From Phascolarctobacterium sp. (GTDB taxonomy: Bacteria > Bacillota > Negativicutes > Acidaminococcales > Acidaminococcaceae): DNA of 64,000 nucleotides. The notes below the pieces were generated by a model that saw only the letters and a list, made by a program, of their open reading frames with translations, did not search any database and was not told where the DNA came from. Where the stretch lies: NCBI GenBank assembly GCA_030531205.1, contig JAUNOC010000001.1, positions 124,001 to 188,000 of the forward strand, read 5' to 3'. A program made the translations under genes and the position numbers. Shown here piece by piece: positions 1 through 64,000 of the stretch; position 1 is the first letter of the stretch, and each line of letters starts with the position of its first letter.

Positions 1-384
1 CTGTACTTTTCGCCCAAGAATACGTTGCACAACTTCGGCAATAGAAAGCCCATCATATTTGAGGGATACTGCCAAGGCACTTAAATCATGCACACCGCCT
101 ACAAAAATACACCCCAAAATCAGCCAAAGCAAGGCCGGCACCCAGCCAAACATCGCTCCGGCAACAACAGGCCCTACAATGGCTCCCGCTCCTGCAATGG
201 AAGAAAAATGATGGGCAAAAAGTATGCTCAACGGGGATGGGAAATAATCCATATCGTCTCTTAAATATACGGAAGGCATCTCTTCTTCCTTATCAGACAA
301 AAAATATTTGCTGAGCCAAGCCCCGTAATACTTATAAGCCACCAAAAAACAAACTATGGTAACTACAATAATAACTGACATCAT
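1..384 (-). CDS. cstA: CstA-family carbon starvation/peptide or pyruvate transporter, N-terminal part
   Basis: The gene runs off the left edge; about 128 residues are visible. The visible protein begins MMSVIIVVVTIV, has a first membrane helix, then a loop with the segment PLSILFAHHFSSIAGAGAIV and the GPVVAGAMFGW helix, all typical of the start of CstA/BtsT inner-membrane transporters, which take up peptides or pyruvate during carbon limitation. The start codon overlaps the stop of the upstream sensor gene by four bases (ATGA), so the two are probably translated together from one message. The C-terminal part and its exact subfamily cannot be judged here. Confidence 0.88.
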   Translation of the reverse strand, partial: MMSVIIVVTIVCFLVAYKYYGAWLSKYFLSDKEEEMPSVYLRDDMDYFPSPLSILFAHHFSSIAGAGAIVGPVVAGAMFGWVPALLWLILGCIFVGGVHDLSALAVSLKYDGLSIAEVVQRILGRKVQ

Positions 385-2609
385 AATGTTTCACCTTGCT
401 CTAACAATTTTGCAAAATCATCTGCTGACATAGATTTTTCAAAATAAGAACCTACAATTTCATCATAGTCAAGTTCTTTAACCCTATGCAAACGCTCTTC
501 ACTGTTGATACGCGACAAAATTACTTTTAAACCAATCTTTTTCGCCATATCCACAATACCTTGACAAACAACCAGCCCATTGGCATCATCCGTCCAATCT
601 GTTACTGTTCCCAAGCTCAAATACTCAATAATTCCGCCTTTGATATTCACAAGCCCGGAAACACCATTGACAAACCCGCCTAAAATAATGGTAAATCCTG
701 CCTCTTTGAATTCCTTTAGAATTTCGTGAATGTTGGGGACAGAACTTAAGCATGATTCGCTTATCTCAAATTGTATGTATTTGGGGTCAACACCCGCCAC
801 ATCAGCCAACATTTTATAACTTTTCACCAAATCTTCCTGATAAAAACTGCTGTCAGACAAATATGCAGAAATTGGTAAAAGTTTTTTCCCCATTTCCTTC
901 CATTTCCGCAATTGGGTACAAACTAAACGGAAATTCAGCATATCCAGCCGGGGCAATAACCCTTGTCGTGACAACATACCAAAAAATTGGTCAAAATCCA
1001 AAACCCTGCCATCTGCCAATTTCCATACAGAGAAAAGCTTACCGCCAACTAATTTATTTGCCTTATCACGTTTAGCCTGAAATTGTAATTCAAAAGCATG
1101 AGCATTAACCGCTTTTTCAAAATAAGTTAACAAACTTTCACCTTGCAAATCAAGAATTTCTTGTTCTTCTTCCCAGAAAACATAGTTTTTGGATTCGTGC
1201 TTAAAATCATGGGCAACCACCAAACTTACAATATTTCCCAAATATCCCGCAATATCCTGATTAATACTGTCCATATGCGTTATACCAAAATAAGGGAACA
1301 ACACGCCGGCATTATTAACCTGACAGAATTTAATCATATCTTTGGTAATCCTATCAAAAAGTTCACACACACCTTGATAATCTTTACGTATTGCAAACAC
1401 AAAATAATGACTGTGAGCATGAGCTATTCTTACATCTTCCCGGACAAATTCATGTGCCATATTATGCCATATTTTACCCATTAACCTGCGCATTGGCCTC
1501 AAGCCACTATTTCTCAAAGTCTTATAATAACCATCCGTTTTCATTACCGCCAAATAAAAATCTGTCCATCCTTCGTCTGTAAGTGTTCTGCGTAAAGCCG
1601 CAAGATTAGGTCCTCTTGTAACATCTGACACATAAGAAAGATTTTCTATTTTAGCATTCATTTGTAAGTAGATATAAAGTACATAGCCGACCAACATCAT
1701 AACAATGATAACGCCCAACGCTAAATATTTATTCATACGGGACATGGCTGTATTAATCCCCGAAAGCAGGAGTTCGTCCGGCATAATAAAAACCATAAAG
1801 TCCATTTTTTCCCTGCCAATGGATTCCACCGGATAATAAGTAATGGTAGCGCCTCCGCCATAATCACAACACGCCATACCCTTCGCATCAATAGCAAAAT
1901 CCTTGCGCATTGCCTCCACGACTTTCTTGCAATCTGGAGAATACTCCTGCAAAAACTTCAAAAGATTATCCGTATTAAAATTCTGCCCGCTATACGCTAC
2001 AACCTGCCCGTCTGTTCTCACCAGAAAAGCAGTAACTTCTTTTTCAAAAAAAGTCAGGTCCAAAACATCCATGGCCCTGTCGGCTTCTTCCGCCATAAAC
2101 ACTGCCCCGTCAAAATTGCCTGCTGCATCTTTCAACTTTGCCAAAGTATATAACACCTTACACTTGCCGTCCGGGGTATAGTTATTGGAGTCAGATTCCA
2201 CAACATCATCCAGCCCCTCTTTAAGTGCACGGAAAAAATCTCTGTCCCCAAAGTAATAATCATCCGTATGTGAAGTATGCACTTTCCCGTTTTTGTCTGC
2301 CACACCAAAAAGTTTATATGTTTCATACATGGTGCTGCCCATTTGTTCAATCTTTTGGCAACGATCTGCATAACTGTCTCCTTGCAGATTCTTTGCCAAA
2401 GCCAGAACAAGGTTTTTGTCAAAACGATTATCTTCTTCATAATCTGCAGTAATACTGGCAAACTTTTCAAAAAACTGTTGTCTGCCATTTTTCTGCAGTT
2501 CCTTATCCGCATAAAATGACATTGCCAGCACGCCACAAATAATGGCAACAAAAATACCGCACAATGTCAGATATACATGCTTTTTAATAAAACCAAAAAT
2601 CTCTTCCAA
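381..2609 (-). CDS. Membrane sensor with Cache-like domain and degenerate GGDEF and EAL domains
   Basis: A 742-residue protein with a TTG start chosen because a GGGAGG site lies 8 bases upstream. It has a membrane helix at about 12-33, an extracytoplasmic Cache-like sensor to about 290 (YYFGDRDFFRALKEG at 118-132), a second helix at about 296-316, then GGDEF-like (about 328-480) and EAL-like (about 490-735) regions. Both catalytic signatures are missing: the GGDEF position reads HSHYF (399-403), the EAL position reads KLF (524-526) and the DDFG loop reads LGGFV (643-647), although FEISES is kept. It is therefore likely a non-enzymatic ligand or c-di-GMP-related sensor rather than a cyclase or phosphodiesterase. 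It overlaps the transporter gene that follows, suggesting a sensory or regulatory role for that transporter. Confidence 0.82.
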   Translation of the reverse strand: MEEIFGFIKKHVYLTLCGIFVAIICGVLAMSFYADKELQKNGRQQFFEKFASITADYEEDNRFDKNLVLALAKNLQGDSYADRCQKIEQMGSTMYETYKLFGVADKNGKVHTSHTDDYYFGDRDFFRALKEGLDDVVESDSNNYTPDGKCKVLYTLAKLKDAAGNFDGAVFMAEEADRAMDVLDLTFFEKEVTAFLVRTDGQVVAYSGQNFNTDNLLKFLQEYSPDCKKVVEAMRKDFAIDAKGMACCDYGGGATITYYPVESIGREKMDFMVFIMPDELLLSGINTAMSRMNKYLALGVIIVMMLVGYVLYIYLQMNAKIENLSYVSDVTRGPNLAALRRTLTDEGWTDFYLAVMKTDGYYKTLRNSGLRPMRRLMGKIWHNMAHEFVREDVRIAHAHSHYFVFAIRKDYQGVCELFDRITKDMIKFCQVNNAGVLFPYFGITHMDSINQDIAGYLGNIVSLVVAHDFKHESKNYVFWEEEQEILDLQGESLLTYFEKAVNAHAFELQFQAKRDKANKLVGGKLFSVWKLADGRVLDFDQFFGMLSRQGLLPRLDMLNFRLVCTQLRKWKEMGKKLLPISAYLSDSSFYQEDLVKSYKMLADVAGVDPKYIQFEISESCLSSVPNIHEILKEFKEAGFTIILGGFVNGVSGLVNIKGGIIEYLSLGTVTDWTDDANGLVVCQGIVDMAKKIGLKVILSRINSEERLHRVKELDYDEIVGSYFEKSMSADDFAKLLEQGETL

Positions 2610-2724
2610 TTGTCTGTCCTCCCTCTAAAAATCTATTTTTGCGTACACTTACCCAATTATATATTGTGTAGATTATATCATAATAACAAAAAAAAATAAA
2701 CAGATTTATTTACTATTGTTATAT

Positions 2725-2753
2725 TTGCAAAATTACAAAATATTTGATAGAAT
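2725..2753 (+). promoter_or_regulatory. Sigma70-type promoter for the DUF3089 operon
   Basis: TTGCAA (2725-2730), a 17-base spacer and TAGAAT (2748-2753). Transcription would start near 2760, about 20 bases before the start codon at 2781. Confidence 0.55.
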
Positions 2754-2780
2754 AGGCAAGAAACTTTTAGGAGGTTGACA

Positions 2781-3803
2781 ATGTTAGATTCATCATTCTT
2801 AGATATGTCTTTCCTGAGTACCTTGTTGACATTGGTACCTCTCTTTGTTTGGCCTTTTTCTTATGCGGCATTTTCCGCCACAACAGACGGTCCAAATTAT
2901 GATGACGAAGAAAACTGGATTTATTGCGAAACCCATCGTCAGTTAGTAAAACCGGTGGATTGCTTTTTGGTTTGCCCGACCGTTGATTTAGGTTGGCACA
3001 AAAATTTGAATGCCAATATGGAAGACCCCAAAATCCGTGATTACTTTTTAGGAGCATTAAATATGGAGCGCGGCATCTATGACAATGTAGGAGCCATGTT
3101 CTCCCCCTTGTACCGTCAGGTGGCTTTTCCCGTTTACAAAATGTCACCTACCCGTACAGAATATCATAAAGGTATCGGCTTTAGTGATTTACGCCGTGCC
3201 TTCCGCGTCTATCTGAACAAATATAATCATGGCCGTCCCATTATCATGGCCGGTTTCTCCCAGGGAGCGGATATGATGTTGCGCCTTTTGAAAGAGCCGG
3301 AGTTTTATAACGACCCGCGCCTGAAAAATAATTTCGTGGCTGCCTATGCCATCGGCTGGCGGCTTACCAAGGCAGACACCGCCCGTTATCCTCTTTTACA
3401 TCCCGCACAAGGAGAATTAGATTCCAGTGTGGTTATTGCCATGAATACGGAATCCGTAGAAACCGAAAGTTCCCTTTTAGTTCCTAAAGGTGTCCGCACC
3501 ATGAATATAAACCCTTTGAATTGGAAAACAGATGGTACGGTTGCTGACGACAGCCAAAATCTGGGCTTTGTTTCCACCGACAAAAACGGTAAAGTAAAAA
3601 AAGTGCTTAAAGGAGTCGGCAGAGTTTATATTGACGAAAAACGCGGCACACTTAAACTGCCCGACCTGAACCCGGCAGATTTTAAAACCAAAATGTTTCC
3701 TGACGGTGTATTCCATCTGTATGACTATAAATTTTTCTATCGCAACCTGCAACAAAATGTTATTAAACGCACATACCAATATCTTTTAAACCATAAAATT
3801 TGA
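2781..3803 (+). CDS. DUF3089 alpha/beta hydrolase, membrane-anchored or secreted
   Basis: A 340-residue protein. The ATG at 2781 is used because AGGAGG lies 6 bases upstream; an in-frame TTG at 2775 lies inside that spacer. Residues about 10-32 form a hydrophobic signal or anchor. The core contains the DUF3089 pattern CPTVDLGWHKN (65-75), SPLYRQVAFP and the nucleophile elbow GFSQG (158-162, Ser160), so it is a serine hydrolase of the alpha/beta fold acting outside the cytoplasm or at the membrane. The substrate is unknown. It is followed after 9 bases by a polytopic membrane protein in the same operon. Confidence 0.82.
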   Translation: MLDSSFLDMSFLSTLLTLVPLFVWPFSYAAFSATTDGPNYDDEENWIYCETHRQLVKPVDCFLVCPTVDLGWHKNLNANMEDPKIRDYFLGALNMERGIYDNVGAMFSPLYRQVAFPVYKMSPTRTEYHKGIGFSDLRRAFRVYLNKYNHGRPIIMAGFSQGADMMLRLLKEPEFYNDPRLKNNFVAAYAIGWRLTKADTARYPLLHPAQGELDSSVVIAMNTESVETESSLLVPKGVRTMNINPLNWKTDGTVADDSQNLGFVSTDKNGKVKKVLKGVGRVYIDEKRGTLKLPDLNPADFKTKMFPDGVFHLYDYKFFYRNLQQNVIKRTYQYLLNHKI

Positions 3804-3812
3804 GAGGTTAAA

Positions 3813-4742
3813 ATGTCAATTTCTTTATTATTACAATTTGCAATCTGCTCCCTCGTTGCTACCGGAGCAATCTATGTCATAATCAACACCCTTACCAGAA
3901 TGGGGATTAAAAATCAACAAATTCCTTTGTTCTGGATTAGTATTATTTTGGGATTTATCATGGCTTTCCCTAATGTAATTCTAACTTTTTTGAACATTGC
4001 CAAAGTTACTCCGCCAATTCATCTCTCAATGGTATTTTCTTATTTGACCATCAGTTTATTTTTCTTTATACCGCTTTTGACTATGTTGCGTCCCTTTTCT
4101 TTTTCTTTAAGTGCCGCAAGATTGGAAGTACCGTTTCTTTTTAGTATTTGCGTGGTGTACTTTCTGTATGGGATTGAAGGACACCCCTTCACACTGAAAA
4201 AAATTATCCCTTTGGCATTCATATTCTTAATCTTTTGCTATGACATTATGAGAATGCTGGAATTGGGCGATTACAAATTGGAAACCAAGGTCAAAGAATC
4301 TAAAGCAAAACATTTTCTTACCATTATCGGATTTTCCGTAATTTTTGCTCTTCCCGATTTAACTTATGCCTTGAACCTCGATGCCTTTGCCGTTAAAACC
4401 AGTTATACCTTTTTTGAAATATTGCTTTTGTTTTCTGTCACTATTTTAATGTTATTACCATATGTTTGTATTATCGTAACATGGATCAAAAACAATGCCC
4501 CATCAGAACTTTTAATAAGCAGTATTATGTTCTGCTATATTTTCACTACAACTTTGTTGATACCCTTAACCGGTTTATATATTCCCCTAACCTGTTCAGG
4601 CGATTTAATCTATTATTCTCTCACTTCTATTATTGGCTTGGGAATATTGTGGTTCCAGATAACTGTTTTACATCATGCCAGCCGTATCATCGCCACCATC
4701 CTTTTAGCAAGTTTCCTGTTTCTATTGTATTCAAGTTTCTAA
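3813..4742 (+). CDS. Polytopic membrane protein of unknown function
   Basis: A 309-residue, very hydrophobic protein with about nine predicted membrane helices spread over its whole length and short charged loops (for example KVKESKAKH near 160-170). No family motif was recognised. It starts 9 bases after the DUF3089 hydrolase with a GAGAGG site and ends at a strong terminator, so it forms a two-gene operon with the hydrolase and may act with it at the membrane. No function is proposed. Confidence 0.75.
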   Translation: MSISLLLQFAICSLVATGAIYVIINTLTRMGIKNQQIPLFWISIILGFIMAFPNVILTFLNIAKVTPPIHLSMVFSYLTISLFFFIPLLTMLRPFSFSLSAARLEVPFLFSICVVYFLYGIEGHPFTLKKIIPLAFIFLIFCYDIMRMLELGDYKLETKVKESKAKHFLTIIGFSVIFALPDLTYALNLDAFAVKTSYTFFEILLLFSVTILMLLPYVCIIVTWIKNNAPSELLISSIMFCYIFTTTLLIPLTGLYIPLTCSGDLIYYSLTSIIGLGILWFQITVLHHASRIIATILLASFLFLLYSSF

Positions 4743-4747
4743 AAGAA

Positions 4748-4785
4748 AAAGGAACTTTGGTTTTAACCAAAGTTCCTTTTTTATT
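4748..4785. terminator. Bidirectional intrinsic terminator between convergent genes
   Basis: A near-perfect hairpin, AAGGAACTTTGGTT (4749-4762) with AACCAAAGTTCCTT (4765-4778), flanked by a T run on each strand. It ends the hydrolase operon from the left and the beta-barrel gene from the right. Confidence 0.9.
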
Positions 4786-4826
4786 GATAAATAAAACTAT
4801 AAATCCTTTTAAACCAATATTAGAAA

Positions 4827-5672
4827 TTAGAAAGTTGTTACATAAGACACAAAGACACGATTGCGGGATTTGGATTTAAAATTAACCTTATCAGTTCCCG
4901 TCGCCAAAACAACATCCTGTGATTTTTGATCATCCGCTAATTGAGTTGCAAAACCAAGAATTAATGCCTGTTTTGCAGTAAATGCATAACGGAAGTCCAA
5001 ACTTGCTTCAGTATATTTATCTTTGATCCGATCGGTGCTTTGAGAATAAGAGAACGCTAAATTAGAAGCAAACTTTCTGCTAAATTGTTTATAGAATCCC
5101 AACAGAACTTCCCCTGTCCCATCATTATCACTGCCACGATTAATTGTATTGGTATATTGCAAACGAACATAAGGATCAGCCCAACCACCCTTTACACCAT
5201 AAAGAACAGCCAAATCAAAACCCTTATCCTGTCCATTTTCAACAACATCTCCGTATCTTTGGAAATAATCAAAAGACCCTTTCAAAAATGTTTTCCCATT
5301 ATCAACCATTTTGTTGGAAAAACCAATATACCAACTGGTTGTTTTAACGTCATCGTCAGACACTTCAGGATACATTTTGCCCTTGCCTTTGTCATAAAAA
5401 TGTTCATAACCCAAATCAAGAGTCCATTTGTTAGTAAGACCATAAGCATAATCTTCGTTTTCTCTGTTACTCTTTATTTTTTTAAATCCCAATAACCCTT
5501 TAGCATCATTACTTTTTGCCTTGCATTCGGAATACCGGTAAGCCGTTTGGGAAATTCCTTGACCCTTATCCGGAGTATAAAACGGATGAGTAAGCGGATA
5601 CTCATTTGCTAATGCCGAAGCACTCATCAACATTACAGCAGCAGAAACTGCCATCATCATAGATTTTTTCAT
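4827..5672 (-). CDS. Outer-membrane beta-barrel protein
   Basis: A 281-residue protein starting MKKSMMMAVSAAV, chosen over an in-frame start 9 codons upstream because GGAGGAGG lies 8 bases before this ATG. A signal peptide with a likely cut after ASALA (residue 22) is followed by alternating amphipathic strands rich in Tyr, Trp and Phe (for example WTLDLGYEHFYDKG, FLKGSFDYFQRYGD). The last strand RNRVFVSYVTTF ends in Phe, the usual C-terminal signal for outer-membrane insertion by BamA. No specific porin family was recognised. It is a single-gene unit with its own promoter and terminator and is direct evidence that the host has an outer membrane. Confidence 0.82.
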   Translation of the reverse strand: MKKSMMMAVSAAVMLMSASALANEYPLTHPFYTPDKGQGISQTAYRYSECKAKSNDAKGLLGFKKIKSNRENEDYAYGLTNKWTLDLGYEHFYDKGKGKMYPEVSDDDVKTTSWYIGFSNKMVDNGKTFLKGSFDYFQRYGDVVENGQDKGFDLAVLYGVKGGWADPYVRLQYTNTINRGSDNDGTGEVLLGFYKQFSRKFASNLAFSYSQSTDRIKDKYTEASLDFRYAFTAKQALILGFATQLADDQKSQDVVLATGTDKVNFKSKSRNRVFVSYVTTF

Positions 5673-5720
5673 AATTTTTTCCTCCTCCATAAAATACAAT
5701 CTATTGTACTTTATGGGATA

Positions 5721-5748
5721 ATTATACTACGCAAAATTATTTTTGCAA
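5721..5748 (-). promoter_or_regulatory. Promoter of the beta-barrel gene
   Basis: Read on the minus strand: TTGCAA (5748-5743), a 16-base spacer and TATAAT (5726-5721). The leader would be about 40 bases. Confidence 0.6.
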
Positions 5749-5776
5749 GAAATTAAAGTGTAAAACTTTACCATAA

Positions 5777-6226
5777 TCATTCATCAGCAAAGTTCTTCAC
5801 TTCCGGACAAATTCTTTCAACCTCGTCCTGACCTATCAACCGCCACCCTTGGTAATCAAACCGTGGCACTGTAATACAGGAAATAAAAGTACCATCCTCC
5901 GCATTTGCAAAATGTTTGGCACCAAAAATTGTCCCCTTAGGAATGTATAACAAAGGTTCTTTCCCGTCGCCCACGCCCAAAACCTTTTTCGTCAGTTTCC
6001 CTTTAACAATTAACCAAACTTCTAAATCAGCCCCGGCAACATAAGCCCAATATTCATCACAATCAATTTGATGAAAAAGGGCTTTTTCTTTATTTCCAAG
6101 AAAATAATAAATCGCCCCACTATCCGGCCTGTCACTGCCCTTAGACAAATAATGCCGTTCCACAAAAGACCCGTTTTCCTCATGGGACTGCATTTTATAC
6201 AATTTCGCCAAAACATCCGCCCTCAA
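5777..6226 (-). CDS. DUF985 (cupin_5) family cupin protein
   Basis: About 149 residues. The segment ERHYLSKGSDRPDSGAIYYF, then ALFHQIDCDEYWAYVAGADLE, IPKGTIFGAKHF and CITVPRFDYQGWRL follow the DUF985/cupin_5 order of small single-cupin proteins, whose biochemical role is not established. A TTG at 6226 is preferred because GGGAGAG lies six bases upstream; an in-frame TTG at 6253 would add nine residues but has no ribosome binding site. It stands alone between the beta-barrel gene and a terminator for the symporter gene. Confidence 0.75.
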   Translation of the reverse strand: MRADVLAKLYKMQSHEENGSFVERHYLSKGSDRPDSGAIYYFLGNKEKALFHQIDCDEYWAYVAGADLEVWLIVKGKLTKKVLGVGDGKEPLLYIPKGTIFGAKHFANAEDGTFISCITVPRFDYQGWRLIGQDEVERICPEVKNFADE

Positions 6227-6257
6227 TATTCTCTCCCATAAAATACTCTGCAATTTT

Positions 6258-6292
6258 TAAGGAAAAAGCCCGCACCCGGCGGACTTCTTCCT
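6258..6292 (-). terminator. Terminator of the AGCS symporter gene
   Basis: Read on the minus strand: AAGTCCGC, a short loop, GCGGGCTT and then TTT. The hairpin has one G-U pair on this strand and a mismatch on the other, which favours minus-strand use. Confidence 0.7.
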
Positions 6293-6347
6293 AAATTTTA
6301 AATCATTATTCCTTTAACCTGATATATACCGCCGCACCTAAAAATCC

Positions 6348-7736
6348 TTATCTCACATTTTTCTTAACCAACGCAGTTAAAGCAAACAATGCCAAAACGT
6401 TGGGCAGCACCATCAAGTTATTGAACATATCTGTCAATTCCCACACAAAATCATTGGAAACAACTGTGCCTACAAAAACGAATACCATACAAATAATATT
6501 ATAAACCATTTCCATCGTTTTTCTATGTTTTTCAGGGGTCAAATGCAAAACATTAATTTTGCCAAACATATTCCAACTGAGCACTGTACTGAAAGCGAAG
6601 AACAACAAACAAACTGCCACAAAAACTGCACCCAAATTACTGCCGAAGACAGAACCAAAAGCATTTTGCGCCAAATTTGCCTTACCAATAGTGGCAGGAA
6701 TTACACCTGTGTGTAAAGGGCCGTCCACTGTGTACATAGTAGAAATAATTGCCAAAGCATTCAAAGTCAAAACTACGAAAGTATCAATAAACACACCCAT
6801 CATAGCAACCACACCCTGTTGATGGCTGTATTCCACATTGGCTTGAGCATGAGCATGAGGAGTGGAACCCATACCAGCTTCATTACTGAACAAGCCACGC
6901 TTTGCACCCTGACTGATAGCGGTTTTGATTGCTACGCCAAAACTGCCACCAATAATTGCCTGAGGTTCAAAAGCATAATGAAAAATCATGCCAAATGTAG
7001 CCGGAATATATTCAAAACGAGCAATTAAAACCAAAACTGCCCCCACGATGAAAAGACCTGCCATAACAGGCACTATCTTTTCTGTAACGGAAGCCAAACG
7101 TTGTACACCGCCGATAAAAATAAATCCGCAAAGCACAACTAAAACCGCTCCCATTATCCAACTGGGAATACCAAAAGCAGATTGCATCGTGCTGCCAATA
7201 GAATTTGTTTGAACCATAGCACCCATATAACCTAACGCCAGCACTGCTGCAACGCTGAAGAATTTCGCCAAGAATGTACCCAAGCTACCTTTGAAAGCAT
7301 GGGTAATATAGTATGCAGGGCCACCGTGAATATTGCCATCTGCATCCACCTTGCGTGTTTCCAATGCCAACACTGCCTCGGCATAAATAGTTGCCATACC
7401 AAAGAAGGCAATTACCCACATCCAGAAAATTGCACCAGGACCACCAGTCAAAATCGCACCGGAAGCACCAACGATGTTACCCGTACCAACCTGTGCCGCA
7501 ATAGCCGTAGCCAACGCCTGGAAGGAACTCATACCGCTTACATGTTTTTCGCCATGTAAACTCAAGTTACCAAAAAATCTTTTAACCCCTTCGCCAAAAC
7601 AACGAATTTGCACAAAACGGGTTTGGATAGAATACCAAAGACCTACCCCCACTAACAAAAACACTAAAATGTAGTTAGACAAATAAGTGTTGATGTCACA
7701 CACAATCGGCATCAAAGCCGCCTCAATGTTTTGCAT
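6348..7736 (-). CDS. AGCS-family sodium:alanine/glycine symporter
   Basis: A 462-residue polytopic inner-membrane protein. The start MQNIEAALMPIV has AAAGGAG upstream. Family signatures include FQALATAIAAQVGTGNIVGA, GGPGAIFWMW and KRGLFSNEAGMGSTPHAHA, which place it in the alanine/glycine:cation symporter (AlsT/DagA) family that moves small neutral amino acids with Na+. The leader contains a glycine riboswitch followed by an intrinsic terminator, so expression should respond to glycine, which in turn suggests that glycine or alanine is the substrate. Confidence 0.93.
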   Translation of the reverse strand: MQNIEAALMPIVCDINTYLSNYILVFLLVGVGLWYSIQTRFVQIRCFGEGVKRFFGNLSLHGEKHVSGMSSFQALATAIAAQVGTGNIVGASGAILTGGPGAIFWMWVIAFFGMATIYAEAVLALETRKVDADGNIHGGPAYYITHAFKGSLGTFLAKFFSVAAVLALGYMGAMVQTNSIGSTMQSAFGIPSWIMGAVLVVLCGFIFIGGVQRLASVTEKIVPVMAGLFIVGAVLVLIARFEYIPATFGMIFHYAFEPQAIIGGSFGVAIKTAISQGAKRGLFSNEAGMGSTPHAHAQANVEYSHQQGVVAMMGVFIDTFVVLTLNALAIISTMYTVDGPLHTGVIPATIGKANLAQNAFGSVFGSNLGAVFVAVCLLFFAFSTVLSWNMFGKINVLHLTPEKHRKTMEMVYNIICMVFVFVGTVVSNDFVWELTDMFNNLMVLPNVLALFALTALVKKNVR

Positions 7737-7756
7737 AATCTTTTCTCCTTTCATAA

Positions 7757-7785
7757 ACAAAAAAGTCGCAAAACCGCGACTCTGG
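7757..7785 (-). terminator. Riboswitch expression-platform terminator
   Basis: Read on the minus strand: AGTCGC, loop GGTTTT, GCGACT and a run of T. It lies between the aptamer and the symporter start codon, so it probably acts as the conditional terminator of the riboswitch. Confidence 0.75.
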
Positions 7786-7811
7786 AAATACGAACAAAAT
7801 GCTAAAAATTT

Positions 7812-7930
7812 CATCTGTCCTTTTGCCTGAGAGATTCAGCTTTCGCCTTGCACCTTCGGCACCCGACTTAACGAGTTCTCCAGAGTTTCCTCCACGAACT
7901 GTCGCTTCCGCTTCAATCCGCTTCACAGGA
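7812..7930 (-). ncRNA. Glycine riboswitch (single aptamer)
   Basis: On the minus strand the leader contains the conserved glycine-aptamer blocks in order: GGAGGAAACTCTGGAGAA, GGGTGCCGAAGGTGCAA and AATCTCTCAGGCAAAAGG followed by ACAGA. Only one aptamer copy is visible. It lies upstream of an AGCS symporter gene, a known class of target for glycine riboswitches, and is followed by a terminator hairpin. Confidence 0.9.
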
Positions 7931-7950
7931 ACAATATTAAAGTGAAATGT

Positions 7951-7979
7951 ATTATAACAGATAGTTAAACAAAATACAA
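7951..7979 (-). promoter_or_regulatory. Promoter of the riboswitch-symporter transcript
   Basis: Minus strand TTGTAT (7979-7974), a 17-base spacer and TATAAT (7956-7951). The predicted start near 7944 lies just upstream of the aptamer. Confidence 0.6.
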
Positions 7980-7996
7980 GAATTTTTTCCCTAATT

Positions 7997-8848
7997 TCAT
8001 AATATGGTCAAAAATTCCTTAATTATGTTCAATTTTTCCAATCCTACCTGCCTGCCAATATCATACGCCGCCTGCAAATGCTGCGGATTATGGTCAACCC
8101 GCTTTACCGGCAAGACCTCTGGCGGTGCCAACACCAACGCCTTACCCAATTTCTCTTGTTGTCTGATATATTCTAAAGTTTCATTGTACCTTTCTGCCCG
8201 CAAACGCCACGCCTCTGCCAACTTAGGATACTTGGGATAACGCCACTTAATCAACCGCCACAAAAAAGTTTGCTCCTTTTTAAAATTACGGGGTTGGGTC
8301 AAAATAACCACATTCTTTTCATAACCAAAATCCTCATGCGCTTTCAAAGCAACGGAATCAATCACGCCCCCGTCCAGCAATTTCTGCCCATTAATCTCAA
8401 TAATATTGCTTACCAAAGGCATGGACCCCGATGCCCCAAACCAACGAATATCCTCATCATCACCATTCATACACAAATGATAAACCGGTTCTCCCGTTTC
8501 CACATCCACACACACCACCCTAAATTCCATAGGGTTATTGCAATAAGCATCCTCATCCCAAATATCCAAAGTGCGGGGAATAACCCTGTAGCAATAATCA
8601 TAATCATACATATCCCCACTATGAAGCAGGGAACGGAAAGTGCCATAATGCCAGTCCTTGCAAAACCGCAAATTATAACGGATAGCCCGACCAATTTGAT
8701 GGGACTTCAAATTGCAACCGAACACCGCCCCCGCACTCGTGCCAATGGCACCGTCAAATGTAATATTGTTTTCCATGAAGACATCCAGAACCCCTGCGGT
8801 GAACATACCCCGCATAGCCCCGCCTTCCATCACCAAACCATATTTCAT
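7997..8848 (-). CDS. Patatin-like phospholipase family protein (YjjU type)
   Basis: A 283-residue cytoplasmic-type protein. It has the oxyanion-hole motif GGAMRG (9-14), the nucleophile motif GTSAG (36-40, Ser38) and the DGG motif (159-161) giving the catalytic Ser-Asp dyad of patatin lipid acyl hydrolases. No signal peptide is seen. The segment around FGASGSMPLVSNIIEINGQKLLDGG matches the YjjU subgroup. It lies just downstream of the toxin gene on the same strand (2-base gap), so it could be read through from the toxin-antitoxin promoter, but there is no functional reason to link them. Confidence 0.9.
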   Translation of the reverse strand: MKYGLVMEGGAMRGMFTAGVLDVFMENNITFDGAIGTSAGAVFGCNLKSHQIGRAIRYNLRFCKDWHYGTFRSLLHSGDMYDYDYCYRVIPRTLDIWDEDAYCNNPMEFRVVCVDVETGEPVYHLCMNGDDEDIRWFGASGSMPLVSNIIEINGQKLLDGGVIDSVALKAHEDFGYEKNVVILTQPRNFKKEQTFLWRLIKWRYPKYPKLAEAWRLRAERYNETLEYIRQQEKLGKALVLAPPEVLPVKRVDHNPQHLQAAYDIGRQVGLEKLNIIKEFLTIL

Positions 8849-8850
8849 AG

Positions 8851-9156
8851 TTATAAAATAAAATCCTTAACATAATCACGCCTGGAACTAAAAATCCGTC
8901 TGACCCATACCGTTTCATCCACTATATTATAGAACGCAATATATTCACCAATTATCAAACACCTGTAATCAGTTTTTATTTCAAACTTATCCTCTAATGC
9001 AAGCCCAAGCATAGGATATCTCTTTAACGTAGCACATGATTTAATAATCTTGCTAATTACTTTAGTTGCTGCCTGGCGATTTGCAAACGTATCAATAAGA
9101 TAATCCTCAATCTGTTGCAAATCATTTTTAGCAAATCGGGAATATTTTAAATTCAT
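8851..9156 (-). CDS. ParE/RelE-family toxin of a type II toxin-antitoxin pair
   Basis: A 101-residue basic protein with the fold pattern of ParE/RelE toxins: SRFAKNDLQQIEDYLID at the N-terminus, a second helix with the short motif YPMLG, and the C-terminal strands YRCLIIGEYIAFYNI and VWVRRIFSSRRDY. The subtype (gyrase poison or ribosome-dependent RNase) cannot be decided from this. It overlaps the antitoxin gene by four bases (9153-9156), the usual antitoxin-first arrangement. Confidence 0.85.
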   Translation of the reverse strand: MNLKYSRFAKNDLQQIEDYLIDTFANRQAATKVISKIIKSCATLKRYPMLGLALEDKFEIKTDYRCLIIGEYIAFYNIVDETVWVRRIFSSRRDYVKDFIL

Positions 9157-9458
9157 AAAGTAACCCCAAGTTCTTTTGCTAACTCTTCTTCAGTTAACCC
9201 ACCATATTGTGCATCTTCTGCCTCTGCCACACGCAAATCATCCATCAATCGCTTAACCGCCGCTTCCCTTCTTTTATTTCGTTCTTCAATCAATTTTAAA
9301 TACTCTTCCGGTGAAAGCAAAACACATTCAGGAACATTATTTTTCATAACAACCTTGCTTCCGGTTTCCCGCACATCTTTAAAAATCTTACCCGCCATTC
9401 CTTTATTAAAGTAAGAAATGGGAACAGTCCTGGTTAATTCAAGTTGCAAATCTTTCAT
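9153..9458 (-). CDS. PHD/YefM-family antitoxin
   Basis: A 101-residue protein. The N-terminal part contains VPISYFNKGMAGKIFKDV and the segment SKVVMKNNVPECVLLSPEEY, which matches PHD/YefM DNA-binding antitoxins; the acidic C-terminal tail would bind the toxin. The ATG at 9458 is chosen because the AGGAGG core ends 9 bases upstream; an ATG at 9467 directly abuts that site. As is typical for such pairs, the dimer probably represses its own promoter at 9484-9512. Confidence 0.85.
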   Translation of the reverse strand: MKDLQLELTRTVPISYFNKGMAGKIFKDVRETGSKVVMKNNVPECVLLSPEEYLKLIEERNKRREAAVKRLMDDLRVAEAEDAQYGGLTEEELAKELGVTL

Positions 9459-9483
9459 TTTCTCCATCCTCCTCCTATATCAT

Positions 9484-9512
9484 ATTGTAATATTTATATA
9501 TATATTTGTCAA
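9484..9512 (-). promoter_or_regulatory. Promoter of the toxin-antitoxin operon
   Basis: Minus strand TTGACA (9512-9507), 17-base spacer and TACAAT (9489-9484). The spacer is an alternating AT stretch with dyad character, a plausible autoregulatory site. Confidence 0.7.
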
Positions 9513-9540
9513 TAAACTTATCTATAAATTTATCGGCAAA

Positions 9541-9628
9541 ATTGCAAAAAGGGACAGAGGGAAATGTGAGGAAAGAGGGCGGGGATGAGTGCGGTGGTCG
9601 GCGGGGAAAAGGGCGAGAGGGGGAACAA
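9541..9628. other. Purine/G-rich intergenic stretch
   Basis: About 75 bases (9548-9623) of strongly G-biased sequence on the plus strand with repeated GGG and GGGG runs, in an otherwise AT-rich region. No gene, hairpin or promoter was found in it. It lies between the toxin-antitoxin promoter and the terminator at 9629. Confidence 0.5.
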
Positions 9629-9660
9629 CAAAAAGCGGAGATTTTCTCCGCTTTTGCTTT
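9629..9660. terminator. Intrinsic terminator downstream of the 172-residue membrane protein gene
   Basis: Perfect hairpin AAAGCGGAGA (9632-9641) with TCTCCGCTTT (9645-9654) and T-rich sequence on both sides; the minus-strand side reads TTTTTGTT, fitting the gene that ends at 9689. Confidence 0.85.
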
Positions 9661-9688
9661 GAGGCAATAAATCTGCTATAACTCCCTA

Positions 9689-10207
9689 TCAAAGCATATC
9701 TCTTAAATCTACTACAGCTTTCATAATTTGTTCACTTATTTTTTCCTGCTCTGCATCATCTGATTCATAAAAATCTCTAATTAAATGCCTCAATAAAAGT
9801 ATTTTTTCCCGCTCAGCATGAGTTAAATACTTCCAATTCTTATTAATCAAAAAATCAAAATCGTACGAGAATTTTAATAAATATTGTTTTTGAATATTAC
9901 ATGTATTTTTAAAATCCAAACAAGCTTTTGTAATAAAATTTCTAAACTCCATTAATTCATCATAAGATTTAATATGTTTGTCAAATATAGTAAACATCAT
10001 CTCCATTAAAAACATAATTTGTCCTATAAATAATCCAAAACCAATATTCAAACATATAGTATTTTTAGCATCAACAATATCCTTAAATCTTGTAAAATCA
10101 AAATTTTCAATCGATAAATTACCTATCTTGGCAATACAAACTGCAACTGTAAGAAGTCCCAATATTGCACAATATTTTTTCTGCTTTCCATTTAACTTAA
10201 TCATCAT
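9689..10207 (-). CDS. Small two-helix membrane protein of unknown function
   Basis: A 172-residue protein starting MMIKLNGKQKKY, with AAAGGAG 7 bases upstream. Two hydrophobic helices at about 10-28 and 50-76 are followed by a long, charged, mostly helical cytoplasmic part (FDKHIKSYDELMEF to the end). No family was recognised. It lies downstream of a probable small RNA and terminator on the same strand and next to the methyltransferase-kinase-receiver operon. Small membrane proteins in this position are often effectors of defence systems, but that is only a contextual guess. Confidence 0.7.
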   Translation of the reverse strand: MMIKLNGKQKKYCAILGLLTVAVCIAKIGNLSIENFDFTRFKDIVDAKNTICLNIGFGLFIGQIMFLMEMMFTIFDKHIKSYDELMEFRNFITKACLDFKNTCNIQKQYLLKFSYDFDFLINKNWKYLTHAEREKILLLRHLIRDFYESDDAEQEKISEQIMKAVVDLRDML

Positions 10208-10262
10208 GATAATACTCCTTTCAAAATTTAATAATTCACAAGTTTTACGTTATCTATTTTCT

Positions 10263-10289
10263 TTAACTACTATCCCAAAATACGTTCAT
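10263..10289 (-). CDS. Possible 8-residue leader peptide
   Basis: ATG at 10289 is preceded at 7 bases by GGAGG (10301-10297), one of the best ribosome binding sites in the window, yet the frame encodes only MNVFWDSS before a stop. It lies 55 bases upstream of the 172-residue membrane protein gene on the same strand. It could be a translated leader that controls that gene or a chance match. Confidence 0.3.
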   Translation of the reverse strand: MNVFWDSS

Positions 10290-10311
10290 GTACCCACCTC
10301 CGTTTATGATA

Positions 10312-10341
10312 CAAAAAATCCCGTGGACAAGCCACGGGATT
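10312..10341 (-). terminator. Intrinsic terminator
   Basis: Perfect 10-bp stem AATCCCGTGG / CCACGGGATT with a 5-base loop, followed on the minus strand by TTTTTTG. It would stop the candidate small RNA and any read-through from the operon ending at 10512. Confidence 0.88.
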
Positions 10342-10437
10342 GATACCCAAAATATTCCACAGTGTCTCGTCAAATATGTCCCTTCACATATATGTTAATG
10401 TATGCAACAAATTCATCGAATAAAACTATATTGAATT
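10312..10437 (-). ncRNA. Candidate small RNA, about 120 nt
   Basis: A promoter at 10444-10472 and an intrinsic terminator at 10312-10341 bracket about 120 bases that hold no convincing gene. The only start-codon frame seen (MNLLHTLTYM) has no ribosome binding site. The transcript would end with the 10-bp terminator hairpin. It lies between the receiver-domain gene and the small membrane protein gene on the same strand. It could also be an untranslated leader for the latter if the terminator is leaky. Confidence 0.45.
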
Positions 10438-10443
10438 ATCTGT

Positions 10444-10472
10444 ATATTATCCTAACAGCTAATGACTGTCAA
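10444..10472 (-). promoter_or_regulatory. Promoter of the candidate small RNA
   Basis: Minus strand TTGACA (10472-10467), 17-base spacer, TAATAT (10449-10444). The rest of the 304-base gap between 10207 and 10512 holds the small RNA, its terminator and the leader peptide frame described separately. Confidence 0.6.
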
Positions 10473-10511
10473 GACAATTTTATTTTTAGTGAATTATTCC
10501 CACAGATACGT

Positions 10512-11867
10512 TTAATTAAAAATCTCGTTAGGCAATGGAATCATCCCCATACGAGTAATATATGCCATACATTTTTGCTGAATATCATATATATATGGAG
10601 GCAAAACACGTCCAACTCTTTTACCAAAAGTTTCATAAACATTGTCCTCTTCAATTTTTAATTTTTTAACATGAAAATCTCTAAAATCAAATTGAATACA
10701 TTTTCCTCCATCTACACAAATCAAAAAATAATCAAATTTTTTCGAAAGAATACTACCAAAATGATATTTAGGAAACTGATTAAACTTTTTAAGTTCTTCA
10801 CTCAATTCGTTCAGGTTTATTTCTGTTATTTCACGATCACAATTGACTATTTTCCCTCCAATATTGAATTCAATAGTACGTTTATCGTTATGTTGAATCT
10901 TAATATTCGGATTCCTAATATTAACAATATCGTATTCTGTTCCAGTAATAAAATACAATTCACTTTCTGCATGTCTGCTCAAGTCACATTGTGCTCGAAT
11001 ATTAAGATAATATTCTTTTTTTTGTTCACAGTAAAAAAGATCTCCTAAATAAAATTGTTTTGGTAAATTATTTTCATTATATCTAATATACCGTTCCCCT
11101 TCTAAAACGTCCTTAAGTTCTTCTTTATCTTTTATTTCCTCTCCAAATTGGCTACTATCAAAATTATAATCGCTTGCTTTATATAACAACTGTTTAGTTA
11201 AAAAATCTCCAAAATCTTGACAAACATCATTTCCATCTTCTTCTAATCTATCATAAATTACTTTTACCCAGTTAGAATGATGTCTAGACATCTCAATAAA
11301 CAATTTATTTTTTGTTTCTATAATAACTTTATCCCACTCTTTAAATGCATAAACTGCCGGCATTTGCTTTATCCAATCAAATAATTTTCTCTTTATATCA
11401 TCTATCGTAGAGACATCACTTTTCTGACACACAAAAACACGATTTCTTCCATTGTCTGAATAAATGCCATTTTCCTTTAACTTTCTTTTAATGGATTCCG
11501 TTTCTTCATTTGTAAATAAAAATATTGGAGCAAAAGAATTTTCTAAAAATTTTTCTAAAAAGGATATAACTTTTTGTTCATTATCTTTTTGAAATGCTTC
11601 CCCCATTGATGTCCCTTCGGGACTATTCCCAAATTTCCAATCTACAATAAGAAACGAAATTGTCGTCATCGATTTAATCACATCTTCACTAGGAATATCA
11701 TCATATGTAACACACACTATGTTATTGCTCCTAAGCTGATGTACTATATTTACTATTTGATCATCGACACTTTCACCTTTGCCGGTACTTTTCTCTTTCT
11801 CGCGTATTCCATCATCAATAATAACCGCTATTCCCTTAAATAAATTCCAAATTTCATTCTCCATCAT
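10512..11867 (-). CDS. Receiver-domain protein with an unrecognised C-terminal domain
   Basis: A 451-residue protein. The first 155 residues fit a response-regulator receiver: acidic pair D18-D19 (AVIIDDG), candidate phospho-acceptor D76 (FLIVDW), T119 (FLFTN) and K149 (VFVCQK) fall at the ends of successive strands, with longer inserts than usual. Residues about 180-451 match no output domain I recognise and contain no helix-turn-helix motif. It is the last gene of a three-gene operon and overlaps the kinase-like gene by 14 bases, so it is the natural phosphotransfer partner of that protein. It may be the effector or control subunit of the system. Confidence 0.78.
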   Translation of the reverse strand: MMENEIWNLFKGIAVIIDDGIREKEKSTGKGESVDDQIVNIVHQLRSNNIVCVTYDDIPSEDVIKSMTTISFLIVDWKFGNSPEGTSMGEAFQKDNEQKVISFLEKFLENSFAPIFLFTNEETESIKRKLKENGIYSDNGRNRVFVCQKSDVSTIDDIKRKLFDWIKQMPAVYAFKEWDKVIIETKNKLFIEMSRHHSNWVKVIYDRLEEDGNDVCQDFGDFLTKQLLYKASDYNFDSSQFGEEIKDKEELKDVLEGERYIRYNENNLPKQFYLGDLFYCEQKKEYYLNIRAQCDLSRHAESELYFITGTEYDIVNIRNPNIKIQHNDKRTIEFNIGGKIVNCDREITEINLNELSEELKKFNQFPKYHFGSILSKKFDYFLICVDGGKCIQFDFRDFHVKKLKIEEDNVYETFGKRVGRVLPPYIYDIQQKCMAYITRMGMIPLPNEIFN

Positions 11868-14073
11868 GGTTGTCTCCTTCGCCAGAAAAATCTATTACAA
11901 AGTTTGCTCCACTTAATATTTTATCTTCCTTGAGCAAATTGATTGAAAATCCAAACCTATCTAATAATTGTCTTGCAATATATAATCCTAATCCCCTGCC
12001 ATCTTCCCCTTTTCCTGAATAAAATGCCTCAAAGATATATGGTTCTGCATCTTCAAAAATTCCTCTACCAGAATCAGCAAAAATTACTTTTTTATGTTTA
12101 ACATCAAAAACTATCTTTACTCTACGATCTGTGATGTCTTTGAAATTAATCCAGTATAAGGCATTATCAAACAAATTAATAAATGTCTGAAATAATACAG
12201 CATCAGTAGATATAACCCAAAATGACTCTTCAGAATTTTCAATTTCAATTTTAATATTTTTCTCATCATAAGAACGTTTATACAAACTTGCAATTCTATT
12301 AACACTATCTGTAACCGAAACAGCATGCTTATGTAGTTTAGACGACGGAAACAATATTTGCAAATCCTTTAATGAATTGGCAATAAATGTAAGATTTTCT
12401 TGAATATGTTCCACCGTACTAAACACCTCATCAAATCCATCAAACGTACGTAGTCTAATATTCATCATTAAATCATCTATTTCCTTACGAACTTTTTGCA
12501 TTACTAACATCATATCATGAGATGCTGTTTCTACAGATAAACCTACTGCAGCCAAATCTTCAGTTTTTGCTATCCTATCATCTAATATGCTTCTCTCTTT
12601 TTTGTAATTAGTTTCAAAATCATTCAATATTTTTTTTACGGTCTGATCATCCTTATATTCCTCACGAAATCTTCCAATCAACTTCAACGGATTTTGATTT
12701 ACTATTTTTTGCTCTTCCTTACGTTTCTTGTCAATTTTATATGCATCATAATATTTAACCTTAATATGTGCTAAAATTATTTGGATCATTTGTACGAAAT
12801 CATTCAGTGCATTTCCTTCCTCAATTAATCCTTCTCTATTGGTTTTATCTCTGAGTCTTTCGTTATCCTTTTGTGTAATATAAACGCAACCAACTAACTG
12901 ATCATTGCTAAAAAATCCTCCCGCTTTACTAGTGCCACGTTTAATATCTATTTGTAGCCAATCATCCTGTGGATCTCCATACGGCATAACTCTAATGCCA
13001 TCACGATATAAATAAATTCTATGTTGCTTAATAATTTGTTTTTGTTCCTTATCCAAAAAATATTTAGTATCAGATTTGCCATCTAAATCAAAACAATAAA
13101 ATACAAATCTAAAACTACCGCATTGCAACTTTCTTTTTTCTTTGGACAATTCTTCAAAAAATTTTTTTGCTGCACTCGTAAAAAAATCGGCAAAATTTAT
13201 TCTTTCATTTTTCTTATTAATGTTATATTCAACAATTTGTTTTTCAATATCACAAAAACCATTCGTGATTTGAAATACAGACTTACTGTACAAACAATTT
13301 TCCAATTTGTCCACATAATCTTTTTCTATTAAACTATCAATTTTTCCATTCCTAAAAATTTGAATATTAAAATTGGGTTTAGCATTATGCTCAAAAATAG
13401 GTTGAAGATACTGAATTTCTTTATGAAATTTTTTTACTAATTTTTCCGACCATTCTCCTTCTAATTCACTAATCTCAATAACAGTGCCATGCTTAAAATT
13501 GTATTTTCTATTTCCACCATCAATATTCAACACATCAAACTTAACATTTAATTCGTCCAAAAAAAGTCCTTGTGAATCTTCAGCTGTCATGAAATTTTCA
13601 TCGTAATTAGAAAAATCATAATCTAATACATATTCGTTTTTTTCTCCTTCGTCAATTAAAACACCATTTTTATCAACACTTTGCTTTCTAGTAATAACTT
13701 TAACACATTTCCCTAATTTAAAAACCGCAAACCTACCTATACCTTTTTCTCCTTGAATAATCCTCCCCTTTACCGTCCTACCTCTGTTATTTTTCTTCAG
13801 ACTCGCTTTAATCGGTGTAGCGGGATTAAGCCAATGATTACGCAAAATATCCTCATCCATCCCTACTCCATCATCTTGAATAATAATTTTAGCATTTTTC
13901 CCTGCTTCATAATTATCAGAAAAATTAACAAAATCAACTTTAACTTGTGATGCATCAGCATCATAAGAGTTTTTAATAATCTCCGTTAATGCAATAATAT
14001 TATCTTTAATTAATTGTTCTCCCAGCATAGTTATTAATCTGGCATAAGGTCTAATTCTCAAATTCTCACTCAT
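11854..14073 (-). CDS. Dual-GHKL protein: MutL/Hsp90-like ATPase fused to a histidine-kinase core
   Basis: A 739-residue protein from the ATG at 14073, with GGAGG 8 bases upstream. The N-terminal GHKL ATPase has EIIKNSYDAD (31-40), DDGVGM (67-72) and GEKGIGRFA (108-116). A middle part carries IYLYRDGIRVMPYGDP (352-367) and DDWLQID, seen in Hsp90/MORC-type proteins. A helical linker leads to a HisKA-like H-box with H519 (ASHD) and a second GHKL domain with NLFDNALYW (633-641), DSGRGI (667-672) and GRGLGLYIA (692-700). There are no membrane helices, so it would act in the cytoplasm. It overlaps the methyltransferase gene by 8 bases and the receiver gene by 14. The predicted role is to sense an intracellular cue, possibly DNA state, and signal by phosphotransfer to the receiver protein. 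Confidence 0.85.
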   Translation of the reverse strand: MSENLRIRPYARLITMLGEQLIKDNIIALTEIIKNSYDADASQVKVDFVNFSDNYEAGKNAKIIIQDDGVGMDEDILRNHWLNPATPIKASLKKNNRGRTVKGRIIQGEKGIGRFAVFKLGKCVKVITRKQSVDKNGVLIDEGEKNEYVLDYDFSNYDENFMTAEDSQGLFLDELNVKFDVLNIDGGNRKYNFKHGTVIEISELEGEWSEKLVKKFHKEIQYLQPIFEHNAKPNFNIQIFRNGKIDSLIEKDYVDKLENCLYSKSVFQITNGFCDIEKQIVEYNINKKNERINFADFFTSAAKKFFEELSKEKRKLQCGSFRFVFYCFDLDGKSDTKYFLDKEQKQIIKQHRIYLYRDGIRVMPYGDPQDDWLQIDIKRGTSKAGGFFSNDQLVGCVYITQKDNERLRDKTNREGLIEEGNALNDFVQMIQIILAHIKVKYYDAYKIDKKRKEEQKIVNQNPLKLIGRFREEYKDDQTVKKILNDFETNYKKERSILDDRIAKTEDLAAVGLSVETASHDMMLVMQKVRKEIDDLMMNIRLRTFDGFDEVFSTVEHIQENLTFIANSLKDLQILFPSSKLHKHAVSVTDSVNRIASLYKRSYDEKNIKIEIENSEESFWVISTDAVLFQTFINLFDNALYWINFKDITDRRVKIVFDVKHKKVIFADSGRGIFEDAEPYIFEAFYSGKGEDGRGLGLYIARQLLDRFGFSINLLKEDKILSGANFVIDFSGEGDNHDGE

Positions 14074-15346
14074 ACTCTTTCCTCCCAACTATAATAAACT
14101 CTTCATGATAAATTTTCCGTTTACTTTTATCAGATGTAAACTTACCAATCTCATCTCTATATGGTGTAAGTATTTTATTAGAGATTTGACGACGAGCTCC
14201 ATAAATTTTAGTAAAACCTGCTTCTCTAAGTGCAAGTACCAAATGTTCTCCGTTTCGTATTGGAACACCTTTGTATTCAGTATCTCCTATTACAAAAAAT
14301 GCCATGCCGCCTGCACGTAGCATCGCAAAACATTTTATCACAACCTGTTGAATATCCTCATAATATTTGGCAATCGCTTTTATTTTTGCACTTGACCTAC
14401 AAGTTTTTTCAAGCTGCAAAATAATTTCTTGCCCTTTTCTGTTTAATCTATTTATGATAACAGAATATCCTTCCCCAACAGACGCACTACCCACTGCTCC
14501 CTTACGTAACTCTCTATAATCCTCAACATAATTCAACCACAATGTAGATAGCTGATGTAAATCTGCATATTCATACGAAGTAACATAAGGAGGGCTGGTT
14601 ATAATCAAATCGACAAAATTTTTCCTCCTAATTTGTAAGGAATTTGCCCTACAGACGGAATGAGTACTACCACTATCATAAATATCTTGATTTCGCTCTT
14701 CTACAGCATTTTTAAAAATTTTGAATTGTTTTTCAAAAACATCAAAAACACAAACATCCTTCTTTCGGGGATCTATTTGTGGCTTAATAGATTTACCAAG
14801 CCACCTAGAACTCTTTTTCAAAATAGACGAAAAAACACAAAGAAAAGCATCTCGATACTTACCATTTTTTGTTGAAAGCAAAATGCTTTTTTGCAAACAA
14901 TACAACTCATTACAACTTTGTTTTGTATACCAATAATTTATTCTCTTATTGACTTTTCCATAACAATCTTTGTTTTTTTTTCTTAAAGAATGATACTTTG
15001 ACTTGATGTTGACAAAAATTTTTTCCAATTGTCTGGAATTATACCGATTGCTCTTAACTTTAGCAATTAAAACAGCAACAGGATTAATATCATATCCCCA
15101 GAAATTCTTATTTGCTAAACTTGCTTCCAACCCCACAGTGCCACACCCACAAAATACATCTGCTATATCATTAACCATTACACCTTGTTCTTCTGCATAT
15201 TCAATTGCTTTTTTTGCAATAAACGCAGGAAATTTCGCCGGATATGCATGAATATTATGCATTTTAAGCCGTTCATAATTATCAGCACAATTCCAAGCCG
15301 TATCAATTTTTATTTTTGTTAAAGAAATTCCTTGAATCCGTTCCAT
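14066..15346 (-). CDS. DNA methyltransferase (amino-methylating, TSPPY type)
   Basis: A 426-residue protein from the ATG at 15346 (AGAGG 8 bases upstream; an upstream in-frame start lacks support). It contains HAYPAKFP (33-40), S-adenosylmethionine motif I FCGCGT (65-70), YDINPVAV (85-92) and the catalytic motif TSPPY (250-254). TSPPY is commonest in N4-cytosine methyltransferases, although N6-adenine cannot be excluded. The motif order is I before IV. The region between (100-240) is rich in Lys and may hold target recognition. No restriction nuclease is encoded nearby. It is the first gene of the three-gene operon and starts behind a promoter flanked by an inverted repeat. Confidence 0.87.
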   Translation of the reverse strand: MERIQGISLTKIKIDTAWNCADNYERLKMHNIHAYPAKFPAFIAKKAIEYAEEQGVMVNDIADVFCGCGTVGLEASLANKNFWGYDINPVAVLIAKVKSNRYNSRQLEKIFVNIKSKYHSLRKKNKDCYGKVNKRINYWYTKQSCNELYCLQKSILLSTKNGKYRDAFLCVFSSILKKSSRWLGKSIKPQIDPRKKDVCVFDVFEKQFKIFKNAVEERNQDIYDSGSTHSVCRANSLQIRRKNFVDLIITSPPYVTSYEYADLHQLSTLWLNYVEDYRELRKGAVGSASVGEGYSVIINRLNRKGQEIILQLEKTCRSSAKIKAIAKYYEDIQQVVIKCFAMLRAGGMAFFVIGDTEYKGVPIRNGEHLVLALREAGFTKIYGARRQISNKILTPYRDEIGKFTSDKSKRKIYHEEFIIVGRKEYE

Positions 15347-15379
15347 AATATAATCCTCTGTGTAAAAATCACAATACAA

Positions 15380-15435
15380 GAATCAGGACTAAACGTATTG
15401 AATTTTTATTATACCTGATTCGTAATAAAAAGCAA
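15380..15435 (-). promoter_or_regulatory. Promoter and inverted-repeat operator of the methyltransferase operon
   Basis: Minus strand TTGCTT (15435-15430), 16-base spacer and TATAAT (15413-15408). An exact 8-bp inverted repeat, GAATCAGG at 15380-15387 and CCTGATTC at 15414-15421, has one arm abutting the -10 box and the other just after the predicted transcription start. The placement suggests a repressor site. Each arm contains GANTC. Confidence 0.6.
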
Positions 15436-15568
15436 CTACACCTATTGCATATTCACCTACAACAATTTTCACCAAAAATTAAAAAAGTACTTTTGATACT
15501 AAATTCCATATCCTATACCTTTGTAAAGCATATTAATTTTTATGGATATTATTTAGGCACCCATATAT

Positions 15569-16474
15569 TCAACACCGCTTGACACCATACTCCCTTTCAA
15601 TTTTGGCTTTGTAATGTTCTAATTCTGGGAACAAAGTTTCCTCATTAATTCCCATCATATCGAGATCTTCTAATATTCTTTCCTTGTCGTTTTTATCTAT
15701 ATCAACAGTTTGAACCCAAACATGTTTATTGGATTTTTCAGAAAATCTTACAGGTTCATTCTTTATTCCACCACTAATTCCAAACAGGAAAAAAGCCCCA
15801 TCTTGAGCTACTATTCTATGATTATCTTTTCTAGGCACAACGCACACCACATAACCATCTAACCACTTCTTATTTACGCTATCTACCCAAGGATGTTCTG
15901 CCTTGATTTTATTAAGTAAATCAATGTACTCCTTCGAAAATTTACGATCTCCATCAATCCTTTCGTTCGTAAAAGCCTTAAAATCTGCCGGCATTAATGA
16001 TATGTTAGCTAATGTGCTAACCAAATCGCTGTCTTCAAACAATACATCTTTCACATCCAAACCATAAACAAAAATTCTACCATCCTCTTCCTGATGTGTT
16101 TCCATACCATTTTCATCAATAACTTTTCTTGGTAAACAAGCAAAATACAATGCCACAAGGTAATTTCTAGTAATGTCAAGCAATCTTGTTGGTAATCCGT
16201 TATGTTGCATTATTTCCAAACATTCTATTGTGCTTTTACATCCCTTAAAATAATTTGGACGATTATTGATCACATCCTTAACAATCTTATTTTCATTACG
16301 AAAACAAAATTCATATTTCTGCCTAAAAAGTTTTGGTACATTATCTTCCAACTCTACGGGAAAATTAACGCCTCGATAAAAAATTTTAGGGATAGTAATC
16401 CCATTTTCTGCCATAAGAAATTTTGAACATTCTTCTATTTTATTAATGTACTTTGAAATCGTAGAAGTATACAT
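15569..16474 (-). CDS. FRG-domain protein
   Basis: A 301-residue protein. It carries the hallmarks of the FRG domain: FYRGV (32-36), MQHNGLPTRLLD (89-100) and the following helix NYLVALYFA. FRG domains are found in bacterial and phage proteins and often lie in defence or mobile regions; their biochemical activity is not well established. The start has GGAGG 10 bases upstream. It lies upstream of the methyltransferase operon on the same strand, separated by about 190 bases that hold that operon's promoter. It probably belongs to the same accessory island but is transcribed separately. Confidence 0.85.
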   Translation of the reverse strand: MYTSTISKYINKIEECSKFLMAENGITIPKIFYRGVNFPVELEDNVPKLFRQKYEFCFRNENKIVKDVINNRPNYFKGCKSTIECLEIMQHNGLPTRLLDITRNYLVALYFACLPRKVIDENGMETHQEEDGRIFVYGLDVKDVLFEDSDLVSTLANISLMPADFKAFTNERIDGDRKFSKEYIDLLNKIKAEHPWVDSVNKKWLDGYVVCVVPRKDNHRIVAQDGAFFLFGISGGIKNEPVRFSEKSNKHVWVQTVDIDKNDKERILEDLDMMGINEETLFPELEHYKAKIEREYGVKRC

Positions 16475-16571
16475 TTTCTCATAACCTCCATTTTAAAATT
16501 ATGTTAACTCTACTCTCCCCTCATCTTCTTAAATCTTGCACCGGTCAGCATTTCATTCACTATATTATAAT

Positions 16572-17492
16572 TCAACCCTTCCCGATTAAATCCCTTATCC
16601 CATCTTCAAATGAAATTTGTGGTTTCCAACCAGTATCAGCAGTCAAATTAGATATATCCGCTTCCAAATGCATAACTTGATTCGGATAATATGGTAATGT
16701 ACCAAAATTCAATTTAGCAGACGGATTAATAATATCACGGATTGCCGTAATATAATCTCTCAACAATCTTGTTTTCCCACTACCAAAACAATAAATCGCA
16801 CCAGAACGTCCTTTTTCTGCCACCAACCGAAAAGCCCGTGCAGCATCAGCTGAATAAATATAATCCCAAACCTGATCACCTTTAGTAAAATCAAGTTCCT
16901 TATCCCCATTCAATAATTTTTTTATTGTACTCATTACTAAAGTTTGCTCACTATCTCCTTTACCATACATACTTAAAATCCTGCACCACTCATGACGAAT
17001 GCCTAACTGTTGGCATAATATTCTGCTCAATGAACCCGCCGCTAATTTGGCAATACCATAGCCATTATCAGGGTTGCAAGGCATATCCGGATGTAAAACC
17101 CCATCAATATGTCCAAATTCACTCTGACTGCCTGCACCAATAAACACCTTACATCCTAACTCTTTCGCAAGATACACTGCATCCAAAGTATATTGAATAT
17201 TCTTTTGTTGCAAAACAATATCCTGCCTGCTATCACCATAAGTTCCATCCCATGCAAAATGAAAAAAATAATCATAGTCACGGCTTAACTTGTTCGTTAA
17301 TGTTTTTAAGGAACCAAGTTCGCACTCAACTACAGTTAATTCATCCCTTTGCAAAAGATTGCCCATCCTTTTAGAATGTGGTCTGCAAACGGCAGTAACT
17401 GCATAATTGTACTCCAATAATTCACTTATCAAAGCAGTCCCTACCGCACCGGTAGGTCCCGTTATAATTATTTTTTTTGTTCCCATAACCAT
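16572..17492 (-). CDS. NAD-dependent epimerase/dehydratase (extended SDR) of nucleotide-sugar type
   Basis: About 306 residues. The Rossmann motif GPTGAVG near the N-terminus, the substrate-site segment GAGSQSEFG and the catalytic YGIAK motif mark an extended SDR acting on a nucleotide-linked sugar. TGATG overlap with the cyclase gene upstream shows translational coupling. It is the last gene of the 16572-30401 polysaccharide run. The exact reaction (epimerase, dehydratase or 4-reductase) is not determined; a 4-keto reductase for the CDP-sugar made by rfbF and rfbG is plausible. Confidence 0.8.
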   Translation of the reverse strand: MVMGTKKIIITGPTGAVGTALISELLEYNYAVTAVCRPHSKRMGNLLQRDELTVVECELGSLKTLTNKLSRDYDYFFHFAWDGTYGDSRQDIVLQQKNIQYTLDAVYLAKELGCKVFIGAGSQSEFGHIDGVLHPDMPCNPDNGYGIAKLAAGSLSRILCQQLGIRHEWCRILSMYGKGDSEQTLVMSTIKKLLNGDKELDFTKGDQVWDYIYSADAARAFRLVAEKGRSGAIYCFGSGKTRLLRDYITAIRDIINPSAKLNFGTLPYYPNQVMHLEADISNLTADTGWKPQISFEDGIRDLIGKG

Positions 17493-18547
17493 CAAAATAC
17501 TTGCAATAAATGTTCTAAACCCTTCTGAATTTCCGTAGCTTTAATATCACCATATACGCCTAATTTATGATTAGAATTAATTAATACCGCTTTTATCATA
17601 TTATCAGTTTGTTTTTTATCTTTCTTAATTGCCGTTACAATATTATCCAGTTCAAACCATTCCTTTTTAAGTGCAATATTCGAAAGAATCTTTTCACAAA
17701 CATTTTCTATTCTCTTAGCATAAGCCGTACCAATAAATCCTCGTTGAACGGAAATGTCATTGGCCGTAATCATCCCCAGTGCAACAGCAGACCCATGTGG
17801 TATTTCATAATTACTTACCACTTCAAAAGCATGACCAAAAGTATGCGCAAAATTTAATAAAATTCTAATTCCTTTATCAAATTCATCTTCTTCAACAAAT
17901 TTTTTCTTAAATTTTAAAGATGAAACAATAAACTCACTCAAAACTTTATAGTCATGATTAAGCAAGCAATCAATAGTTTGCTCAATTTTACCAAGTCCAT
18001 TATCACCAGCAATAATATTAAATTTGACTACTTCACCTAAACCACTACAATAATCCTTAGTTGATAATGTTTTAAATACATTTGGTAAAATATAAATTGC
18101 ATCAGGCGGATAAAATGACCCCAACAAATTTTTAAACCCCTTATAGTTCAAAGACGATTTTCCTCCTATACAACTATCGCAAGCCGCTAAAAGCGTTGTT
18201 GGGAAAAAAGTCCATTTTATTCCCCTGTACAAATTTGTTGCAACAAATCCAGTAATATCTTGAGTTATGCCACCTCCAATAGAAACCAAATGAGTGTTTC
18301 TTTTGGATACCATTTCCGTCATTTTTTCACAAATACTCAAAACTGTATCAATGGTCTTATTTGCTTCAACTGCATGCAATAAATATAACCGATCATTATC
18401 AAAATTTGGAAGCTGCTGCCTATACAGATTATAAACAACATTGTCAACAACAAAATATGTTGTTTTATCTTTTGCCAATTCCTCAACTTTTTCAAAAGAA
18501 TTTATAAAATCAACAGAATATTCTTTAAAACGAGAATGTATCAACAT
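17492..18547 (-). CDS. Sugar-phosphate cyclase of the 3-dehydroquinate synthase superfamily
   Basis: A 351-residue protein. It has the NAD-binding segment GGGITQDITGF, the signature PTTLLAACDSCIGGKSSLN, GLGEVVKF and the metal-binding FAHTFGHAFE with a later HGSAVALGM, all arranged as in AroB. Its position inside a polysaccharide operon, next to a ThDP enzyme and SDRs, argues against a shikimate role and for ring closure of a sugar phosphate to a cyclitol or related precursor. The variant QDITGF segment differs from typical AroB. The substrate is not known. Confidence 0.82.
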   Translation of the reverse strand: MLIHSRFKEYSVDFINSFEKVEELAKDKTTYFVVDNVVYNLYRQQLPNFDNDRLYLLHAVEANKTIDTVLSICEKMTEMVSKRNTHLVSIGGGITQDITGFVATNLYRGIKWTFFPTTLLAACDSCIGGKSSLNYKGFKNLLGSFYPPDAIYILPNVFKTLSTKDYCSGLGEVVKFNIIAGDNGLGKIEQTIDCLLNHDYKVLSEFIVSSLKFKKKFVEEDEFDKGIRILLNFAHTFGHAFEVVSNYEIPHGSAVALGMITANDISVQRGFIGTAYAKRIENVCEKILSNIALKKEWFELDNIVTAIKKDKKQTDNMIKAVLINSNHKLGVYGDIKATEIQKGLEHLLQVF

Positions 18548-18557
18548 AACATTATCC

Positions 18558-20366
18558 TCACTTTTCTTCCGAAATTAACGGAATGTACATATTTTTTTTC
18601 AATTCCTCTCTCGGTAAAAAAGGTGCTAAATCTTCAAGCGGAGGGGATACTAATCTTCCATCTTCCAACTTCTTTGTTGCACTTTTAGGTTCAAAATTTT
18701 GGTTAACATCAACAAATAATTCACAAATTAAATATCCTTCTTGCTGTAACACATTGTCCAATTGAGCCGAGAGTTCTGAATTACATTCAATTGAATAATA
18801 CGGTATTCCATAGGCACTGGCTATTTTCTTCATTTCAGGAAAACTCAAATCATGAGATTCTGGACCAACACCAATTTTTGTCATTTCTGGAAACAAATTA
18901 CCTTCTGTCTGTCGCATGGAATGATATCCACCATTGTTTATTAAAAATATCTTAATAGGCAACTTGTGAAATACTACTGTCTGTAACTCTTGCAAATTCA
19001 TTTGAATACTTCCATCACCTGTCACACACACTATATTTTTCTTGTCACTTGCAAAACATGCCCCGATTGCAGCTGGCAAATCATACCCCATACTTGCAGC
19101 ACCACTATTACTTATTAACCTTGTGTGTTGTTTAATTTGATATGCGTGAATACACGCTTCAGCAGTTCCATTACCTAATACAATGATTTGATCCGATGCT
19201 AATCTAATTGTTAGCTCATGAATAAACGCATACGCATTAACCCTCTTTACATTCTCGTAATGTTTAGGCAAAACAACAGGATAAGTTTTCTTCCATTGCT
19301 TACAACGTTCATTCCACTCTTTTTTAGGTGCTAACGACCGCCCATTTAGCATTGCGTTAATGGCTAGCACAAATGCTCTAGCATCTGCTTGAATTGGCAT
19401 TTCAACATGAATACTTGGCTTAACTAATTCGTATTTATCAATATCAACCATAATTACAAATGCCGCTCTTGCCCATGTCTTAACATCATATCCAACTTGT
19501 CTTCTGCTTAAACGACATCCTATAGATAAAATCAAATCTGAATTTTGTATCGCCCAATTTCCCGGACGATCGCCCATTAATCCAGGCTGACCAACATATA
19601 ATTCATCATCCGTTGCCAACAAATCTGTACTATCAAAAGCTAAACAAACAGGAATATTCAGAAGTTTTACTAATTTTTTTACTTCATTTTCGCATCCAGA
19701 AATATGAATACCATTTCCAAGCATGAGAACCGGTCTTTTTGCATTTTGTATTTTTTTAATAACTTCATAAATAGTATTTTCCGAAATAGACAATGTTTCA
19801 TCTGAAAATACAAATTCTTCAAAATCATCTGTGTCAATATAACCACCCTGAATATCTAATGGAATATCTAACCACACAGGTCCGGGTCTACCAGTCTTAC
19901 AAAGATATAACGCTTTATCAACATGATACTTAACTTGCTTTATGTCAGTTATCATTACAGCATACTTTGTCATATAAGCCACCATAGGAGTAATATCAAA
20001 TTCTTGATCTCCCATTGCACGTAGAGGCAACTTATAATATCTAGCAGTTGTTGAATATCGAACTTGTCCACTAATAATCAACATAGGAATACTGTCGAGC
20101 CACGCCCCCAAAACTCCAGTTAAAGTATTTGTTCCTCCCGGTCCTGTAGTACAACACACCATAGGTAATTCATTGTTCACACGATAAAACCCCTCCGCCG
20201 CAATCGCCGCAGATTGCTCATGCTGAACAAATATATTTTTTAATCCATCTTGATGCCCAAAAGCCATGTTCAAAACCATAGCACCACCACCGGGTACCGT
20301 AAAATTATATCGTATACCTTTAGATACAAGATATTGAGCAAGCCATTCAGAAACCTTGACTTTCAT
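18558..20366 (-). CDS. Thiamine-diphosphate-dependent enzyme, acetolactate-synthase-like
   Basis: A 602-residue protein with the three-domain layout of the acetolactate synthase/benzaldehyde lyase family: pyrimidine-binding domain with the catalytic Glu in FVQHEQSAAIAAEG (about residue 50), central domain, and cofactor domain with GDGSIQMNLQELQT and INNGGYHS. It overlaps the SDR gene upstream by four bases (ATGA). In sugar pathways such enzymes can add a two-carbon unit to a 4-keto sugar, as YerE does in yersiniose synthesis, which would fit the CDP-glucose genes upstream. A role with the cyclase is equally possible. Confidence 0.85.
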   Translation of the reverse strand: MKVKVSEWLAQYLVSKGIRYNFTVPGGGAMVLNMAFGHQDGLKNIFVQHEQSAAIAAEGFYRVNNELPMVCCTTGPGGTNTLTGVLGAWLDSIPMLIISGQVRYSTTARYYKLPLRAMGDQEFDITPMVAYMTKYAVMITDIKQVKYHVDKALYLCKTGRPGPVWLDIPLDIQGGYIDTDDFEEFVFSDETLSISENTIYEVIKKIQNAKRPVLMLGNGIHISGCENEVKKLVKLLNIPVCLAFDSTDLLATDDELYVGQPGLMGDRPGNWAIQNSDLILSIGCRLSRRQVGYDVKTWARAAFVIMVDIDKYELVKPSIHVEMPIQADARAFVLAINAMLNGRSLAPKKEWNERCKQWKKTYPVVLPKHYENVKRVNAYAFIHELTIRLASDQIIVLGNGTAEACIHAYQIKQHTRLISNSGAASMGYDLPAAIGACFASDKKNIVCVTGDGSIQMNLQELQTVVFHKLPIKIFLINNGGYHSMRQTEGNLFPEMTKIGVGPESHDLSFPEMKKIASAYGIPYYSIECNSELSAQLDNVLQQEGYLICELFVDVNQNFEPKSATKKLEDGRLVSPPLEDLAPFLPREELKKNMYIPLISEEK

Positions 20367-21028
20367 TTACATGTAAATCCTCCATCTACAATTATTTTTT
20401 GACCAGTCAAATACGTGTTATTCATGCTCCCTAGAAAAAACACAACTTCCGCTATTTCATTTGTGTTTGCCATCCGCCCAAGAGGAATTTCTCTTGAGAT
20501 TTCACTAATCTGTTCTTTAGAATTGTTTTTAAGTGTTAATTCAGTCAATGTAAATCCAGGGCATACAGTATTTACAAGGATGTTATATGGAGCTAACTCA
20601 ATCGCCAAAGTATTAGTCACTCCATGAATCCCATGTTTTGTTGCCGCATATATAGAACGCCCTCTTTTGGATACAACAGACCAAATAGAACTTATATTAA
20701 CTATTCGTCCAGCATGTTTCTGTTTCATTTTACCAACAAATCCTTTGATTAATTGTATTGGAGCAAATAAATTAACTTGAAACATTCTTTCCATTTCATC
20801 ATCACTAACATCCTCAATAGTATTTATGTCGTTAATACCAGCATTGTTAATTAATACATCGAAAGTTATCTCTCTGTTATTCCTAATATAAGACTCGATC
20901 GATTTTTTATTTTCCAAATCAAGTTCTTGATGAGTTGGTGCATAGACATTATATCCACTTTCAACAAACTTTTTTTTAATCGCATTACCGATCCCTTTAG
21001 ACCCACCAGTTAATAACACATTATACAT
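20363..21028 (-). CDS. Short-chain dehydrogenase/reductase (classical SDR)
   Basis: A 221-residue protein with TGGSKGIG (7-14), NNAG, and the catalytic Ser (ISSIW) and YAATK motif of classical SDRs, ending GQKIIVDGGFTCK. It probably reduces a keto group in the same pathway as the ThDP enzyme, with which it shares an ATGA overlap. There is no feature to choose between NADH and NADPH with certainty. Confidence 0.87.
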   Translation of the reverse strand: MYNVLLTGGSKGIGNAIKKKFVESGYNVYAPTHQELDLENKKSIESYIRNNREITFDVLINNAGINDINTIEDVSDDEMERMFQVNLFAPIQLIKGFVGKMKQKHAGRIVNISSIWSVVSKRGRSIYAATKHGIHGVTNTLAIELAPYNILVNTVCPGFTLTELTLKNNSKEQISEISREIPLGRMANTNEIAEVVFFLGSMNNTYLTGQKIIVDGGFTCK

Positions 21029-21040
21029 TTTCCCCTCCTA

Positions 21041-22162
21041 TCAATGCCATATGCTTTTGCATAATATCCTATTTCTCAAAAACTTTTCCAAAAGAACAAA
21101 AAATTTTGCCAAAAGAAAAGTTATAATACCAACACATATTACACACTTGAAATACTGCTCCAAAGATGTTTCGCCCCCAATATATTTGCAAAGAACCAAT
21201 GCAACTGGAGAATGAAGCAAATAAAAATAAAAACCATATTGCTTTATTTTTGATATTACAAAAATGATATTTTTATTCCCCCGCCCAATAAAGTTTATGT
21301 CATTATATGTGGCTATTAGCAATGTAACAAAACCAACATATATGGTTGGAAACACATATTGATATAAAACAGCAAATTTCCACTGCACACATATGTTTAT
21401 AAGAATAAAAATAACAAAACCCCATGAAACAATTGTACGATATATTCCCAACCTACTTATATCCATTTTCACTACAATAAAGGAACTAATTATCCCAGCT
21501 ATAAACAAATCTGTATTACCTAAAACTGAGGAATAAACAAAACGACTCCACTCAATATTCAATACACACATCAAAATTCTTGTGAAAAGACCGCTCAATA
21601 ATACACACAGAAAAATCTTGTATAGTGAAACATGACTAATTATTTTATCCAAACAACGAACAAACAATGGGGAAAACACATATAACCACATCAATGTTGA
21701 AACAAACCAAACTGCACCTATAGCTGCAGGGTCAGGTTTTGCATAATAAGTACAAAAAACAAGTCTTCGTAAAAACACTATCGCCTCATAGGATGAAAAA
21801 AAGTTTGGATTTAAAGCCAAAGATACAAATAATACTACCACTAATGATGGTACATAAATTTTTCCAAATTTTACTTTATAGAATCTAAAAATCCCTGTCC
21901 ATGTAGCAAAATCATACTTCTTTGTAAGATATCCATATCCTACAAAATAACCTGACAAACAATAAAAAATCCAAGTCCCTGCCCATGCTGGTGTTTTTAG
22001 AAAAAACAAATAGGGATAATCTTTAAAAATCTGTGCTACCGCATAATCAGCCCCATCAAACAATGTGACATGCAACATAAAAACAAAAAACAATGCTAAT
22101 ACTCTAAGGATATCAAGAATATCAACACTAACAAATGTTGCTAATTTATTTTCCAAACTCAT
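21041..22162 (-). CDS. Acyltransferase-3 family membrane O-acyltransferase
   Basis: A 373-residue protein with about ten membrane helices. The N-terminal DILRVLALFFVFMLHVTLF contains the conserved Arg and His of the acyltransferase_3 (OafA/Oac) family, which adds acetyl or other acyl groups to surface sugars. It overlaps the end of the aldolase-fusion gene by 17 bases, so it is translated by coupling. Its acceptor is probably a sugar of the polysaccharide built by this operon. Confidence 0.85.
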   Translation of the reverse strand: MSLENKLATFVSVDILDILRVLALFFVFMLHVTLFDGADYAVAQIFKDYPYLFFLKTPAWAGTWIFYCLSGYFVGYGYLTKKYDFATWTGIFRFYKVKFGKIYVPSLVVVLFVSLALNPNFFSSYEAIVFLRRLVFCTYYAKPDPAAIGAVWFVSTLMWLYVFSPLFVRCLDKIISHVSLYKIFLCVLLSGLFTRILMCVLNIEWSRFVYSSVLGNTDLFIAGIISSFIVVKMDISRLGIYRTIVSWGFVIFILINICVQWKFAVLYQYVFPTIYVGFVTLLIATYNDINFIGRGNKNIIFVISKIKQYGFYFYLLHSPVALVLCKYIGGETSLEQYFKCVICVGIITFLLAKFFVLLEKFLRNRILCKSIWH

Positions 22163-23747
22163 AATGTGATTGCGTTAAAAATTCAACATTTAATTTTTGG
22201 CAGTTTTGCAGCAAAAATTTAGACACATATTCATTTAAATATCTAGATTTCTCCTTGACATAACTATACTCTCTACTAACATCGAAATAATTGTCCGCCT
22301 TAGAAGAGTATCCATCAAACCCAGCTAAAATCGCTTCCCTTATACTCAACTTTATTAAAAGTTTCAATAACATCACCAATGAATTATCAACTATTTCGGT
22401 ATTTAGATCTATCAATTCCCCATAGTTCACAACATACTTAAAATCATCAGTAATCTTCGTTACATTAGATGTGGCTATAATTTCTGCATGAATATCATTT
22501 TCTTGCAAATCTTTCTTAACTTGCGTATATCTTTTGGCATTAGTCAAGAAAATATAATCCAAATCGACATTATTAGGAACATAATTGACTGCAATAACAA
22601 TAGGTGCGTTTTCCGCTATATATTTTTTTATTTTCCCTTTTTCCCTCTGAAAATTTCTACCCGGTCCTAATAACAATATTTTTTCCCCGTGCAACTTTTT
22701 CTTTAGTTCGGTTAATGCTTGTCTATCATCACAAACTATATTTTGATAATTTACATAAACATGTTCAGCATATTTGGCATCGTACATTAATTTTTTTGAA
22801 AATTCTAATGAGTTTAAAATATCAATAATTTGCGATACCGACAAAGTTTTCTTGTTCATCAAAAAAGATACATAATTAGGATGGCATTTTGTTGAAGCGG
22901 CAATATAAAAAAACAAATTATATCCCCAGTACTGTTTACGGTAAATATCCAAAATAGTATTATCAATGATTTCTAAAATTTGAGTAATATCATATTTCCC
23001 ACCATATAACTCATTCATATGCATTGCCAATAACTCTGTAGTAGCATTGCCGGCACTTTTTCCCATTCCATAGAGAGTTCCATCCACAAGAATATTTCTC
23101 TTGGTTTTTGATTTCAAAAAAGAAATACCATTAGCATAACCCATTTGAAAATTATTATGAGCATGATAACCAACGCAAATGTCTTTGTCCAAATATTCAT
23201 CAAGCAAAGAAAAAATATGCAAAAGTTGGTCTGGATGCAACAAGCCATAAGTATCAACCATGGAAGTAGCAAACGGTTTAACTTTATTTACCAAATTGGC
23301 ATATTCTTTAAGTTTTACATCAGTATAGGTTGTTACAGACACCATTTGGGCAAAAACCTTATATCCAAGTGCTTTTACCTGACGGATATATTCCATTGCC
23401 TCATACATTAAATGCTCTTTGAATATAACTCTAATACCGTCAATAAAAGTTTCTGATGCCGGTTGCAAATTTCTTATATCACATGTGCCATAATCAATCA
23501 TAGCCACAATGATTGATTGCCCCTTATCCAATCCTGAAAATATTTTATTTGCGGAGGCAGTATCCGGCATAATGGTACGGTTAATATCAAATTTACGCCG
23601 ACCATCCAAAAATCCTATTTCAATAAAATCCACCTTAGCGCTGACTAATCTTTCAAAAATTTCTATGATTGTTTCATGTCCAAATTCCCAATCATTAATA
23701 TATCCACCATCACGCAAAGTGCAATCTAATAAATATCTTTTAGGCAT
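22146..23747 (-). CDS. DRE-TIM aldolase (4-hydroxy-2-oxovalerate aldolase-like) fused to a C-terminal Rossmann-like domain
   Basis: A 533-residue protein. Residues 1-300 form a DRE-TIM metallolyase barrel: DCTLRDGGY (8-16) gives the metal and catalytic Asp/Arg, with VGYHAHNNFQMG and LVDGTLYGMGKSAGN later, most like the DmpG-type pyruvate aldolases. From about residue 345 a second domain begins KILLLGPGRNFQREKGKI and continues with alternating strands and helices (IVIAVNYVP, LDYIFLTNAKRY), which may bind a nucleotide or sugar. Fusion of such an aldolase with this tail in a polysaccharide operon suggests addition or removal of a three-carbon unit on a sugar-derived keto compound. The function is not certain. 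Confidence 0.8.
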   Translation of the reverse strand: MPKRYLLDCTLRDGGYINDWEFGHETIIEIFERLVSAKVDFIEIGFLDGRRKFDINRTIMPDTASANKIFSGLDKGQSIIVAMIDYGTCDIRNLQPASETFIDGIRVIFKEHLMYEAMEYIRQVKALGYKVFAQMVSVTTYTDVKLKEYANLVNKVKPFATSMVDTYGLLHPDQLLHIFSLLDEYLDKDICVGYHAHNNFQMGYANGISFLKSKTKRNILVDGTLYGMGKSAGNATTELLAMHMNELYGGKYDITQILEIIDNTILDIYRKQYWGYNLFFYIAASTKCHPNYVSFLMNKKTLSVSQIIDILNSLEFSKKLMYDAKYAEHVYVNYQNIVCDDRQALTELKKKLHGEKILLLGPGRNFQREKGKIKKYIAENAPIVIAVNYVPNNVDLDYIFLTNAKRYTQVKKDLQENDIHAEIIATSNVTKITDDFKYVVNYGELIDLNTEIVDNSLVMLLKLLIKLSIREAILAGFDGYSSKADNYFDVSREYSYVKEKSRYLNEYVSKFLLQNCQKLNVEFLTQSHYEFGK

Positions 23748-23761
23748 TACGCAACCTCCTA

Positions 23762-24871
23762 TTACACAAAAAAATATTCATCCAATTTTTGTTCACACTT
23801 AAAATAAAAATTTGCCTTAGAAAAATATTTTTCATAAAAACAATTTCTAACCATATCTATGACACAACCAATACTGTATATAATTAATGCTGTTAATACT
23901 GCAAAACACAAACAACTTAAAAAATCCAATTTAACCCAATTGCTGGTGTGAAAAACTTGAGACCATATAACATATCTAAAGTATTCATGATCATGCAACA
24001 AAAGAACACCGAAAGATCCTATAGCCAATAAATTTATCCTACGAGAATAATGCACTTTCAAGCCAAGAAAAAAAGCGAACAATAACCCCCCCCCTAAAAT
24101 ACTTAACGGTCGTATTTCTGTTGCAAAAGCATAAGATAAAAACTTTTGAGCTAGCAAATTTGAATTAGTATAAGAGTAATATGCCAACACACTATACATA
24201 AACCAAAAACACAAAAAACCCCATATACCATTCCTGCAAATCTTTTCCAATAATTCCTTATCAACAAACGTCTTCACATAATAAACAACAAAATATACAA
24301 AGAAAAACACATACATTGTTGTTATCCAATCCACTCTAACTTGCAACCTACAAACCTTCATTACAACCGGTTCAATCCAGTAAATAGAACTTAATAATAA
24401 GATTATTGCAAGAATATTCTTTTGAGATAACTTACAAGTAATCTTACTAAAAAACGGAAATAATAGCATCCAACACAAATACATTTTAGCAAACCCATGT
24501 GAACATCCTAACAACGGTAAAAAACAACCAATTATATTGGCAAAACGAATATGTATTGCTCCATCATTAAGCCAAATTGCTAATGTCATGCCTAATAGAT
24601 TATAAAACAACACGCTAAACCATATATTCAAAAATTTTTTACCAGAAAAATTATTTCCAATAGTAAACCACATACTTGCAAATATAAATGCACAAAAAAT
24701 CATTTTCCCTAGTGGTAAAAAAATACATCCCAGAAACATGATTTCCAAATTATCATTTGCACTTAATAATCCACCATGACAGCCAATATGATGTAGTGTA
24801 AGACCAATCATCAAAATAACTCGCATTAATTCAATATTAGACTGTCTTTTTAATACACGATTTTCACTCAT
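23762..24871 (-). CDS. Acyltransferase-like polytopic membrane protein carrying a G9 tract
   Basis: A 369-residue protein with about ten membrane helices. The start SNIELMRVILMIGLTLHHIG carries the Arg and His expected of acyltransferase_3-type surface polysaccharide modifying enzymes. Codons 260-262 are three GGG codons forming a run of nine G (24094-24086, minus strand), in frame here. Loss of one G gives a TGA ten codons later and gain of one also ends the frame soon after, so the gene is a candidate for phase variation. It overlaps the rfbG gene by 8 bases. Confidence 0.82.
   Translation of the reverse strand: MSENRVLKRQSNIELMRVILMIGLTLHHIGCHGGLLSANDNLEIMFLGCIFLPLGKMIFCAFIFASMWFTIGNNFSGKKFLNIWFSVLFYNLLGMTLAIWLNDGAIHIRFANIIGCFLPLLGCSHGFAKMYLCWMLLFPFFSKITCKLSQKNILAIILLLSSIYWIEPVVMKVCRLQVRVDWITTMYVFFFVYFVVYYVKTFVDKELLEKICRNGIWGFLCFWFMYSVLAYYSYTNSNLLAQKFLSYAFATEIRPLSILGGGLLFAFFLGLKVHYSRRINLLAIGSFGVLLLHDHEYFRYVIWSQVFHTSNWVKLDFLSCLCFAVLTALIIYSIGCVIDMVRNCFYEKYFSKANFYFKCEQKLDEYFFV
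24086..24094 (-). repeat. G9 homopolymer tract inside an acyltransferase gene (in frame)
   Basis: Nine consecutive G on the coding strand within an AT-rich gene. Only two runs of eight or more G/C were noticed in the window, and both are in surface-modification genes. Confidence 0.9.
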
Positions 24872-25919
24872 TGTTTATAAACTCTTCTATTTGCCTATCC
24901 ATACAAGCCCTGACATCTCCACCACTCTGCCAAACTTTTGTCCATTCCACCGTCTTCGTCACAGCGGTTTCCAAATTCCATTTTGGTTGCCAGCCAAAAG
25001 TTTGCTTTAATTTTGTGCTGTCCAGTTTAAGAAACCCTGCTTCGTGAGGCCCGCCATCATGCTTATTAATCAACTTCAAACCATTGCCCCAATGTTTTAC
25101 AAATAAATCCACTAACGCTCCCGTTTGAAAGCAATCCACATCATCGGGCCCCACATTGTACCAGCCAGCATATTTACCATCTTGATACTGTGCGGAAGCA
25201 ATCATTAAATATGCCATCAACGGTTCCAAAACATGCTGATAAGGACGGGTGGAATAGGGATTACGCACAATAATATTTTCGCCCTGCATAGCCGCACGAA
25301 CACAATCAGGAATAATCCTATCCGTTGCGAAATCACCGCCACCAATGACATTACCGGCACGAGCGGTGGAAATTGCCACCTTACCATCCGCAAAGAAACT
25401 ATTTTTGTAAGAATGGGTAACCAGCTCAGAGCAGGATTTGGAATTGCTGTAAGGGTCAAAACCATCCAACTTATCATCTTCCACATAGCCCCTGTCCCAT
25501 TCGTTATTGAGATAAACTTTATCCGTAGTTACATTCAAAAAAGATTTCACGCAACTGCTTTGGCGTACACATTCCAAAATATTCACCGTACCCATTACAT
25601 TAGTTTCATAGGTATAGGCAGGATTTTGATAACTGTCCCGCACCAAAGGTTGTGCTGCCAAATGCAAAACAATCTCTGGACTTGCTTCGTTAAATGCTTT
25701 TTGCAAGTTGGTAAAATCACGAATATCGCCAATAACAGTTTTCACCCTATTGCCAATCTTGGCAATTTCATAAAGCGATGGCTTGGTGGGCGGTTGCAAA
25801 GCATACCCTGTTACCTCTGCCCCTGCATTAGCAAGAATATGACAGAGCCATGACCCTTTAAACCCTGTATGACCAGTTACGAATACTTTTTTATTTTTGT
25901 AAAAACTTAAATCAAACAT
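24864..25919 (-). CDS. rfbG: CDP-glucose 4,6-dehydratase
   Basis: About 351 residues from the ATG at 25919, which overlaps the rfbF stop by one base (TGATG). The N-terminal VFVTGHTGFKGSWL is the characteristic NAD-binding motif of this enzyme, followed by HLAAQPLVRDSYQNP, TTDKVYLN and the DPYSNSKSCSE catalytic region. It converts CDP-D-glucose to CDP-4-keto-6-deoxyglucose. The usual next enzyme, the 3-dehydrase RfbH/DdhC, is absent from the window, so the intermediate probably goes to other enzymes of this operon. Confidence 0.93.
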   Translation of the reverse strand: MFDLSFYKNKKVFVTGHTGFKGSWLCHILANAGAEVTGYALQPPTKPSLYEIAKIGNRVKTVIGDIRDFTNLQKAFNEASPEIVLHLAAQPLVRDSYQNPAYTYETNVMGTVNILECVRQSSCVKSFLNVTTDKVYLNNEWDRGYVEDDKLDGFDPYSNSKSCSELVTHSYKNSFFADGKVAISTARAGNVIGGGDFATDRIIPDCVRAAMQGENIIVRNPYSTRPYQHVLEPLMAYLMIASAQYQDGKYAGWYNVGPDDVDCFQTGALVDLFVKHWGNGLKLINKHDGGPHEAGFLKLDSTKLKQTFGWQPKWNLETAVTKTVEWTKVWQSGGDVRACMDRQIEEFINNE

Positions 25920-26701
25920 CAGTCCTGCCAAACTTTCCAAGGTGCCTTGCCCTGTTGCAACATATTATCCAACAAATCCATTTCCCGTTTAGTGTCCATG
26001 CATTGCCAAAAACCTTTATACACATAGGACATCAACTGACCTTTCGCCACCAATCTTTCTAACGGTTCACGCTCCAATACTGTTGCATCTCCGTCAATAT
26101 AATCAAAAAACTCCGGCTGGAAAACCATATACCCTGCGTTAATGGGAGCTCCGTCACTATGGCTCTTTTCACGGAAGGACTTAACCGCATTATCTCCACC
26201 AATGTCCAGCACGCCTTTGGTCTGTTCCAATGTAACCGCAGTTAAAGTAGCAAGTTTGCCATGTGCTTGATGGAATTTTAAAAGTTCTTGAATATTAACA
26301 TCGCACACGCCATCACCATAGGTAACCATAAACGGTTCGTTGCCTACATAGGGTTGTACCCGTTTGATACGCCCGCCCGTCATGGTATTGAGCCCTGTAT
26401 CAACCACCGTAACCTTCCAAGGTTCACAGTGCTGGTTATGCACTACCATATCATTTCGCCCGTGAGTGAAATCAAAAGTAATGTCACTGTTATGCAAAAA
26501 ATAATCAGCAAACCATTCTTTAATCATATGCTGTTTGTAACCCGCACAAATGATAAAGTCGTTGAAGCCATAATGACTATAGCATTTCATAATATGCCAC
26601 AGAATTGGCTTGCCGCCAATCTCCAACATGGGTTTTGGCTTATAAACACTTTCTTCACTTATTCTTGTGCCGAAACCTCCGGCAAGAAGGATAACTTTCA
26701 T
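25919..26701 (-). CDS. rfbF: Glucose-1-phosphate cytidylyltransferase
   Basis: A 260-residue protein with the nucleotidyltransferase signature LLAGGFGTRISEES and KPKPMLEIGGKPILWHIMK, and the RfbF-typical FWQCMDTKREMDLL at the end. It makes CDP-glucose from CTP and glucose-1-phosphate. It overlaps the glycosyltransferase gene upstream by four bases and rfbG downstream by one, so the three form one translational unit. Confidence 0.94.
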   Translation of the reverse strand: MKVILLAGGFGTRISEESVYKPKPMLEIGGKPILWHIMKCYSHYGFNDFIICAGYKQHMIKEWFADYFLHNSDITFDFTHGRNDMVVHNQHCEPWKVTVVDTGLNTMTGGRIKRVQPYVGNEPFMVTYGDGVCDVNIQELLKFHQAHGKLATLTAVTLEQTKGVLDIGGDNAVKSFREKSHSDGAPINAGYMVFQPEFFDYIDGDATVLEREPLERLVAKGQLMSYVYKGFWQCMDTKREMDLLDNMLQQGKAPWKVWQD

Positions 26702-27681
26702 AATTTAACACCTACAATTCTACATAATTTTCTTACAACCCTAAATCCGAACCAGTATATTTTTGCCAATGGCAACGGCCATGTTGCCATTGGAACTAAC
26801 AACCATTTATATTCAGGCAAATCGCCAAACTTGTCTTGCAAAACTTCTTGCGGTTTTTCCGCCACAAATGTATTGTTACAACTTCTCCCCAACATTATAT
26901 AATACGGGAAAAAATTTCTAGAAATATCATGCTTAATATAATTGATGGTCTTTAAATTCAAACCTTTAGAAATAAATTTTTCCAGTATATTAAATAAATT
27001 TTGCCCAAACACTTTAAAAACGGTATATCCTCCATTTTGATTGCCTGCAGAATATATAAGCGGTGTATTTATATATACATTTTGTGTGTGCATTAATGCA
27101 CTATTCACATAAAGGGGCACTTGAAAAAATTGAGAATAAAAATATTTAGTGAAATCAATATCACTATCTAAAACACACCGATTAAAAATGTTGCCAGACA
27201 TAAAGGTTATATAGTAACTAACCCGTTGCAAATAAACATTGCTGTCATTATAAACATAATGATTTAGTTTTTCTTCTTGTCCAATACTAAATGGATTCTT
27301 ATCTGCTCTATTGCCAGATTGCACATATATTGCTCCATAATCACTATTTTGTAATAAATTTAATAGAGCAAAAATTCCCCCGGGAATAATATAATCGTCA
27401 TCTCCCAAAAGCCAAATATATTTTCCCTGTGCATGCATAACACAAGAATAAAAATTTTTATCCGGTCCAAGATTTGTTTCATTAACAAGATACTTAAAAT
27501 TGTATCCTTGACTTTTGTATTGCTCAATAATCTGTACTGTTTCATCTGTAGATGCATTATTGGATATGATTAATTCAACAGCATCATCATTTTCCTGCAC
27601 TTGCGGCAAAAGATATTTTAAGTTTTCCTGTAAAAACTTTGCCCTATTATATGTTGGAATACAAATTGATAACAACTTCAT
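26698..27681 (-). CDS. Glycosyltransferase family 2
   Basis: A 327-residue GT-A enzyme: SICIPTYNRAKFLQENL at the N-terminus, ISNNASTDET and the metal-binding WLLGDDDYI. Its adjacency to rfbF/rfbG (4-base overlap) suggests it may transfer the CDP-derived sugar, as RfbV does for CDP-abequose, but that is inference. A C-terminal hydrophobic, basic stretch (WPLPLAKIYWFGFRVVRKLC) may associate with the membrane. Confidence 0.85.
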   Translation of the reverse strand: MKLLSICIPTYNRAKFLQENLKYLLPQVQENDDAVELIISNNASTDETVQIIEQYKSQGYNFKYLVNETNLGPDKNFYSCVMHAQGKYIWLLGDDDYIIPGGIFALLNLLQNSDYGAIYVQSGNRADKNPFSIGQEEKLNHYVYNDSNVYLQRVSYYITFMSGNIFNRCVLDSDIDFTKYFYSQFFQVPLYVNSALMHTQNVYINTPLIYSAGNQNGGYTVFKVFGQNLFNILEKFISKGLNLKTINYIKHDISRNFFPYYIMLGRSCNNTFVAEKPQEVLQDKFGDLPEYKWLLVPMATWPLPLAKIYWFGFRVVRKLCRIVGVKL

Positions 27682-28991
27682 TTTCTTTCTCCTATATCAA
27701 GCTTGTTTTGAATATAAAGTACCCATACAAAATATGGTATACCATACACAAAACTTGATAGAAATCCCACAAACAAATATTCCGCTGAGAAATGCGTGAC
27801 AACATAAAAAGTTGAGCATGCTATATAAACGCCACTCACAACAGACATCCACCAAAACGGCTCTATCTTATGTGCCCTGATGTATAAAGTAATTGCATTC
27901 ACTATATCCTGCAAAAACCAACATGCCAACAAAATTGCCATTGATGTGGGAACAACTAAACGCCGTAATAATGCTACCTTATCATAAAAAAGATAGTATA
28001 AAGCAAAAAATCCAATTGCAAAGATAAGATGTGCTCCTATTGTTTTACACGACATGCTTTTGAATAAGTTTTTGGCTTTAACCCAATCTCTTTGCTCAAC
28101 CAAGCCATTAAGAATTGGTAATCTGGCAGTCATAAAAATATTAGCAACAGATAACATGGCGGTACAAATGGCTACACTCAATCCAATTCGTCCTGCTTCT
28201 ACTGAACCATAATAACGAAATGCTAACGGCGTATAAATCATCATTGCAAAATAACCGCCACACCAACTAATTGCATAACGCCACATGAGCGAGAAAAACT
28301 CCTTGCTCCAACTGTACGTTTTACATTTTGACAACGACAATAACAATTTTATGTTTTTGCCAAATTCATGACAAACTATCCAACAACATACAATGGTAGA
28401 AAAACACATTGACATCGCCAAAGCATAAAGTTTTGCGCCCAAAAACAGCAAAATTATATTTGTCAAACTTGCAACAATACCAACCTTAAATCTTGTCAGT
28501 TGAGTTTTTGCAACATTATTACATCCTTCAAAAAAACTGAGTACCACATTAAAGATAAAATAAACTGACGAAAACACGGAATATATAATCCATGGTATTT
28601 GCCACGTTACCGTTAAATCCTTGTTTTCACTAATAAAGACAAAACCATAGACAACAATAATTGTAAATACAATACTGACCGTAAAGCTGACCCACTTCAT
28701 GCAAAAACGAAAGAAGTCGGCTAACTTGTGTAAATGAAATTCATCGCCATCTATTTTTTGATTTTCATCATAATGCAAGAAGGCAAATTCATGAGCGGCA
28801 AATTGTAAAACTATTGTAGTAAATCCAAGGTCTGCAAAAATAGATAATGCCGCTACACTTGTAAATGTATACCAATATCCTTGTTCCTCCGCTGACAAAA
28901 ACAAAGGAATACATATCAACATTAAAGGTCCTGAAATTAAACGATATAACTGATTTAAAGCAGTATGTGTAACATCTCTATCTAAACGCAT
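27678..28991 (-). CDS. Wzx-type polysaccharide flippase
   Basis: A 437-residue protein with about twelve predicted membrane helices and the MATE/MOP-like repeat layout of O-antigen flippases (ALNQLYRLISGPLMLICIPL at the start). It would move the undecaprenyl-linked repeat unit across the inner membrane. It overlaps the following glycosyltransferase gene by four bases. Its ribosome binding site, GGGAGAAA, comes from a 34-bp sequence that also occurs at the end of the hexapeptide transferase gene. Confidence 0.82.
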   Translation of the reverse strand: MRLDRDVTHTALNQLYRLISGPLMLICIPLFLSAEEQGYWYTFTSVAALSIFADLGFTTIVLQFAAHEFAFLHYDENQKIDGDEFHLHKLADFFRFCMKWVSFTVSIVFTIIVVYGFVFISENKDLTVTWQIPWIIYSVFSSVYFIFNVVLSFFEGCNNVAKTQLTRFKVGIVASLTNIILLFLGAKLYALAMSMCFSTIVCCWIVCHEFGKNIKLLLSLSKCKTYSWSKEFFSLMWRYAISWCGGYFAMMIYTPLAFRYYGSVEAGRIGLSVAICTAMLSVANIFMTARLPILNGLVEQRDWVKAKNLFKSMSCKTIGAHLIFAIGFFALYYLFYDKVALLRRLVVPTSMAILLACWFLQDIVNAITLYIRAHKIEPFWWMSVVSGVYIACSTFYVVTHFSAEYLFVGFLSSFVYGIPYFVWVLYIQNKLDIGERK

Positions 28992-29002
28992 TACTTATTT
29001 AT

Positions 29003-29036
29003 TTTCTCCCATTTCCCGTCTTGCCAAACTTTAACC
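29003..29036 (+). repeat. 34-bp direct repeat, copy 1
   Basis: Identical to 29772-29805. It begins two bases after the SGNH stop and, read on the minus strand, would encode the final residues VKVWQDGKWEK of the hexapeptide transferase followed by INK and a stop. It looks like the original 3' end of that gene. Confidence 0.9.
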
Positions 29037-29038
29037 GA

Positions 29039-29766
29039 TTAGCGTATTAGTGCAAAAATTCTCTCCGCAACTATCTGCATTGCTTTGTCATCCGGATGAT
29101 TGGCAACTCCTATATGTTCTATAATATGTGTCATTCCATCATCACCTTTAACTTCCGTACCAAGTCCGGCATAATATTGTTTATCTTGTAAGTCCCTTAA
29201 ATCAATATATGCTACTTGTTTCCCATCACAAATATTTTGTTTTATCATTTCAATCTTCTTATTATTCCAAAAATTACCAATCACAATAACTCTTGCATCA
29301 TTCAACTTTAATTGAATATGCTTAATCAAATCACGAAAATCCTGTTCCAATGTATCTGTATTAGATATATTTTCACCTAATTGCAAAACTACCAAATCAT
29401 ATTTTCTCGCCAAATATGGCTCTATAAGATTATATGTTTCTGCCCTATCGTTATGCATTATTTCCCATTGATAATAGTTCATCACATCCGTTTTGCATTT
29501 TGATATATTCTCAAATATATGCACATAATCTTTTGATTTTTCACTGGCAGCCATCCCCCATTCTCCCCACCAGTAACTGCATTTTCCATGTAATGTAATA
29601 CTATTGCCCAAAACAAGTACATTTTTTATGGGATGGGATAATTCTAAGTGTTGCAGTGATTTAATCTTTTTGTTATCACTACTACAACCTGTTAGCCCCC
29701 CCCAATAGACAAAAGTACAACGAGGATCAACAAAATTTTGCCAAAATATTTAATTATATTTTTCAT
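29039..29766 (-). CDS. SGNH-type hydrolase lipoprotein, frame broken at a G8 tract (probably phase-off)
   Basis: Translation from the ATG at 29766 gives the signal MKNIIKYFGKILLILVVLL and then meets eight G (29703-29696) and a TAA at 29694. With nine or six G the frame continues through the lipobox LTGC and SSDNKKIK into an intact hydrolase domain that is open from the tract to the stop at 29039. That domain has the SGNH block I motif LGNSIT, a block III-like QLGEN and the block V motif HPDD. The ON product would be a lipoprotein of about 242 residues acting outside the inner membrane, perhaps as an O-acyl esterase or transferase on surface sugars. The start overlaps the transferase stop (ATGA). 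A true pseudogene or a read error in the tract are alternatives. Confidence 0.75.
29696..29703 (-). repeat. G8 homopolymer tract at the signal-peptide end of the SGNH lipoprotein gene (out of frame)
   Basis: Eight G on the coding strand just before the lipobox. Eight gives an immediate stop; nine or six restores the frame. Confidence 0.9.
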
Positions 29767-30401
29767 TTCACTTTCTCCCATTTCCCGTCTTGCCAAACTT
29801 TAACCACCTTTGCCGGAGTGCCAACAGCAATAGTGTTTTCAGGAATAGTACCAATCACCACAGAATTAGCACCGATAATTGCATTGTCACCAATATGCGA
29901 ACCGGGAAGGATAGACACATTCTCCCCCACCCACACATTTTTACCAAGTATAACTTCTTCGCATCCCAAATCACGCTCGCCAACAATATCATTTGCATCG
30001 CTCTGCTTGTCCCCACGATACCAACCATGATTGTGGTCTGTAAGATATACATTGCTACCAAAAAGACAGTTATCGCCAATTTCCACATACTTGGCACAGC
30101 CAATATGATTTTTGAATGACAAACTGACATTATTGCCAATCTTCAACAAGGCATTAGTCGGTTGACCGTTATACTCTGAAACAACTTCCAGCCAGTTATA
30201 TCGACCCATTGCTAAACTACCGATTTGCATATATTTCAAACCGCTAATAAAGCAACTGCTGTCCGCCTGAATATGATACCTGCTCAGGAACAGCCAATTA
30301 TATATTTTATTTGCAACTATCCGCCACACTTGCAACAATCCCAATGGTCCATTCAATGACCATTGCCTGCCCAAAGCACGGAAAAATTTTATTACCAACA
30401 T
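29763..30401 (-). CDS. Left-handed beta-helix (hexapeptide) acyltransferase
   Basis: A 212-residue protein with tandem hexapeptide repeats (IGNNVSLSFKNHIG, IGDNCLFGSNVYL, LGKNVWVGENVSI, IGDNAIIGANSVVIG) and the end IPENTIAVGTPAKVVKVW typical of WbbJ/CatB-like O- or N-acetyltransferases. A His in TDHNHGW is a likely catalytic base. It is the first gene of the operon that runs to 16572 and follows the promoter at 30431. It could acetylate a 4-amino sugar or a hydroxyl of the repeat unit. Confidence 0.88.
   Translation of the reverse strand: MLVIKFFRALGRQWSLNGPLGLLQVWRIVANKIYNWLFLSRYHIQADSSCFISGLKYMQIGSLAMGRYNWLEVVSEYNGQPTNALLKIGNNVSLSFKNHIGCAKYVEIGDNCLFGSNVYLTDHNHGWYRGDKQSDANDIVGERDLGCEEVILGKNVWVGENVSILPGSHIGDNAIIGANSVVIGTIPENTIAVGTPAKVVKVWQDGKWEKVK
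29772..29805 (+). repeat. 34-bp direct repeat, copy 2
   Basis: Identical to 29003-29036; here it is the 3' end of the hexapeptide transferase coding sequence. The two copies bracket the SGNH gene exactly. Confidence 0.9.
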
Positions 30402-30430
30402 TTTATTTTATCTCTAATAATACATTGTAT

Positions 30431-30459
30431 ATTATAATAAAAAAAGGAATGTGTTGCAA
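30431..30459 (-). promoter_or_regulatory. Promoter of the 30401-16572 polysaccharide operon
   Basis: Minus strand TTGCAA (30459-30454), 17-base spacer and TATAAT (30436-30431). The -35 box is the centre of the terminator hairpin described next. Confidence 0.6.
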
Positions 30460-30472
30460 CACATTCCTTTTG
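30441..30472. terminator. Palindromic terminator overlapping a promoter
   Basis: GGAATGTGTTGCAACACATTCC is a perfect palindrome beyond 10 bp per arm with A and T runs on both sides. On the minus strand it ends the ATPase transcript. Confidence 0.8.
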
Positions 30473-30477
30473 AAAAT

Positions 30478-30620
30478 TAAGAATTCAAAATGCAGAATTA
30501 AGAATGATAGTTAAAAGATAAAAGAGATAAGAGAAAAGATATGGTAAAATGTTCTGTTAACTATATTTCAGGTATTAGGTGTCAGGTGTCAGGTTACAGG
30601 GAAGTTTGGCATAGTGCGAA
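30478..30620. repeat. Heptad-type repeat block, left arm
   Basis: Sequence with 7-base periodicity (units such as AATTAAG, GATAAAA, GTGTCAG) and the motif ATGGTAAAATGTTC at 30541. Positions 30549-30620 are an imperfect inverted copy of 31964-32032, so the ATPase gene is bracketed by inverted arms. Confidence 0.7.
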
Positions 30621-31871
30621 TTAAATGTCAAAATTTGAAGATAGGAGAAAATCTTTTAACGAAAGGGTGATAACTCCGTCACCAGATACTCCGGGTTTTT
30701 GATGGTTATACACAATCAAAAACTTTTGAAATGTATCTTTCACTTTCAGCATGGGCCTTGTCTCCTGCTTTTCCTTAGTAATATCCGGCATCATATATAC
30801 CGACTGAAAATAATATTTTTTGTTTCCTTTGGTGGCAATAAAATCTATTTCCAGTTGTATCTTTTGAAATTTTCCCGCTACATCCTTTTCTCTTAATTCC
30901 ACCATACCGATATCCACTTGAAAGCCACGATAACATAATTCGTTATAAATAATGTTTTCCATAAGATGGTTATTCTCAACTTGCCTGAATCCCAGTCGGG
31001 CATTACGCAAACCAACATCAGTAAAATAGTACTTTAACGGTGTGTTGATATATCGCTTCCCTTTTACATCGTAACGCAAGGCCTTGGACAATAAAAAAGC
31101 ATCTTCTAAATATTCCAAATAATTTTTTATGGTTTTCGCAGTAATTGTACTTTTCTTAACCGAAGCAAAAGTTTTTTCCAGTTTGTTAGGATTAGTTAAA
31201 GAACCAACCCCTGAAGCCAAAATATTGATAAGATCGTTAAAGTCATCAATGTGTGCCACTTTGTGCCGTTCCAGTAAATCTCGGTAATATGTTTCTGAAA
31301 AAATATTTTTTAAATAATTAATTTTTTCTTCATCAGTTGCCAATTGCAAAATTCTGGGCAAGCCACCATAGAGAAAATATTCGTCCAATGCCTCATATAC
31401 ATCCCCTTGACGGGCAGCATAAAATTCGCCAAACGACAGGGGATATACTCTAATCTCATCTCCACGGCCACGAAACTCAGTCAGTACATCCTTGGACAAC
31501 ATGCGGGAATTTGAACCCGTAACATAAACATCCAAATTCTTGTGATGCAAAAACCCGTTCAAAACCTCTGTAAACCTGTCCACATACTGGATTTCATCAA
31601 GAAGAACATAATATTGTTCTTTGTCTTTAGCCATTTTCAACACATGGTCATACACGGCATGGGGCTCCCGCAAGTGTTCGTTCTCAATACTTTCAAAACT
31701 GATTTCAATAATGTGGTCTTCAGCCACTCCCTGCACCAAGAGGTAATTTTTAAAGATTGTAAAAAGCAGGTAGGATTTCCCCACCCTCCTCAGACCAGTT
31801 ATTATTTTGATAAGACCGTTATGCCGGGCTCCTATTAATTTTTGTAAATATCCGTCCCTTGCTATCTCCAT
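30621..31871 (-). CDS. AAA-type ATPase with C-terminal DUF4143
   Basis: A 416-residue protein. Walker A GLRRVGKS (26-33) and Walker B YYVLLDEIQ (87-95) are followed by VTGSNSRML and RGRGDEIRVYPLSF, the standard order in the ATPase/DUF4143 family. The C-terminal part has LEIDFIATKGNKKYYFQ, which resembles a PD-(D/E)XK-like core. Such proteins are widespread, often in variable regions, and their function is not established. It stands alone between inverted heptad-repeat arms within the polysaccharide region, consistent with insertion as a cassette. Confidence 0.9.
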   Translation of the reverse strand: MEIARDGYLQKLIGARHNGLIKIITGLRRVGKSYLLFTIFKNYLLVQGVAEDHIIEISFESIENEHLREPHAVYDHVLKMAKDKEQYYVLLDEIQYVDRFTEVLNGFLHHKNLDVYVTGSNSRMLSKDVLTEFRGRGDEIRVYPLSFGEFYAARQGDVYEALDEYFLYGGLPRILQLATDEEKINYLKNIFSETYYRDLLERHKVAHIDDFNDLINILASGVGSLTNPNKLEKTFASVKKSTITAKTIKNYLEYLEDAFLLSKALRYDVKGKRYINTPLKYYFTDVGLRNARLGFRQVENNHLMENIIYNELCYRGFQVDIGMVELREKDVAGKFQKIQLEIDFIATKGNKKYYFQSVYMMPDITKEKQETRPMLKVKDTFQKFLIVYNHQKPGVSGDGVITLSLKDFLLSSNFDI

Positions 31872-31963
31872 ATTGCCTCCACAAAACGAGTAATATTACC
31901 CTTTTTATGGAGTTATTATACTCCGTATTCTAATAATTTGCAACAACAAATGCGAGGGTTACT

Positions 31964-32370
31964 TTCGCACTATGCCCCTTCCCTGAAACCTGACACCTAA
32001 CACCTGATACCTAATTATAATCACAGGAACATCAAAAAAAAATTAAAAGTTAAAAACTTAAAGCTTAAAACTATGGTAAAATGTTCCGTTGATTATATAT
32101 AACCCCTCAGTCGGCTTCGCCGCCAGCCCCCCTAACTGGGAGCAAAAAGTCCGCCTTCATCTAACTTTCCTGAAACCTAAAATATAATCACAGGAACATA
32201 CTACCATCATTTCTAATTTCTAATTTCACATTTCTAATTTCAATCCCCGGAACATATTACCATATTTGGTCTTTGCTCTTTGGTTATTTGTTCATTTATT
32301 TTTCAGAACACCCTACATTCATTCTTAATTCTTAACTAAATCCTAACCCCTAAGCTCTGACCACTAACTA
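31964..32370. repeat. Heptad-type repeat block, right arm and extension
   Basis: The gap 31872-32370 holds no gene. From 31964 it has successive runs of 7-base units (TGACACC/TAACACC; TTTCTAA; CCTAACC) separated by AATCACAGGAACAT-like motifs at 32019, 32186 and 32249 and the inverted form at 32073. 31964-32032 pairs with 30549-30620. A GC-rich palindromic insert (CAGTCGGCTTCGCCG) lies at 32103-32143. Confidence 0.7.
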
Positions 32371-33492
32371 CTATTTCCCGTTCACCTCGTCCACTGCCGC
32401 TTTTAATGCTTCAAGATAAGCATAACCATCAACGGTATCCGGTTCAAGGTACATACCTTCGCCCCACTCATTCCAAGCCGGGCAAAAAACATATTCCTTA
32501 CCTTGTTGTTTGGAAATCTTTAAAAGTTCAGTAAAATACTTTTGAAATTTTTGAGGAGTAGAACCCTTGTATATCATAGCGTTTTCACCACGCCGCGGAG
32601 TATCATCATACTGGACTACACCACTCAAAAATGTGTTTCTACCAGATGAGATGGCATTTTTTAATGTTTTTTCCCATAATATATCATACGAATAGATTTT
32701 ATCCTTTATTTTCAATCCGATACATTTTTTAGCACGACTTATAACTCCATCATAAAAACTAACATTATCGGTAGGAAGATACATAAATTGATATTCCAAA
32801 TTAGTCCAAAATCTCCCAGTTTTTTTATTCATACATGCAATACCACTAAACCCATATTGAGCAGCCAATTTATCCCAAAATTCTAACATCTTTAGAAAAT
32901 TTGCACGATCATAAAAAGTTCCAAAAAACCCCATCAACGGTTTATTGTCAATTTTAATATACCGGTCATCTTTAAAAAACTGTAACAAACAATTAAAATG
33001 TTTTTCCCAATCTTCTCTATTCCCATATTCTAATTTAGCTAAAATCCCATTGCCTTTATTATAATTTCTATTGTTATTTTCATATTTAGGTGACCAATCA
33101 TTTCCAGCAACATTGCTCCAGCTGCGTTTCCATGAACTATTATCCCAAATAAACATAAAATTAATGTCAATGTCTTTATTCAACAATAACAATTCCGCAG
33201 GTTTCTGTAATAATTGCAAATCCGAATTAAACCAATAGTGATAAATGCCAAACCCATAAACACCGTATTTTCGTGCTAATTCTGCCTGCCATCTAATTGT
33301 TTCAACATTTGACAAATCATAGTAATTATCCTTCAAAGGATTTCTTGGCTGCCTATGCCCTTCAAACAATGGTTTAGCATTCTTTGTAGCCACCCAATCT
33401 GTATATCCCTCTCCCCACCATTTATCATTTTCAGGAATCCTGTGATATTGTGGCAAATAATTTGCAATTATTTTAATTGTTATATCATTCAT
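32371..33492 (-). CDS. WbsX-family protein (GH99-like) of polysaccharide loci
   Basis: About 373 residues from MNDITIKIIANYLPQYH; an upstream in-frame start would overlap the GT9 gene by 29 bases. The segments LPQYHRIPENDKWWGEGYTDW, YGFGIYHYWF and the C-terminal PAWNEWGEGMYLEP are signatures of the WbsX family, related in fold to GH99 and present in many O-antigen and capsule loci. It has been annotated as a glycosyltransferase-like protein, but its exact activity is unproven. It is the last gene of the 40408-32371 run. Confidence 0.85.
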   Translation of the reverse strand: MNDITIKIIANYLPQYHRIPENDKWWGEGYTDWVATKNAKPLFEGHRQPRNPLKDNYYDLSNVETIRWQAELARKYGVYGFGIYHYWFNSDLQLLQKPAELLLLNKDIDINFMFIWDNSSWKRSWSNVAGNDWSPKYENNNRNYNKGNGILAKLEYGNREDWEKHFNCLLQFFKDDRYIKIDNKPLMGFFGTFYDRANFLKMLEFWDKLAAQYGFSGIACMNKKTGRFWTNLEYQFMYLPTDNVSFYDGVISRAKKCIGLKIKDKIYSYDILWEKTLKNAISSGRNTFLSGVVQYDDTPRRGENAMIYKGSTPQKFQKYFTELLKISKQQGKEYVFCPAWNEWGEGMYLEPDTVDGYAYLEALKAAVDEVNGK

Positions 33493-33496
33493 TTTT

Positions 33497-34537
33497 TTAC
33501 ACCAAGCTTTTCTTAATTTTAGCATAAACCATATCCACAGTTATCCTTGACAAACACTTTCTGTCAGTACAAGATAAATATTTATCTGTTCCATAACAAT
33601 ATTTACAAGAACAATCTGTTTCAACAAATATTGCTTTGTTAGAAAATGCTCCATGTAATTTTGGGTCCGTCGGTCCAAAGATTGAAACTGTTGCTGTTCC
33701 AACTGCATCCGCTATGTGAACAACCCCTGTGTCTACACCCACAACACAGTCACAGCATTGTGTTAAAGCAGATAATTCAGAAATTTGAACTTTTCCAACT
33801 AAGTCAACAACCAACGAATTGCTAAGGATATTTGAATCTAATCCCTCTACTATGCTTTTTTCTAAATTATTGCCTATTAATATTACAATGTTATCATCTG
33901 CAACTATTTTTTTTATAAGATTGCTAAAGTTTTGTGTTCCCCATTTTTTGGGAAATATTTTTTCCCCTTTATACATAGATGAAGTAGCATCACCTATACA
34001 TACACCAACGATTTTTTTGAGCGGAAAATTATTTCCGATTTTAGTTTGAAAAGAAAATAAAAATTTTTGATTTGTTTTAATATGCGGCGAATAAATCTGG
34101 CTGTTATAGCCCAAGAATTTTACAAGATTTAAATTTCGCCTAACCCTATGTGTAATTTCTTTAGAAATTAAAACAAATTTTGAAAAAATCTTAGAAAGGA
34201 AATAATATTGTTCAGCATAAGCATGTTTAGGATTAACAACTAAAGTTAAAATTTGACTATAAAGCGTACTAGAAATATGAGAAAAAAATAAGTAATCAAA
34301 ATGTTCTGACCTAAGCCGAAACCCCAATCTAACAAGAGCCCATTTACTCATTGTTTGCATATTAAGAAAATAAAAATGCTTAACTCTACTGTCGTTAACA
34401 AACAATCCCTGATATTCATCTCTATTTAAAATTAAACTAATTTCTGCACTTTCATCATGTGTTATGATTGCATCTATTACTCCTGTCATTTGGACAATAT
34501 CACCTATTCCATGATGAATTTCTATTAAATATTTCAC
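33497..34537 (-). CDS. Glycosyltransferase family 9 (heptosyltransferase-like)
   Basis: About 346 residues from a GTG at 34537 with AGGAG upstream, one base after the preceding gene's stop. The N-terminal HHGIGDIVQMTGVIDAI, central FPKKWGTQNFSNLI and the nucleotide-sugar site GVDTGVVHIADAVGTATVSIFGPTDP define GT9 (GT-B fold), which includes ADP-heptose transferases of LPS core. Cysteines near the end (CSCKYCYG) may form a structural cluster. The donor cannot be assigned. Confidence 0.85.
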   Translation of the reverse strand: MKYLIEIHHGIGDIVQMTGVIDAIITHDESAEISLILNRDEYQGLFVNDSRVKHFYFLNMQTMSKWALVRLGFRLRSEHFDYLFFSHISSTLYSQILTLVVNPKHAYAEQYYFLSKIFSKFVLISKEITHRVRRNLNLVKFLGYNSQIYSPHIKTNQKFLFSFQTKIGNNFPLKKIVGVCIGDATSSMYKGEKIFPKKWGTQNFSNLIKKIVADDNIVILIGNNLEKSIVEGLDSNILSNSLVVDLVGKVQISELSALTQCCDCVVGVDTGVVHIADAVGTATVSIFGPTDPKLHGAFSNKAIFVETDCSCKYCYGTDKYLSCTDRKCLSRITVDMVYAKIKKSLV

Positions 34538-34538
34538 C

Positions 34539-35723
34539 TCAATCTCTCCTAAACAAATCCTTTGTATAAACCTTTTCCTGCACATCATTTAATTGCTCGT
34601 CATAACGATTAGCAAGAATAACATCTGACTCATTTTTAAATTTTTCAAAATCTTTTTCAACTTTATAACCTTCAAAACTTCCTTCTTTCCACGTTGGCTC
34701 ATAAATAACAAGTTGTACCCCCTGCTCTTTCAAACGTTGCATAATCCCTTGAATAGCACTGGCACGGAAATTGTCACTATTACTTTTCATCGTCAAACGA
34801 TAAATTCCCACAATCTTTGGTTTTTTCGCCATAACTTGTTCCGCCACAAATGCTTTACGTGTATCATTGGCCTTAACGATTGCCTCAATAAGATTTTCCG
34901 GCACTCCTTTATAATTTGCCAAAAGTTGTTTGGTATCCTTCGGCAAGCAATAGCCACCATAACCAAAAGAAGGATTATTATAAAAATTACCAATACGGGG
35001 ATCAAGGCATACTCCGTCAATAATCTGCTGTGTATTCAGCCCCTTCATTTCTGCATATGTATCAAGTTCATTAAAATAACTTACTCGCAATGCAAGATAT
35101 GTATTGGCAAATAATTTAATTGCTTCTGCTTCAGCAAACCCTACAAATAATTGTGGGATATCTTTTTTTATAGCCCCTTCCTGCAATAAGTCAGCAAATT
35201 TATGTGCAGCATCAACCAATCTTTTATCCTGCAAATCTGTGCCAACCACAATTCTGCTTGGATAAAGATTGTCATAAAGTGCTTTGCTTTCCCGCAAAAA
35301 TTCCGGACTGAAAATTATATTTTTACAACCGGTTACTTTTCTAATATGCTCAGTATAGCCAACAGGTATGGTGGACTTAATGACCATAATGGCATTAGGG
35401 TTATATTCCATTACCAATTTAATAACTGCTTCTACTGCAGAGGTATCAAAAAAATTCTTTTTTACATCATAATTAGTCGGTGCGGCAATAATCACCAAAT
35501 CCGCATTGCTATATGCCATCTTGGCATCTAAAGTGGCTTGCAAATGTAGTTGTTTATTAGCTAAATATTCTTCTATTTCTGTATCCTGAATGGGGGATTT
35601 TTTCTGATTAATTAGATTAACCTTTTCCTCCACAATATCCACTGCCACAACATTATTATGCTGTGCCAAGAGTACTGCCAAACTCAACCCCACATATCCA
35701 GTTCCTGCTATTGCAATTTTCAT
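34539..35723 (-). CDS. UDP-glucose/nucleotide-sugar 6-dehydrogenase
   Basis: A 394-residue enzyme with the NAD motif [32 protein letters not shown] and the catalytic Cys in [11 protein letters not shown]. It oxidises a UDP-sugar to the uronic acid, most likely UDP-glucose to UDP-glucuronate as in the short Ugd group. It sits in the PglF/PglE/PglC-like operon and provides an acidic sugar for the repeat unit. Confidence 0.93.
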
Positions 35724-35725
35724 AG

Positions 35726-36493
35726 TTAACTTACCCTTTTCTCATATTTTATCTTCTTCAATACCCCATAAAACATATTCCAACATGCATACCATAGTGA
35801 CATCCCCACTGATTGTCCGTCACATTTGTGAAATAAATCATAATGACTCTTTAATTTTTTCCTCAACTTGTCGTGAGATATAGAGTTTGTCCTTATCCTG
35901 TATTGTCCTAAATTTTCTGGTAACAAATAACAATCTGCTTTTTTACATAATTTTAGCAAAATAGCATAATCATTATTTTTCTTAATATCTTTTATCTGTA
36001 TTAATCCGTGCATTTGAGCATCATACATAAAAGTTAAACAGCCAATGTAATCATAGTCATACATCTTTGTTTTATTAACCACTTTTGGCCCTGTAACATA
36101 GATACCTAACGGTTTTGACTCTTCATCAATTTTCTCATAATCATGATACGCAAAAGAATAGTTATTGGTCTGCATAAAATTAAGCATTTTTTCTAATTTT
36201 TCGGAATGCCACAAATCATCACTATCCAGAAATGCTATCCACCTGCCTTTTGCTTCTCTTAATGCTTTGTTTCTTGAAACAGCAGCCCCGCTATTCTTTT
36301 CATTTTGAAAAACATGAATTCTTTCATCCTGAATCATAGATAAAATTTCCATTGTATTATCCGTGGAACAATCGTCTACAATAATCAATTCCCAATTAGA
36401 ATATGTTTGAGCCAACACAGATTCAATTGATTTTCCAATATACTTAGCCGTATTATATGACGGCATTATTATTGAAACTAAATCATCAATCAT
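35726..36493 (-). CDS. Glycosyltransferase family 2
   Basis: About 255 residues from the ATG at 36493, which gives the normal start [19 protein letters not shown]; an in-frame TTG at 36541 lacks a good ribosome site. VDDCSTDNT and [16 protein letters not shown] are the GT-A donor and metal sites. It follows the phosphoglycosyl transferase gene and probably adds an early sugar to the lipid-linked unit. Confidence 0.88.
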
Positions 36494-36544
36494 CACACCA
36501 CCGCAAAAAATGTTTTCCACATTAACTGTATATCCCGCCAAATG

Positions 36545-37237
36545 CTAAACTCTTTGATGTCCTGCTTTAAGTATTTCCAATGCTTGTTTCTGTTTTTCAT
36601 CATAAGTTTTTAGGTCAATAATATTCATTCTCAATAAATAATCCCCATAATCTTCCGCCGTTGCCATACCCTCTGTATTAATATCCTCACAACCAACAAC
36701 TTTTAAAAATGTCCTAAAAATTATTCTCAAATCTTCCCAAAATGATATTTTCTGTATGTAATACAAATCATATTTAAACTTTTCTTCCCAACTAATATTA
36801 TTCCTACCACAAATTTGTGCCAAGCCAGTTAATCCAGGCATAACGCTCTGCCTTCGCATAACGTTATCATCAAAAAACACCATATCACGCACCAACAACG
36901 GTCTTGGTCCCACAATACTCATATCTCCAATAAAGATATTCCAAATCTCCGGCAGTTCGTCAAGAGAAGTGCTACGTAATGCTTTCCCAAAATCAGTCAA
37001 GCGTTGCTCGTCTGACAACAAATTGCCGTTTTCATCTCGCTCATCCGTCATAGTACGGAATTTGTAAATTTTGAATATCTTGCCATTTAAACCGGGACGC
37101 TCTTGTGTAAAAAACACAGGACTACCAAGCTTTGTTCTCACTAAAATATACAATACAAGATATACTGGCGACAAAAAAGTCAAAGCAATACCACTCAATA
37201 TAACATCTAAAATTCGTTTAAAGTATTTTTCATACAT
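36545..37237 (-). CDS. Undecaprenyl-phosphate sugar phosphotransferase (PglC/WbaP-like)
   Basis: About 230 residues from the ATG at 37237 (TGATG overlap with the aminotransferase gene). One N-terminal membrane segment (ILSGIALTFLSPVYLVLYIL), then FKIYKFRTM, the Glu-Pro motif DELPEIWNI, GDMSIVGPRP and PGLTGLAQI, which are the hallmarks of monotopic phosphoglycosyl transferases. It loads the first sugar phosphate on the lipid carrier; the genes upstream suggest a 4-amino-4,6-dideoxy sugar. Confidence 0.93.
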   Translation of the reverse strand: MYEKYFKRILDVILSGIALTFLSPVYLVLYILVRTKLGSPVFFTQERPGLNGKIFKIYKFRTMTDERDENGNLLSDEQRLTDFGKALRSTSLDELPEIWNIFIGDMSIVGPRPLLVRDMVFFDDNVMRRQSVMPGLTGLAQICGRNNISWEEKFKYDLYYIQKISFWEDLRIIFRTFLKVVGCEDINTEGMATAEDYGDYLLRMNIIDLKTYDEKQKQALEILKAGHQRV

Positions 37238-38484
37238 CAAGCAAAACACTCTCTAACTACTTCAATAATTTTACTCTGTTCTTCCGCCGTTATTTTATTA
37301 TCACTTGGCAAGCACAACCCCCTTGCAAAAATATCTGCGCCCACATCAGTTGCATTGCCAATATTTCCCACATAAGCATCACTGTGATTACGTCCATTGC
37401 CTACTCGTGTTACAAACGGATTCATTCTGTAAATCGGTTGCATATGCATTGGCTTCCAAATGGGCCTGCCTTCGGCGTTCATCTTTCCCAACACTTCCAA
37501 AATTTCTGTTGGACAAGATTTCCCATGTTCTGGAATGTAGCATGCTTCACTTTCGCTACGTACCTGTTTGCACATTGCCTTTTCATCTATCAATAAGCAA
37601 CTGAGCCAAAAATTCGGTACACTATTCTTCTCGTCATAAGGATTCATACTAACCGGCAAATCTTTAAATCCTTCTTTGTATCTTTCATAAATAGCCCGTT
37701 TTTGAGCAATATGTTCTTCCAAATGTGGCCATTGCCCTCGCACCACACCAGCAATAACATTAGACATGCGATAATTATATCCCAACTCCTCATGCTGATA
37801 CCAAGGTGCTGCATCACGTGCCTGTGTTGACCACTTTCTTGCCCGCAACATTGCTTCTTCATCATCCGTCATCAACATTCCGCCACTTGAACCAGTAATG
37901 ATTTTATTACCATTGAAACTAATGGCATTATATTTACCAAAAGTGCCTGTTTGTTGTCCTTTATAAGTTGCCCCCAATGATTCTGCCGCATCTTCAATGA
38001 GAATAACATTATGCTTTTGGCAAATTGCTTTTATTTCATCCATTTTGCCAGGAGTCCCATAAAGATTTGCCACTACCACTACTTTAATATCCGGATAAAT
38101 GGCAAATGCTTTTTCCAAAGCCGCAGGATCCATATTCCAAGTATCCCGTTCCGTATCAACAAAAATTTGCATGCCACCCTCATAACTGACCGGATTAACC
38201 GTAGCATCAAAAGTCATATCACTGCAAGCAACTTTAACGCCTGATTTAATCCCTACCAATCGCATGCACAAATGTAAAGCCGCTGTACCACAAGACAAGG
38301 CAACTGCATATTTACAGCCAATTTTTTCTGTAGCCAATTTTTCTACTTCGTTAATATTAGCCCCCACCGTTGACATCCAATTAGTTTCATAGGCCTCTGT
38401 CACATATTTTATTTCCTCCCCATGCATAGTGGGAGATGACAACCATATTTTTTTTGCAAATGGTTTTATTTGCCCCGTAAACAT
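37237..38484 (-). CDS. DegT/DnrJ/EryC1 aminotransferase (PglE-like)
   Basis: A 415-residue PLP enzyme. LSCGTAALHLCMRLVGIK, EDAAESLGATYKG and the Schiff-base Lys in FNGNKIITGSSGGML are standard for sugar aminotransferases. Placed between a PglF-like dehydratase and a PglC-like transferase, it most likely aminates UDP-4-keto-6-deoxy-GlcNAc at C4. The C-terminal part IWKPMHMQPIYRM agrees with the family. Confidence 0.92.
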   Translation of the reverse strand: MFTGQIKPFAKKIWLSSPTMHGEEIKYVTEAYETNWMSTVGANINEVEKLATEKIGCKYAVALSCGTAALHLCMRLVGIKSGVKVACSDMTFDATVNPVSYEGGMQIFVDTERDTWNMDPAALEKAFAIYPDIKVVVVANLYGTPGKMDEIKAICQKHNVILIEDAAESLGATYKGQQTGTFGKYNAISFNGNKIITGSSGGMLMTDDEEAMLRARKWSTQARDAAPWYQHEELGYNYRMSNVIAGVVRGQWPHLEEHIAQKRAIYERYKEGFKDLPVSMNPYDEKNSVPNFWLSCLLIDEKAMCKQVRSESEACYIPEHGKSCPTEILEVLGKMNAEGRPIWKPMHMQPIYRMNPFVTRVGNGRNHSDAYVGNIGNATDVGADIFARGLCLPSDNKITAEEQSKIIEVVRECFA

Positions 38485-38554
38485 TTGTTACACCTCTTTG
38501 TCAAAATTTTCTTACCTAAAGTAGCGGTCTCCAAAACCGTTGGTTATTCTTTCC

Positions 38555-40408
38555 TTATCCCGCATGATATTCTGGCACAATTTCCTTCACTTTCTCCTTA
38601 ATCACGTCATTATCTTCCATATAAGCAATTTTAACTATCTCATCCAATTTCTGCAAAAATTCATCCGTATTAATTTGCAAAGGTTCACCTACATAAATTA
38701 AATCATTGGCGGTCTTTTGCAATCCCTCTGCCGCCATAAGTTTTTCTTCATAAAGTTTTTCACCGGGTCGCAGTCCTGTATAAACAATTTTAATATCTTC
38801 ATCCGGTTTTAAGCCCATCAACTTAATTAAATTCCGTGCAAGGGTATCTATCTTCACCGGCTCGCCCATATCAAGCACAAAGATTTCTCCACCCTGTGCA
38901 TAGCACCCTGCCTGCAACACCAAAGAAACCGCCTCCGGAATGGTCATAAAATAACGCACAATATCTGGATGAGTCACTGTCACGGGTCCCCCCTCGGCAA
39001 TTTGTTTTTTGAAAAAAGGTACAACAGAACCGTTAGAGCCAAGCACATTGCCAAAACGGACAGCCACAAACTCCGTGGGAGTTTGTGGGTTTTTTGCCAG
39101 GGTTTGAATTATCAGTTCACAAATCCGCTTGCTTGCCCCCATAACATTGGTGGGGTTAACCGCTTTATCCGTGCTAATAAGCACAAAACGCTTCGTTCCA
39201 TAATGCACTGCTGCCATAGCTGTTTGATAAGTTCCTAGCACATTATTTTTGATTGCTTCACAAGGGCTATATTCCATCAATGGTACATGCTTATGTGCCG
39301 CCGCATGATAAACAATCTCCGGCTTGTACTGTGCAAAAATTGCTTCTAATCTTCCCTCGTCCCGCACAGAACCAATTAATACCACTAAATTCAAATTAGG
39401 CAATTTACGCCGCAACTCCTGCTCTATTTCAAAAGCATTGTTCTCATATATATCAAAAATTATTAGTTGTTTTGGACTATGAGTGGCAATCTGGCGACAA
39501 AGTTCTGAACCAATAGAACCGCCACCACCCGTAACCAAAATAACCTTGCCGCTAATATTGTTAAAGATTTCCTGCATATCAACTTTGATTTGTTCCCGGC
39601 CAAGCAAATCTTCAATAGCCACATCACGCAAGGAATTGATACTCACTTCTCCATTAACCAACTGACGGAAAGAAGGTAAATTACGCAAAACGCAACCGGT
39701 GTCTTTACAAATATTCAAAATATCCCGTTTTTCTTTGGCAGAGGCCGTAGGCACAGCTATATAAATTTCATCAATACCATATTTAGCCACAGCTGCCATA
39801 ATATCATCCCTGCCACCTATAACAGGAACGCCGTCTATAAAGCGACCATGCTTATTTTTGTCATCATCAATAATGCAGAGTACCCGCACATCCTGCCATT
39901 TATTACGTTGAGAATCGTGAAGAAGCATTTGACCCGCCTGACCTGCACCAATGAGCATAACATTAACCCCATCGTGATTTTTACCGTGAATTTCCCGCAT
40001 TAAAAGTACAAAGCGGTACATAAAACGCACCGCAATCCAAAAAGCAATAGTCAAAACCAAGCCGATGAGATAATAAGAAATGGGCATACGGCGATAAACC
40101 CCAGTAAAGATTAAAACTACTTGGGTCAGTTCTACAATAAAAGCCACCCCAAGTACCCGGATAAGTTCCGTAAAAGATGCAAATCGCCAAATGGATTGAT
40201 ACAAACGGGAATGCCACAACAAAACAACGCTAAGTGCAGCAATCACAGGCATCAAATTCCAGAGATTATGCAAATACACATTGGGTATAAGAGAATAACG
40301 TAAATCAAAACGTAGCCACAATGCCATAAAATGTGCCATGCCCACAGTTAAAACATCATATATAATTAATAAAAGTGCAGTAACTTGCCAAGATTGAAAT
40401 TTTTTCAT
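38555..40408 (-). CDS. Membrane nucleotide-sugar 4,6-dehydratase (PglF/WbpM-like)
   Basis: A 617-residue protein with four N-terminal membrane helices (to about residue 130), a first Rossmann-like domain (VMLIGAGQAGQMLLHD) and a C-terminal SDR domain with VTGGGGSIGSELCRQI, HAAAHKHVPLME and STDKAVNPTNVMGASKR. The length and order match PglF/WbpM, which convert UDP-GlcNAc to the 4-keto-6-deoxy product for bacillosamine-type sugars. It is the first gene of the run to 32371 and has its own promoter. Confidence 0.93.
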   Translation of the reverse strand: MKKFQSWQVTALLLIIYDVLTVGMAHFMALWLRFDLRYSLIPNVYLHNLWNLMPVIAALSVVLLWHSRLYQSIWRFASFTELIRVLGVAFIVELTQVVLIFTGVYRRMPISYYLIGLVLTIAFWIAVRFMYRFVLLMREIHGKNHDGVNVMLIGAGQAGQMLLHDSQRNKWQDVRVLCIIDDDKNKHGRFIDGVPVIGGRDDIMAAVAKYGIDEIYIAVPTASAKEKRDILNICKDTGCVLRNLPSFRQLVNGEVSINSLRDVAIEDLLGREQIKVDMQEIFNNISGKVILVTGGGGSIGSELCRQIATHSPKQLIIFDIYENNAFEIEQELRRKLPNLNLVVLIGSVRDEGRLEAIFAQYKPEIVYHAAAHKHVPLMEYSPCEAIKNNVLGTYQTAMAAVHYGTKRFVLISTDKAVNPTNVMGASKRICELIIQTLAKNPQTPTEFVAVRFGNVLGSNGSVVPFFKKQIAEGGPVTVTHPDIVRYFMTIPEAVSLVLQAGCYAQGGEIFVLDMGEPVKIDTLARNLIKLMGLKPDEDIKIVYTGLRPGEKLYEEKLMAAEGLQKTANDLIYVGEPLQINTDEFLQKLDEIVKIAYMEDNDVIKEKVKEIVPEYHAG

Positions 40409-40422
40409 TTCTTTCCTTATAT

Positions 40423-40451
40423 ATTATACACATCATGCATAATTATAGCAA
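40423..40451 (-). promoter_or_regulatory. Promoter of the PglF-like operon
   Basis: Minus strand TTGCTA (40451-40446), 17-base spacer and TATAAT (40428-40423), about 15 bases before the start codon. Confidence 0.6.
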
Positions 40452-40541
40452 GAGAGATCTAAAATTGAATAAACAAAAAGTACTGATAAAATGGTTATAA
40501 CAATCACGACGAACTGTAGACATTTGTGTTATAATATAATT

Positions 40542-42224
40542 ATGAAAAAAGTGATATCTTTTCTGACAACTTGGCTGATTCTTTTAGGATTAGTGTTTGG
40601 CTACTATGTGGCGGTGTCCAACGGTCTTACGTCCACGCCTTTTGGTTTGCAGTTACGACGTTTTATCGGCATGACTTTAGCCATGACCATTGTTATTTGG
40701 CTTTTGCGTGCCTATGTTCCCCACTGCTATTGGTTTGGCTTTGGTGCCATCGGCATCATTTGGGCTTTGGCATATCCTTTGCCCTATTGGATTTGTTTTC
40801 ACGACAGCGTGCCTTATTTCAGCACCCATCACGATATGGCTTTTGGCGGTTATTTTTTCGTCAGCATGTGCCTTATTGCCTATCTGCTTCGTGTACTGAC
40901 CGGTGTTACCTGCGCTTCACTTATTACCAGTATTATAGAATGGGTGGCTCTTTTGCCACCAATTTTTCAAATGCTTTATTTAAGTTATTATGGCATGGTT
41001 ATCACCAATCCTGCCATTCTTGCCATTTGGCAAACCACTCCTTCTGAGGCCAAAGAATATCTTTTGAGTGCAGGCGGTTATCCAGGTATAATTCTTCTTC
41101 TCATCGCTCTTGTGGTACTCTTCATCATTCTCTTTTTATCCAATCGTTATATTCTGAACCACACAATTCCTTGTAGCAAAAAGCTACTGATTATTATCTT
41201 GATTGCTGCTCTTAGTGCTGGCAGTTACACCTTTACCACTGGAATCCGGCACATCATCCTTGTGGAAATGTTTTCTGACATAAAACAGTATTTTGAAAAC
41301 TCCAAAGAATTTACCAAATATCATGCGGATAATTTTGCCAAACTAAAAATTACCCCAACACAACCACCTTTTACAAAGCCGGGAACTATTTTAGTCGTTA
41401 TTGGCGAAAGTGCATCCAGGCAATTCATGAGTGCCTACAATAATCAGTATCCCGTGAACACTACCCCTTGGCTTAAACAACAAAAGAACACCAGTAATTT
41501 TTATCTTTTTGACAAGGTACGTGCCTGTGCAGGACAAACCGTTCCCGTGTTGGAAAAAGCATTAACAGAAAAGAATTTGGTTAATAATTTGGAATTTAAA
41601 CACTGTGTTTCTATTATAGATGTTGCAAAAAAAGGAGGTTACCATACCTATTGGTTTAGCAATCAATCTCATACAGACGAAAGTGCAACACCTGTTACTT
41701 TAGTTGCGGAAACTGCAGATGTAAGAAAATGGACCAATGTGGACAGCGACTCCTGGCAATACGATGAACAACTTGTACCTTTGTTAAAAACTATTGATCC
41801 AGCACAAAATAATTTTGTAGTACTGCATTTAATCGGCTCCCATACTGCTTTTGAAAATCGTTTCCCAAAGAACTTTGCAGAACCTGCAAAAACATTGATT
41901 GGCAATTATGAAAAATCTTTGCAATATACGGATAGTAATTTGCAAGAATTTTATGAATATGCAAAAGATAATTTGAATTTGAGAGCAATGCTCTATTTCT
42001 CCGACCATGGTACAGTGCCCAAAGATGTACGACAGGCGGGAGAAACTCGTGATGCACACTACGAAATTCCTTTCTTCATTTATTTGTCAGACGAATATAA
42101 AACTGCCTGCCCCAACAGCACGCAAACACTTACTGATAAACAACATACCGCTTTTACAAATGATATTGTTTATGATATCGTAGTGGAGATGTTAAATGTA
42201 GAAGCAATTAAAAATAGCAATTAG
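40542..42224 (+). CDS. Phosphoethanolamine-transferase-like protein (EptA/CptA sulfatase fold)
   Basis: A 560-residue protein from the ATG at 40542. Five N-terminal membrane helices are followed by a periplasmic alkaline-phosphatase/sulfatase-type domain with VVIGESASR (metal and nucleophile region, about 285-293), HLIGSHTAFENRFP and YFSDHGTVPKD. The family moves phosphoethanolamine from phosphatidylethanolamine to lipid A, core or other surface acceptors. No good ribosome binding site precedes this ATG, and a TATAAT box lies six bases before it, so the message may be nearly leaderless. It is the only plus-strand gene in this stretch and is transcribed alone. Confidence 0.85.
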   Translation: MKKVISFLTTWLILLGLVFGYYVAVSNGLTSTPFGLQLRRFIGMTLAMTIVIWLLRAYVPHCYWFGFGAIGIIWALAYPLPYWICFHDSVPYFSTHHDMAFGGYFFVSMCLIAYLLRVLTGVTCASLITSIIEWVALLPPIFQMLYLSYYGMVITNPAILAIWQTTPSEAKEYLLSAGGYPGIILLLIALVVLFIILFLSNRYILNHTIPCSKKLLIIILIAALSAGSYTFTTGIRHIILVEMFSDIKQYFENSKEFTKYHADNFAKLKITPTQPPFTKPGTILVVIGESASRQFMSAYNNQYPVNTTPWLKQQKNTSNFYLFDKVRACAGQTVPVLEKALTEKNLVNNLEFKHCVSIIDVAKKGGYHTYWFSNQSHTDESATPVTLVAETADVRKWTNVDSDSWQYDEQLVPLLKTIDPAQNNFVVLHLIGSHTAFENRFPKNFAEPAKTLIGNYEKSLQYTDSNLQEFYEYAKDNLNLRAMLYFSDHGTVPKDVRQAGETRDAHYEIPFFIYLSDEYKTACPNSTQTLTDKQHTAFTNDIVYDIVVEMLNVEAIKNSN

Positions 42225-42245
42225 TGGTTAGGATAAGTAAAAATT

Positions 42246-42287
42246 AAAAGAAGGACTTTAGCTAATGCCAAAGTCCTTCTTTTTTAT
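42246..42287. terminator. Bidirectional terminator between convergent genes
   Basis: AGAAGGACTTT (42249-42259) pairs with AAAGTCCTTCT (42270-42280), with T runs on both strands. It serves the transferase gene and the permease gene. Confidence 0.9.
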
Positions 42288-42290
42288 AAG

Positions 42291-43739
42291 TTACAAATTA
42301 TTTTCTTCCCAAATGTAAAACACAATTCCTAACACGCACCAAATGCCCAGCATTATATATGATTCTCTGCCAAAATGCACACTTTCAAAACCGGGGATGG
42401 GGACAAGTTGTAAAACAATAAATGCCAAACTAAAGAATGCCCCAATAATTGCCATAATTTTCAAAAACAAGGAACCGTCCCCATCTTTTTTCATAGTTAC
42501 CAAGGTTGCCAAACAAGTTGCTCCGTAACCAATGGATGCTCCAATAGCACTCATATCCAAAAACCACCCCAATGCTTCTCGTCCCAAAACAGGACCTGTT
42601 AAAGAAACCAACAAACAAAAAAACATTGCTTTTTTAGGCGTTCTGTATTTTGCATCCACTTCTCCAAAGCACGCAGGTAAATAGCCATACTGACTGATGG
42701 AATACATCAAACGGCTGGATGCCATATAAAATCCCATAATGCCCGTAAGCACTGCACACATTACCGCAACACCCACCAAGGCCTTGCCAAATCCGCCTAA
42801 TAATTTTTCTGCCGCCGCCAAAAGTAACCACGGGGTTCCTTCACTATTAACAATCAAATCCGGCCAGTTTGCCAATGCCGCTGCTGTAATAGTATTATTG
42901 GCTGTATAAACAAAACAGCCAAAAAGAATTGCCACTATCATGATAAAGCTGACTTTTTTGTGACTGAACTTAAATTCTTCCGCCGCTTGAGGAATAGTGT
43001 CAAACCCTACATAAGCCCAGGGGGCAATAGCAAAAGTAGCCAAAATTGCTTCTGCAACCGCCTGGCCTCCTTCGTGAACAAAAGGTGTCACTCCGTTATA
43101 AGTTCCCATTTTCGCTGCTTCTATTGCCAATTTTTTATCAAAGCCCCACAACGGCAACATATTTGCCACACTGGTATAATCGCTCAACAATGCCGCCACT
43201 GTAAGAATACTCACAGAAACAACCAAGCCGGCTGCCAAACATGTTTGAATAATCCCCGCCACACGTACACCACGAGTGTTAAAAAGGTAGAACAAAATTA
43301 AAATTGCCATAGCAAAAAACATTTCCCCTGCATAGACATCAAAGCCGGCCACCGTGTAATGAAATCCAAACCGCAAAACAGGGCCGAACAAACCATGCAT
43401 AATCAAACCTATGGCTGTGCTATTCATTGGCACATTGGTAAGATATGCTGCTAACAAAAACCACCCACAAACATAAGCAGCCACCTTGCCAAAACAAACT
43501 TTGGTAAAAATAAATTCGCCACCCGCTTTAGGATATTTGGGAACCATATAAGCATAAGAGTAAGCGATGATTATCATTACCAATGCCCCCAAAACCATGG
43601 CAATAGCCGTGCCTGCTACGCCAGAGTTAAAAAGAAATTTTTTTCCTGGATTAATAAATGAACCCCAACCAATTATACAGCCAAAGGCAATCGCCCACAC
43701 ATGCATGGGGTTTAATTGTTTGTTAAGAGTGTTTTTCAT
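42291..43739 (-). CDS. APC-family amino acid permease
   Basis: A 482-residue protein with about twelve to thirteen helices. The start MKNTLNKQLNPMHVW has AAAGGAGG upstream. GCIIGWGSFINPGKKF is the helix-1 motif of the APC superfamily, and YPKAGGEFIF and APWAYVGFDTIPQAAEEF support the assignment. The transported amino acid is not evident. It looks like a resident gene between polysaccharide modules rather than a pathway member. Confidence 0.9.
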   Translation of the reverse strand: MKNTLNKQLNPMHVWAIAFGCIIGWGSFINPGKKFLFNSGVAGTAIAMVLGALVMIIIAYSYAYMVPKYPKAGGEFIFTKVCFGKVAAYVCGWFLLAAYLTNVPMNSTAIGLIMHGLFGPVLRFGFHYTVAGFDVYAGEMFFAMAILILFYLFNTRGVRVAGIIQTCLAAGLVVSVSILTVAALLSDYTSVANMLPLWGFDKKLAIEAAKMGTYNGVTPFVHEGGQAVAEAILATFAIAPWAYVGFDTIPQAAEEFKFSHKKVSFIMIVAILFGCFVYTANNTITAAALANWPDLIVNSEGTPWLLLAAAEKLLGGFGKALVGVAVMCAVLTGIMGFYMASSRLMYSISQYGYLPACFGEVDAKYRTPKKAMFFCLLVSLTGPVLGREALGWFLDMSAIGASIGYGATCLATLVTMKKDGDGSLFLKIMAIIGAFFSLAFIVLQLVPIPGFESVHFGRESYIMLGIWCVLGIVFYIWEENNL

Positions 43740-43761
43740 ATTGCCTCCTTTTATAAAAAAC

Positions 43762-43808
43762 AAAGCATAAGATTTAGGGCATAAAGCATAAGGATGGTGC
43801 TATGTTCC
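43762..43808. repeat. Heptad-type repeat, left of the four-helix-bundle gene
   Basis: Seven-base units AAAGCAT, AAGATTT, AGGGCAT, AAAGCAT, AAGGATG, then GTGCTATGTTCC. 43771-43791 is an inverted copy of 44207-44227 with two mismatches. Confidence 0.65.
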
Positions 43809-43813
43809 TAAAA

Positions 43814-44167
43814 TCAGATTTTATGTTTGAGAATAGTTATCAAAAGTTTTAAACATTCCTGACAAAGCTTATATGCTTTATCTATTTCTCCTTTAGTGAG
43901 AAATCCACTTTCTGAAATAATTTCTAACCAATACTCTGTTTCAGAAGCTTCCTTTAACGAAATACCAAATTTATTATACATATCTTTATCAGATATGCCC
44001 CTAATTGCCTCTTTAACATTTGCTCCAACACTTGTGCCACTTCTGAGCATTTGATCCGCTAACGAATATTCTCTTTTTTCATCTCTTAATTTTTTACATA
44101 ACTTTATTATTTCCAACGCTAATTCTTTGCTTTTAACAACTATAGGAGTATTATTTCTATCACTCAT
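43814..44167 (-). CDS. Four-helix-bundle protein (S23/intervening-sequence type)
   Basis: A 117-residue, mainly helical protein. SLADQMLRSGTSVGANVKEA and KFGISLKEASETEYWLEII are the recognised signatures of the four-helix-bundle family first seen in 23S rRNA intervening sequences. The family has no settled function and often appears as a mobile accessory gene in variable regions. It has an AAGGAAAG site and is bracketed by inverted heptad repeats, like the ATPase gene at 30621. Confidence 0.9.
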   Translation of the reverse strand: MSDRNNTPIVVKSKELALEIIKLCKKLRDEKREYSLADQMLRSGTSVGANVKEAIRGISDKDMYNKFGISLKEASETEYWLEIISESGFLTKGEIDKAYKLCQECLKLLITILKHKI

Positions 44168-44227
44168 ACTTTCCTTCTCCCCAACCCTTACCTTATTCCC
44201 TAATTTCTATGCCTTATGCCCTAAATC
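44168..44227. repeat. Heptad-type repeat, right of the four-helix-bundle gene
   Basis: Units such as CCAACCC, TTACCTT, AATTTCT, ATGCCTT and ATGCCCT. 44207-44227 is the inverted partner of 43771-43791. Confidence 0.65.
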
Positions 44228-45125
44228 ACACATCATATGTCTTATCAATCGCTTTCAACTCCCGGAAAGTATCTATTTCTATAATATCTTCCTGCTTGCA
44301 TTCTCGGACAGCCACTTGATACTGGTCTTTGAAAATTTTTAACGCTACCTGTTCCCAATAAAGTTCCTTACCCCCAGGCATTTCGTAGGCCTGTTTAATA
44401 TGGTCGGCTAATTTCTTGCCATCCGTTTCTGTCCAATAAGAAATTCCAACCATTTGATAGGTGTCTAAACCACCAACTTTTTGACTTGTTATAATACCAT
44501 CCTTAGTATCAAAGCACCAATCATCGCTGCGTTCCATTTTGATGCCTAAGAAATTTGATTGGAACTGATACTTGGTAATAATTGTAGGATTGGAAATAAC
44601 CAAATCCGCTTCAAAAACATATGTATTTCCCAACATATACCGTGCTACCAATGCACTGCTGATATTGTTAGCCTCATTATACACTGGATTTTCCAAAAAC
44701 TTAATCATCGGGTATTTGTAGAGTAACTGGTCAAATTGGTCTCCCAAATAGCCACGCACGATAACAATGTCCTCAATCCCTACCGCCAAACAAGCATCCA
44801 ACAATCCATCAATAATTCTTTGCCCATGCACACGAACCAAAGGTTTCGGTGTATTAAAAGTAATTGGTACCAAACGACTGCCAAAGCCAGCAGCAATGAA
44901 CACAGCACGCTTAACCCTGTAAGGTTCAAGAGCGTGCAAACCCTTTGAGGTAATTAACCCCTCATCCACAAATTCCTTTTCAGATAATTCCTTAACCGTG
45001 CGATTGATACTGCCCAAAGACATGGCTGTTTTATCTGCCAAATCCCGCTGGCTTAAAGCCGCCTCACTTTTTTCTAACGCAATCAAAACATCAAATTCTT
45101 TTTTTGTCAGTTCATTTTTAGCCAT
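44226..45125 (-). CDS. LicC-like nucleotidyltransferase with an N-terminal winged helix
   Basis: About 299 residues from the ATG at 45125 (AAGGAG upstream). Residues 1-65 form a winged helix-turn-helix (SQRDLADKTAMSLGSINRTVKELSE has the recognition helix). From about 72 a nucleotidyltransferase begins: AVFIAAGFGSRLVPITFNTP, KPLVRVHGQRIIDGLLDA and EADLVISNP, as in LicC-type CTP:phosphocholine cytidylyltransferases. It probably activates a phospho-alcohol for surface decoration, and the fused DNA-binding part may regulate its own gene. No licA, licB or licD is visible, so choline is not certain. Confidence 0.87.
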   Translation of the reverse strand: MAKNELTKKEFDVLIALEKSEAALSQRDLADKTAMSLGSINRTVKELSEKEFVDEGLITSKGLHALEPYRVKRAVFIAAGFGSRLVPITFNTPKPLVRVHGQRIIDGLLDACLAVGIEDIVIVRGYLGDQFDQLLYKYPMIKFLENPVYNEANNISSALVARYMLGNTYVFEADLVISNPTIITKYQFQSNFLGIKMERSDDWCFDTKDGIITSQKVGGLDTYQMVGISYWTETDGKKLADHIKQAYEMPGGKELYWEQVALKIFKDQYQVAVRECKQEDIIEIDTFRELKAIDKTYDV

Positions 45126-45181
45126 TATCAAACTCCTTTTGGAACAAAATTATTCCGTTTAGCGAGAAATTTTAGCAACAG

Positions 45182-45210
45182 AAACACAGCGTTCACAGAA
45201 CGCTGTGTTT
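45182..45210. terminator. 13-bp hairpin in the leader of the LicC-like gene
   Basis: AAACACAGCGTTC (45182-45194) and GAACGCTGTGTTT (45198-45210) form a perfect stem with a 3-base loop. It lies between the promoter at 45226 and the start codon at 45125, so on the minus strand it is an attenuator candidate rather than a simple end-of-gene terminator. Confidence 0.65.
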
Positions 45211-45225
45211 TATTTCTTTTGGAAC

Positions 45226-45254
45226 ATTATAAATTATATAACCCTTTTTGTCAA
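45226..45254 (-). promoter_or_regulatory. Full-consensus promoter of the LicC-like gene
   Basis: Minus strand TTGACA (45254-45249), 17-base spacer and TATAAT (45231-45226): both boxes match consensus. The motif GTTCCAAAAG occurs just after the -10 box and again before the ribosome site. The -35 box directly follows the stop of the gene upstream. Confidence 0.85.
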
Positions 45255-46304
45255 CTATTTTATATCTTCCTGATTTTCAAACGGCTGTGTTTCAATCCTT
45301 TGAAAAGTTATATTATTTTCTTTTCCATCAAAATCATACAACATTTCTGGCAATTCCTTTTCAATATATTGAATATCTTCACTATATTGAGGATATTTTT
45401 TCCAAAGCTGCGTATTGTTATATGAATATTCTGGCTTAAAATATTTCCCTTTATTCAAATGTGAGAAACTGGGTAACCACCCACAAATTTTTTGAACAGT
45501 AGTGTCATAATTGTAAATTAAATCCTCATATTGAACATATTTCACCCTGCTATCATTAACTTTATCTTTATGAACGGCCTCATAATATGTAACAAAATTT
45601 TTAACATTTTTATCACACGGCATATATTTATTAAGTTCCGGAAAAATCACATTGGTCAATAAATAAACATCTCGCGGATCCCTATCCACAACCAACGATA
45701 ATACATCGTTTTCAAAAAATTCCATACCCGCTAAAGGCTGACACGGATTAAACACTTGTTCAAGCAAAACCGTTTCCGATTGCTGAAATCCCATAACCAT
45801 AAATATATTTTGCAAATATTCTTTAGTCAATGCATCAAATTTCTGCAACGGTAATGTAGAAAAATACCTTTGCTGCAAAAATGCAGTTTTCTTATTTTTT
45901 CCCAACAAAGGTAAAATAAGCTTGTAAATTTCTCTAGACAACTTATACTTTTCTTTTTTATACCAAGGCAATAAATCAACTGGATCATCAACACAACTTC
46001 CCCGCCATTGAACATTAGCAATAGCATTAAAGTATTTTTCCGTAAGTTCAAGATATTTGTTCTGAGTAAGCTTGTTTAATCCAGTATCCCGCTTGCTGCC
46101 AATATTATTTTTAAACCGCAATAAGGCAGTTTGTATTTGCAGCCGATTGCCATAACCAATTGCCTGCCTTAAGTTTAACAATCCATCCCCATAATGAAGA
46201 ATTGGAAATTCTTCATTAATGTGATTAATTCCTACAAATTCCCGCAATACATCCACATAAGCACTTGCACCCGTGCTACCATATCCTGTAACCGCAATAA
46301 TCAT
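45255..46304 (-). CDS. Sulfotransferase-like P-loop protein
   Basis: About 349 residues from the ATG at 46304 with GAGGTG upstream. The N-terminal MIIAVTGYGSTGASAYVDVL resembles the PAPS-binding loop, and LVVDRDPRDVYLL matches the 3'-phosphate-binding RDPRDV motif of sulfotransferases; YVQYEDLIYNYD follows in the usual place. It may sulfate a surface sugar or lipid. It is divergent from the PIG-L gene, with which it shares a short intergenic region. Confidence 0.78.
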   Translation of the reverse strand: MIIAVTGYGSTGASAYVDVLREFVGINHINEEFPILHYGDGLLNLRQAIGYGNRLQIQTALLRFKNNIGSKRDTGLNKLTQNKYLELTEKYFNAIANVQWRGSCVDDPVDLLPWYKKEKYKLSREIYKLILPLLGKNKKTAFLQQRYFSTLPLQKFDALTKEYLQNIFMVMGFQQSETVLLEQVFNPCQPLAGMEFFENDVLSLVVDRDPRDVYLLTNVIFPELNKYMPCDKNVKNFVTYYEAVHKDKVNDSRVKYVQYEDLIYNYDTTVQKICGWLPSFSHLNKGKYFKPEYSYNNTQLWKKYPQYSEDIQYIEKELPEMLYDFDGKENNITFQRIETQPFENQEDIK

Positions 46305-46344
46305 TTTATCCACCTCATATTTTTTTATTACTTCACAAATATTA

Positions 46345-46353
46345 TGGTATAAT
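46345..46353 (+). promoter_or_regulatory. Extended -10 promoter of the PIG-L gene
   Basis: TGGTATAAT at 46345-46353, about 37 bases before the start codon; no clear -35 box. Confidence 0.45.
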
Positions 46354-46389
46354 TATAATACATTACAGATGTTTATCAAAGGAGAAAAT

Positions 46390-47493
46390 ATGTTTTTTAG
46401 CTGTGCTACAACTAAAAAAGTCTTTATTATCGTTCCTCATCAAGATGACGAACTAAATCTAATAGGCGGCTTTCTGCCATTATTACGCACATATAATATT
46501 GAGTGTTATGTAACTTATAGTATCAATGGGGCCTATGACAAAGCAACACAAAACCGTTATCAGGAGGCCATTAATGCTTTGGCTCATTTGGATGTTGACA
46601 AAGAACATATTATTTTCCTTGGCTATCCTGACCGAACCGGCGCAATCGAAAATCCCAATTTAACCAATGATTTAGAGAAACTTATTTTAGAACACCAACC
46701 AGATGTTATTTTTGCCGTTGATTTGGATGAACACCCTGACCATATTATGACGTCTAATGCCTTCCACTCTGCTATAACTGAAATTCAAAAGAAAAAACCG
46801 TGTTATCATCCCACCATCTTTAAAGGATTTTGTTATAGCACTGCTTTCAAAGCATACAAGGATTATTATAATCTTAATTTGCTATCTACAAGATTACCAA
46901 CCGGCAAACATTTAGCACCTTGGACAAAAACCGAATTAGATAATCCCAATTATCATTGGTGCAACAGAATCCGATTTCCAGTTGATACAAAAACCGCCAT
47001 AATTCCTTTACGCAATAATTTGTTGTTTCAAGCAATCAAAGAACATCGCAGTCAGTTATTACGCATTGAAGCAAAAAAAATAATCAACGGCGACAATGTA
47101 TTTTGGGAAATAAATCCTCAATCGCAAAAACCTTTTGCTTTTGCTAAAATTTTAATTGATGGCAATTTTACTTATGATACATACTATGTACATCATACAA
47201 ATAGTCTACATTTAGAAGTATACACCTACGGCATCAACAAAGAATTGTCACTAAGCATTAATGACACCCCTTTACCATGTGCCAATACAAAATTAAATTT
47301 AGATAACTTTGACAACAAAAAAATCATTGTTAAACTAACTGATAAAAATGCTGTTATCTATGATACGGTAGAAATTATACGTATAAATTATTTTGATGTT
47401 TTATACAAAAAAATCCAATGGTTGTGGGACCGATTATGGAATTACATCCATTATAAATATGATAAAATCTTTCTTCCCAGAAGAACAAAATAA
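46390..47493 (+). CDS. PIG-L/LmbE-family deacetylase
   Basis: About 367 residues from the ATG at 46390, with GGAG upstream. The zinc site PHQDDE (16-21) and the later DLDEHPDH motif define PIG-L enzymes, which remove N-acetyl groups from sugars. The C-terminal 120 residues form a separate, mostly strand-rich domain (FAKILIDGNFTYDTYYVHH) of unknown type. In this setting it could deacetylate a sugar of the polysaccharide or its precursor. It is transcribed alone on the plus strand and ends in a hairpin shared with the convergent gene. Confidence 0.88.
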   Translation: MFFSCATTKKVFIIVPHQDDELNLIGGFLPLLRTYNIECYVTYSINGAYDKATQNRYQEAINALAHLDVDKEHIIFLGYPDRTGAIENPNLTNDLEKLILEHQPDVIFAVDLDEHPDHIMTSNAFHSAITEIQKKKPCYHPTIFKGFCYSTAFKAYKDYYNLNLLSTRLPTGKHLAPWTKTELDNPNYHWCNRIRFPVDTKTAIIPLRNNLLFQAIKEHRSQLLRIEAKKIINGDNVFWEINPQSQKPFAFAKILIDGNFTYDTYYVHHTNSLHLEVYTYGINKELSLSINDTPLPCANTKLNLDNFDNKKIIVKLTDKNAVIYDTVEIIRINYFDVLYKKIQWLWDRLWNYIHYKYDKIFLPRRTK

Positions 47494-47511
47494 GGTGCAT
47501 TCAGCACCTTA
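47491..47511. terminator. Compact bidirectional terminator overlapping two stop codons
   Basis: TAAGGTGC (47491-47498) pairs with GCACCTTA (47504-47511). The arms contain the stop codons of both convergent genes, with T-rich sequence on each strand. Confidence 0.8.
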
Positions 47512-48480
47512 TTTTATTGCCTTTTTCAATTTTAACAATCCAAACATAGCCCGACCATAAATTTTAGGAATAACTTCACAATGTAACAATCCCCAACGCA
47601 ACAACCGATATTTCCTGCCAATACCCTTTGTCATTTTTCCATAGTTATTATTTAACAAAAAGTCCTGCATAATTTGTTTCTGTTCCGACCATAATGCATC
47701 AGTAACTAAATCCATACTCAATCCCGTAACACAAGTTTTAAAAGCACGCTTGCGAAAATGCTCAACAACGTCTTTATCCCCTATTTGTTCAGCATAATTT
47801 ATCCTTTTAAATGCACCTAAAAACATACCATACTTACTTTTGGCACTCCAACTGGTAGTAGTAGATTGATTATTGGTAAAATCATAATGATAAAAACATT
47901 TGTCAATAATTTCAATATGCTTAGCACGCATAACTACGTCTATAATTATTGCTAAGTCCTCATAATAACAATTAAGCGGAAATTGAATATCTTTCCACAA
48001 CTCGCGATGATACACATTTCGACAATATGAACCAACCTTATCAGTTAAAAAGCCCTGTTTAATTTTTCCTGTATTAGAATATTTTGTTAAATCAATCCTA
48101 CATTCCCTTTGCTTGTTTCCATATTCCTCTACAAAATTAAACATCATCACGTCTGCACCTGTTACTTTAACACGATTTATGACATGCTCATAAGTATCCA
48201 AATCAAGCCAATCATCACTGTCCAGAAAAGTTAAATATTCTCCCGCAGCAACTTGCATAGCAACGTTTCTCGCACAGGCCTGCCCCTGATTTTGCTGATG
48301 AATAACTTTAACTCTCTTGTCCTTTTGAGCATACTCATCACAAATCTTTGGACACTTATCAGGGCTACCATCATCAACCAAAATAATCTCCAAATCTTGA
48401 TAGGTTTGATTTAAAACACTATCCACACAACGTTGTAAATACTTTTCCGCTTTATATACAGGAATAATAACACTAATCAT
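47509..48480 (-). CDS. Glycosyltransferase family 2
   Basis: A 323-residue GT-A enzyme: ISVIIPVYKAEKYLQRCVDSVLNQ, LVDDGSPDKCPKICDEYA, RNVAMQVAAGEYLTFLDSDDWLD. The N-terminal 110 residues are closely similar to those of the adjacent gene at 48481, so the two are probably duplicates that diverged in acceptor specificity. It is the last gene of the 53218-47509 run. Confidence 0.9.
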   Translation of the reverse strand: MISVIIPVYKAEKYLQRCVDSVLNQTYQDLEIILVDDGSPDKCPKICDEYAQKDKRVKVIHQQNQGQACARNVAMQVAAGEYLTFLDSDDWLDLDTYEHVINRVKVTGADVMMFNFVEEYGNKQRECRIDLTKYSNTGKIKQGFLTDKVGSYCRNVYHRELWKDIQFPLNCYYEDLAIIIDVVMRAKHIEIIDKCFYHYDFTNNQSTTTSWSAKSKYGMFLGAFKRINYAEQIGDKDVVEHFRKRAFKTCVTGLSMDLVTDALWSEQKQIMQDFLLNNNYGKMTKGIGRKYRLLRWGLLHCEVIPKIYGRAMFGLLKLKKAIK

Positions 48481-49395
48481 TTATGCACCAACTTTAATGC
48501 CATATTTAAATATAGCATATCGCAATAACAAATATCGTCTAACAGATAAGTTTTTTTTCAAAATTGTCATTAATTTCTTTTTAATAAATTGGGGTCTAAC
48601 ATACATATTTCGTTTGCAAATATAATGATAATATTCAGCTGCTAACCGCTCATTAAATTTTTTGAAAATAAAATTTTTCTTTTGCAAATCTTCAATTAAA
48701 TGAATATACGCAATACCTCTGTCAAATGGTCTTTTTATTTCAATAGCACTGACACTATCAACCAATTCCCGATAATTATAAAGAACATCAGGAATAGCAA
48801 TAACTTTTCGAGCATTATAAACCATCATCGGGCTAAAATAATTATCTTCATTAATAAAACCAGTTGGAATGCGAACATCTCCAATAATATCCCTACGATA
48901 TATCCCATTCCAAAAAGCAGACCACAAAATTCCCCCATGACAGCCAATTTTCAATAATCTGCCCGGTTCTTGGCTTTCATACATCTTTTGTTCTTTAAAA
49001 GTACAAATTTCTTTCTTACCCTTTTCAATAAAAAAATCATTGAACCCACATTTAACAATATCTGCTTTATTTTTTTGAGCAACACTAATCAAACGCTCTA
49101 ACATATTATTTTCAAGCCAATCATCCGCATCTATAAATGAAATATATTCTCCAGCGGCATTATCCAACCCCGTATTCCGTGCCGCTGCCGCTCCTCCATT
49201 TTTTTGATGAATTACTTTAATACGATTGTCTTTTTTAGCATATTCATCACAAATTTCTGGACAAGCATCAGGACTGCCGTCATCTACAAGAATAACCTCA
49301 AAGTCCTTATAGGACTGATCCAACACACTATCTAAACATTGACGAATATATTTTTCTGCTTTATAAACTGGAATAATAACACTAATCTTTTTCAT
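48481..49395 (-). CDS. Glycosyltransferase family 2
   Basis: A 304-residue GT-A enzyme with ISVIIPVYKAEKYIRQCLDSVLDQ, LVDDGSPDACPEICDEYAKK and FIDADDWLENNML. Its stop directly abuts the start of the paralogous gene at 47509-48480. Probably builds the O-unit together with its neighbours; donor and linkage are unknown. Confidence 0.9.
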   Translation of the reverse strand: MKKISVIIPVYKAEKYIRQCLDSVLDQSYKDFEVILVDDGSPDACPEICDEYAKKDNRIKVIHQKNGGAAAARNTGLDNAAGEYISFIDADDWLENNMLERLISVAQKNKADIVKCGFNDFFIEKGKKEICTFKEQKMYESQEPGRLLKIGCHGGILWSAFWNGIYRRDIIGDVRIPTGFINEDNYFSPMMVYNARKVIAIPDVLYNYRELVDSVSAIEIKRPFDRGIAYIHLIEDLQKKNFIFKKFNERLAAEYYHYICKRNMYVRPQFIKKKLMTILKKNLSVRRYLLLRYAIFKYGIKVGA

Positions 49396-49427
49396 TTTGC
49401 TTTCATCTCACTATATTGAAATGTTTC

Positions 49428-50621
49428 TTACTTATCATAATCCTTCAAATAGTAATCTTTAAAAACTATTAACACAGCCATAAGTAACCAATACGTACGC
49501 ATTATTGTTGGTGATGCAAAAACATTATCAAACATACCACAACAATTATATACCAAAACAACCCCTAAAATCATCATATCATACGGATTAAACCGTTTAC
49601 GCAATCCTCCAATTGCAATCCACACAAAACTCAATTGCAAAAATAAATATCCACAAACTGCTAAAATCCCACTTTCCGCCGCAAGATTTATTACATTATT
49701 ATGTGCATGAGGAAGCCTAATGCTTCTATTGCTATTAGGAACTTGATAATCTTTATAAGGAGTTAACTCCCAACAACGCAAACCAACACCCGAAAAAGGA
49801 TGTTGCAAAAATGCTCTACCGGCACCTTTCCATGCGTAAAGCCGAGCTGTATTAGAAGCATCAGTTGTTATATTAGTAATTGAAACAAAACGAGAATGCA
49901 AATATGGATTATAAACAAAAGCTAGGCCACAAATTATAAATAACGATAATATTCCCATTGCAATTTTTTTTGATTTAAAAAAATATGGTATTCCTATAAC
50001 AAAAAAAGAAAATGCCATAGCTAACCATGCCGCTCGACTATTAGGAGCCAACGTACCCATTAAATAGATTATTAATGCTAATCCTACACATGATTTTTGT
50101 TTATTCGAAAAATGTGGATCTAATATTGCAACATACAACAAAACACTGTACATACAAATATAGGCTGCAAAAATATTAATTAACGGTCCAAACCCTCCAA
50201 CTCTAACTGTTCCTCCCAAAACATACCAATTAATGAATGCATATAAGCATTCTACAACAAGAAATCCAAATACCAACAATGTAAAGTATCTTAAAAGTTG
50301 TACTTTATCCCTAACTGCTGTAACTACTGCAAAAACTATCGGCCAATAAAATACTATCTTCATATATTGATGAAAACTGTGTCCAATATTTACCGAAAAA
50401 ACAACAGAGGGTATTAAGGAAATAGCCAAACATCCCCAAGCCATTAAAACCAACTTATTACTTAAAAAATTTATTCTGGCCTGTGGACTCTTAAAGAGAA
50501 GCAACAAAAAAGAAACTATAACTAATGCCATAAATACATTGGCAATTTTCCAACTAAATTCTTGTACTAACATTACAGACAATAGCATGCCTAACATAAA
50601 ATACTGTAAATATGCAACCAT
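49428..50621 (-). CDS. O-antigen ligase/polymerase (Wzy_C type)
   Basis: A 397-residue protein with about eleven membrane helices. The family region includes NSRAAWLAMAFSF, HPFSGVGLRCWE and the long periplasmic loop ending RLPHAHNNVINLAAESG, where the His residues are conserved in WaaL/Wzy proteins. It either polymerises the O-unit or ligates it to the lipid A-core; sequence alone does not separate these. It lies among glycosyltransferase genes with 1-base spacing to the next. Confidence 0.87.
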   Translation of the reverse strand: MVAYLQYFMLGMLLSVMLVQEFSWKIANVFMALVIVSFLLLLFKSPQARINFLSNKLVLMAWGCLAISLIPSVVFSVNIGHSFHQYMKIVFYWPIVFAVVTAVRDKVQLLRYFTLLVFGFLVVECLYAFINWYVLGGTVRVGGFGPLINIFAAYICMYSVLLYVAILDPHFSNKQKSCVGLALIIYLMGTLAPNSRAAWLAMAFSFFVIGIPYFFKSKKIAMGILSLFIICGLAFVYNPYLHSRFVSITNITTDASNTARLYAWKGAGRAFLQHPFSGVGLRCWELTPYKDYQVPNSNRSIRLPHAHNNVINLAAESGILAVCGYLFLQLSFVWIAIGGLRKRFNPYDMMILGVVLVYNCCGMFDNVFASPTIMRTYWLLMAVLIVFKDYYLKDYDK

Positions 50622-50622
50622 A

Positions 50623-51474
50623 TTATATTCCTTTCCACCGCAATTTAATAATTGGTATAAAATTAAACAAATACACCCAATTATTTCGTATTTTAAAAAG
50701 GGGAAATATTCCTAATAAATACACTTTTAGAAATGTTCTATGAGAATCATCCGAATGAACAAAATCTTCCCAGTACGCAGGATAACAATTATGTGCAAAA
50801 CAACGAATTTTCACAGCGGCATTAGCCATCTTAACATTTTGTGTATTAGAAGTATTTTGCTCATAGGTCCGATACCTAACTAAAACCTTTTGAAAATTAT
50901 AGAAATTTGTAACTGCCATAAGCCTCACAAACAACATATAATCTTCCGCCGGTGAATATTCTTCTTCATAATGAATATTATTATCTATCAATATTGATTT
51001 TCGTATCATCGCCGCAGTATGATTCACACAAGAATGATCAACTAATGTTCTCTTAATTTGTGCATCATGCTCGGGATATTTGCGGATACGATTATCTATT
51101 CCGAAAAACTCATCCCAACCGCTAACCATCCCCACGTCCGGGTGACTATCTAAATACTCTACTTCCAAAGTCAATCTATCCGATAATGATACATCATCAT
51201 GATCGAATATAGCTAAATACTCCCCTTGTGCTAATTCAACTAACTTATTACGAGATTTTGAAATCCCTATATTTTTCTCATTTTTAAAGTACTTTATTCG
51301 TTTGTCTTCATATTCCAAAATAAATTTTTCTAACTCATCGTTCTCAGGTGAATCATTTAAAATAAGAAATTCAAAGTCTGTAAAAGTTTGATTCAAAATT
51401 GAATCAATACACTCCCTCAAATATTCCGGATTTGTATTATAAACCGGCGTCAATACAGAAACTTTTGGTTTCAA
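50623..51474 (-). CDS. Glycosyltransferase family 2
   Basis: A 283-residue enzyme with VSVLTPVYNTNPEYLRECIDSI, LNDSPENDELEKF and LAIFDHDDVSLSDRL, the GT-A donor/metal motif in its DHDD form. AEDYMLFVRLM in the middle is a typical acceptor-side motif. It overlaps the GT4 gene by four bases. Confidence 0.89.
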   Translation of the reverse strand: MKPKVSVLTPVYNTNPEYLRECIDSILNQTFTDFEFLILNDSPENDELEKFILEYEDKRIKYFKNEKNIGISKSRNKLVELAQGEYLAIFDHDDVSLSDRLTLEVEYLDSHPDVGMVSGWDEFFGIDNRIRKYPEHDAQIKRTLVDHSCVNHTAAMIRKSILIDNNIHYEEEYSPAEDYMLFVRLMAVTNFYNFQKVLVRYRTYEQNTSNTQNVKMANAAVKIRCFAHNCYPAYWEDFVHSDDSHRTFLKVYLLGIFPLFKIRNNWVYLFNFIPIIKLRWKGI

Positions 51475-52631
51475 AATAATCCTCCCTTACTAAAAAAATA
51501 ATTATCCAGCGTATGCGCTACTACATTCCAATCTAGCGTTGAATCAATTCTTTTTTTTGCATTTTCCCCAATATCAATACACCTCTCCATCTCAGCTAAA
51601 CAATTTTCTAATGCTCCAACAACTAACTTCAAATCATTATTTCTGACAATAATTCCACTATTACAATCTACATAATCATGTATCGCCGCACAACAATCCG
51701 TTAGAATCGGACAACATGCAAAATGCATTGCTTCAGGAACCACTAAAGGACTGCCCTCCCACCTTGATGTCAAAACAAATATGCTTGCTCTCGCATAAAC
51801 AGAGTATAACTCTTGTTTGTTTGCAATGTTTCCTGTAAGAACAATAATGTCTTTAAGAAATGAATATTGGTTTTGCTGTTCTGTTAACCATTTAAAAAAA
51901 TTATCCGTAATATTTCCCACCAAATAAACTTTCCATCCAGACAATTTTTGCTCTCCAATATTAATTATCGCATTAACTAAGAGCTCATTGTTTTTCTGAT
52001 ATGTTCCTATCCTACCAACTGTAAGAATAATTTTTTCTTTAGAAGCATTTTCACATTCCATAACAAGATCTGAAAAAAAACCATTTGGCAAATATTTAAG
52101 TTTTCCATGAAAACGTTTTAATGATTTTAATTTTTCTGTATAAATTTTTGATTCTACTGTAAATAAATCTACTGCCCATGATTTACAAACTTGTGAAAAA
52201 AAATATCCAATATACGAGGCCCAATGCCTTTGATAATTAAATACTTTTCTAAAACGCTCTTCATCCATGTCTAGTTTTACATAAATCTTCACTCTTGGAT
52301 GAAAAATCTTTAAAATTCTTGATATGCGTAGAACTTTTCCCAACCCATGGTAAAAATTAACTATGTCATACTCTCCTCCATGCTTGATAAGATACCAAAT
52401 AATATTAATTGTATTCAAAAAATTTTTTTCTTTCAAAGACAATCGAACCAAATTAACATAATCATCATATCCATTTATCGAAGCAACATCTTGATTATTT
52501 AAATACAATACCGTAGTTTTGTAATGACAATATTTAGATAAAGCATACGGAATACCACCCACATCTTTAAACATATGTTCTTGGTTAAAATTCTCAAAAA
52601 CAGTTAAAAATCGCTTTTGTATTTTCTCCAT
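51471..52631 (-). CDS. Glycosyltransferase family 4 (GT-B)
   Basis: About 386 residues from the ATG at 52631. LTVGRIGTYQKNNELLVNAI and TSRWEGSPLVVPEAMHFACCPI give the donor-binding region of GT4 enzymes, including the Glu of the E-x7-E-like motif. The N-terminal half is typical of acceptor domains. The start has GGAGG eleven bases upstream, a rather long spacing. Confidence 0.88.
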   Translation of the reverse strand: MEKIQKRFLTVFENFNQEHMFKDVGGIPYALSKYCHYKTTVLYLNNQDVASINGYDDYVNLVRLSLKEKNFLNTINIIWYLIKHGGEYDIVNFYHGLGKVLRISRILKIFHPRVKIYVKLDMDEERFRKVFNYQRHWASYIGYFFSQVCKSWAVDLFTVESKIYTEKLKSLKRFHGKLKYLPNGFFSDLVMECENASKEKIILTVGRIGTYQKNNELLVNAIINIGEQKLSGWKVYLVGNITDNFFKWLTEQQNQYSFLKDIIVLTGNIANKQELYSVYARASIFVLTSRWEGSPLVVPEAMHFACCPILTDCCAAIHDYVDCNSGIIVRNNDLKLVVGALENCLAEMERCIDIGENAKKRIDSTLDWNVVAHTLDNYFFSKGGLF

Positions 52632-52666
52632 ATTGCTAATTTCCTCCAACTAAAATACCATGCACT

Positions 52667-53218
52667 TCAAAACTTTATCTTGCACTCACTCAATTTCAAA
52701 TTCTTTTTATCTTTCTCACTTAGTTTCAACCCCTCTGTCAAAGGCCATTCAATACCAACATCAGGGTCATTCCAAATAATACCGCCTTCGTCTTCTGGAT
52801 GATATACTTCATCACACTTGTAAGCAAATTCTGCGTAATCACTCAACACTACAAATCCATGAGCAAAGCCACGGGGAATCATCATTTGTTTTTTGTTCTC
52901 AGCGCTCAAGCGTTCTCCAACCCATTGCCCATAAGTTGCACTCCCTTTACGCAAGTCCACTGCTACATCAAAAACTTCTCCGCTCAAAACTCTAACCAAT
53001 TTTGCCTGTGGATGTTTTTTTTGAAAATGCAAACCACGCAATACACCTTTAGTAGATGCAGATTGATTATCCTGCAGAAAAACATAATTCAAACCTGCCG
53101 CCTTGAACTCTTCTGCATTGTATGTTTCCATAAAATAACCACGATTATCACCAAACACTGTCGGCTCTACAATCACCACGCCTTTAATTTTCGTTTCTGT
53201 AAATTTAAACTTCCCCAT
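52667..53218 (-). CDS. rfbC: dTDP-4-dehydrorhamnose 3,5-epimerase
   Basis: A 183-residue cupin-type epimerase: VVIEPTVFGDNRGYFMETYN, QDNQSASTKGVLRGLHFQ (catalytic His) and PRGFAHGFVVLSDYAEFAYK are diagnostic. It makes dTDP-4-keto-L-rhamnose. Unlike the other rhamnose genes, it lies beyond a 200-base repeat block, so rfbC begins a new transcription unit or depends on read-through. Confidence 0.95.
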   Translation of the reverse strand: MGKFKFTETKIKGVVIVEPTVFGDNRGYFMETYNAEEFKAAGLNYVFLQDNQSASTKGVLRGLHFQKKHPQAKLVRVLSGEVFDVAVDLRKGSATYGQWVGERLSAENKKQMMIPRGFAHGFVVLSDYAEFAYKCDEVYHPEDEGGIIWNDPDVGIEWPLTEGLKLSEKDKKNLKLSECKIKF

Positions 53219-53225
53219 TGTTTTT

Positions 53226-53421
53226 CTCTCCTTCTACCCTGTCATCTCAATCCTAACGCCTAAGCCCTAATTATATAATCACAGGAACATTTTACCTTCC
53301 CTAATCCCTAACCTCTAACTCCTAATCCCTATTTATAATCACAAGAACATCTTACCATCCTTATGCTCTATGCTTTATGCCCTACACCCTATTTTTAACA
53401 CTTAACCCTATACCTTCACAC
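53226..53421. repeat. Heptad-type repeat block between rfbB and rfbC
   Basis: Seven-base units (CCTAATC, CCTAACC, TCTAACT, ATGCTCT, ATGCTTT) with AATCACAGGAACAT at 53277-53290 and AATCACAAGAACAT at 53337-53350. No gene was found here. Confidence 0.7.
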
Positions 53422-54444
53422 CTAACACCTATTCCCATACATTCTCTCATAATAATTTTGGTACTCGCCCTTGATAATCTCTTCCCACCAAGGTTTATTA
53501 TCCAAATACCAACGAATGGTTTTCTTAATTCCATCCGCAAATTTTGTCTCCGGCAACCAACCCAATTCATTGTAAATTTTCGTCGGGTCAATGGCATAAC
53601 GCATGTCATGCCCTTTTCTGTCCGTAACAAAAGTAATCAGCGATTCCGGCTTGCCCAACTCTTTGCAAATCAATTTCACAATATCAATATTCCGCATTTC
53701 GTTATGTCCGCCAATATTATAAACTTCACCAACTCTGCCCCTGTGAATAATTAAATCTATAGCCTTGCAATGGTCCTCCACATACAACCAGTCACGAACA
53801 TTTTCCCCTTTGCCATACACAGGCAAGGGCTTATCGTTCAATGCATTAGCAATCATCAAAGGAATAAGTTTTTCTGGGAAATGATAGGGGCCGTAATTAT
53901 TACTGCAACGACTAATGGTAACCGGCAAGCCATAGGTCCTGTGATATGCCATCACCAACAAATCCGCACTCGCCTTACTGCTGCTATACGGGCTGGAAGT
54001 ATGCAAAGGCGTAGTTTCCGTAAAGAACAAGTCCGGCCTGTCCAAAGGCAAATCGCCATATACTTCATCCGTACTGACTTGATGATAACGCTTAATAGCA
54101 TACTTACGGCAGGCATCCATCAAAACTCCCGTACCAATAATATTGGTCTGCAAGAATATGCCGGGGTCTTCAATACTGCGATCCACATGACTTTCCGCTG
54201 CAAAATTCACCACCATATCCGGATGTTCTTCTTCAAAAAGATGGTATACACCCTCTCTGTCACAAATATCTAATTTCACAAAACGAAAGTTTTTCTCCTG
54301 CAAAATCGGAGCCAAAGTTTTCAAATTGCCCGCGTAAGTAAGTTTATCCAAACATACCAAACGGTATTCTGGATGTACTTTCCGCATATAATAAATAAAA
54401 TTACTGCCAATGAATCCCGCCCCACCGGTAACGATAATATTCAT
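53422..54444 (-). CDS. rfbB: dTDP-glucose 4,6-dehydratase
   Basis: A 340-residue extended SDR with IIVTGGAGFIGSNFIYYM, AAESHVDRSI, STDEVYGDL, the catalytic YSSSKASADLLV and RCSNNYGPYHFPEKLIPL, a textbook RfbB. It produces dTDP-4-keto-6-deoxyglucose for L-rhamnose. The start overlaps the rfbD stop (ATGA). Confidence 0.96.
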   Translation of the reverse strand: MNIIVTGGAGFIGSNFIYYMRKVHPEYRLVCLDKLTYAGNLKTLAPILQEKNFRFVKLDICDREGVYHLFEEEHPDMVVNFAAESHVDRSIEDPGIFLQTNIIGTGVLMDACRKYAIKRYHQVSTDEVYGDLPLDRPDLFFTETTPLHTSSPYSSSKASADLLVMAYHRTYGLPVTISRCSNNYGPYHFPEKLIPLMIANALNDKPLPVYGKGENVRDWLYVEDHCKAIDLIIHRGRVGEVYNIGGHNEMRNIDIVKLICKELGKPESLITFVTDRKGHDMRYAIDPTKIYNELGWLPETKFADGIKKTIRWYLDNKPWWEEIIKGEYQNYYERMYGNRC

Positions 54445-55292
54445 TTTGCATACCCCTCACTTTGTAAATATTTCCGTAACGCATCTTGCCAACTCGGCAA
54501 TCTAACAAATCCGTTCTTATCCAAAGAACTTTTATTCATTCTACTATTCAACGGGCGCTTGGCTTTGGTTAGATATTCCGCCGTACTGATAGAAATAATC
54601 TTACACGGCAAATTTGCCAGCCGCATAATCTCTTTCGCAAATTCCGCCCAACTACAATACCCCTCATTAGTTGCATGATAAATGCCATATTTATCTGTCC
54701 GTATCATATCCACCAATAATCTCGCCAAATCAAAGGTATATGTCGGACTGCCAATTTGGTCACTGACAACGGATAATTGTTCTCTTTCCTTGCCCAACCG
54801 CAACATAGTTTTGACAAAATTGTTGCCGTTTTTTCCAAACGCCCAAGAAATTCGCACAATGAAATAATTTTGCAAATATTTCTGTACTACCAATTCGCCG
54901 TCTAACTTACTTTGCCCATAAACATTTTGTGGCGCCTTTTCTGCATTAATATCATAAGGAATATCACCACTTCCCGGGAAAACATAATCCGTACTGATGT
55001 AAAGCATTTTCACTTTAATTTTAGCACAAGCTCTCGCAATATTCTCCGTGCCATTCACATTAACTTTTCGGCACAACTCTACATTATCTTCCGCTGCATC
55101 CACCGCCGTGTAAGCCGCACAATGAATAACTGCGTTGGGATTAACAGAAAGTATAAATTTTTCTGTTGCTTCTCTGTCCGTAATATCAAAATCACTACGG
55201 TCAACGCCAATGGCCTCAATACTGCGTTTATTTAATTCTCGTACCACATCATAGCCCAACTGTCCCGCTACGCCGGTTACTAATACTTTCAT
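54441..55292 (-). CDS. rfbD: dTDP-4-dehydrorhamnose reductase
   Basis: About 283 residues: VLVTGVAGQLGYDVVREL, HCAAYTAVDAAED, YISTDYVFPG and the catalytic YGQSKLDGE are as expected for RfbD, the last step of dTDP-L-rhamnose synthesis. The start at 55292 shares a base with the rfbA stop (TGATG), so translation is coupled. Confidence 0.95.
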   Translation of the reverse strand: MKVLVTGVAGQLGYDVVRELNKRSIEAIGVDRSDFDITDREATEKFILSVNPNAVIHCAAYTAVDAAEDNVELCRKVNVNGTENIARACAKIKVKMLYISTDYVFPGSGDIPYDINAEKAPQNVYGQSKLDGELVVQKYLQNYFIVRISWAFGKNGNNFVKTMLRLGKEREQLSVVSDQIGSPTYTFDLARLLVDMIRTDKYGIYHATNEGYCSWAEFAKEIMRLANLPCKIISISTAEYLTKAKRPLNSRMNKSSLDKNGFVRLPSWQDALRKYLQSEGYAK

Positions 55293-56179
55293 CAATAAAT
55301 CATCTTGCCTTTCGCAACGTTTTTCAAATGTTCTCCATAAGGTGATTTACCATATTTCTCTGCGGACTGCAAAAGTGTTTTCTTATCAATCCATCCTCTT
55401 GAATAAGCAATTTCCTCCGGAGAAGAAATCTTAATTCCCTGTCGTTTTTCTACCATTTGCACAAAGTTAGAAGCATCAAGCAAAGATTCCATCGTACCGG
55501 TGTCTAACCAGGCAAATCCCCGGCTCAATAATTGCACGTCAAGTTTTTCTTCATCCAAGTACATTTCATTCAAAGTGGTAATTTCTAATTCTCCACGGGC
55601 AGATGGTTTTACCTGCTTTGCCTTTTGTGCCACTCCTGCCGGGTAAAAATATAAACCCGTAACTGCATAATTGGATTTTGGCTTTTGCGGTTTTTCTTCA
55701 ATACTAATCGCTTTTTGATTTTTATCAAACTCTACCACACCAAAGCGTTCCGGGTCTTGTACGTAATAACCAAACACAGTTGCCCTATCCTGTTCCTGTG
55801 CCTTCATAACCGCAAACCCCAATATATCTCTAAATCCCATACCATAGAAAATATTATCCCCCAACACCATTGCACAAGCATCATCACCAATAAATTCTTC
55901 GCCTAAAATAAAGGCCTGTGCCAAGCCGTCAGGGCTAGGCTGAACTTTGTAAGATAAATTAATACCAAATTGCGAACCATCGCCTAACAGCCGCTCAAAA
56001 TTTGGCAAGTCCATCGGTGTAGAAATAATCAGAATATCCTTAATTCCTGCCAACATCAATGTTGACAAAGGATAATACACCATGGGCTTATCATAGATTG
56101 GCAACAACTGCTTTGATGTTACCATTGTCAAAGGGTACAACCTTGTCCCCGCTCCACCTGCTAAAATAATACCTTTCAT
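55292..56179 (-). CDS. rfbA: Glucose-1-phosphate thymidylyltransferase
   Basis: A 295-residue enzyme with [46 protein letters not shown] and the C-terminal [12 protein letters not shown] motif. It makes dTDP-glucose and starts the rhamnose pathway. It overlaps the glycosyltransferase gene upstream by four bases and rfbD downstream by one. Confidence 0.96.
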
Positions 56180-57315
56180 TTTTTTACCTCTCCTACTATC
56201 GTCTTTATCAAATTTTCATGTGAATATTTTTTGTTAGCTCCAATCAATCCATTTTTATAATCAACCACTTTGCTACGAAATGTATTCACAAAGTTTTCCA
56301 ACTGCTTGCTCAATTTTTCCACACTATCCAAGTTCACAATTTCACCAACATTAAATTCTTCCATTACTTCCGGATTCATTTCTGGAGATTGCAAAATAGG
56401 TTTATAAAATCCAATGGCTGTAAAGGACATAGCGCTCCAATGATAACGGTAACGCTCCGCTGCATAAGGCGCCACAATTACATCACAGTCCAGCAACGCC
56501 CTTTGCCACTCTTTACCTATTAAATTTTTGTGCCAAAATTCTATGCCTGCAACATCCTTGTATTCCGCAATAATTTTTTCAAACTCATCACTGTCTTCCT
56601 GCATAGCAGTCGCTCCCTGACAAATGAGCTTTACCGGAACAGAAAATTTTGCTTGTTTAAATGCATCCAGGAAAAACCGAATGTTTTTTTCCCGACGATA
56701 CTGGCCATAAAAGCCCAAAACTAATGGGCTATGCGAAGTGAGATTTTTATCCAGCTCAAAATCCATAGGTTTATATACTGGAGGATAAGTTAAATCAACA
56801 TTATGCAAATTATCTTCCACAAAATCATTTCGCAAAGTAATAACTTTAAGTTTAATATTTGCATATTTTTCAGTCAGTTTCGCTTGTTTAACAAAGTTCC
56901 CTTTTTCATGAGGATTAATACCGTGAAAAATCATTCTGATTGGCACGGGGGAATTTTTAAGATTAGTATCCCGAACTGCTTTAAGATAGCGGTAAGTGAC
57001 TGTTGGGATAATCAACATATCACATTTGTGTTCACAAATTTTTTGATACGCAGAATTAAACCAGGCACGCCGACGTTGCTCCCGCTTTAGTGACAAGAAG
57101 AGTTTTTGCAAACGGTTGGCTCCTGCATAAGTCACAACTTCTCCACCATCCAAATATTCCACTTCACATTTATAGTCAAGTTTAAAAGGATAATTTTTAG
57201 GCACAAAAAAGATAGGTGTATGCCCCTGCCTCTTTAACTCATCTACTAAAATCCTATCAAATTCCACTTCATGCCCTGCAGGCATTACAATGGTTTCTAA
57301 AATCGCTACTCGCAT
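56176..57315 (-). CDS. GT-B glycosyltransferase (GT4-like)
   Basis: About 379 residues from the ATG at 57315, giving [19 protein letters not shown]; it overlaps the galE stop by 10 bases. [25 protein letters not shown] and [21 protein letters not shown] fall where the donor site of GT-B enzymes is expected, but the match to GT4 is not strong. It is in the same overlapping gene run as rfbA, D and B, so it may use dTDP-rhamnose. Confidence 0.75.
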
Positions 57316-58397
57316 TTTTTCACCATGTATCCCCACGCATCCCGTACCATGTCTTCTAATCCCAATTCTGCTTGCCAAAGTAATTCTTTTTTCGCTTTAG
57401 CGGGGTTGGCATAAACCTCTGCCACATCCCCGGCACGCCGACCTGTAATTTCATAAGGTACAGGAACATCATTCACTTTTGCAAAGGTCTGTACCATATC
57501 CAATACTGAATATCCCTGTCCAGTACCAAGATTAATTGCTTCTGCACCGCTGTGGCGATACAAATAACTTACTGCCGCTACATGCCCTTTGGCCAAATCC
57601 ACAACATGAATATAGTCACGCACACCTGTGCCATCTTTGGTCGGATAATCATTGCCAAATACTTTTAATTTTTGATATTCCTTTCCTAACTTCTGACCTC
57701 TAATTCCTAATCCCTGACCTGCCGCCACACGACAAATATACGGCATTAAATTATTCGGAATACCATTAGGTTCTTCTCCTATCAGGCCACTGGCATGAGC
57801 CCCCACGGGATTGAAATAACGCAGCAAAGCAATGCTCCATTCCTTATCTGCCAACGCCTCATCACGCAAAATTTCTTCAATCATATATTTTGTCCAACCA
57901 TAGGGATTAGTGCAATTGCCGGTTTTGGAATTCTCGTCCAAAGGCATTTTGTTATCCCCACTGTACACCGTTGCAGAAGAACTAAAAATCAATTTCTTGA
58001 CATTATGGTCCTTCATCACATTCAACAACACCAAAGTACTGCCAAGATTGTTGTCATAATATGCCAATGGTTTTTCCACCGATTCCCCCACTGCCTTTAA
58101 TCCTGCAAAATGAATCACCGCATCAATTTCGTTTTCCCGAAAAACTGAATCTAAAAACATTCCGTCACGGCAATCACCATAGTAGAAAGTGATGGGCAAA
58201 TTATCCATATCTATTTTTAACTTATCATCTTTCTGCCTGGATATTTGCCATTTGGCGGCCTGCACAATCCTGTCATTCACACTCACATCGGAGTTAGAAT
58301 AATTATCAACCACAACTACTTCAAAACCACCGGCTAACAATTCCACTGCCGTGTGTGAACCAATAAACCCTGCTCCGCCAGTCAATAATATTTTCAT
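57306..58397 (-). CDS. galE: UDP-glucose 4-epimerase with a 12-residue repeat-derived insertion
   Basis: About 363 residues. ILLTGGAGFIGSHTAVELL, SSSATVYSG, the catalytic NPYGWTKYMIEE and FGNDYPTKDGTGVRDYIHV identify GalE, which interconverts UDP-glucose and UDP-galactose. Between RVAA and KEYQKLKVFGND lie 12 extra residues encoded by 57685-57720, which is five heptad repeat units plus one base. Removing them restores the usual spacing as judged against E. coli GalE from memory. The insertion is in frame, and all catalytic motifs remain. The start overlaps the upstream stop by one base (TGATG). Confidence 0.94.
   Translation of the reverse strand: MKILLTGGAGFIGSHTAVELLAGGFEVVVVDNYSNSDVSVNDRIVQAAKWQISRQKDDKLKIDMDNLPITFYYGDCRDGMFLDSVFRENEIDAVIHFAGLKAVGESVEKPLAYYDNNLGSTLVLLNVMKDHNVKKLIFSSSATVYSGDNKMPLDENSKTGNCTNPYGWTKYMIEEILRDEALADKEWSIALLRYFNPVGAHASGLIGEEPNGIPNNLMPYICRVAAGQGLGIRGQKLGKEYQKLKVFGNDYPTKDGTGVRDYIHVVDLAKGHVAAVSYLYRHSGAEAINLGTGQGYSVLDMVQTFAKVNDVPVPYEITGRRAGDVAEVYANPAKAKKELLWQAELGLEDMVRDAWGYMVKKCE
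57685..57720. repeat. 36-bp heptad-repeat insertion inside galE
   Basis: Units CCTAACT, TCTGACC, TCTAATT, CCTAATC, CCTGACC and one extra T on the plus strand, the same repeat type as the intergenic blocks at 32320 and 53290. Confidence 0.85.
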
Positions 58398-59146
58398 CAC
58401 TTACTCCTTTGTATTGCCAATAATTTTGCATATTTCATATATGTATATTTAACATGGTGTATGCTAACTTTCCAGCCCATCACGCCATCTAAAATTCCTA
58501 ATTGAAAAAAATAAACTTTTACAAAGCCACCAATGGCATGCATATATGCCTGCCAAATATTTGTCCGTTTGCCATTTGCAGAAGCATTTTCTGCCCAAAT
58601 TGTTGTATATTGTTCCGTCTTCTGCCATACTTGCTCCCAAGTTGGAGTTGTGTAATGCTCAATTTCTCCCGACAACATCTTGCAAGGATCCTTACATTCC
58701 GCATGCTCATGAATTTTGTTAACATATTGGAAATGTCCTTGCTTAAACAAACGAACGACCTTATCAGGGCCATAGACCCCATGATGAAACGGATAACCCA
58801 AAGCACAATTAATCCGCCTAATTTCATAACACTCGTTTTTATTGTCATTCACTGCTATCTTAACGGATTCAATCAACTTATCATTTAAACGCTCGTCCGC
58901 ATCTAAATATAATATCCATTCTGCATCCGTATTTTCCAAAGCAAAATTGCGTTGGGCGGCAAAATCCTCATCCCACTTACGATACACTACTCTTGCACCA
59001 GCGGTTTTTGCCAACTGCACCGTATCATCCGAACTGCCGCTATCAATAACCAAAATATCCTCGCTGACTTCCTTCGCATTTGTTATACAGTCAACGATAT
59101 TGGCACTTTCATTTTTGGTTAAGATAACTACAGTTAGTTTTTTCAT
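58397..59146 (-). CDS. Glycosyltransferase family 2, WaaE/KdtX-like
   Basis: A 249-residue enzyme: LTVVILTKNESANIVDCI, VIDSGSSDDTV, DFAAQRNFAL and YLDADERLN are characteristic of the WaaE/KdtX group that adds glucose to the LPS inner core. The middle segment HHGVYGPDKVVRLFKQG also fits this group. This supports an LPS core in the host. It lies 6 bases after the HD hydrolase gene in the same operon. Confidence 0.9.
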   Translation of the reverse strand: MKKLTVVILTKNESANIVDCITNAKEVSEDILVIDSGSSDDTVQLAKTAGARVVYRKWDEDFAAQRNFALENTDAEWILYLDADERLNDKLIESVKIAVNDNKNECYEIRRINCALGYPFHHGVYGPDKVVRLFKQGHFQYVNKIHEHAECKDPCKMLSGEIEHYTTPTWEQVWQKTEQYTTIWAENASANGKRTNIWQAYMHAIGGFVKVYFFQLGILDGVMGWKVSIHHVKYTYMKYAKLLAIQRSK

Positions 59147-59152
59147 AAACTA

Positions 59153-59725
59153 TTACGCACCTGCTTCGGCGTTAAGTTGGTCTTCAAAACCTTGCATGGC
59201 TGTAAGCGTCTTTTGCAAAAGTTCATCCAATTCCCAACCTAAATTTTCTGCCCCCTGAGTAATTACATCACGATTGCAGCCGGCTGCAAATTTTTTATCT
59301 TTAAATTTCTTTTTCAAAGATTTTAATTCCATATCCTTTGTTGATTTGGATGGACGCATCAAGGCCGCCGCCCCAATCAAACCCGTCAATTCGTCACAAG
59401 CAAAAAGCACTTTTTCCATTTGATGCTCTGGCTGAAACTGGGTCTTGGTCATACCCCAACCATGACAAGCCACTGCACGAATAAATTTATCATCAAGGCC
59501 TTCGTTCTTTAACATTTCCTGACATTTTACGCAATGTTCCTCCGGGTACAATTCAAAATCCAAGTCATGTAAAAGGCCTACATTACCCCAAAATTCTTCC
59601 TCATCACCATAGCCAAGTTCCCGTGCAAACCAACGCATAGTTCCCTCCACGGTCAAACCATGACGAATATGAAAAGGATCTTTATTGTATTTCTTTAATA
59701 ACTCTAATGCTTTATTTCTTTCCAT
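59153..59725 (-). CDS. HD-domain hydrolase (HDIG type)
   Basis: A 190-residue protein with the metal-binding His-Asp pair in GLLHDLDFE (53-54) and other His residues (HIRHGL, CHGWG) in the usual HD-domain order. Such small HD proteins are predicted phosphohydrolases; the substrate is not known. It has a strong CGGAGG site and is the first gene of the run that continues through waaE-like, galE and rfbA-D-B, sharing a symmetric promoter region with the divergent sulfatase gene. Confidence 0.87.
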   Translation of the reverse strand: MERNKALELLKKYNKDPFHIRHGLTVEGTMRWFARELGYGDEEEFWGNVGLLHDLDFELYPEEHCVKCQEMLKNEGLDDKFIRAVACHGWGMTKTQFQPEHQMEKVLFACDELTGLIGAAALMRPSKSTKDMELKSLKKKFKDKKFAAGCNRDVITQGAENLGWELDELLQKTLTAMQGFEDQLNAEAGA

Positions 59726-59742
59726 GATATTTACCTCCGATT

Positions 59743-59786
59743 ATATTTTACCACAATTAGGCATAAATGTGGTAAAATATTATAAT
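59743..59786. promoter_or_regulatory. Symmetric divergent promoter region with 13-bp inverted repeat
   Basis: ATATTTTACCACA (59743-59755) and TGTGGTAAAATAT (59768-59780) are a perfect inverted repeat. Each arm reads outward as TGGTAAAAT, an extended -10 element, toward the HD gene on one side and the sulfatase gene on the other. TATAAT (59781-59786) directly precedes the sulfatase ATG. Confidence 0.6.
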
Positions 59787-61706
59787 ATGAAATATATTAT
59801 TAATTTCTATAATGGACTAATTGAAGATTTGAAGGCCTTTGTCTTTTGGATTGGACTATTAACTTTATTCCGTATTATCTTTCTAATCAACTTCGCTTCC
59901 CAATTACCGGAAGGATCCTACGGAGATATTACCGTCTGCTTAATTTTAGGTACCCGGCTAAGTTTGAAAACCGCCGGCTGGATTTGCGGTTTAGGTTTTA
60001 TTTTAACCACTCTGCCAGGTATTTTTAGCACCAGTTTTCTTCGTTGGAAACTCCGTTTTCACTCTTTTGCCATTCTTATTATGACCATTCTTTTTATGGC
60101 CCGTTTCCCTTATTACAGGGCCTTCAATACTGCCTTTGACGGCATGGTAATTACGGCTTTTCACGAGGATTGGTGGGCTATTCTTTGCACTATTATAGAT
60201 GAATATGGAGTTTGGTGGCGTATTCCCGTAGCTTTAATTTTAACGGATATTTTCTATTTTGCCTTAAAAATGTTCCTTTGGTACGCGCCCCTGGCTAATT
60301 TTAAGGACTGCAACCACAAATGGTTGGTGATTATTACTTCCGTTATTTTCCTTCCACTTTTGTGTGTATTTGTGCGTTTCGGCGGTTCTTTTACCTATCG
60401 TCATGGTATTTCTTGGGTCAGCGCCGCCCGCTTTTCTTCCCCCTTGCTGAATGCTGCCACACTGGATGAGGGTCAGGCGGTTTCAAGGGTTTTCAAGATT
60501 TGGCGGTTAAGACAAAAAATAGATAACATCAACTTAAATGAAAACGAAATCCGCTCTTCCATTGCCAAACTGGAGGGCAATCCTCAAGCAGAAACTATAG
60601 ATTTGGCCTTTCAACGGAAAGTGGCCAAACAAAGATTAAATCACCAACCCCAGCATGTGGTTTTAATTTTAGGCGAAAGTTTAGGCATTTGGCCATTCAG
60701 CGAACCTTTTAACAAACTGAATTTAACCGGGCAAATTACTTCCCTGCAAAACAGCGCCAACGGCGCACATGTCGGTACCATGTTGCCGGCCGGTTCATCC
60801 ACTATTTCCGCAGTACAGAGTATTCTCACAGGTCTGCCTTTCACCGGTTCCCGTTACAATTTTGAATCCTTTGACAAGACAGACAGTGCCATGTATTTAG
60901 CCAATATTATGAAGCGGCTTGGTTATAAAACCGTCTTCTGGTACAGTGGTTTCGGCAACTGGGAAAATTTGAAAAACTTCACCAAAAATTTAGGTTTTGA
61001 CGAATTTTATCACTGTGGTGATTTTAATTATAAACAGGGCAATTCATGGGGTGCCAGCGACCATGAATTTTATAATTTCTTTTTGCAAAAAACACAGGAA
61101 CAAAACGATGAAAAATTTTTCCATGTGCTTCTGCCGGGCAGCAACCATGCGCCCTTCAGCATTAATGTGGAGGACTTTGGGTTTCCCCGGGATACAACAA
61201 AAAAGAATTTACCACCATCCATTGAAGACAGCCGTTCCAACTTAAAAGCACTTGGTCATCTGTGGTACAGCGATTATTGTATCGGCAATTTTGTAAAACA
61301 AATGGAAACGAACTTTCCCGATACACTGTTCGTAATCACTGGCGACCACTCGGAACGCTTTGCTTTTGACAAAGAACAAAGCGATAAAATTCGTAGTGCC
61401 GTTCCCTGTATTTTCTATGGGCAAGGAGTTAATCCCCTATGGTTTAACAAAACAAGTATCGGATGCCATCAGCAAATTCCTGCTACTTTGGCGGAAATGC
61501 TTGGCCCTAAAAACTTCACTTATAGTGCCATGTTACCAAGTATGTTTGAAAGTAAAAATTGTTTCAGCACCGCCTACATTCTTGACGAAAAGGGACTGCA
61601 ATCCACAAAATTCTTGACCAAACCCCAACGACAATATTTGACAACTTTCAGGGAATTGGCCGCTCAAAGAATTTTGAATGGTAACGGGATAAGCAAGAAT
61701 AGATAA
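59787..61706 (+). CDS. LTA synthase-family sulfatase-fold membrane protein
   Basis: A 639-residue protein from the ATG at 59787, which has no ribosome binding site. Five N-terminal membrane helices (to about residue 200) precede an extracytoplasmic sulfatase/phosphatase domain with VLILGESLGIWPF, MLPAGSSTISAVQSIL (nucleophile Ser/Thr), WGASDHEF and ITGDHSERF (metal ligands). This layout matches the LtaS/MdoB group of glycerol-phosphate or phosphoethanolamine transferases. In a cell with an outer membrane it may modify periplasmic glucans or LPS rather than make lipoteichoic acid. Confidence 0.87.
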   Translation: MKYIINFYNGLIEDLKAFVFWIGLLTLFRIIFLINFASQLPEGSYGDITVCLILGTRLSLKTAGWICGLGFILTTLPGIFSTSFLRWKLRFHSFAILIMTILFMARFPYYRAFNTAFDGMVITAFHEDWWAILCTIIDEYGVWWRIPVALILTDIFYFALKMFLWYAPLANFKDCNHKWLVIITSVIFLPLLCVFVRFGGSFTYRHGISWVSAARFSSPLLNAATLDEGQAVSRVFKIWRLRQKIDNINLNENEIRSSIAKLEGNPQAETIDLAFQRKVAKQRLNHQPQHVVLILGESLGIWPFSEPFNKLNLTGQITSLQNSANGAHVGTMLPAGSSTISAVQSILTGLPFTGSRYNFESFDKTDSAMYLANIMKRLGYKTVFWYSGFGNWENLKNFTKNLGFDEFYHCGDFNYKQGNSWGASDHEFYNFFLQKTQEQNDEKFFHVLLPGSNHAPFSINVEDFGFPRDTTKKNLPPSIEDSRSNLKALGHLWYSDYCIGNFVKQMETNFPDTLFVITGDHSERFAFDKEQSDKIRSAVPCIFYGQGVNPLWFNKTSIGCHQQIPATLAEMLGPKNFTYSAMLPSMFESKNCFSTAYILDEKGLQSTKFLTKPQRQYLTTFRELAAQRILNGNGISKNR

Positions 61707-61714
61707 AAATAAAC

Positions 61715-61743
61715 TTGCCAACTTTACACAATAAATGTATACT
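61715..61743 (+). promoter_or_regulatory. Promoter of the parA-parB operon
   Basis: TTGCCA (61715-61720), 17-base spacer and TATACT (61738-61743), about 30 bases before the parA start. Confidence 0.6.
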
Positions 61744-61772
61744 ATTTAGATACTAATAGTTTGGAGAAGAAA

Positions 61773-62534
61773 ATGGTAAAAATTATTGCGATAACAAATC
61801 AAAAAGGCGGCGTGGGAAAAACCACCAGTGCCGTAAATTTAGCATCCTGCCTGGCGGCTTTAAACCGTAAGGTTTTGGTTGTGGATGCAGACCCTCAAGG
61901 TAATGCCACCAGTGGCTTTGGCTTTGACAAACGGGGCATTAAACAATGTATTTATGATATTCTGATTAATGATGTACCCGCTGAAAATGTGGTGCTGCAC
62001 ACAGAATACAAAAATTTAGATTTGCTCCCCAGCACCATCCAACTGGCAGGCGCGGAAATTGAATTGGTTTCCCTTATGAACCGGGAAAACCGCATGCGTC
62101 AGGCCTTGGAAAAAATCCGTCATAATTATGATTATGTACTGATTGACTGCCAACCGTCTTTGGGACTATTGACCTTAAATGCTTTGACCGCCGCCACCAG
62201 TGTAATTATTCCTATCCAATGCGAATTTTACGCTTTGGAAGGGGTTACCATGTTAATGAATACCATTCAGTTAGTGCAACGCAATTTGAATCCCGCTTTG
62301 AAGTTGGAAGGTGTTGTCATGACCATGTATGATGGCCGTACCAATCTGTCCAACGAAGTGGTTGAGGAAGTGCAAAAATATTTTCAGACTAAAATGTATA
62401 AAACCATTATTCCCCGCAATATTCGCCTGAGCGAGGCACCCAGTCATGGTCAGCCCATTATTGTTTATGACCCAAAATCCACGGGGGCAAAATATTACAT
62501 GGATTTAGCAAAAGAGGTAATTGAGAATGAGTAA
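61773..62534 (+). CDS. parA: Chromosome partitioning ATPase ParA/Soj
   Basis: About 253 residues from the ATG at 61773 with GGAG upstream. The deviant Walker A motif KGGVGKTT (11-18), VDADPQGNATSG, DYVLIDCQPSLGLLTLNAL and the end AKYYMDLAKEVIENE are typical of chromosomal Soj proteins. With ParB it positions origins during segregation. The parB start overlaps its end by 8 bases. Confidence 0.96.
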   Translation: MVKIIAITNQKGGVGKTTSAVNLASCLAALNRKVLVVDADPQGNATSGFGFDKRGIKQCIYDILINDVPAENVVLHTEYKNLDLLPSTIQLAGAEIELVSLMNRENRMRQALEKIRHNYDYVLIDCQPSLGLLTLNALTAATSVIIPIQCEFYALEGVTMLMNTIQLVQRNLNPALKLEGVVMTMYDGRTNLSNEVVEEVQKYFQTKMYKTIIPRNIRLSEAPSHGQPIIVYDPKSTGAKYYMDLAKEVIENE

Positions 62535-63486
62535 GAAAACTGGCCTTGGTAAGGGCTTAGGCGCCCTCATTGACAGCAATAAGGTTTTAGATGATTTAAC
62601 TAAAGAAACCCAGGCAGGGGACCGTGTTTCCGAAATTTTTGTTGATAAAATTAAACCCAATCCTTATCAACCACGCCAAGATTTCAATCAAGAAGAATTG
62701 CAAAATTTGGCTGATTCCATTAAGGAACAAGGGCTCTTACAACCTATTATAGTGCGTGAGACAAAAGCTGACTTTGAATTAGTAGCAGGCGAACGCCGTT
62801 TAAGAGCATATAAATTGGCGGGCAAAACTAAAATTTCCGCCATTGTGCGTAATTACACGGACAACCAAAGTATGAATTTTGCTCTTTTAGAAAACCTGCA
62901 ACGTACGGATTTAAATCCTATGGAGGTTGCTTCTGCATATAAACGTTTAATGCAGGAAGGCGGCATGACTCAAGAAGAACTGAGTAAAAAATTAGGAGTC
63001 AGCCGTCCGAAAATTGCAAATACTTTGCGACTTTTGAACTTGCCGGAAACTGTGCAAAATTATGTCCGTAAAGGTCAGTTAGCAGAAAGCGCCGCCCGCA
63101 CCATTGCCGGCTTGCCCAATGCTGATGCCATGAAGGAAGTTGCCAAAGATGCAGCAGAAAACAAATTGTCCATTTTGCAGATTGAGACAAAAGTAAAAAA
63201 TTGGCAGACGGCTAATAACGAGAAGCCGCATGCCAAGAAAAAAACTGATAAAAAACAAACAGAAGTTGCAAATTGCGATGTAGAAAAATTAATCCGTGAG
63301 TTGGAATATTTAACTGGGGAAAAAGTGGAAATCGTACCGGCGAAGAACGGCAAAGGCAAAGTTATCGGTTTTAAATTCTCCAGCGATAACGATTTGAACA
63401 GAATTAGAGAAATCTTTTTGTCTTTGAATAATTCCCTAAAAGCCGAAGGGAAAACGAACCCGAAGACAAAAAAACTTTCTGTCTAA
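62527..63486 (+). CDS. parB: Chromosome partitioning protein ParB/Spo0J
   Basis: About 319 residues. MSKKTGLGKGLGALI is the usual N-terminus, followed by the CTPase region NPYQPRQDFNQEEL and GERRLRAYKLAG, a central helix-turn-helix (TQEELSKKLGVSRPKIANTLRLL) for parS binding and a C-terminal dimerisation part. Chromosomal parAB is usually near the replication origin. No parS match was seen by eye in this window. Confidence 0.96.
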   Translation: MSKKTGLGKGLGALIDSNKVLDDLTKETQAGDRVSEIFVDKIKPNPYQPRQDFNQEELQNLADSIKEQGLLQPIIVRETKADFELVAGERRLRAYKLAGKTKISAIVRNYTDNQSMNFALLENLQRTDLNPMEVASAYKRLMQEGGMTQEELSKKLGVSRPKIANTLRLLNLPETVQNYVRKGQLAESAARTIAGLPNADAMKEVAKDAAENKLSILQIETKVKNWQTANNEKPHAKKKTDKKQTEVANCDVEKLIRELEYLTGEKVEIVPAKNGKGKVIGFKFSSDNDLNRIREIFLSLNNSLKAEGKTNPKTKKLSV

Positions 63487-63498
63487 AAAGGAGAACGA

Positions 63499-64000
63499 AT
63501 GTATTTTACAGGCATTGGCACCGCAGTTAATTCCGGTGCCATTATTTTAGGAACATTCATAGGTCTGATTTTAAAAAGCGGTCTGCCGGAAAAGGTTGAA
63601 AAAATCCTTATTCAGGCCGTTGGTTTAACTGTTGTTGTTATTGGTATACAAATGGCTTTACAGACCAAAAATATTTTAATTTGTGTGGTAAGTTTGTCCA
63701 TCGGTGCCATTATTGGCGAGATTATAGATATTGACAATCTCTTTAATCGCTTCGGTCAATGGGCCGGCATAAAAATTGCTCACGGCAATGCCGCTGTCGG
63801 CGCCAAGATTGCTACGGGTTTTGTCACTGCTTCCTTGTTGTTTTGTCCCGGTGCTATGGGCATTGTTGGGGCAATTCAGGACGGGCTTCCTCATGACGCA
63901 ACAACCTTGTATGCCAAAGCACTCTTAGATGGAATCTTTAGTATTATTATGGGAGCAAATTTGGGAATTGGTGTTGCCCTTTCCGCGGTCAGTGTAGGTG
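63499..64000 (+). CDS. DUF554 family membrane protein, N-terminal part
   Basis: The gene runs off the right edge; 167 residues are visible. MYFTGIGTAVNSGAIILGTFIG, then IIGEIIDIDNLFNRFG and the conserved TGFVTASLLFCPGAMGIVGAIQDGL identify DUF554 (YdfK-like) proteins, polytopic membrane proteins of unknown function. The start has AAGGAG 5-6 bases upstream and lies 12 bases after parB, in the same operon. Confidence 0.9.
   Translation, partial: MYFTGIGTAVNSGAIILGTFIGLILKSGLPEKVEKILIQAVGLTVVVIGIQMALQTKNILICVVSLSIGAIIGEIIDIDNLFNRFGQWAGIKIAHGNAAVGAKIATGFVTASLLFCPGAMGIVGAIQDGLPHDATTLYAKALLDGIFSIIMGANLGIGVALSAVSVG

Follow-up and report, generated by a model that had tools for sequence, protein, structure and literature searches.

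A G8 tract before the lipobox of a stand-alone SGNH lipoprotein gene in Phascolarctobacterium: a probable phase-variable switch in a surface polysaccharide locus

The window, a stretch of 64,000 nucleotides from the genome of a Phascolarctobacterium sp., contains a surface polysaccharide locus (positions 16575–59146) with some non-glycan genes inside. The locus comprises dTDP-rhamnose genes, a CDP-glucose 4,6-dehydratase, a cytidylyltransferase, glycosyltransferases including WbsX, a sugar transferase, an aminotransferase and a PF01757 acyltransferase (21044–22162). On its minus strand lies a gene for an SGNH hydrolase-like protein. The gene directly upstream encodes a hexapeptide-repeat acetyltransferase (PF00132; 29763–30401, minus strand) and overlaps the SGNH start, and the next gene downstream (27678–28991, minus strand) encodes a 437-residue multi-spanning protein that has no Pfam hit and is flippase-like by position and composition. 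Elsewhere in the locus, short direct and inverted repeats (CTTCCCTGAAACCTGACACC... and AATTATAATCACAGGAACAT) lie at 30511–30604 and 31970–32353 around an AAA/DUF4143 gene, and a similar repeat occurs in a second genome of the same genus, G001 (L071 2966–3025).

The SGNH gene is bracketed by an exact 34-bp direct repeat that has only two copies in the genome. Copy 1 (29772–29805, minus strand) is the 3′ tail of the acetyltransferase gene, encoding VVKVWQDGKWEKVK and the stop, and copy 2 (29003–29036, minus strand) follows right after the SGNH stop, before the flippase-like gene. Each copy supplies a GGGAG ribosome-binding site to the gene behind it, that of copy 1 serving the SGNH start. Because the flanking repeat is the acetyltransferase 3′ end, the SGNH gene looks like a module inserted behind the acetyltransferase, and recombination between the two copies would cleanly delete it. 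G001 retains a remnant of this acetyltransferase gene's 5′ end (L071 1714–1757 against window 30361–30404, 84% over 44 bp), located before an acyltransferase gene split at a G8 run. Exchange of glycan genes seems to recur at the acetyltransferase gene.

Translation of the SGNH gene begins at ATG 29766 on the minus strand, with the GGGAG site eight nucleotides upstream. The frame from this ATG (29691–29766, minus strand) encodes a lipoprotein signal peptide, MKNIIKYFGKILLILVVLLSIGGG, and closes at a TAA immediately past a run of eight G (29696–29703, minus strand; C8 on the plus strand). This run lies 63–71 nt after the ATG and is the sole long G/C run within the gene, and the frame breaks exactly there. 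The rest of the gene (29039–29695, minus strand) lies in a frame one base away, which reads GGLTGCSSDNKK (GGLTGC/SSDNKK...) and stays open for 236 codons, through an LTGC lipobox and an intact SGNH hydrolase domain (CSSDNKK...ALIR), to a stop at 29039–29041. A sequence-only reading had described a stop in the signal-peptide region with lipobox and hydrolase domain intact in the next frame, and had claimed that nine or six G would restore the gene and that no other stop follows the break. Translation bears out this anatomy and its coordinates: a tract change of +1 or −2 joins the two frames, and the domain frame runs on to 29039 without further stops.

Across both frames, the product shows the charged n-region, the hydrophobic h-region of MKNIIKYFGKILLILVVLLSIGGG and the lipobox LTGC (pattern [LVI][ASTVI][GAS]C) of a bacterial lipoprotein, lipidation being predicted from the motif. 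The sole reported candidate internal start, TTG 29611, falls inside the first core strand of the SGNH domain, so the present allele should yield only a 24-residue peptide. As is typical of contingency genes, a G/C homopolymer of at least 7 nt (G8, nt 63–71) is located in frame near the 5′ end, and its length sets whether the product is truncated (24 residues, in the present frame) or a full-length lipoprotein.

Searches of Pfam, NCBIfam and PDB sequences gave no firm family for the protein; PF13472 (GDSL) was matched in Pfam only below threshold (E 0.003, 18.7 bits against a cut-off of 32.9). Fold comparison was therefore used. A structure model built from an alignment of 13 homologs reached a pLDDT of 87 and a pTM of 0.85 for the SGNH domain, and Foldseek placed it nearest, among solved folds, to CE2 carbohydrate esterases, TesA and the phage G7C tail esterase gp63.1; the nearest viral model was an SGNH protein of a Lactococcus phage. 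Although the CE2 esterases and gp63.1 (PDB 2wao, 4qnl) are the closest folds, their sequence identity to the window protein is just 12–16%. Three blocks are invariant in the alignment (G27 N28 S29, GNS; G104 E105 N106, GEN; H197 P198, HP). The window copy keeps all 13 residues that are invariant across the other 12 homologs, and the catalytic Ser, Gly, Asn and His are intact. Modelled fold and motifs together assign the protein to the SGNH hydrolase superfamily.

The relatives of this protein occur in varied contexts. A Dysgonomonas homolog is likewise a lipoprotein, a Lachnospiraceae relative carries an N-terminal membrane anchor and adjoins an acyltransferase, an Anaerovibrio relative is fused to a hexapeptide acetyltransferase, and relatives in two genomes of the Anaerovibrio JC8 genus are fused to CDP-glucose 4,6-dehydratase. 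In two phage relatives (L027 and L028), the SGNH domain is C-terminal in proteins encoded just before, or among, tail and lysis genes; in L027, holin-, Rz- and lysozyme-like genes come after the SGNH-bearing tail-region protein. These phage proteins are possibly receptor-stripping tail esterases of the same family as the host surface enzyme. Each of these contexts suggests that the substrate is a bacterial surface glycan. The window protein is most likely an O-acyl esterase or transferase that would remove or transfer acyl groups on such a glycan. It is a stand-alone protein with no fusion to an acyltransferase-3 (AT3) membrane domain, and does not qualify as an AT3-SGNH O-acyltransferase.

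We then considered how unusual the tract is. The length of the poly-G run had been put forward as a contingency signal in its own right, and this proved a weak argument: the window holds 5 overlapping 7-mers of G or C, not above the mean of 5.7 in dinucleotide shuffles. Run length alone was rejected as a criterion, as dinucleotide composition already predicts it. For runs of at least 8, a first-order Markov model of the window expects about 1.1 C-runs and 0.04 G-runs, and 2 C-runs are seen. The spectrum of C-run lengths (134 of length 4, 25 of length 5, 2 of length 6, none of length 7 and one each of lengths 8 and 9) suggests an excess at lengths 8–9. Pattern searches of the whole 1.33-Mb genome found only 8 G/C runs of at least 8, five of them outside recognisable genes and three in genes with a recognisable product (hisS, the acyltransferase-like gene described below and the SGNH gene). 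The G9 of hisS is in frame within the LGGGRYDGL motif of an essential gene (G000:C10, L006 2276–2284); given this run and the five outside recognisable genes, not every long run is a switch. With length not significant, the case therefore rests on the position of the tract and on comparison.

The comparison begins with the SGNH family itself, which is encoded in 11 of 380 genomes of the class Negativicutes and, within the taxonomic family of the window genome, in that genome only. No close orthologs were found in the genus or family, and none in plasmids. Three of the 11 homologs, all in one genus within the family of Anaerovibrio (here g52), carry coding-strand C-runs of differing length, C8 (G155), C9 (G196) and C16 (G162), within a short N-terminal stretch of variable sequence that directly precedes the GNSI core; the G8 of the window lies 87 nt before its SGNH core. 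The C8 and C9 runs are in frame behind a good ribosome-binding site and the C16 run is in frame from a GTG. Recurrence of tract position at differing lengths is a further mark of a contingency gene. Across the 11 loci, 0.019 tract coincidences are expected (P about 9e-5 with the three g52 loci counted once), an estimate that uses generous run densities and a 150-bp stretch picked after the data were seen. The family members that carry no tract are the fused and distant ones. Because the base differs, G in the window and C in g52, tract control probably arose twice.

Tracts of this kind also split other genes in g52 and in the genus of the window. In G162, 11 of the 24 runs sit where one long open frame gives way to another on the same strand; for randomly chosen positions in these loci the share is 3.9% (binomial 5e-10). 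The run counts for G162 and G196 are upper bounds that include overlapping matches. The corresponding figures for G155 are 5 of 21 runs and 8.1% of control positions. Genes bearing runs in g52 include glycosyltransferases, FdtA, an FkbM methyltransferase, acetyltransferases, an aminotransferase, an IspD-like cytidylyltransferase and a TupA-like ATP-grasp protein, and g52 apparently has a large phasome. Dozens of long poly-G/C runs splitting glycan genes are seen in this genus (L086–L105 in G162, L106–L124 in G155).

Closer to the window, G001 holds four runs, all within genes. Its AT3 gene (PF01757) is split exactly at G8, a split read by eye that the automatic test missed, the overlapping frame exceeding the test window. 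A phage-type DNA methyltransferase is split exactly at G11 (G001:C95, L068 144–154) and is possibly a phase-variable methyltransferase in a prophage of this genus; the remaining runs are a G8 at the C terminus of a GNAT gene and an in-frame run in a cytosine methyltransferase. These gene types are classic phase-variable categories. In a further genome, G002 (G+C about 53%), the tracts sit in frame within housekeeping genes, and we gave them no weight.

The window itself contains a second long tract, a G9 (24086–24094, minus strand; C9 on the plus strand) located 5.6 kb from the G8, a spacing that is not significant by itself (P about 0.21). It is in frame in a gene for a 369-residue AT3-like membrane protein with no Pfam hit (23762–24871, minus strand). 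Homologs of this protein (21–31% identical) have neither the Gly triplet nor the run. From its sequence, the G9 is a candidate second switch, which would be ON in this assembly.

These observations bear on whether the SGNH gene is instead an early pseudogene, a repeat-flanked module that was recently acquired and then fixed a single homopolymer indel, with no programmed switching. The gene is absent from the rest of the taxonomic family, and the 34-bp direct repeats mark it as young and deletable. MutS and MutL are present and intact, which favors a fixed frameshift; every genome checked likewise has intact mismatch repair genes, and the idea that the long runs stem from lost mismatch repair was rejected. 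In addition, the G270 homolog is broken at a run of only C6, which shows that ordinary homopolymer indels do strike the SGNH family. Against this, the window gene has one lesion only and keeps all conserved residues, homologs elsewhere are ON with long tracts at the matching position, and other surface genes of the genus are likewise broken exactly at tracts. We consider a fixed frameshift unlikely. The earlier claim that the gene is maintained and switched rather than decayed finds support in the 13 of 13 conserved residues, the C8, C9 and C16 homologs and the same-genus splits at G8 and G11, with the switching itself inferred.

An assembly or sequencing error, in which the true majority tract has another length and the SGNH gene is intact, appears more doubtful still. 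Homopolymers are the commonest place for consensus indels, and the genome is in 15 contigs, but the G9 runs in hisS and the acyltransferase-like gene, longer than G8, are both in frame. That the other long open reading frames of the window are unbroken shows that frameshifts are not general in this assembly, and even if such an error were real the tract would stay a candidate switch. Ribosomal or transcriptional slippage on the G run is the most improbable of these explanations, with very little weight in our estimate; under it, programmed frameshifting, and no switching of the DNA, would yield some full-length protein from the G8 allele. In the sequence, GGGGGGGC immediately precedes the UAA, and a −1 slip there would lead into the SGNH frame. 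The downstream RNA structure, however, is not unusually stable (z = −1.18), and the homolog tracts vary freely in length and base (G or C), several being simply in frame, a pattern that suits slippage at the DNA level better than a conserved slippery heptamer.

We favor slipped-strand phase variation of the SGNH lipoprotein gene, OFF in the sequenced consensus, with a probability of about 0.75. Since distant relatives and other surface-sugar genes of the genus carry such runs, the gene is most likely a random on/off switch. In the proposed mechanism, the G8 would gain or lose bases by slipped-strand mispairing during replication, turning translation of the lipoprotein ON or OFF cell by cell. 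After export in the ON state, the protein would carry a lipid on the LTGC cysteine and stay anchored in the cell envelope, where the SGNH domain may remove O-acyl groups from the surface polysaccharide of the same locus, or accept them and pass them on. As the run is translated into glycines that separate the hydrophobic core from the lipobox, gains or losses in multiples of three would only alter the number of glycines before the lipobox and should be tolerated without harm. In the OFF state, about 650 nt of untranslated transcript would precede the flippase-like gene, and some polarity on downstream genes may follow. The rate of switching may be modest, because eight G is short for a tract that switches efficiently, and both MutS and MutL are present and intact. 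For the window species, we infer length switching, export and substrate alike.

The mechanism is already known from Campylobacter and Neisseria contingency loci. Phase-variable lipoproteins of Neisseria and Mycoplasma have a homopolymer tract near the gene start, as does the window gene, although they belong to other protein families and the window tract lies directly before the lipobox. The Campylobacter phasome was defined with a run cut-off of at least 7; all runs of at least 8 in NCTC 11168 were reported variable, and most lie in surface-structure genes (PMC6321876). The window gene resembles the poly-G/C surface-glycan genes of Campylobacter in its intragenic G/C run and translational ON/OFF logic (PMC6321876), but its genome is of a different phylum, has 8 long runs only and retains mismatch repair, and its variation is a prediction. 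Phase-variable O-acylation is known for AT3 proteins such as H. influenzae oafA (PMC9558356). The parallel with oafA is the proposed phase-variable O-acylation of a surface glycan; the switching gene of H. influenzae encodes an AT3 acyltransferase, whereas the window gene encodes a stand-alone SGNH lipoprotein with an in-frame G9 AT3-like gene nearby. Like the stand-alone PatB and Ape and the SGNH domains of AT3-SGNH proteins (PMC9558356), the window domain would be extracytoplasmic and is encoded next to membrane acyltransferase genes, and by this analogy it could be a final acyl acceptor or donor or an O-acetylesterase. In contrast to these proteins, its sequence falls below the Pfam cut-off, and it has a lipoprotein anchor and no known partner.

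No report of tract-based phase variation in Negativicutes was found in the open-access literature. What appears to be new is the taxon, the choice of a stand-alone SGNH lipoprotein as target, and what looks like parallel recruitment of tracts within a single enzyme family. More tentatively, and at somewhat less than even odds, a poly-G/C phasome of Negativicutes may mainly switch surface-glycan modification, with one SGNH esterase family placed under tract control independently in two families, through a G-run in a lipoprotein signal peptide here and a C-run in a cytoplasmic-type N-terminus in g52; the acyltransferase-like and SGNH tracts of the window would then give combinatorial acylation states. 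The best-known cases of random surface-sugar switching come from a small number of pathogens with an outer membrane. Negativicutes are common gut bacteria that have an outer membrane though they lie within a Gram-positive phylum. If the proposed switching is true, the coat would differ within clonal populations of such commensals, with probable consequences for phage sensitivity and immune visibility, and genes that look broken in these genomes may be switches.
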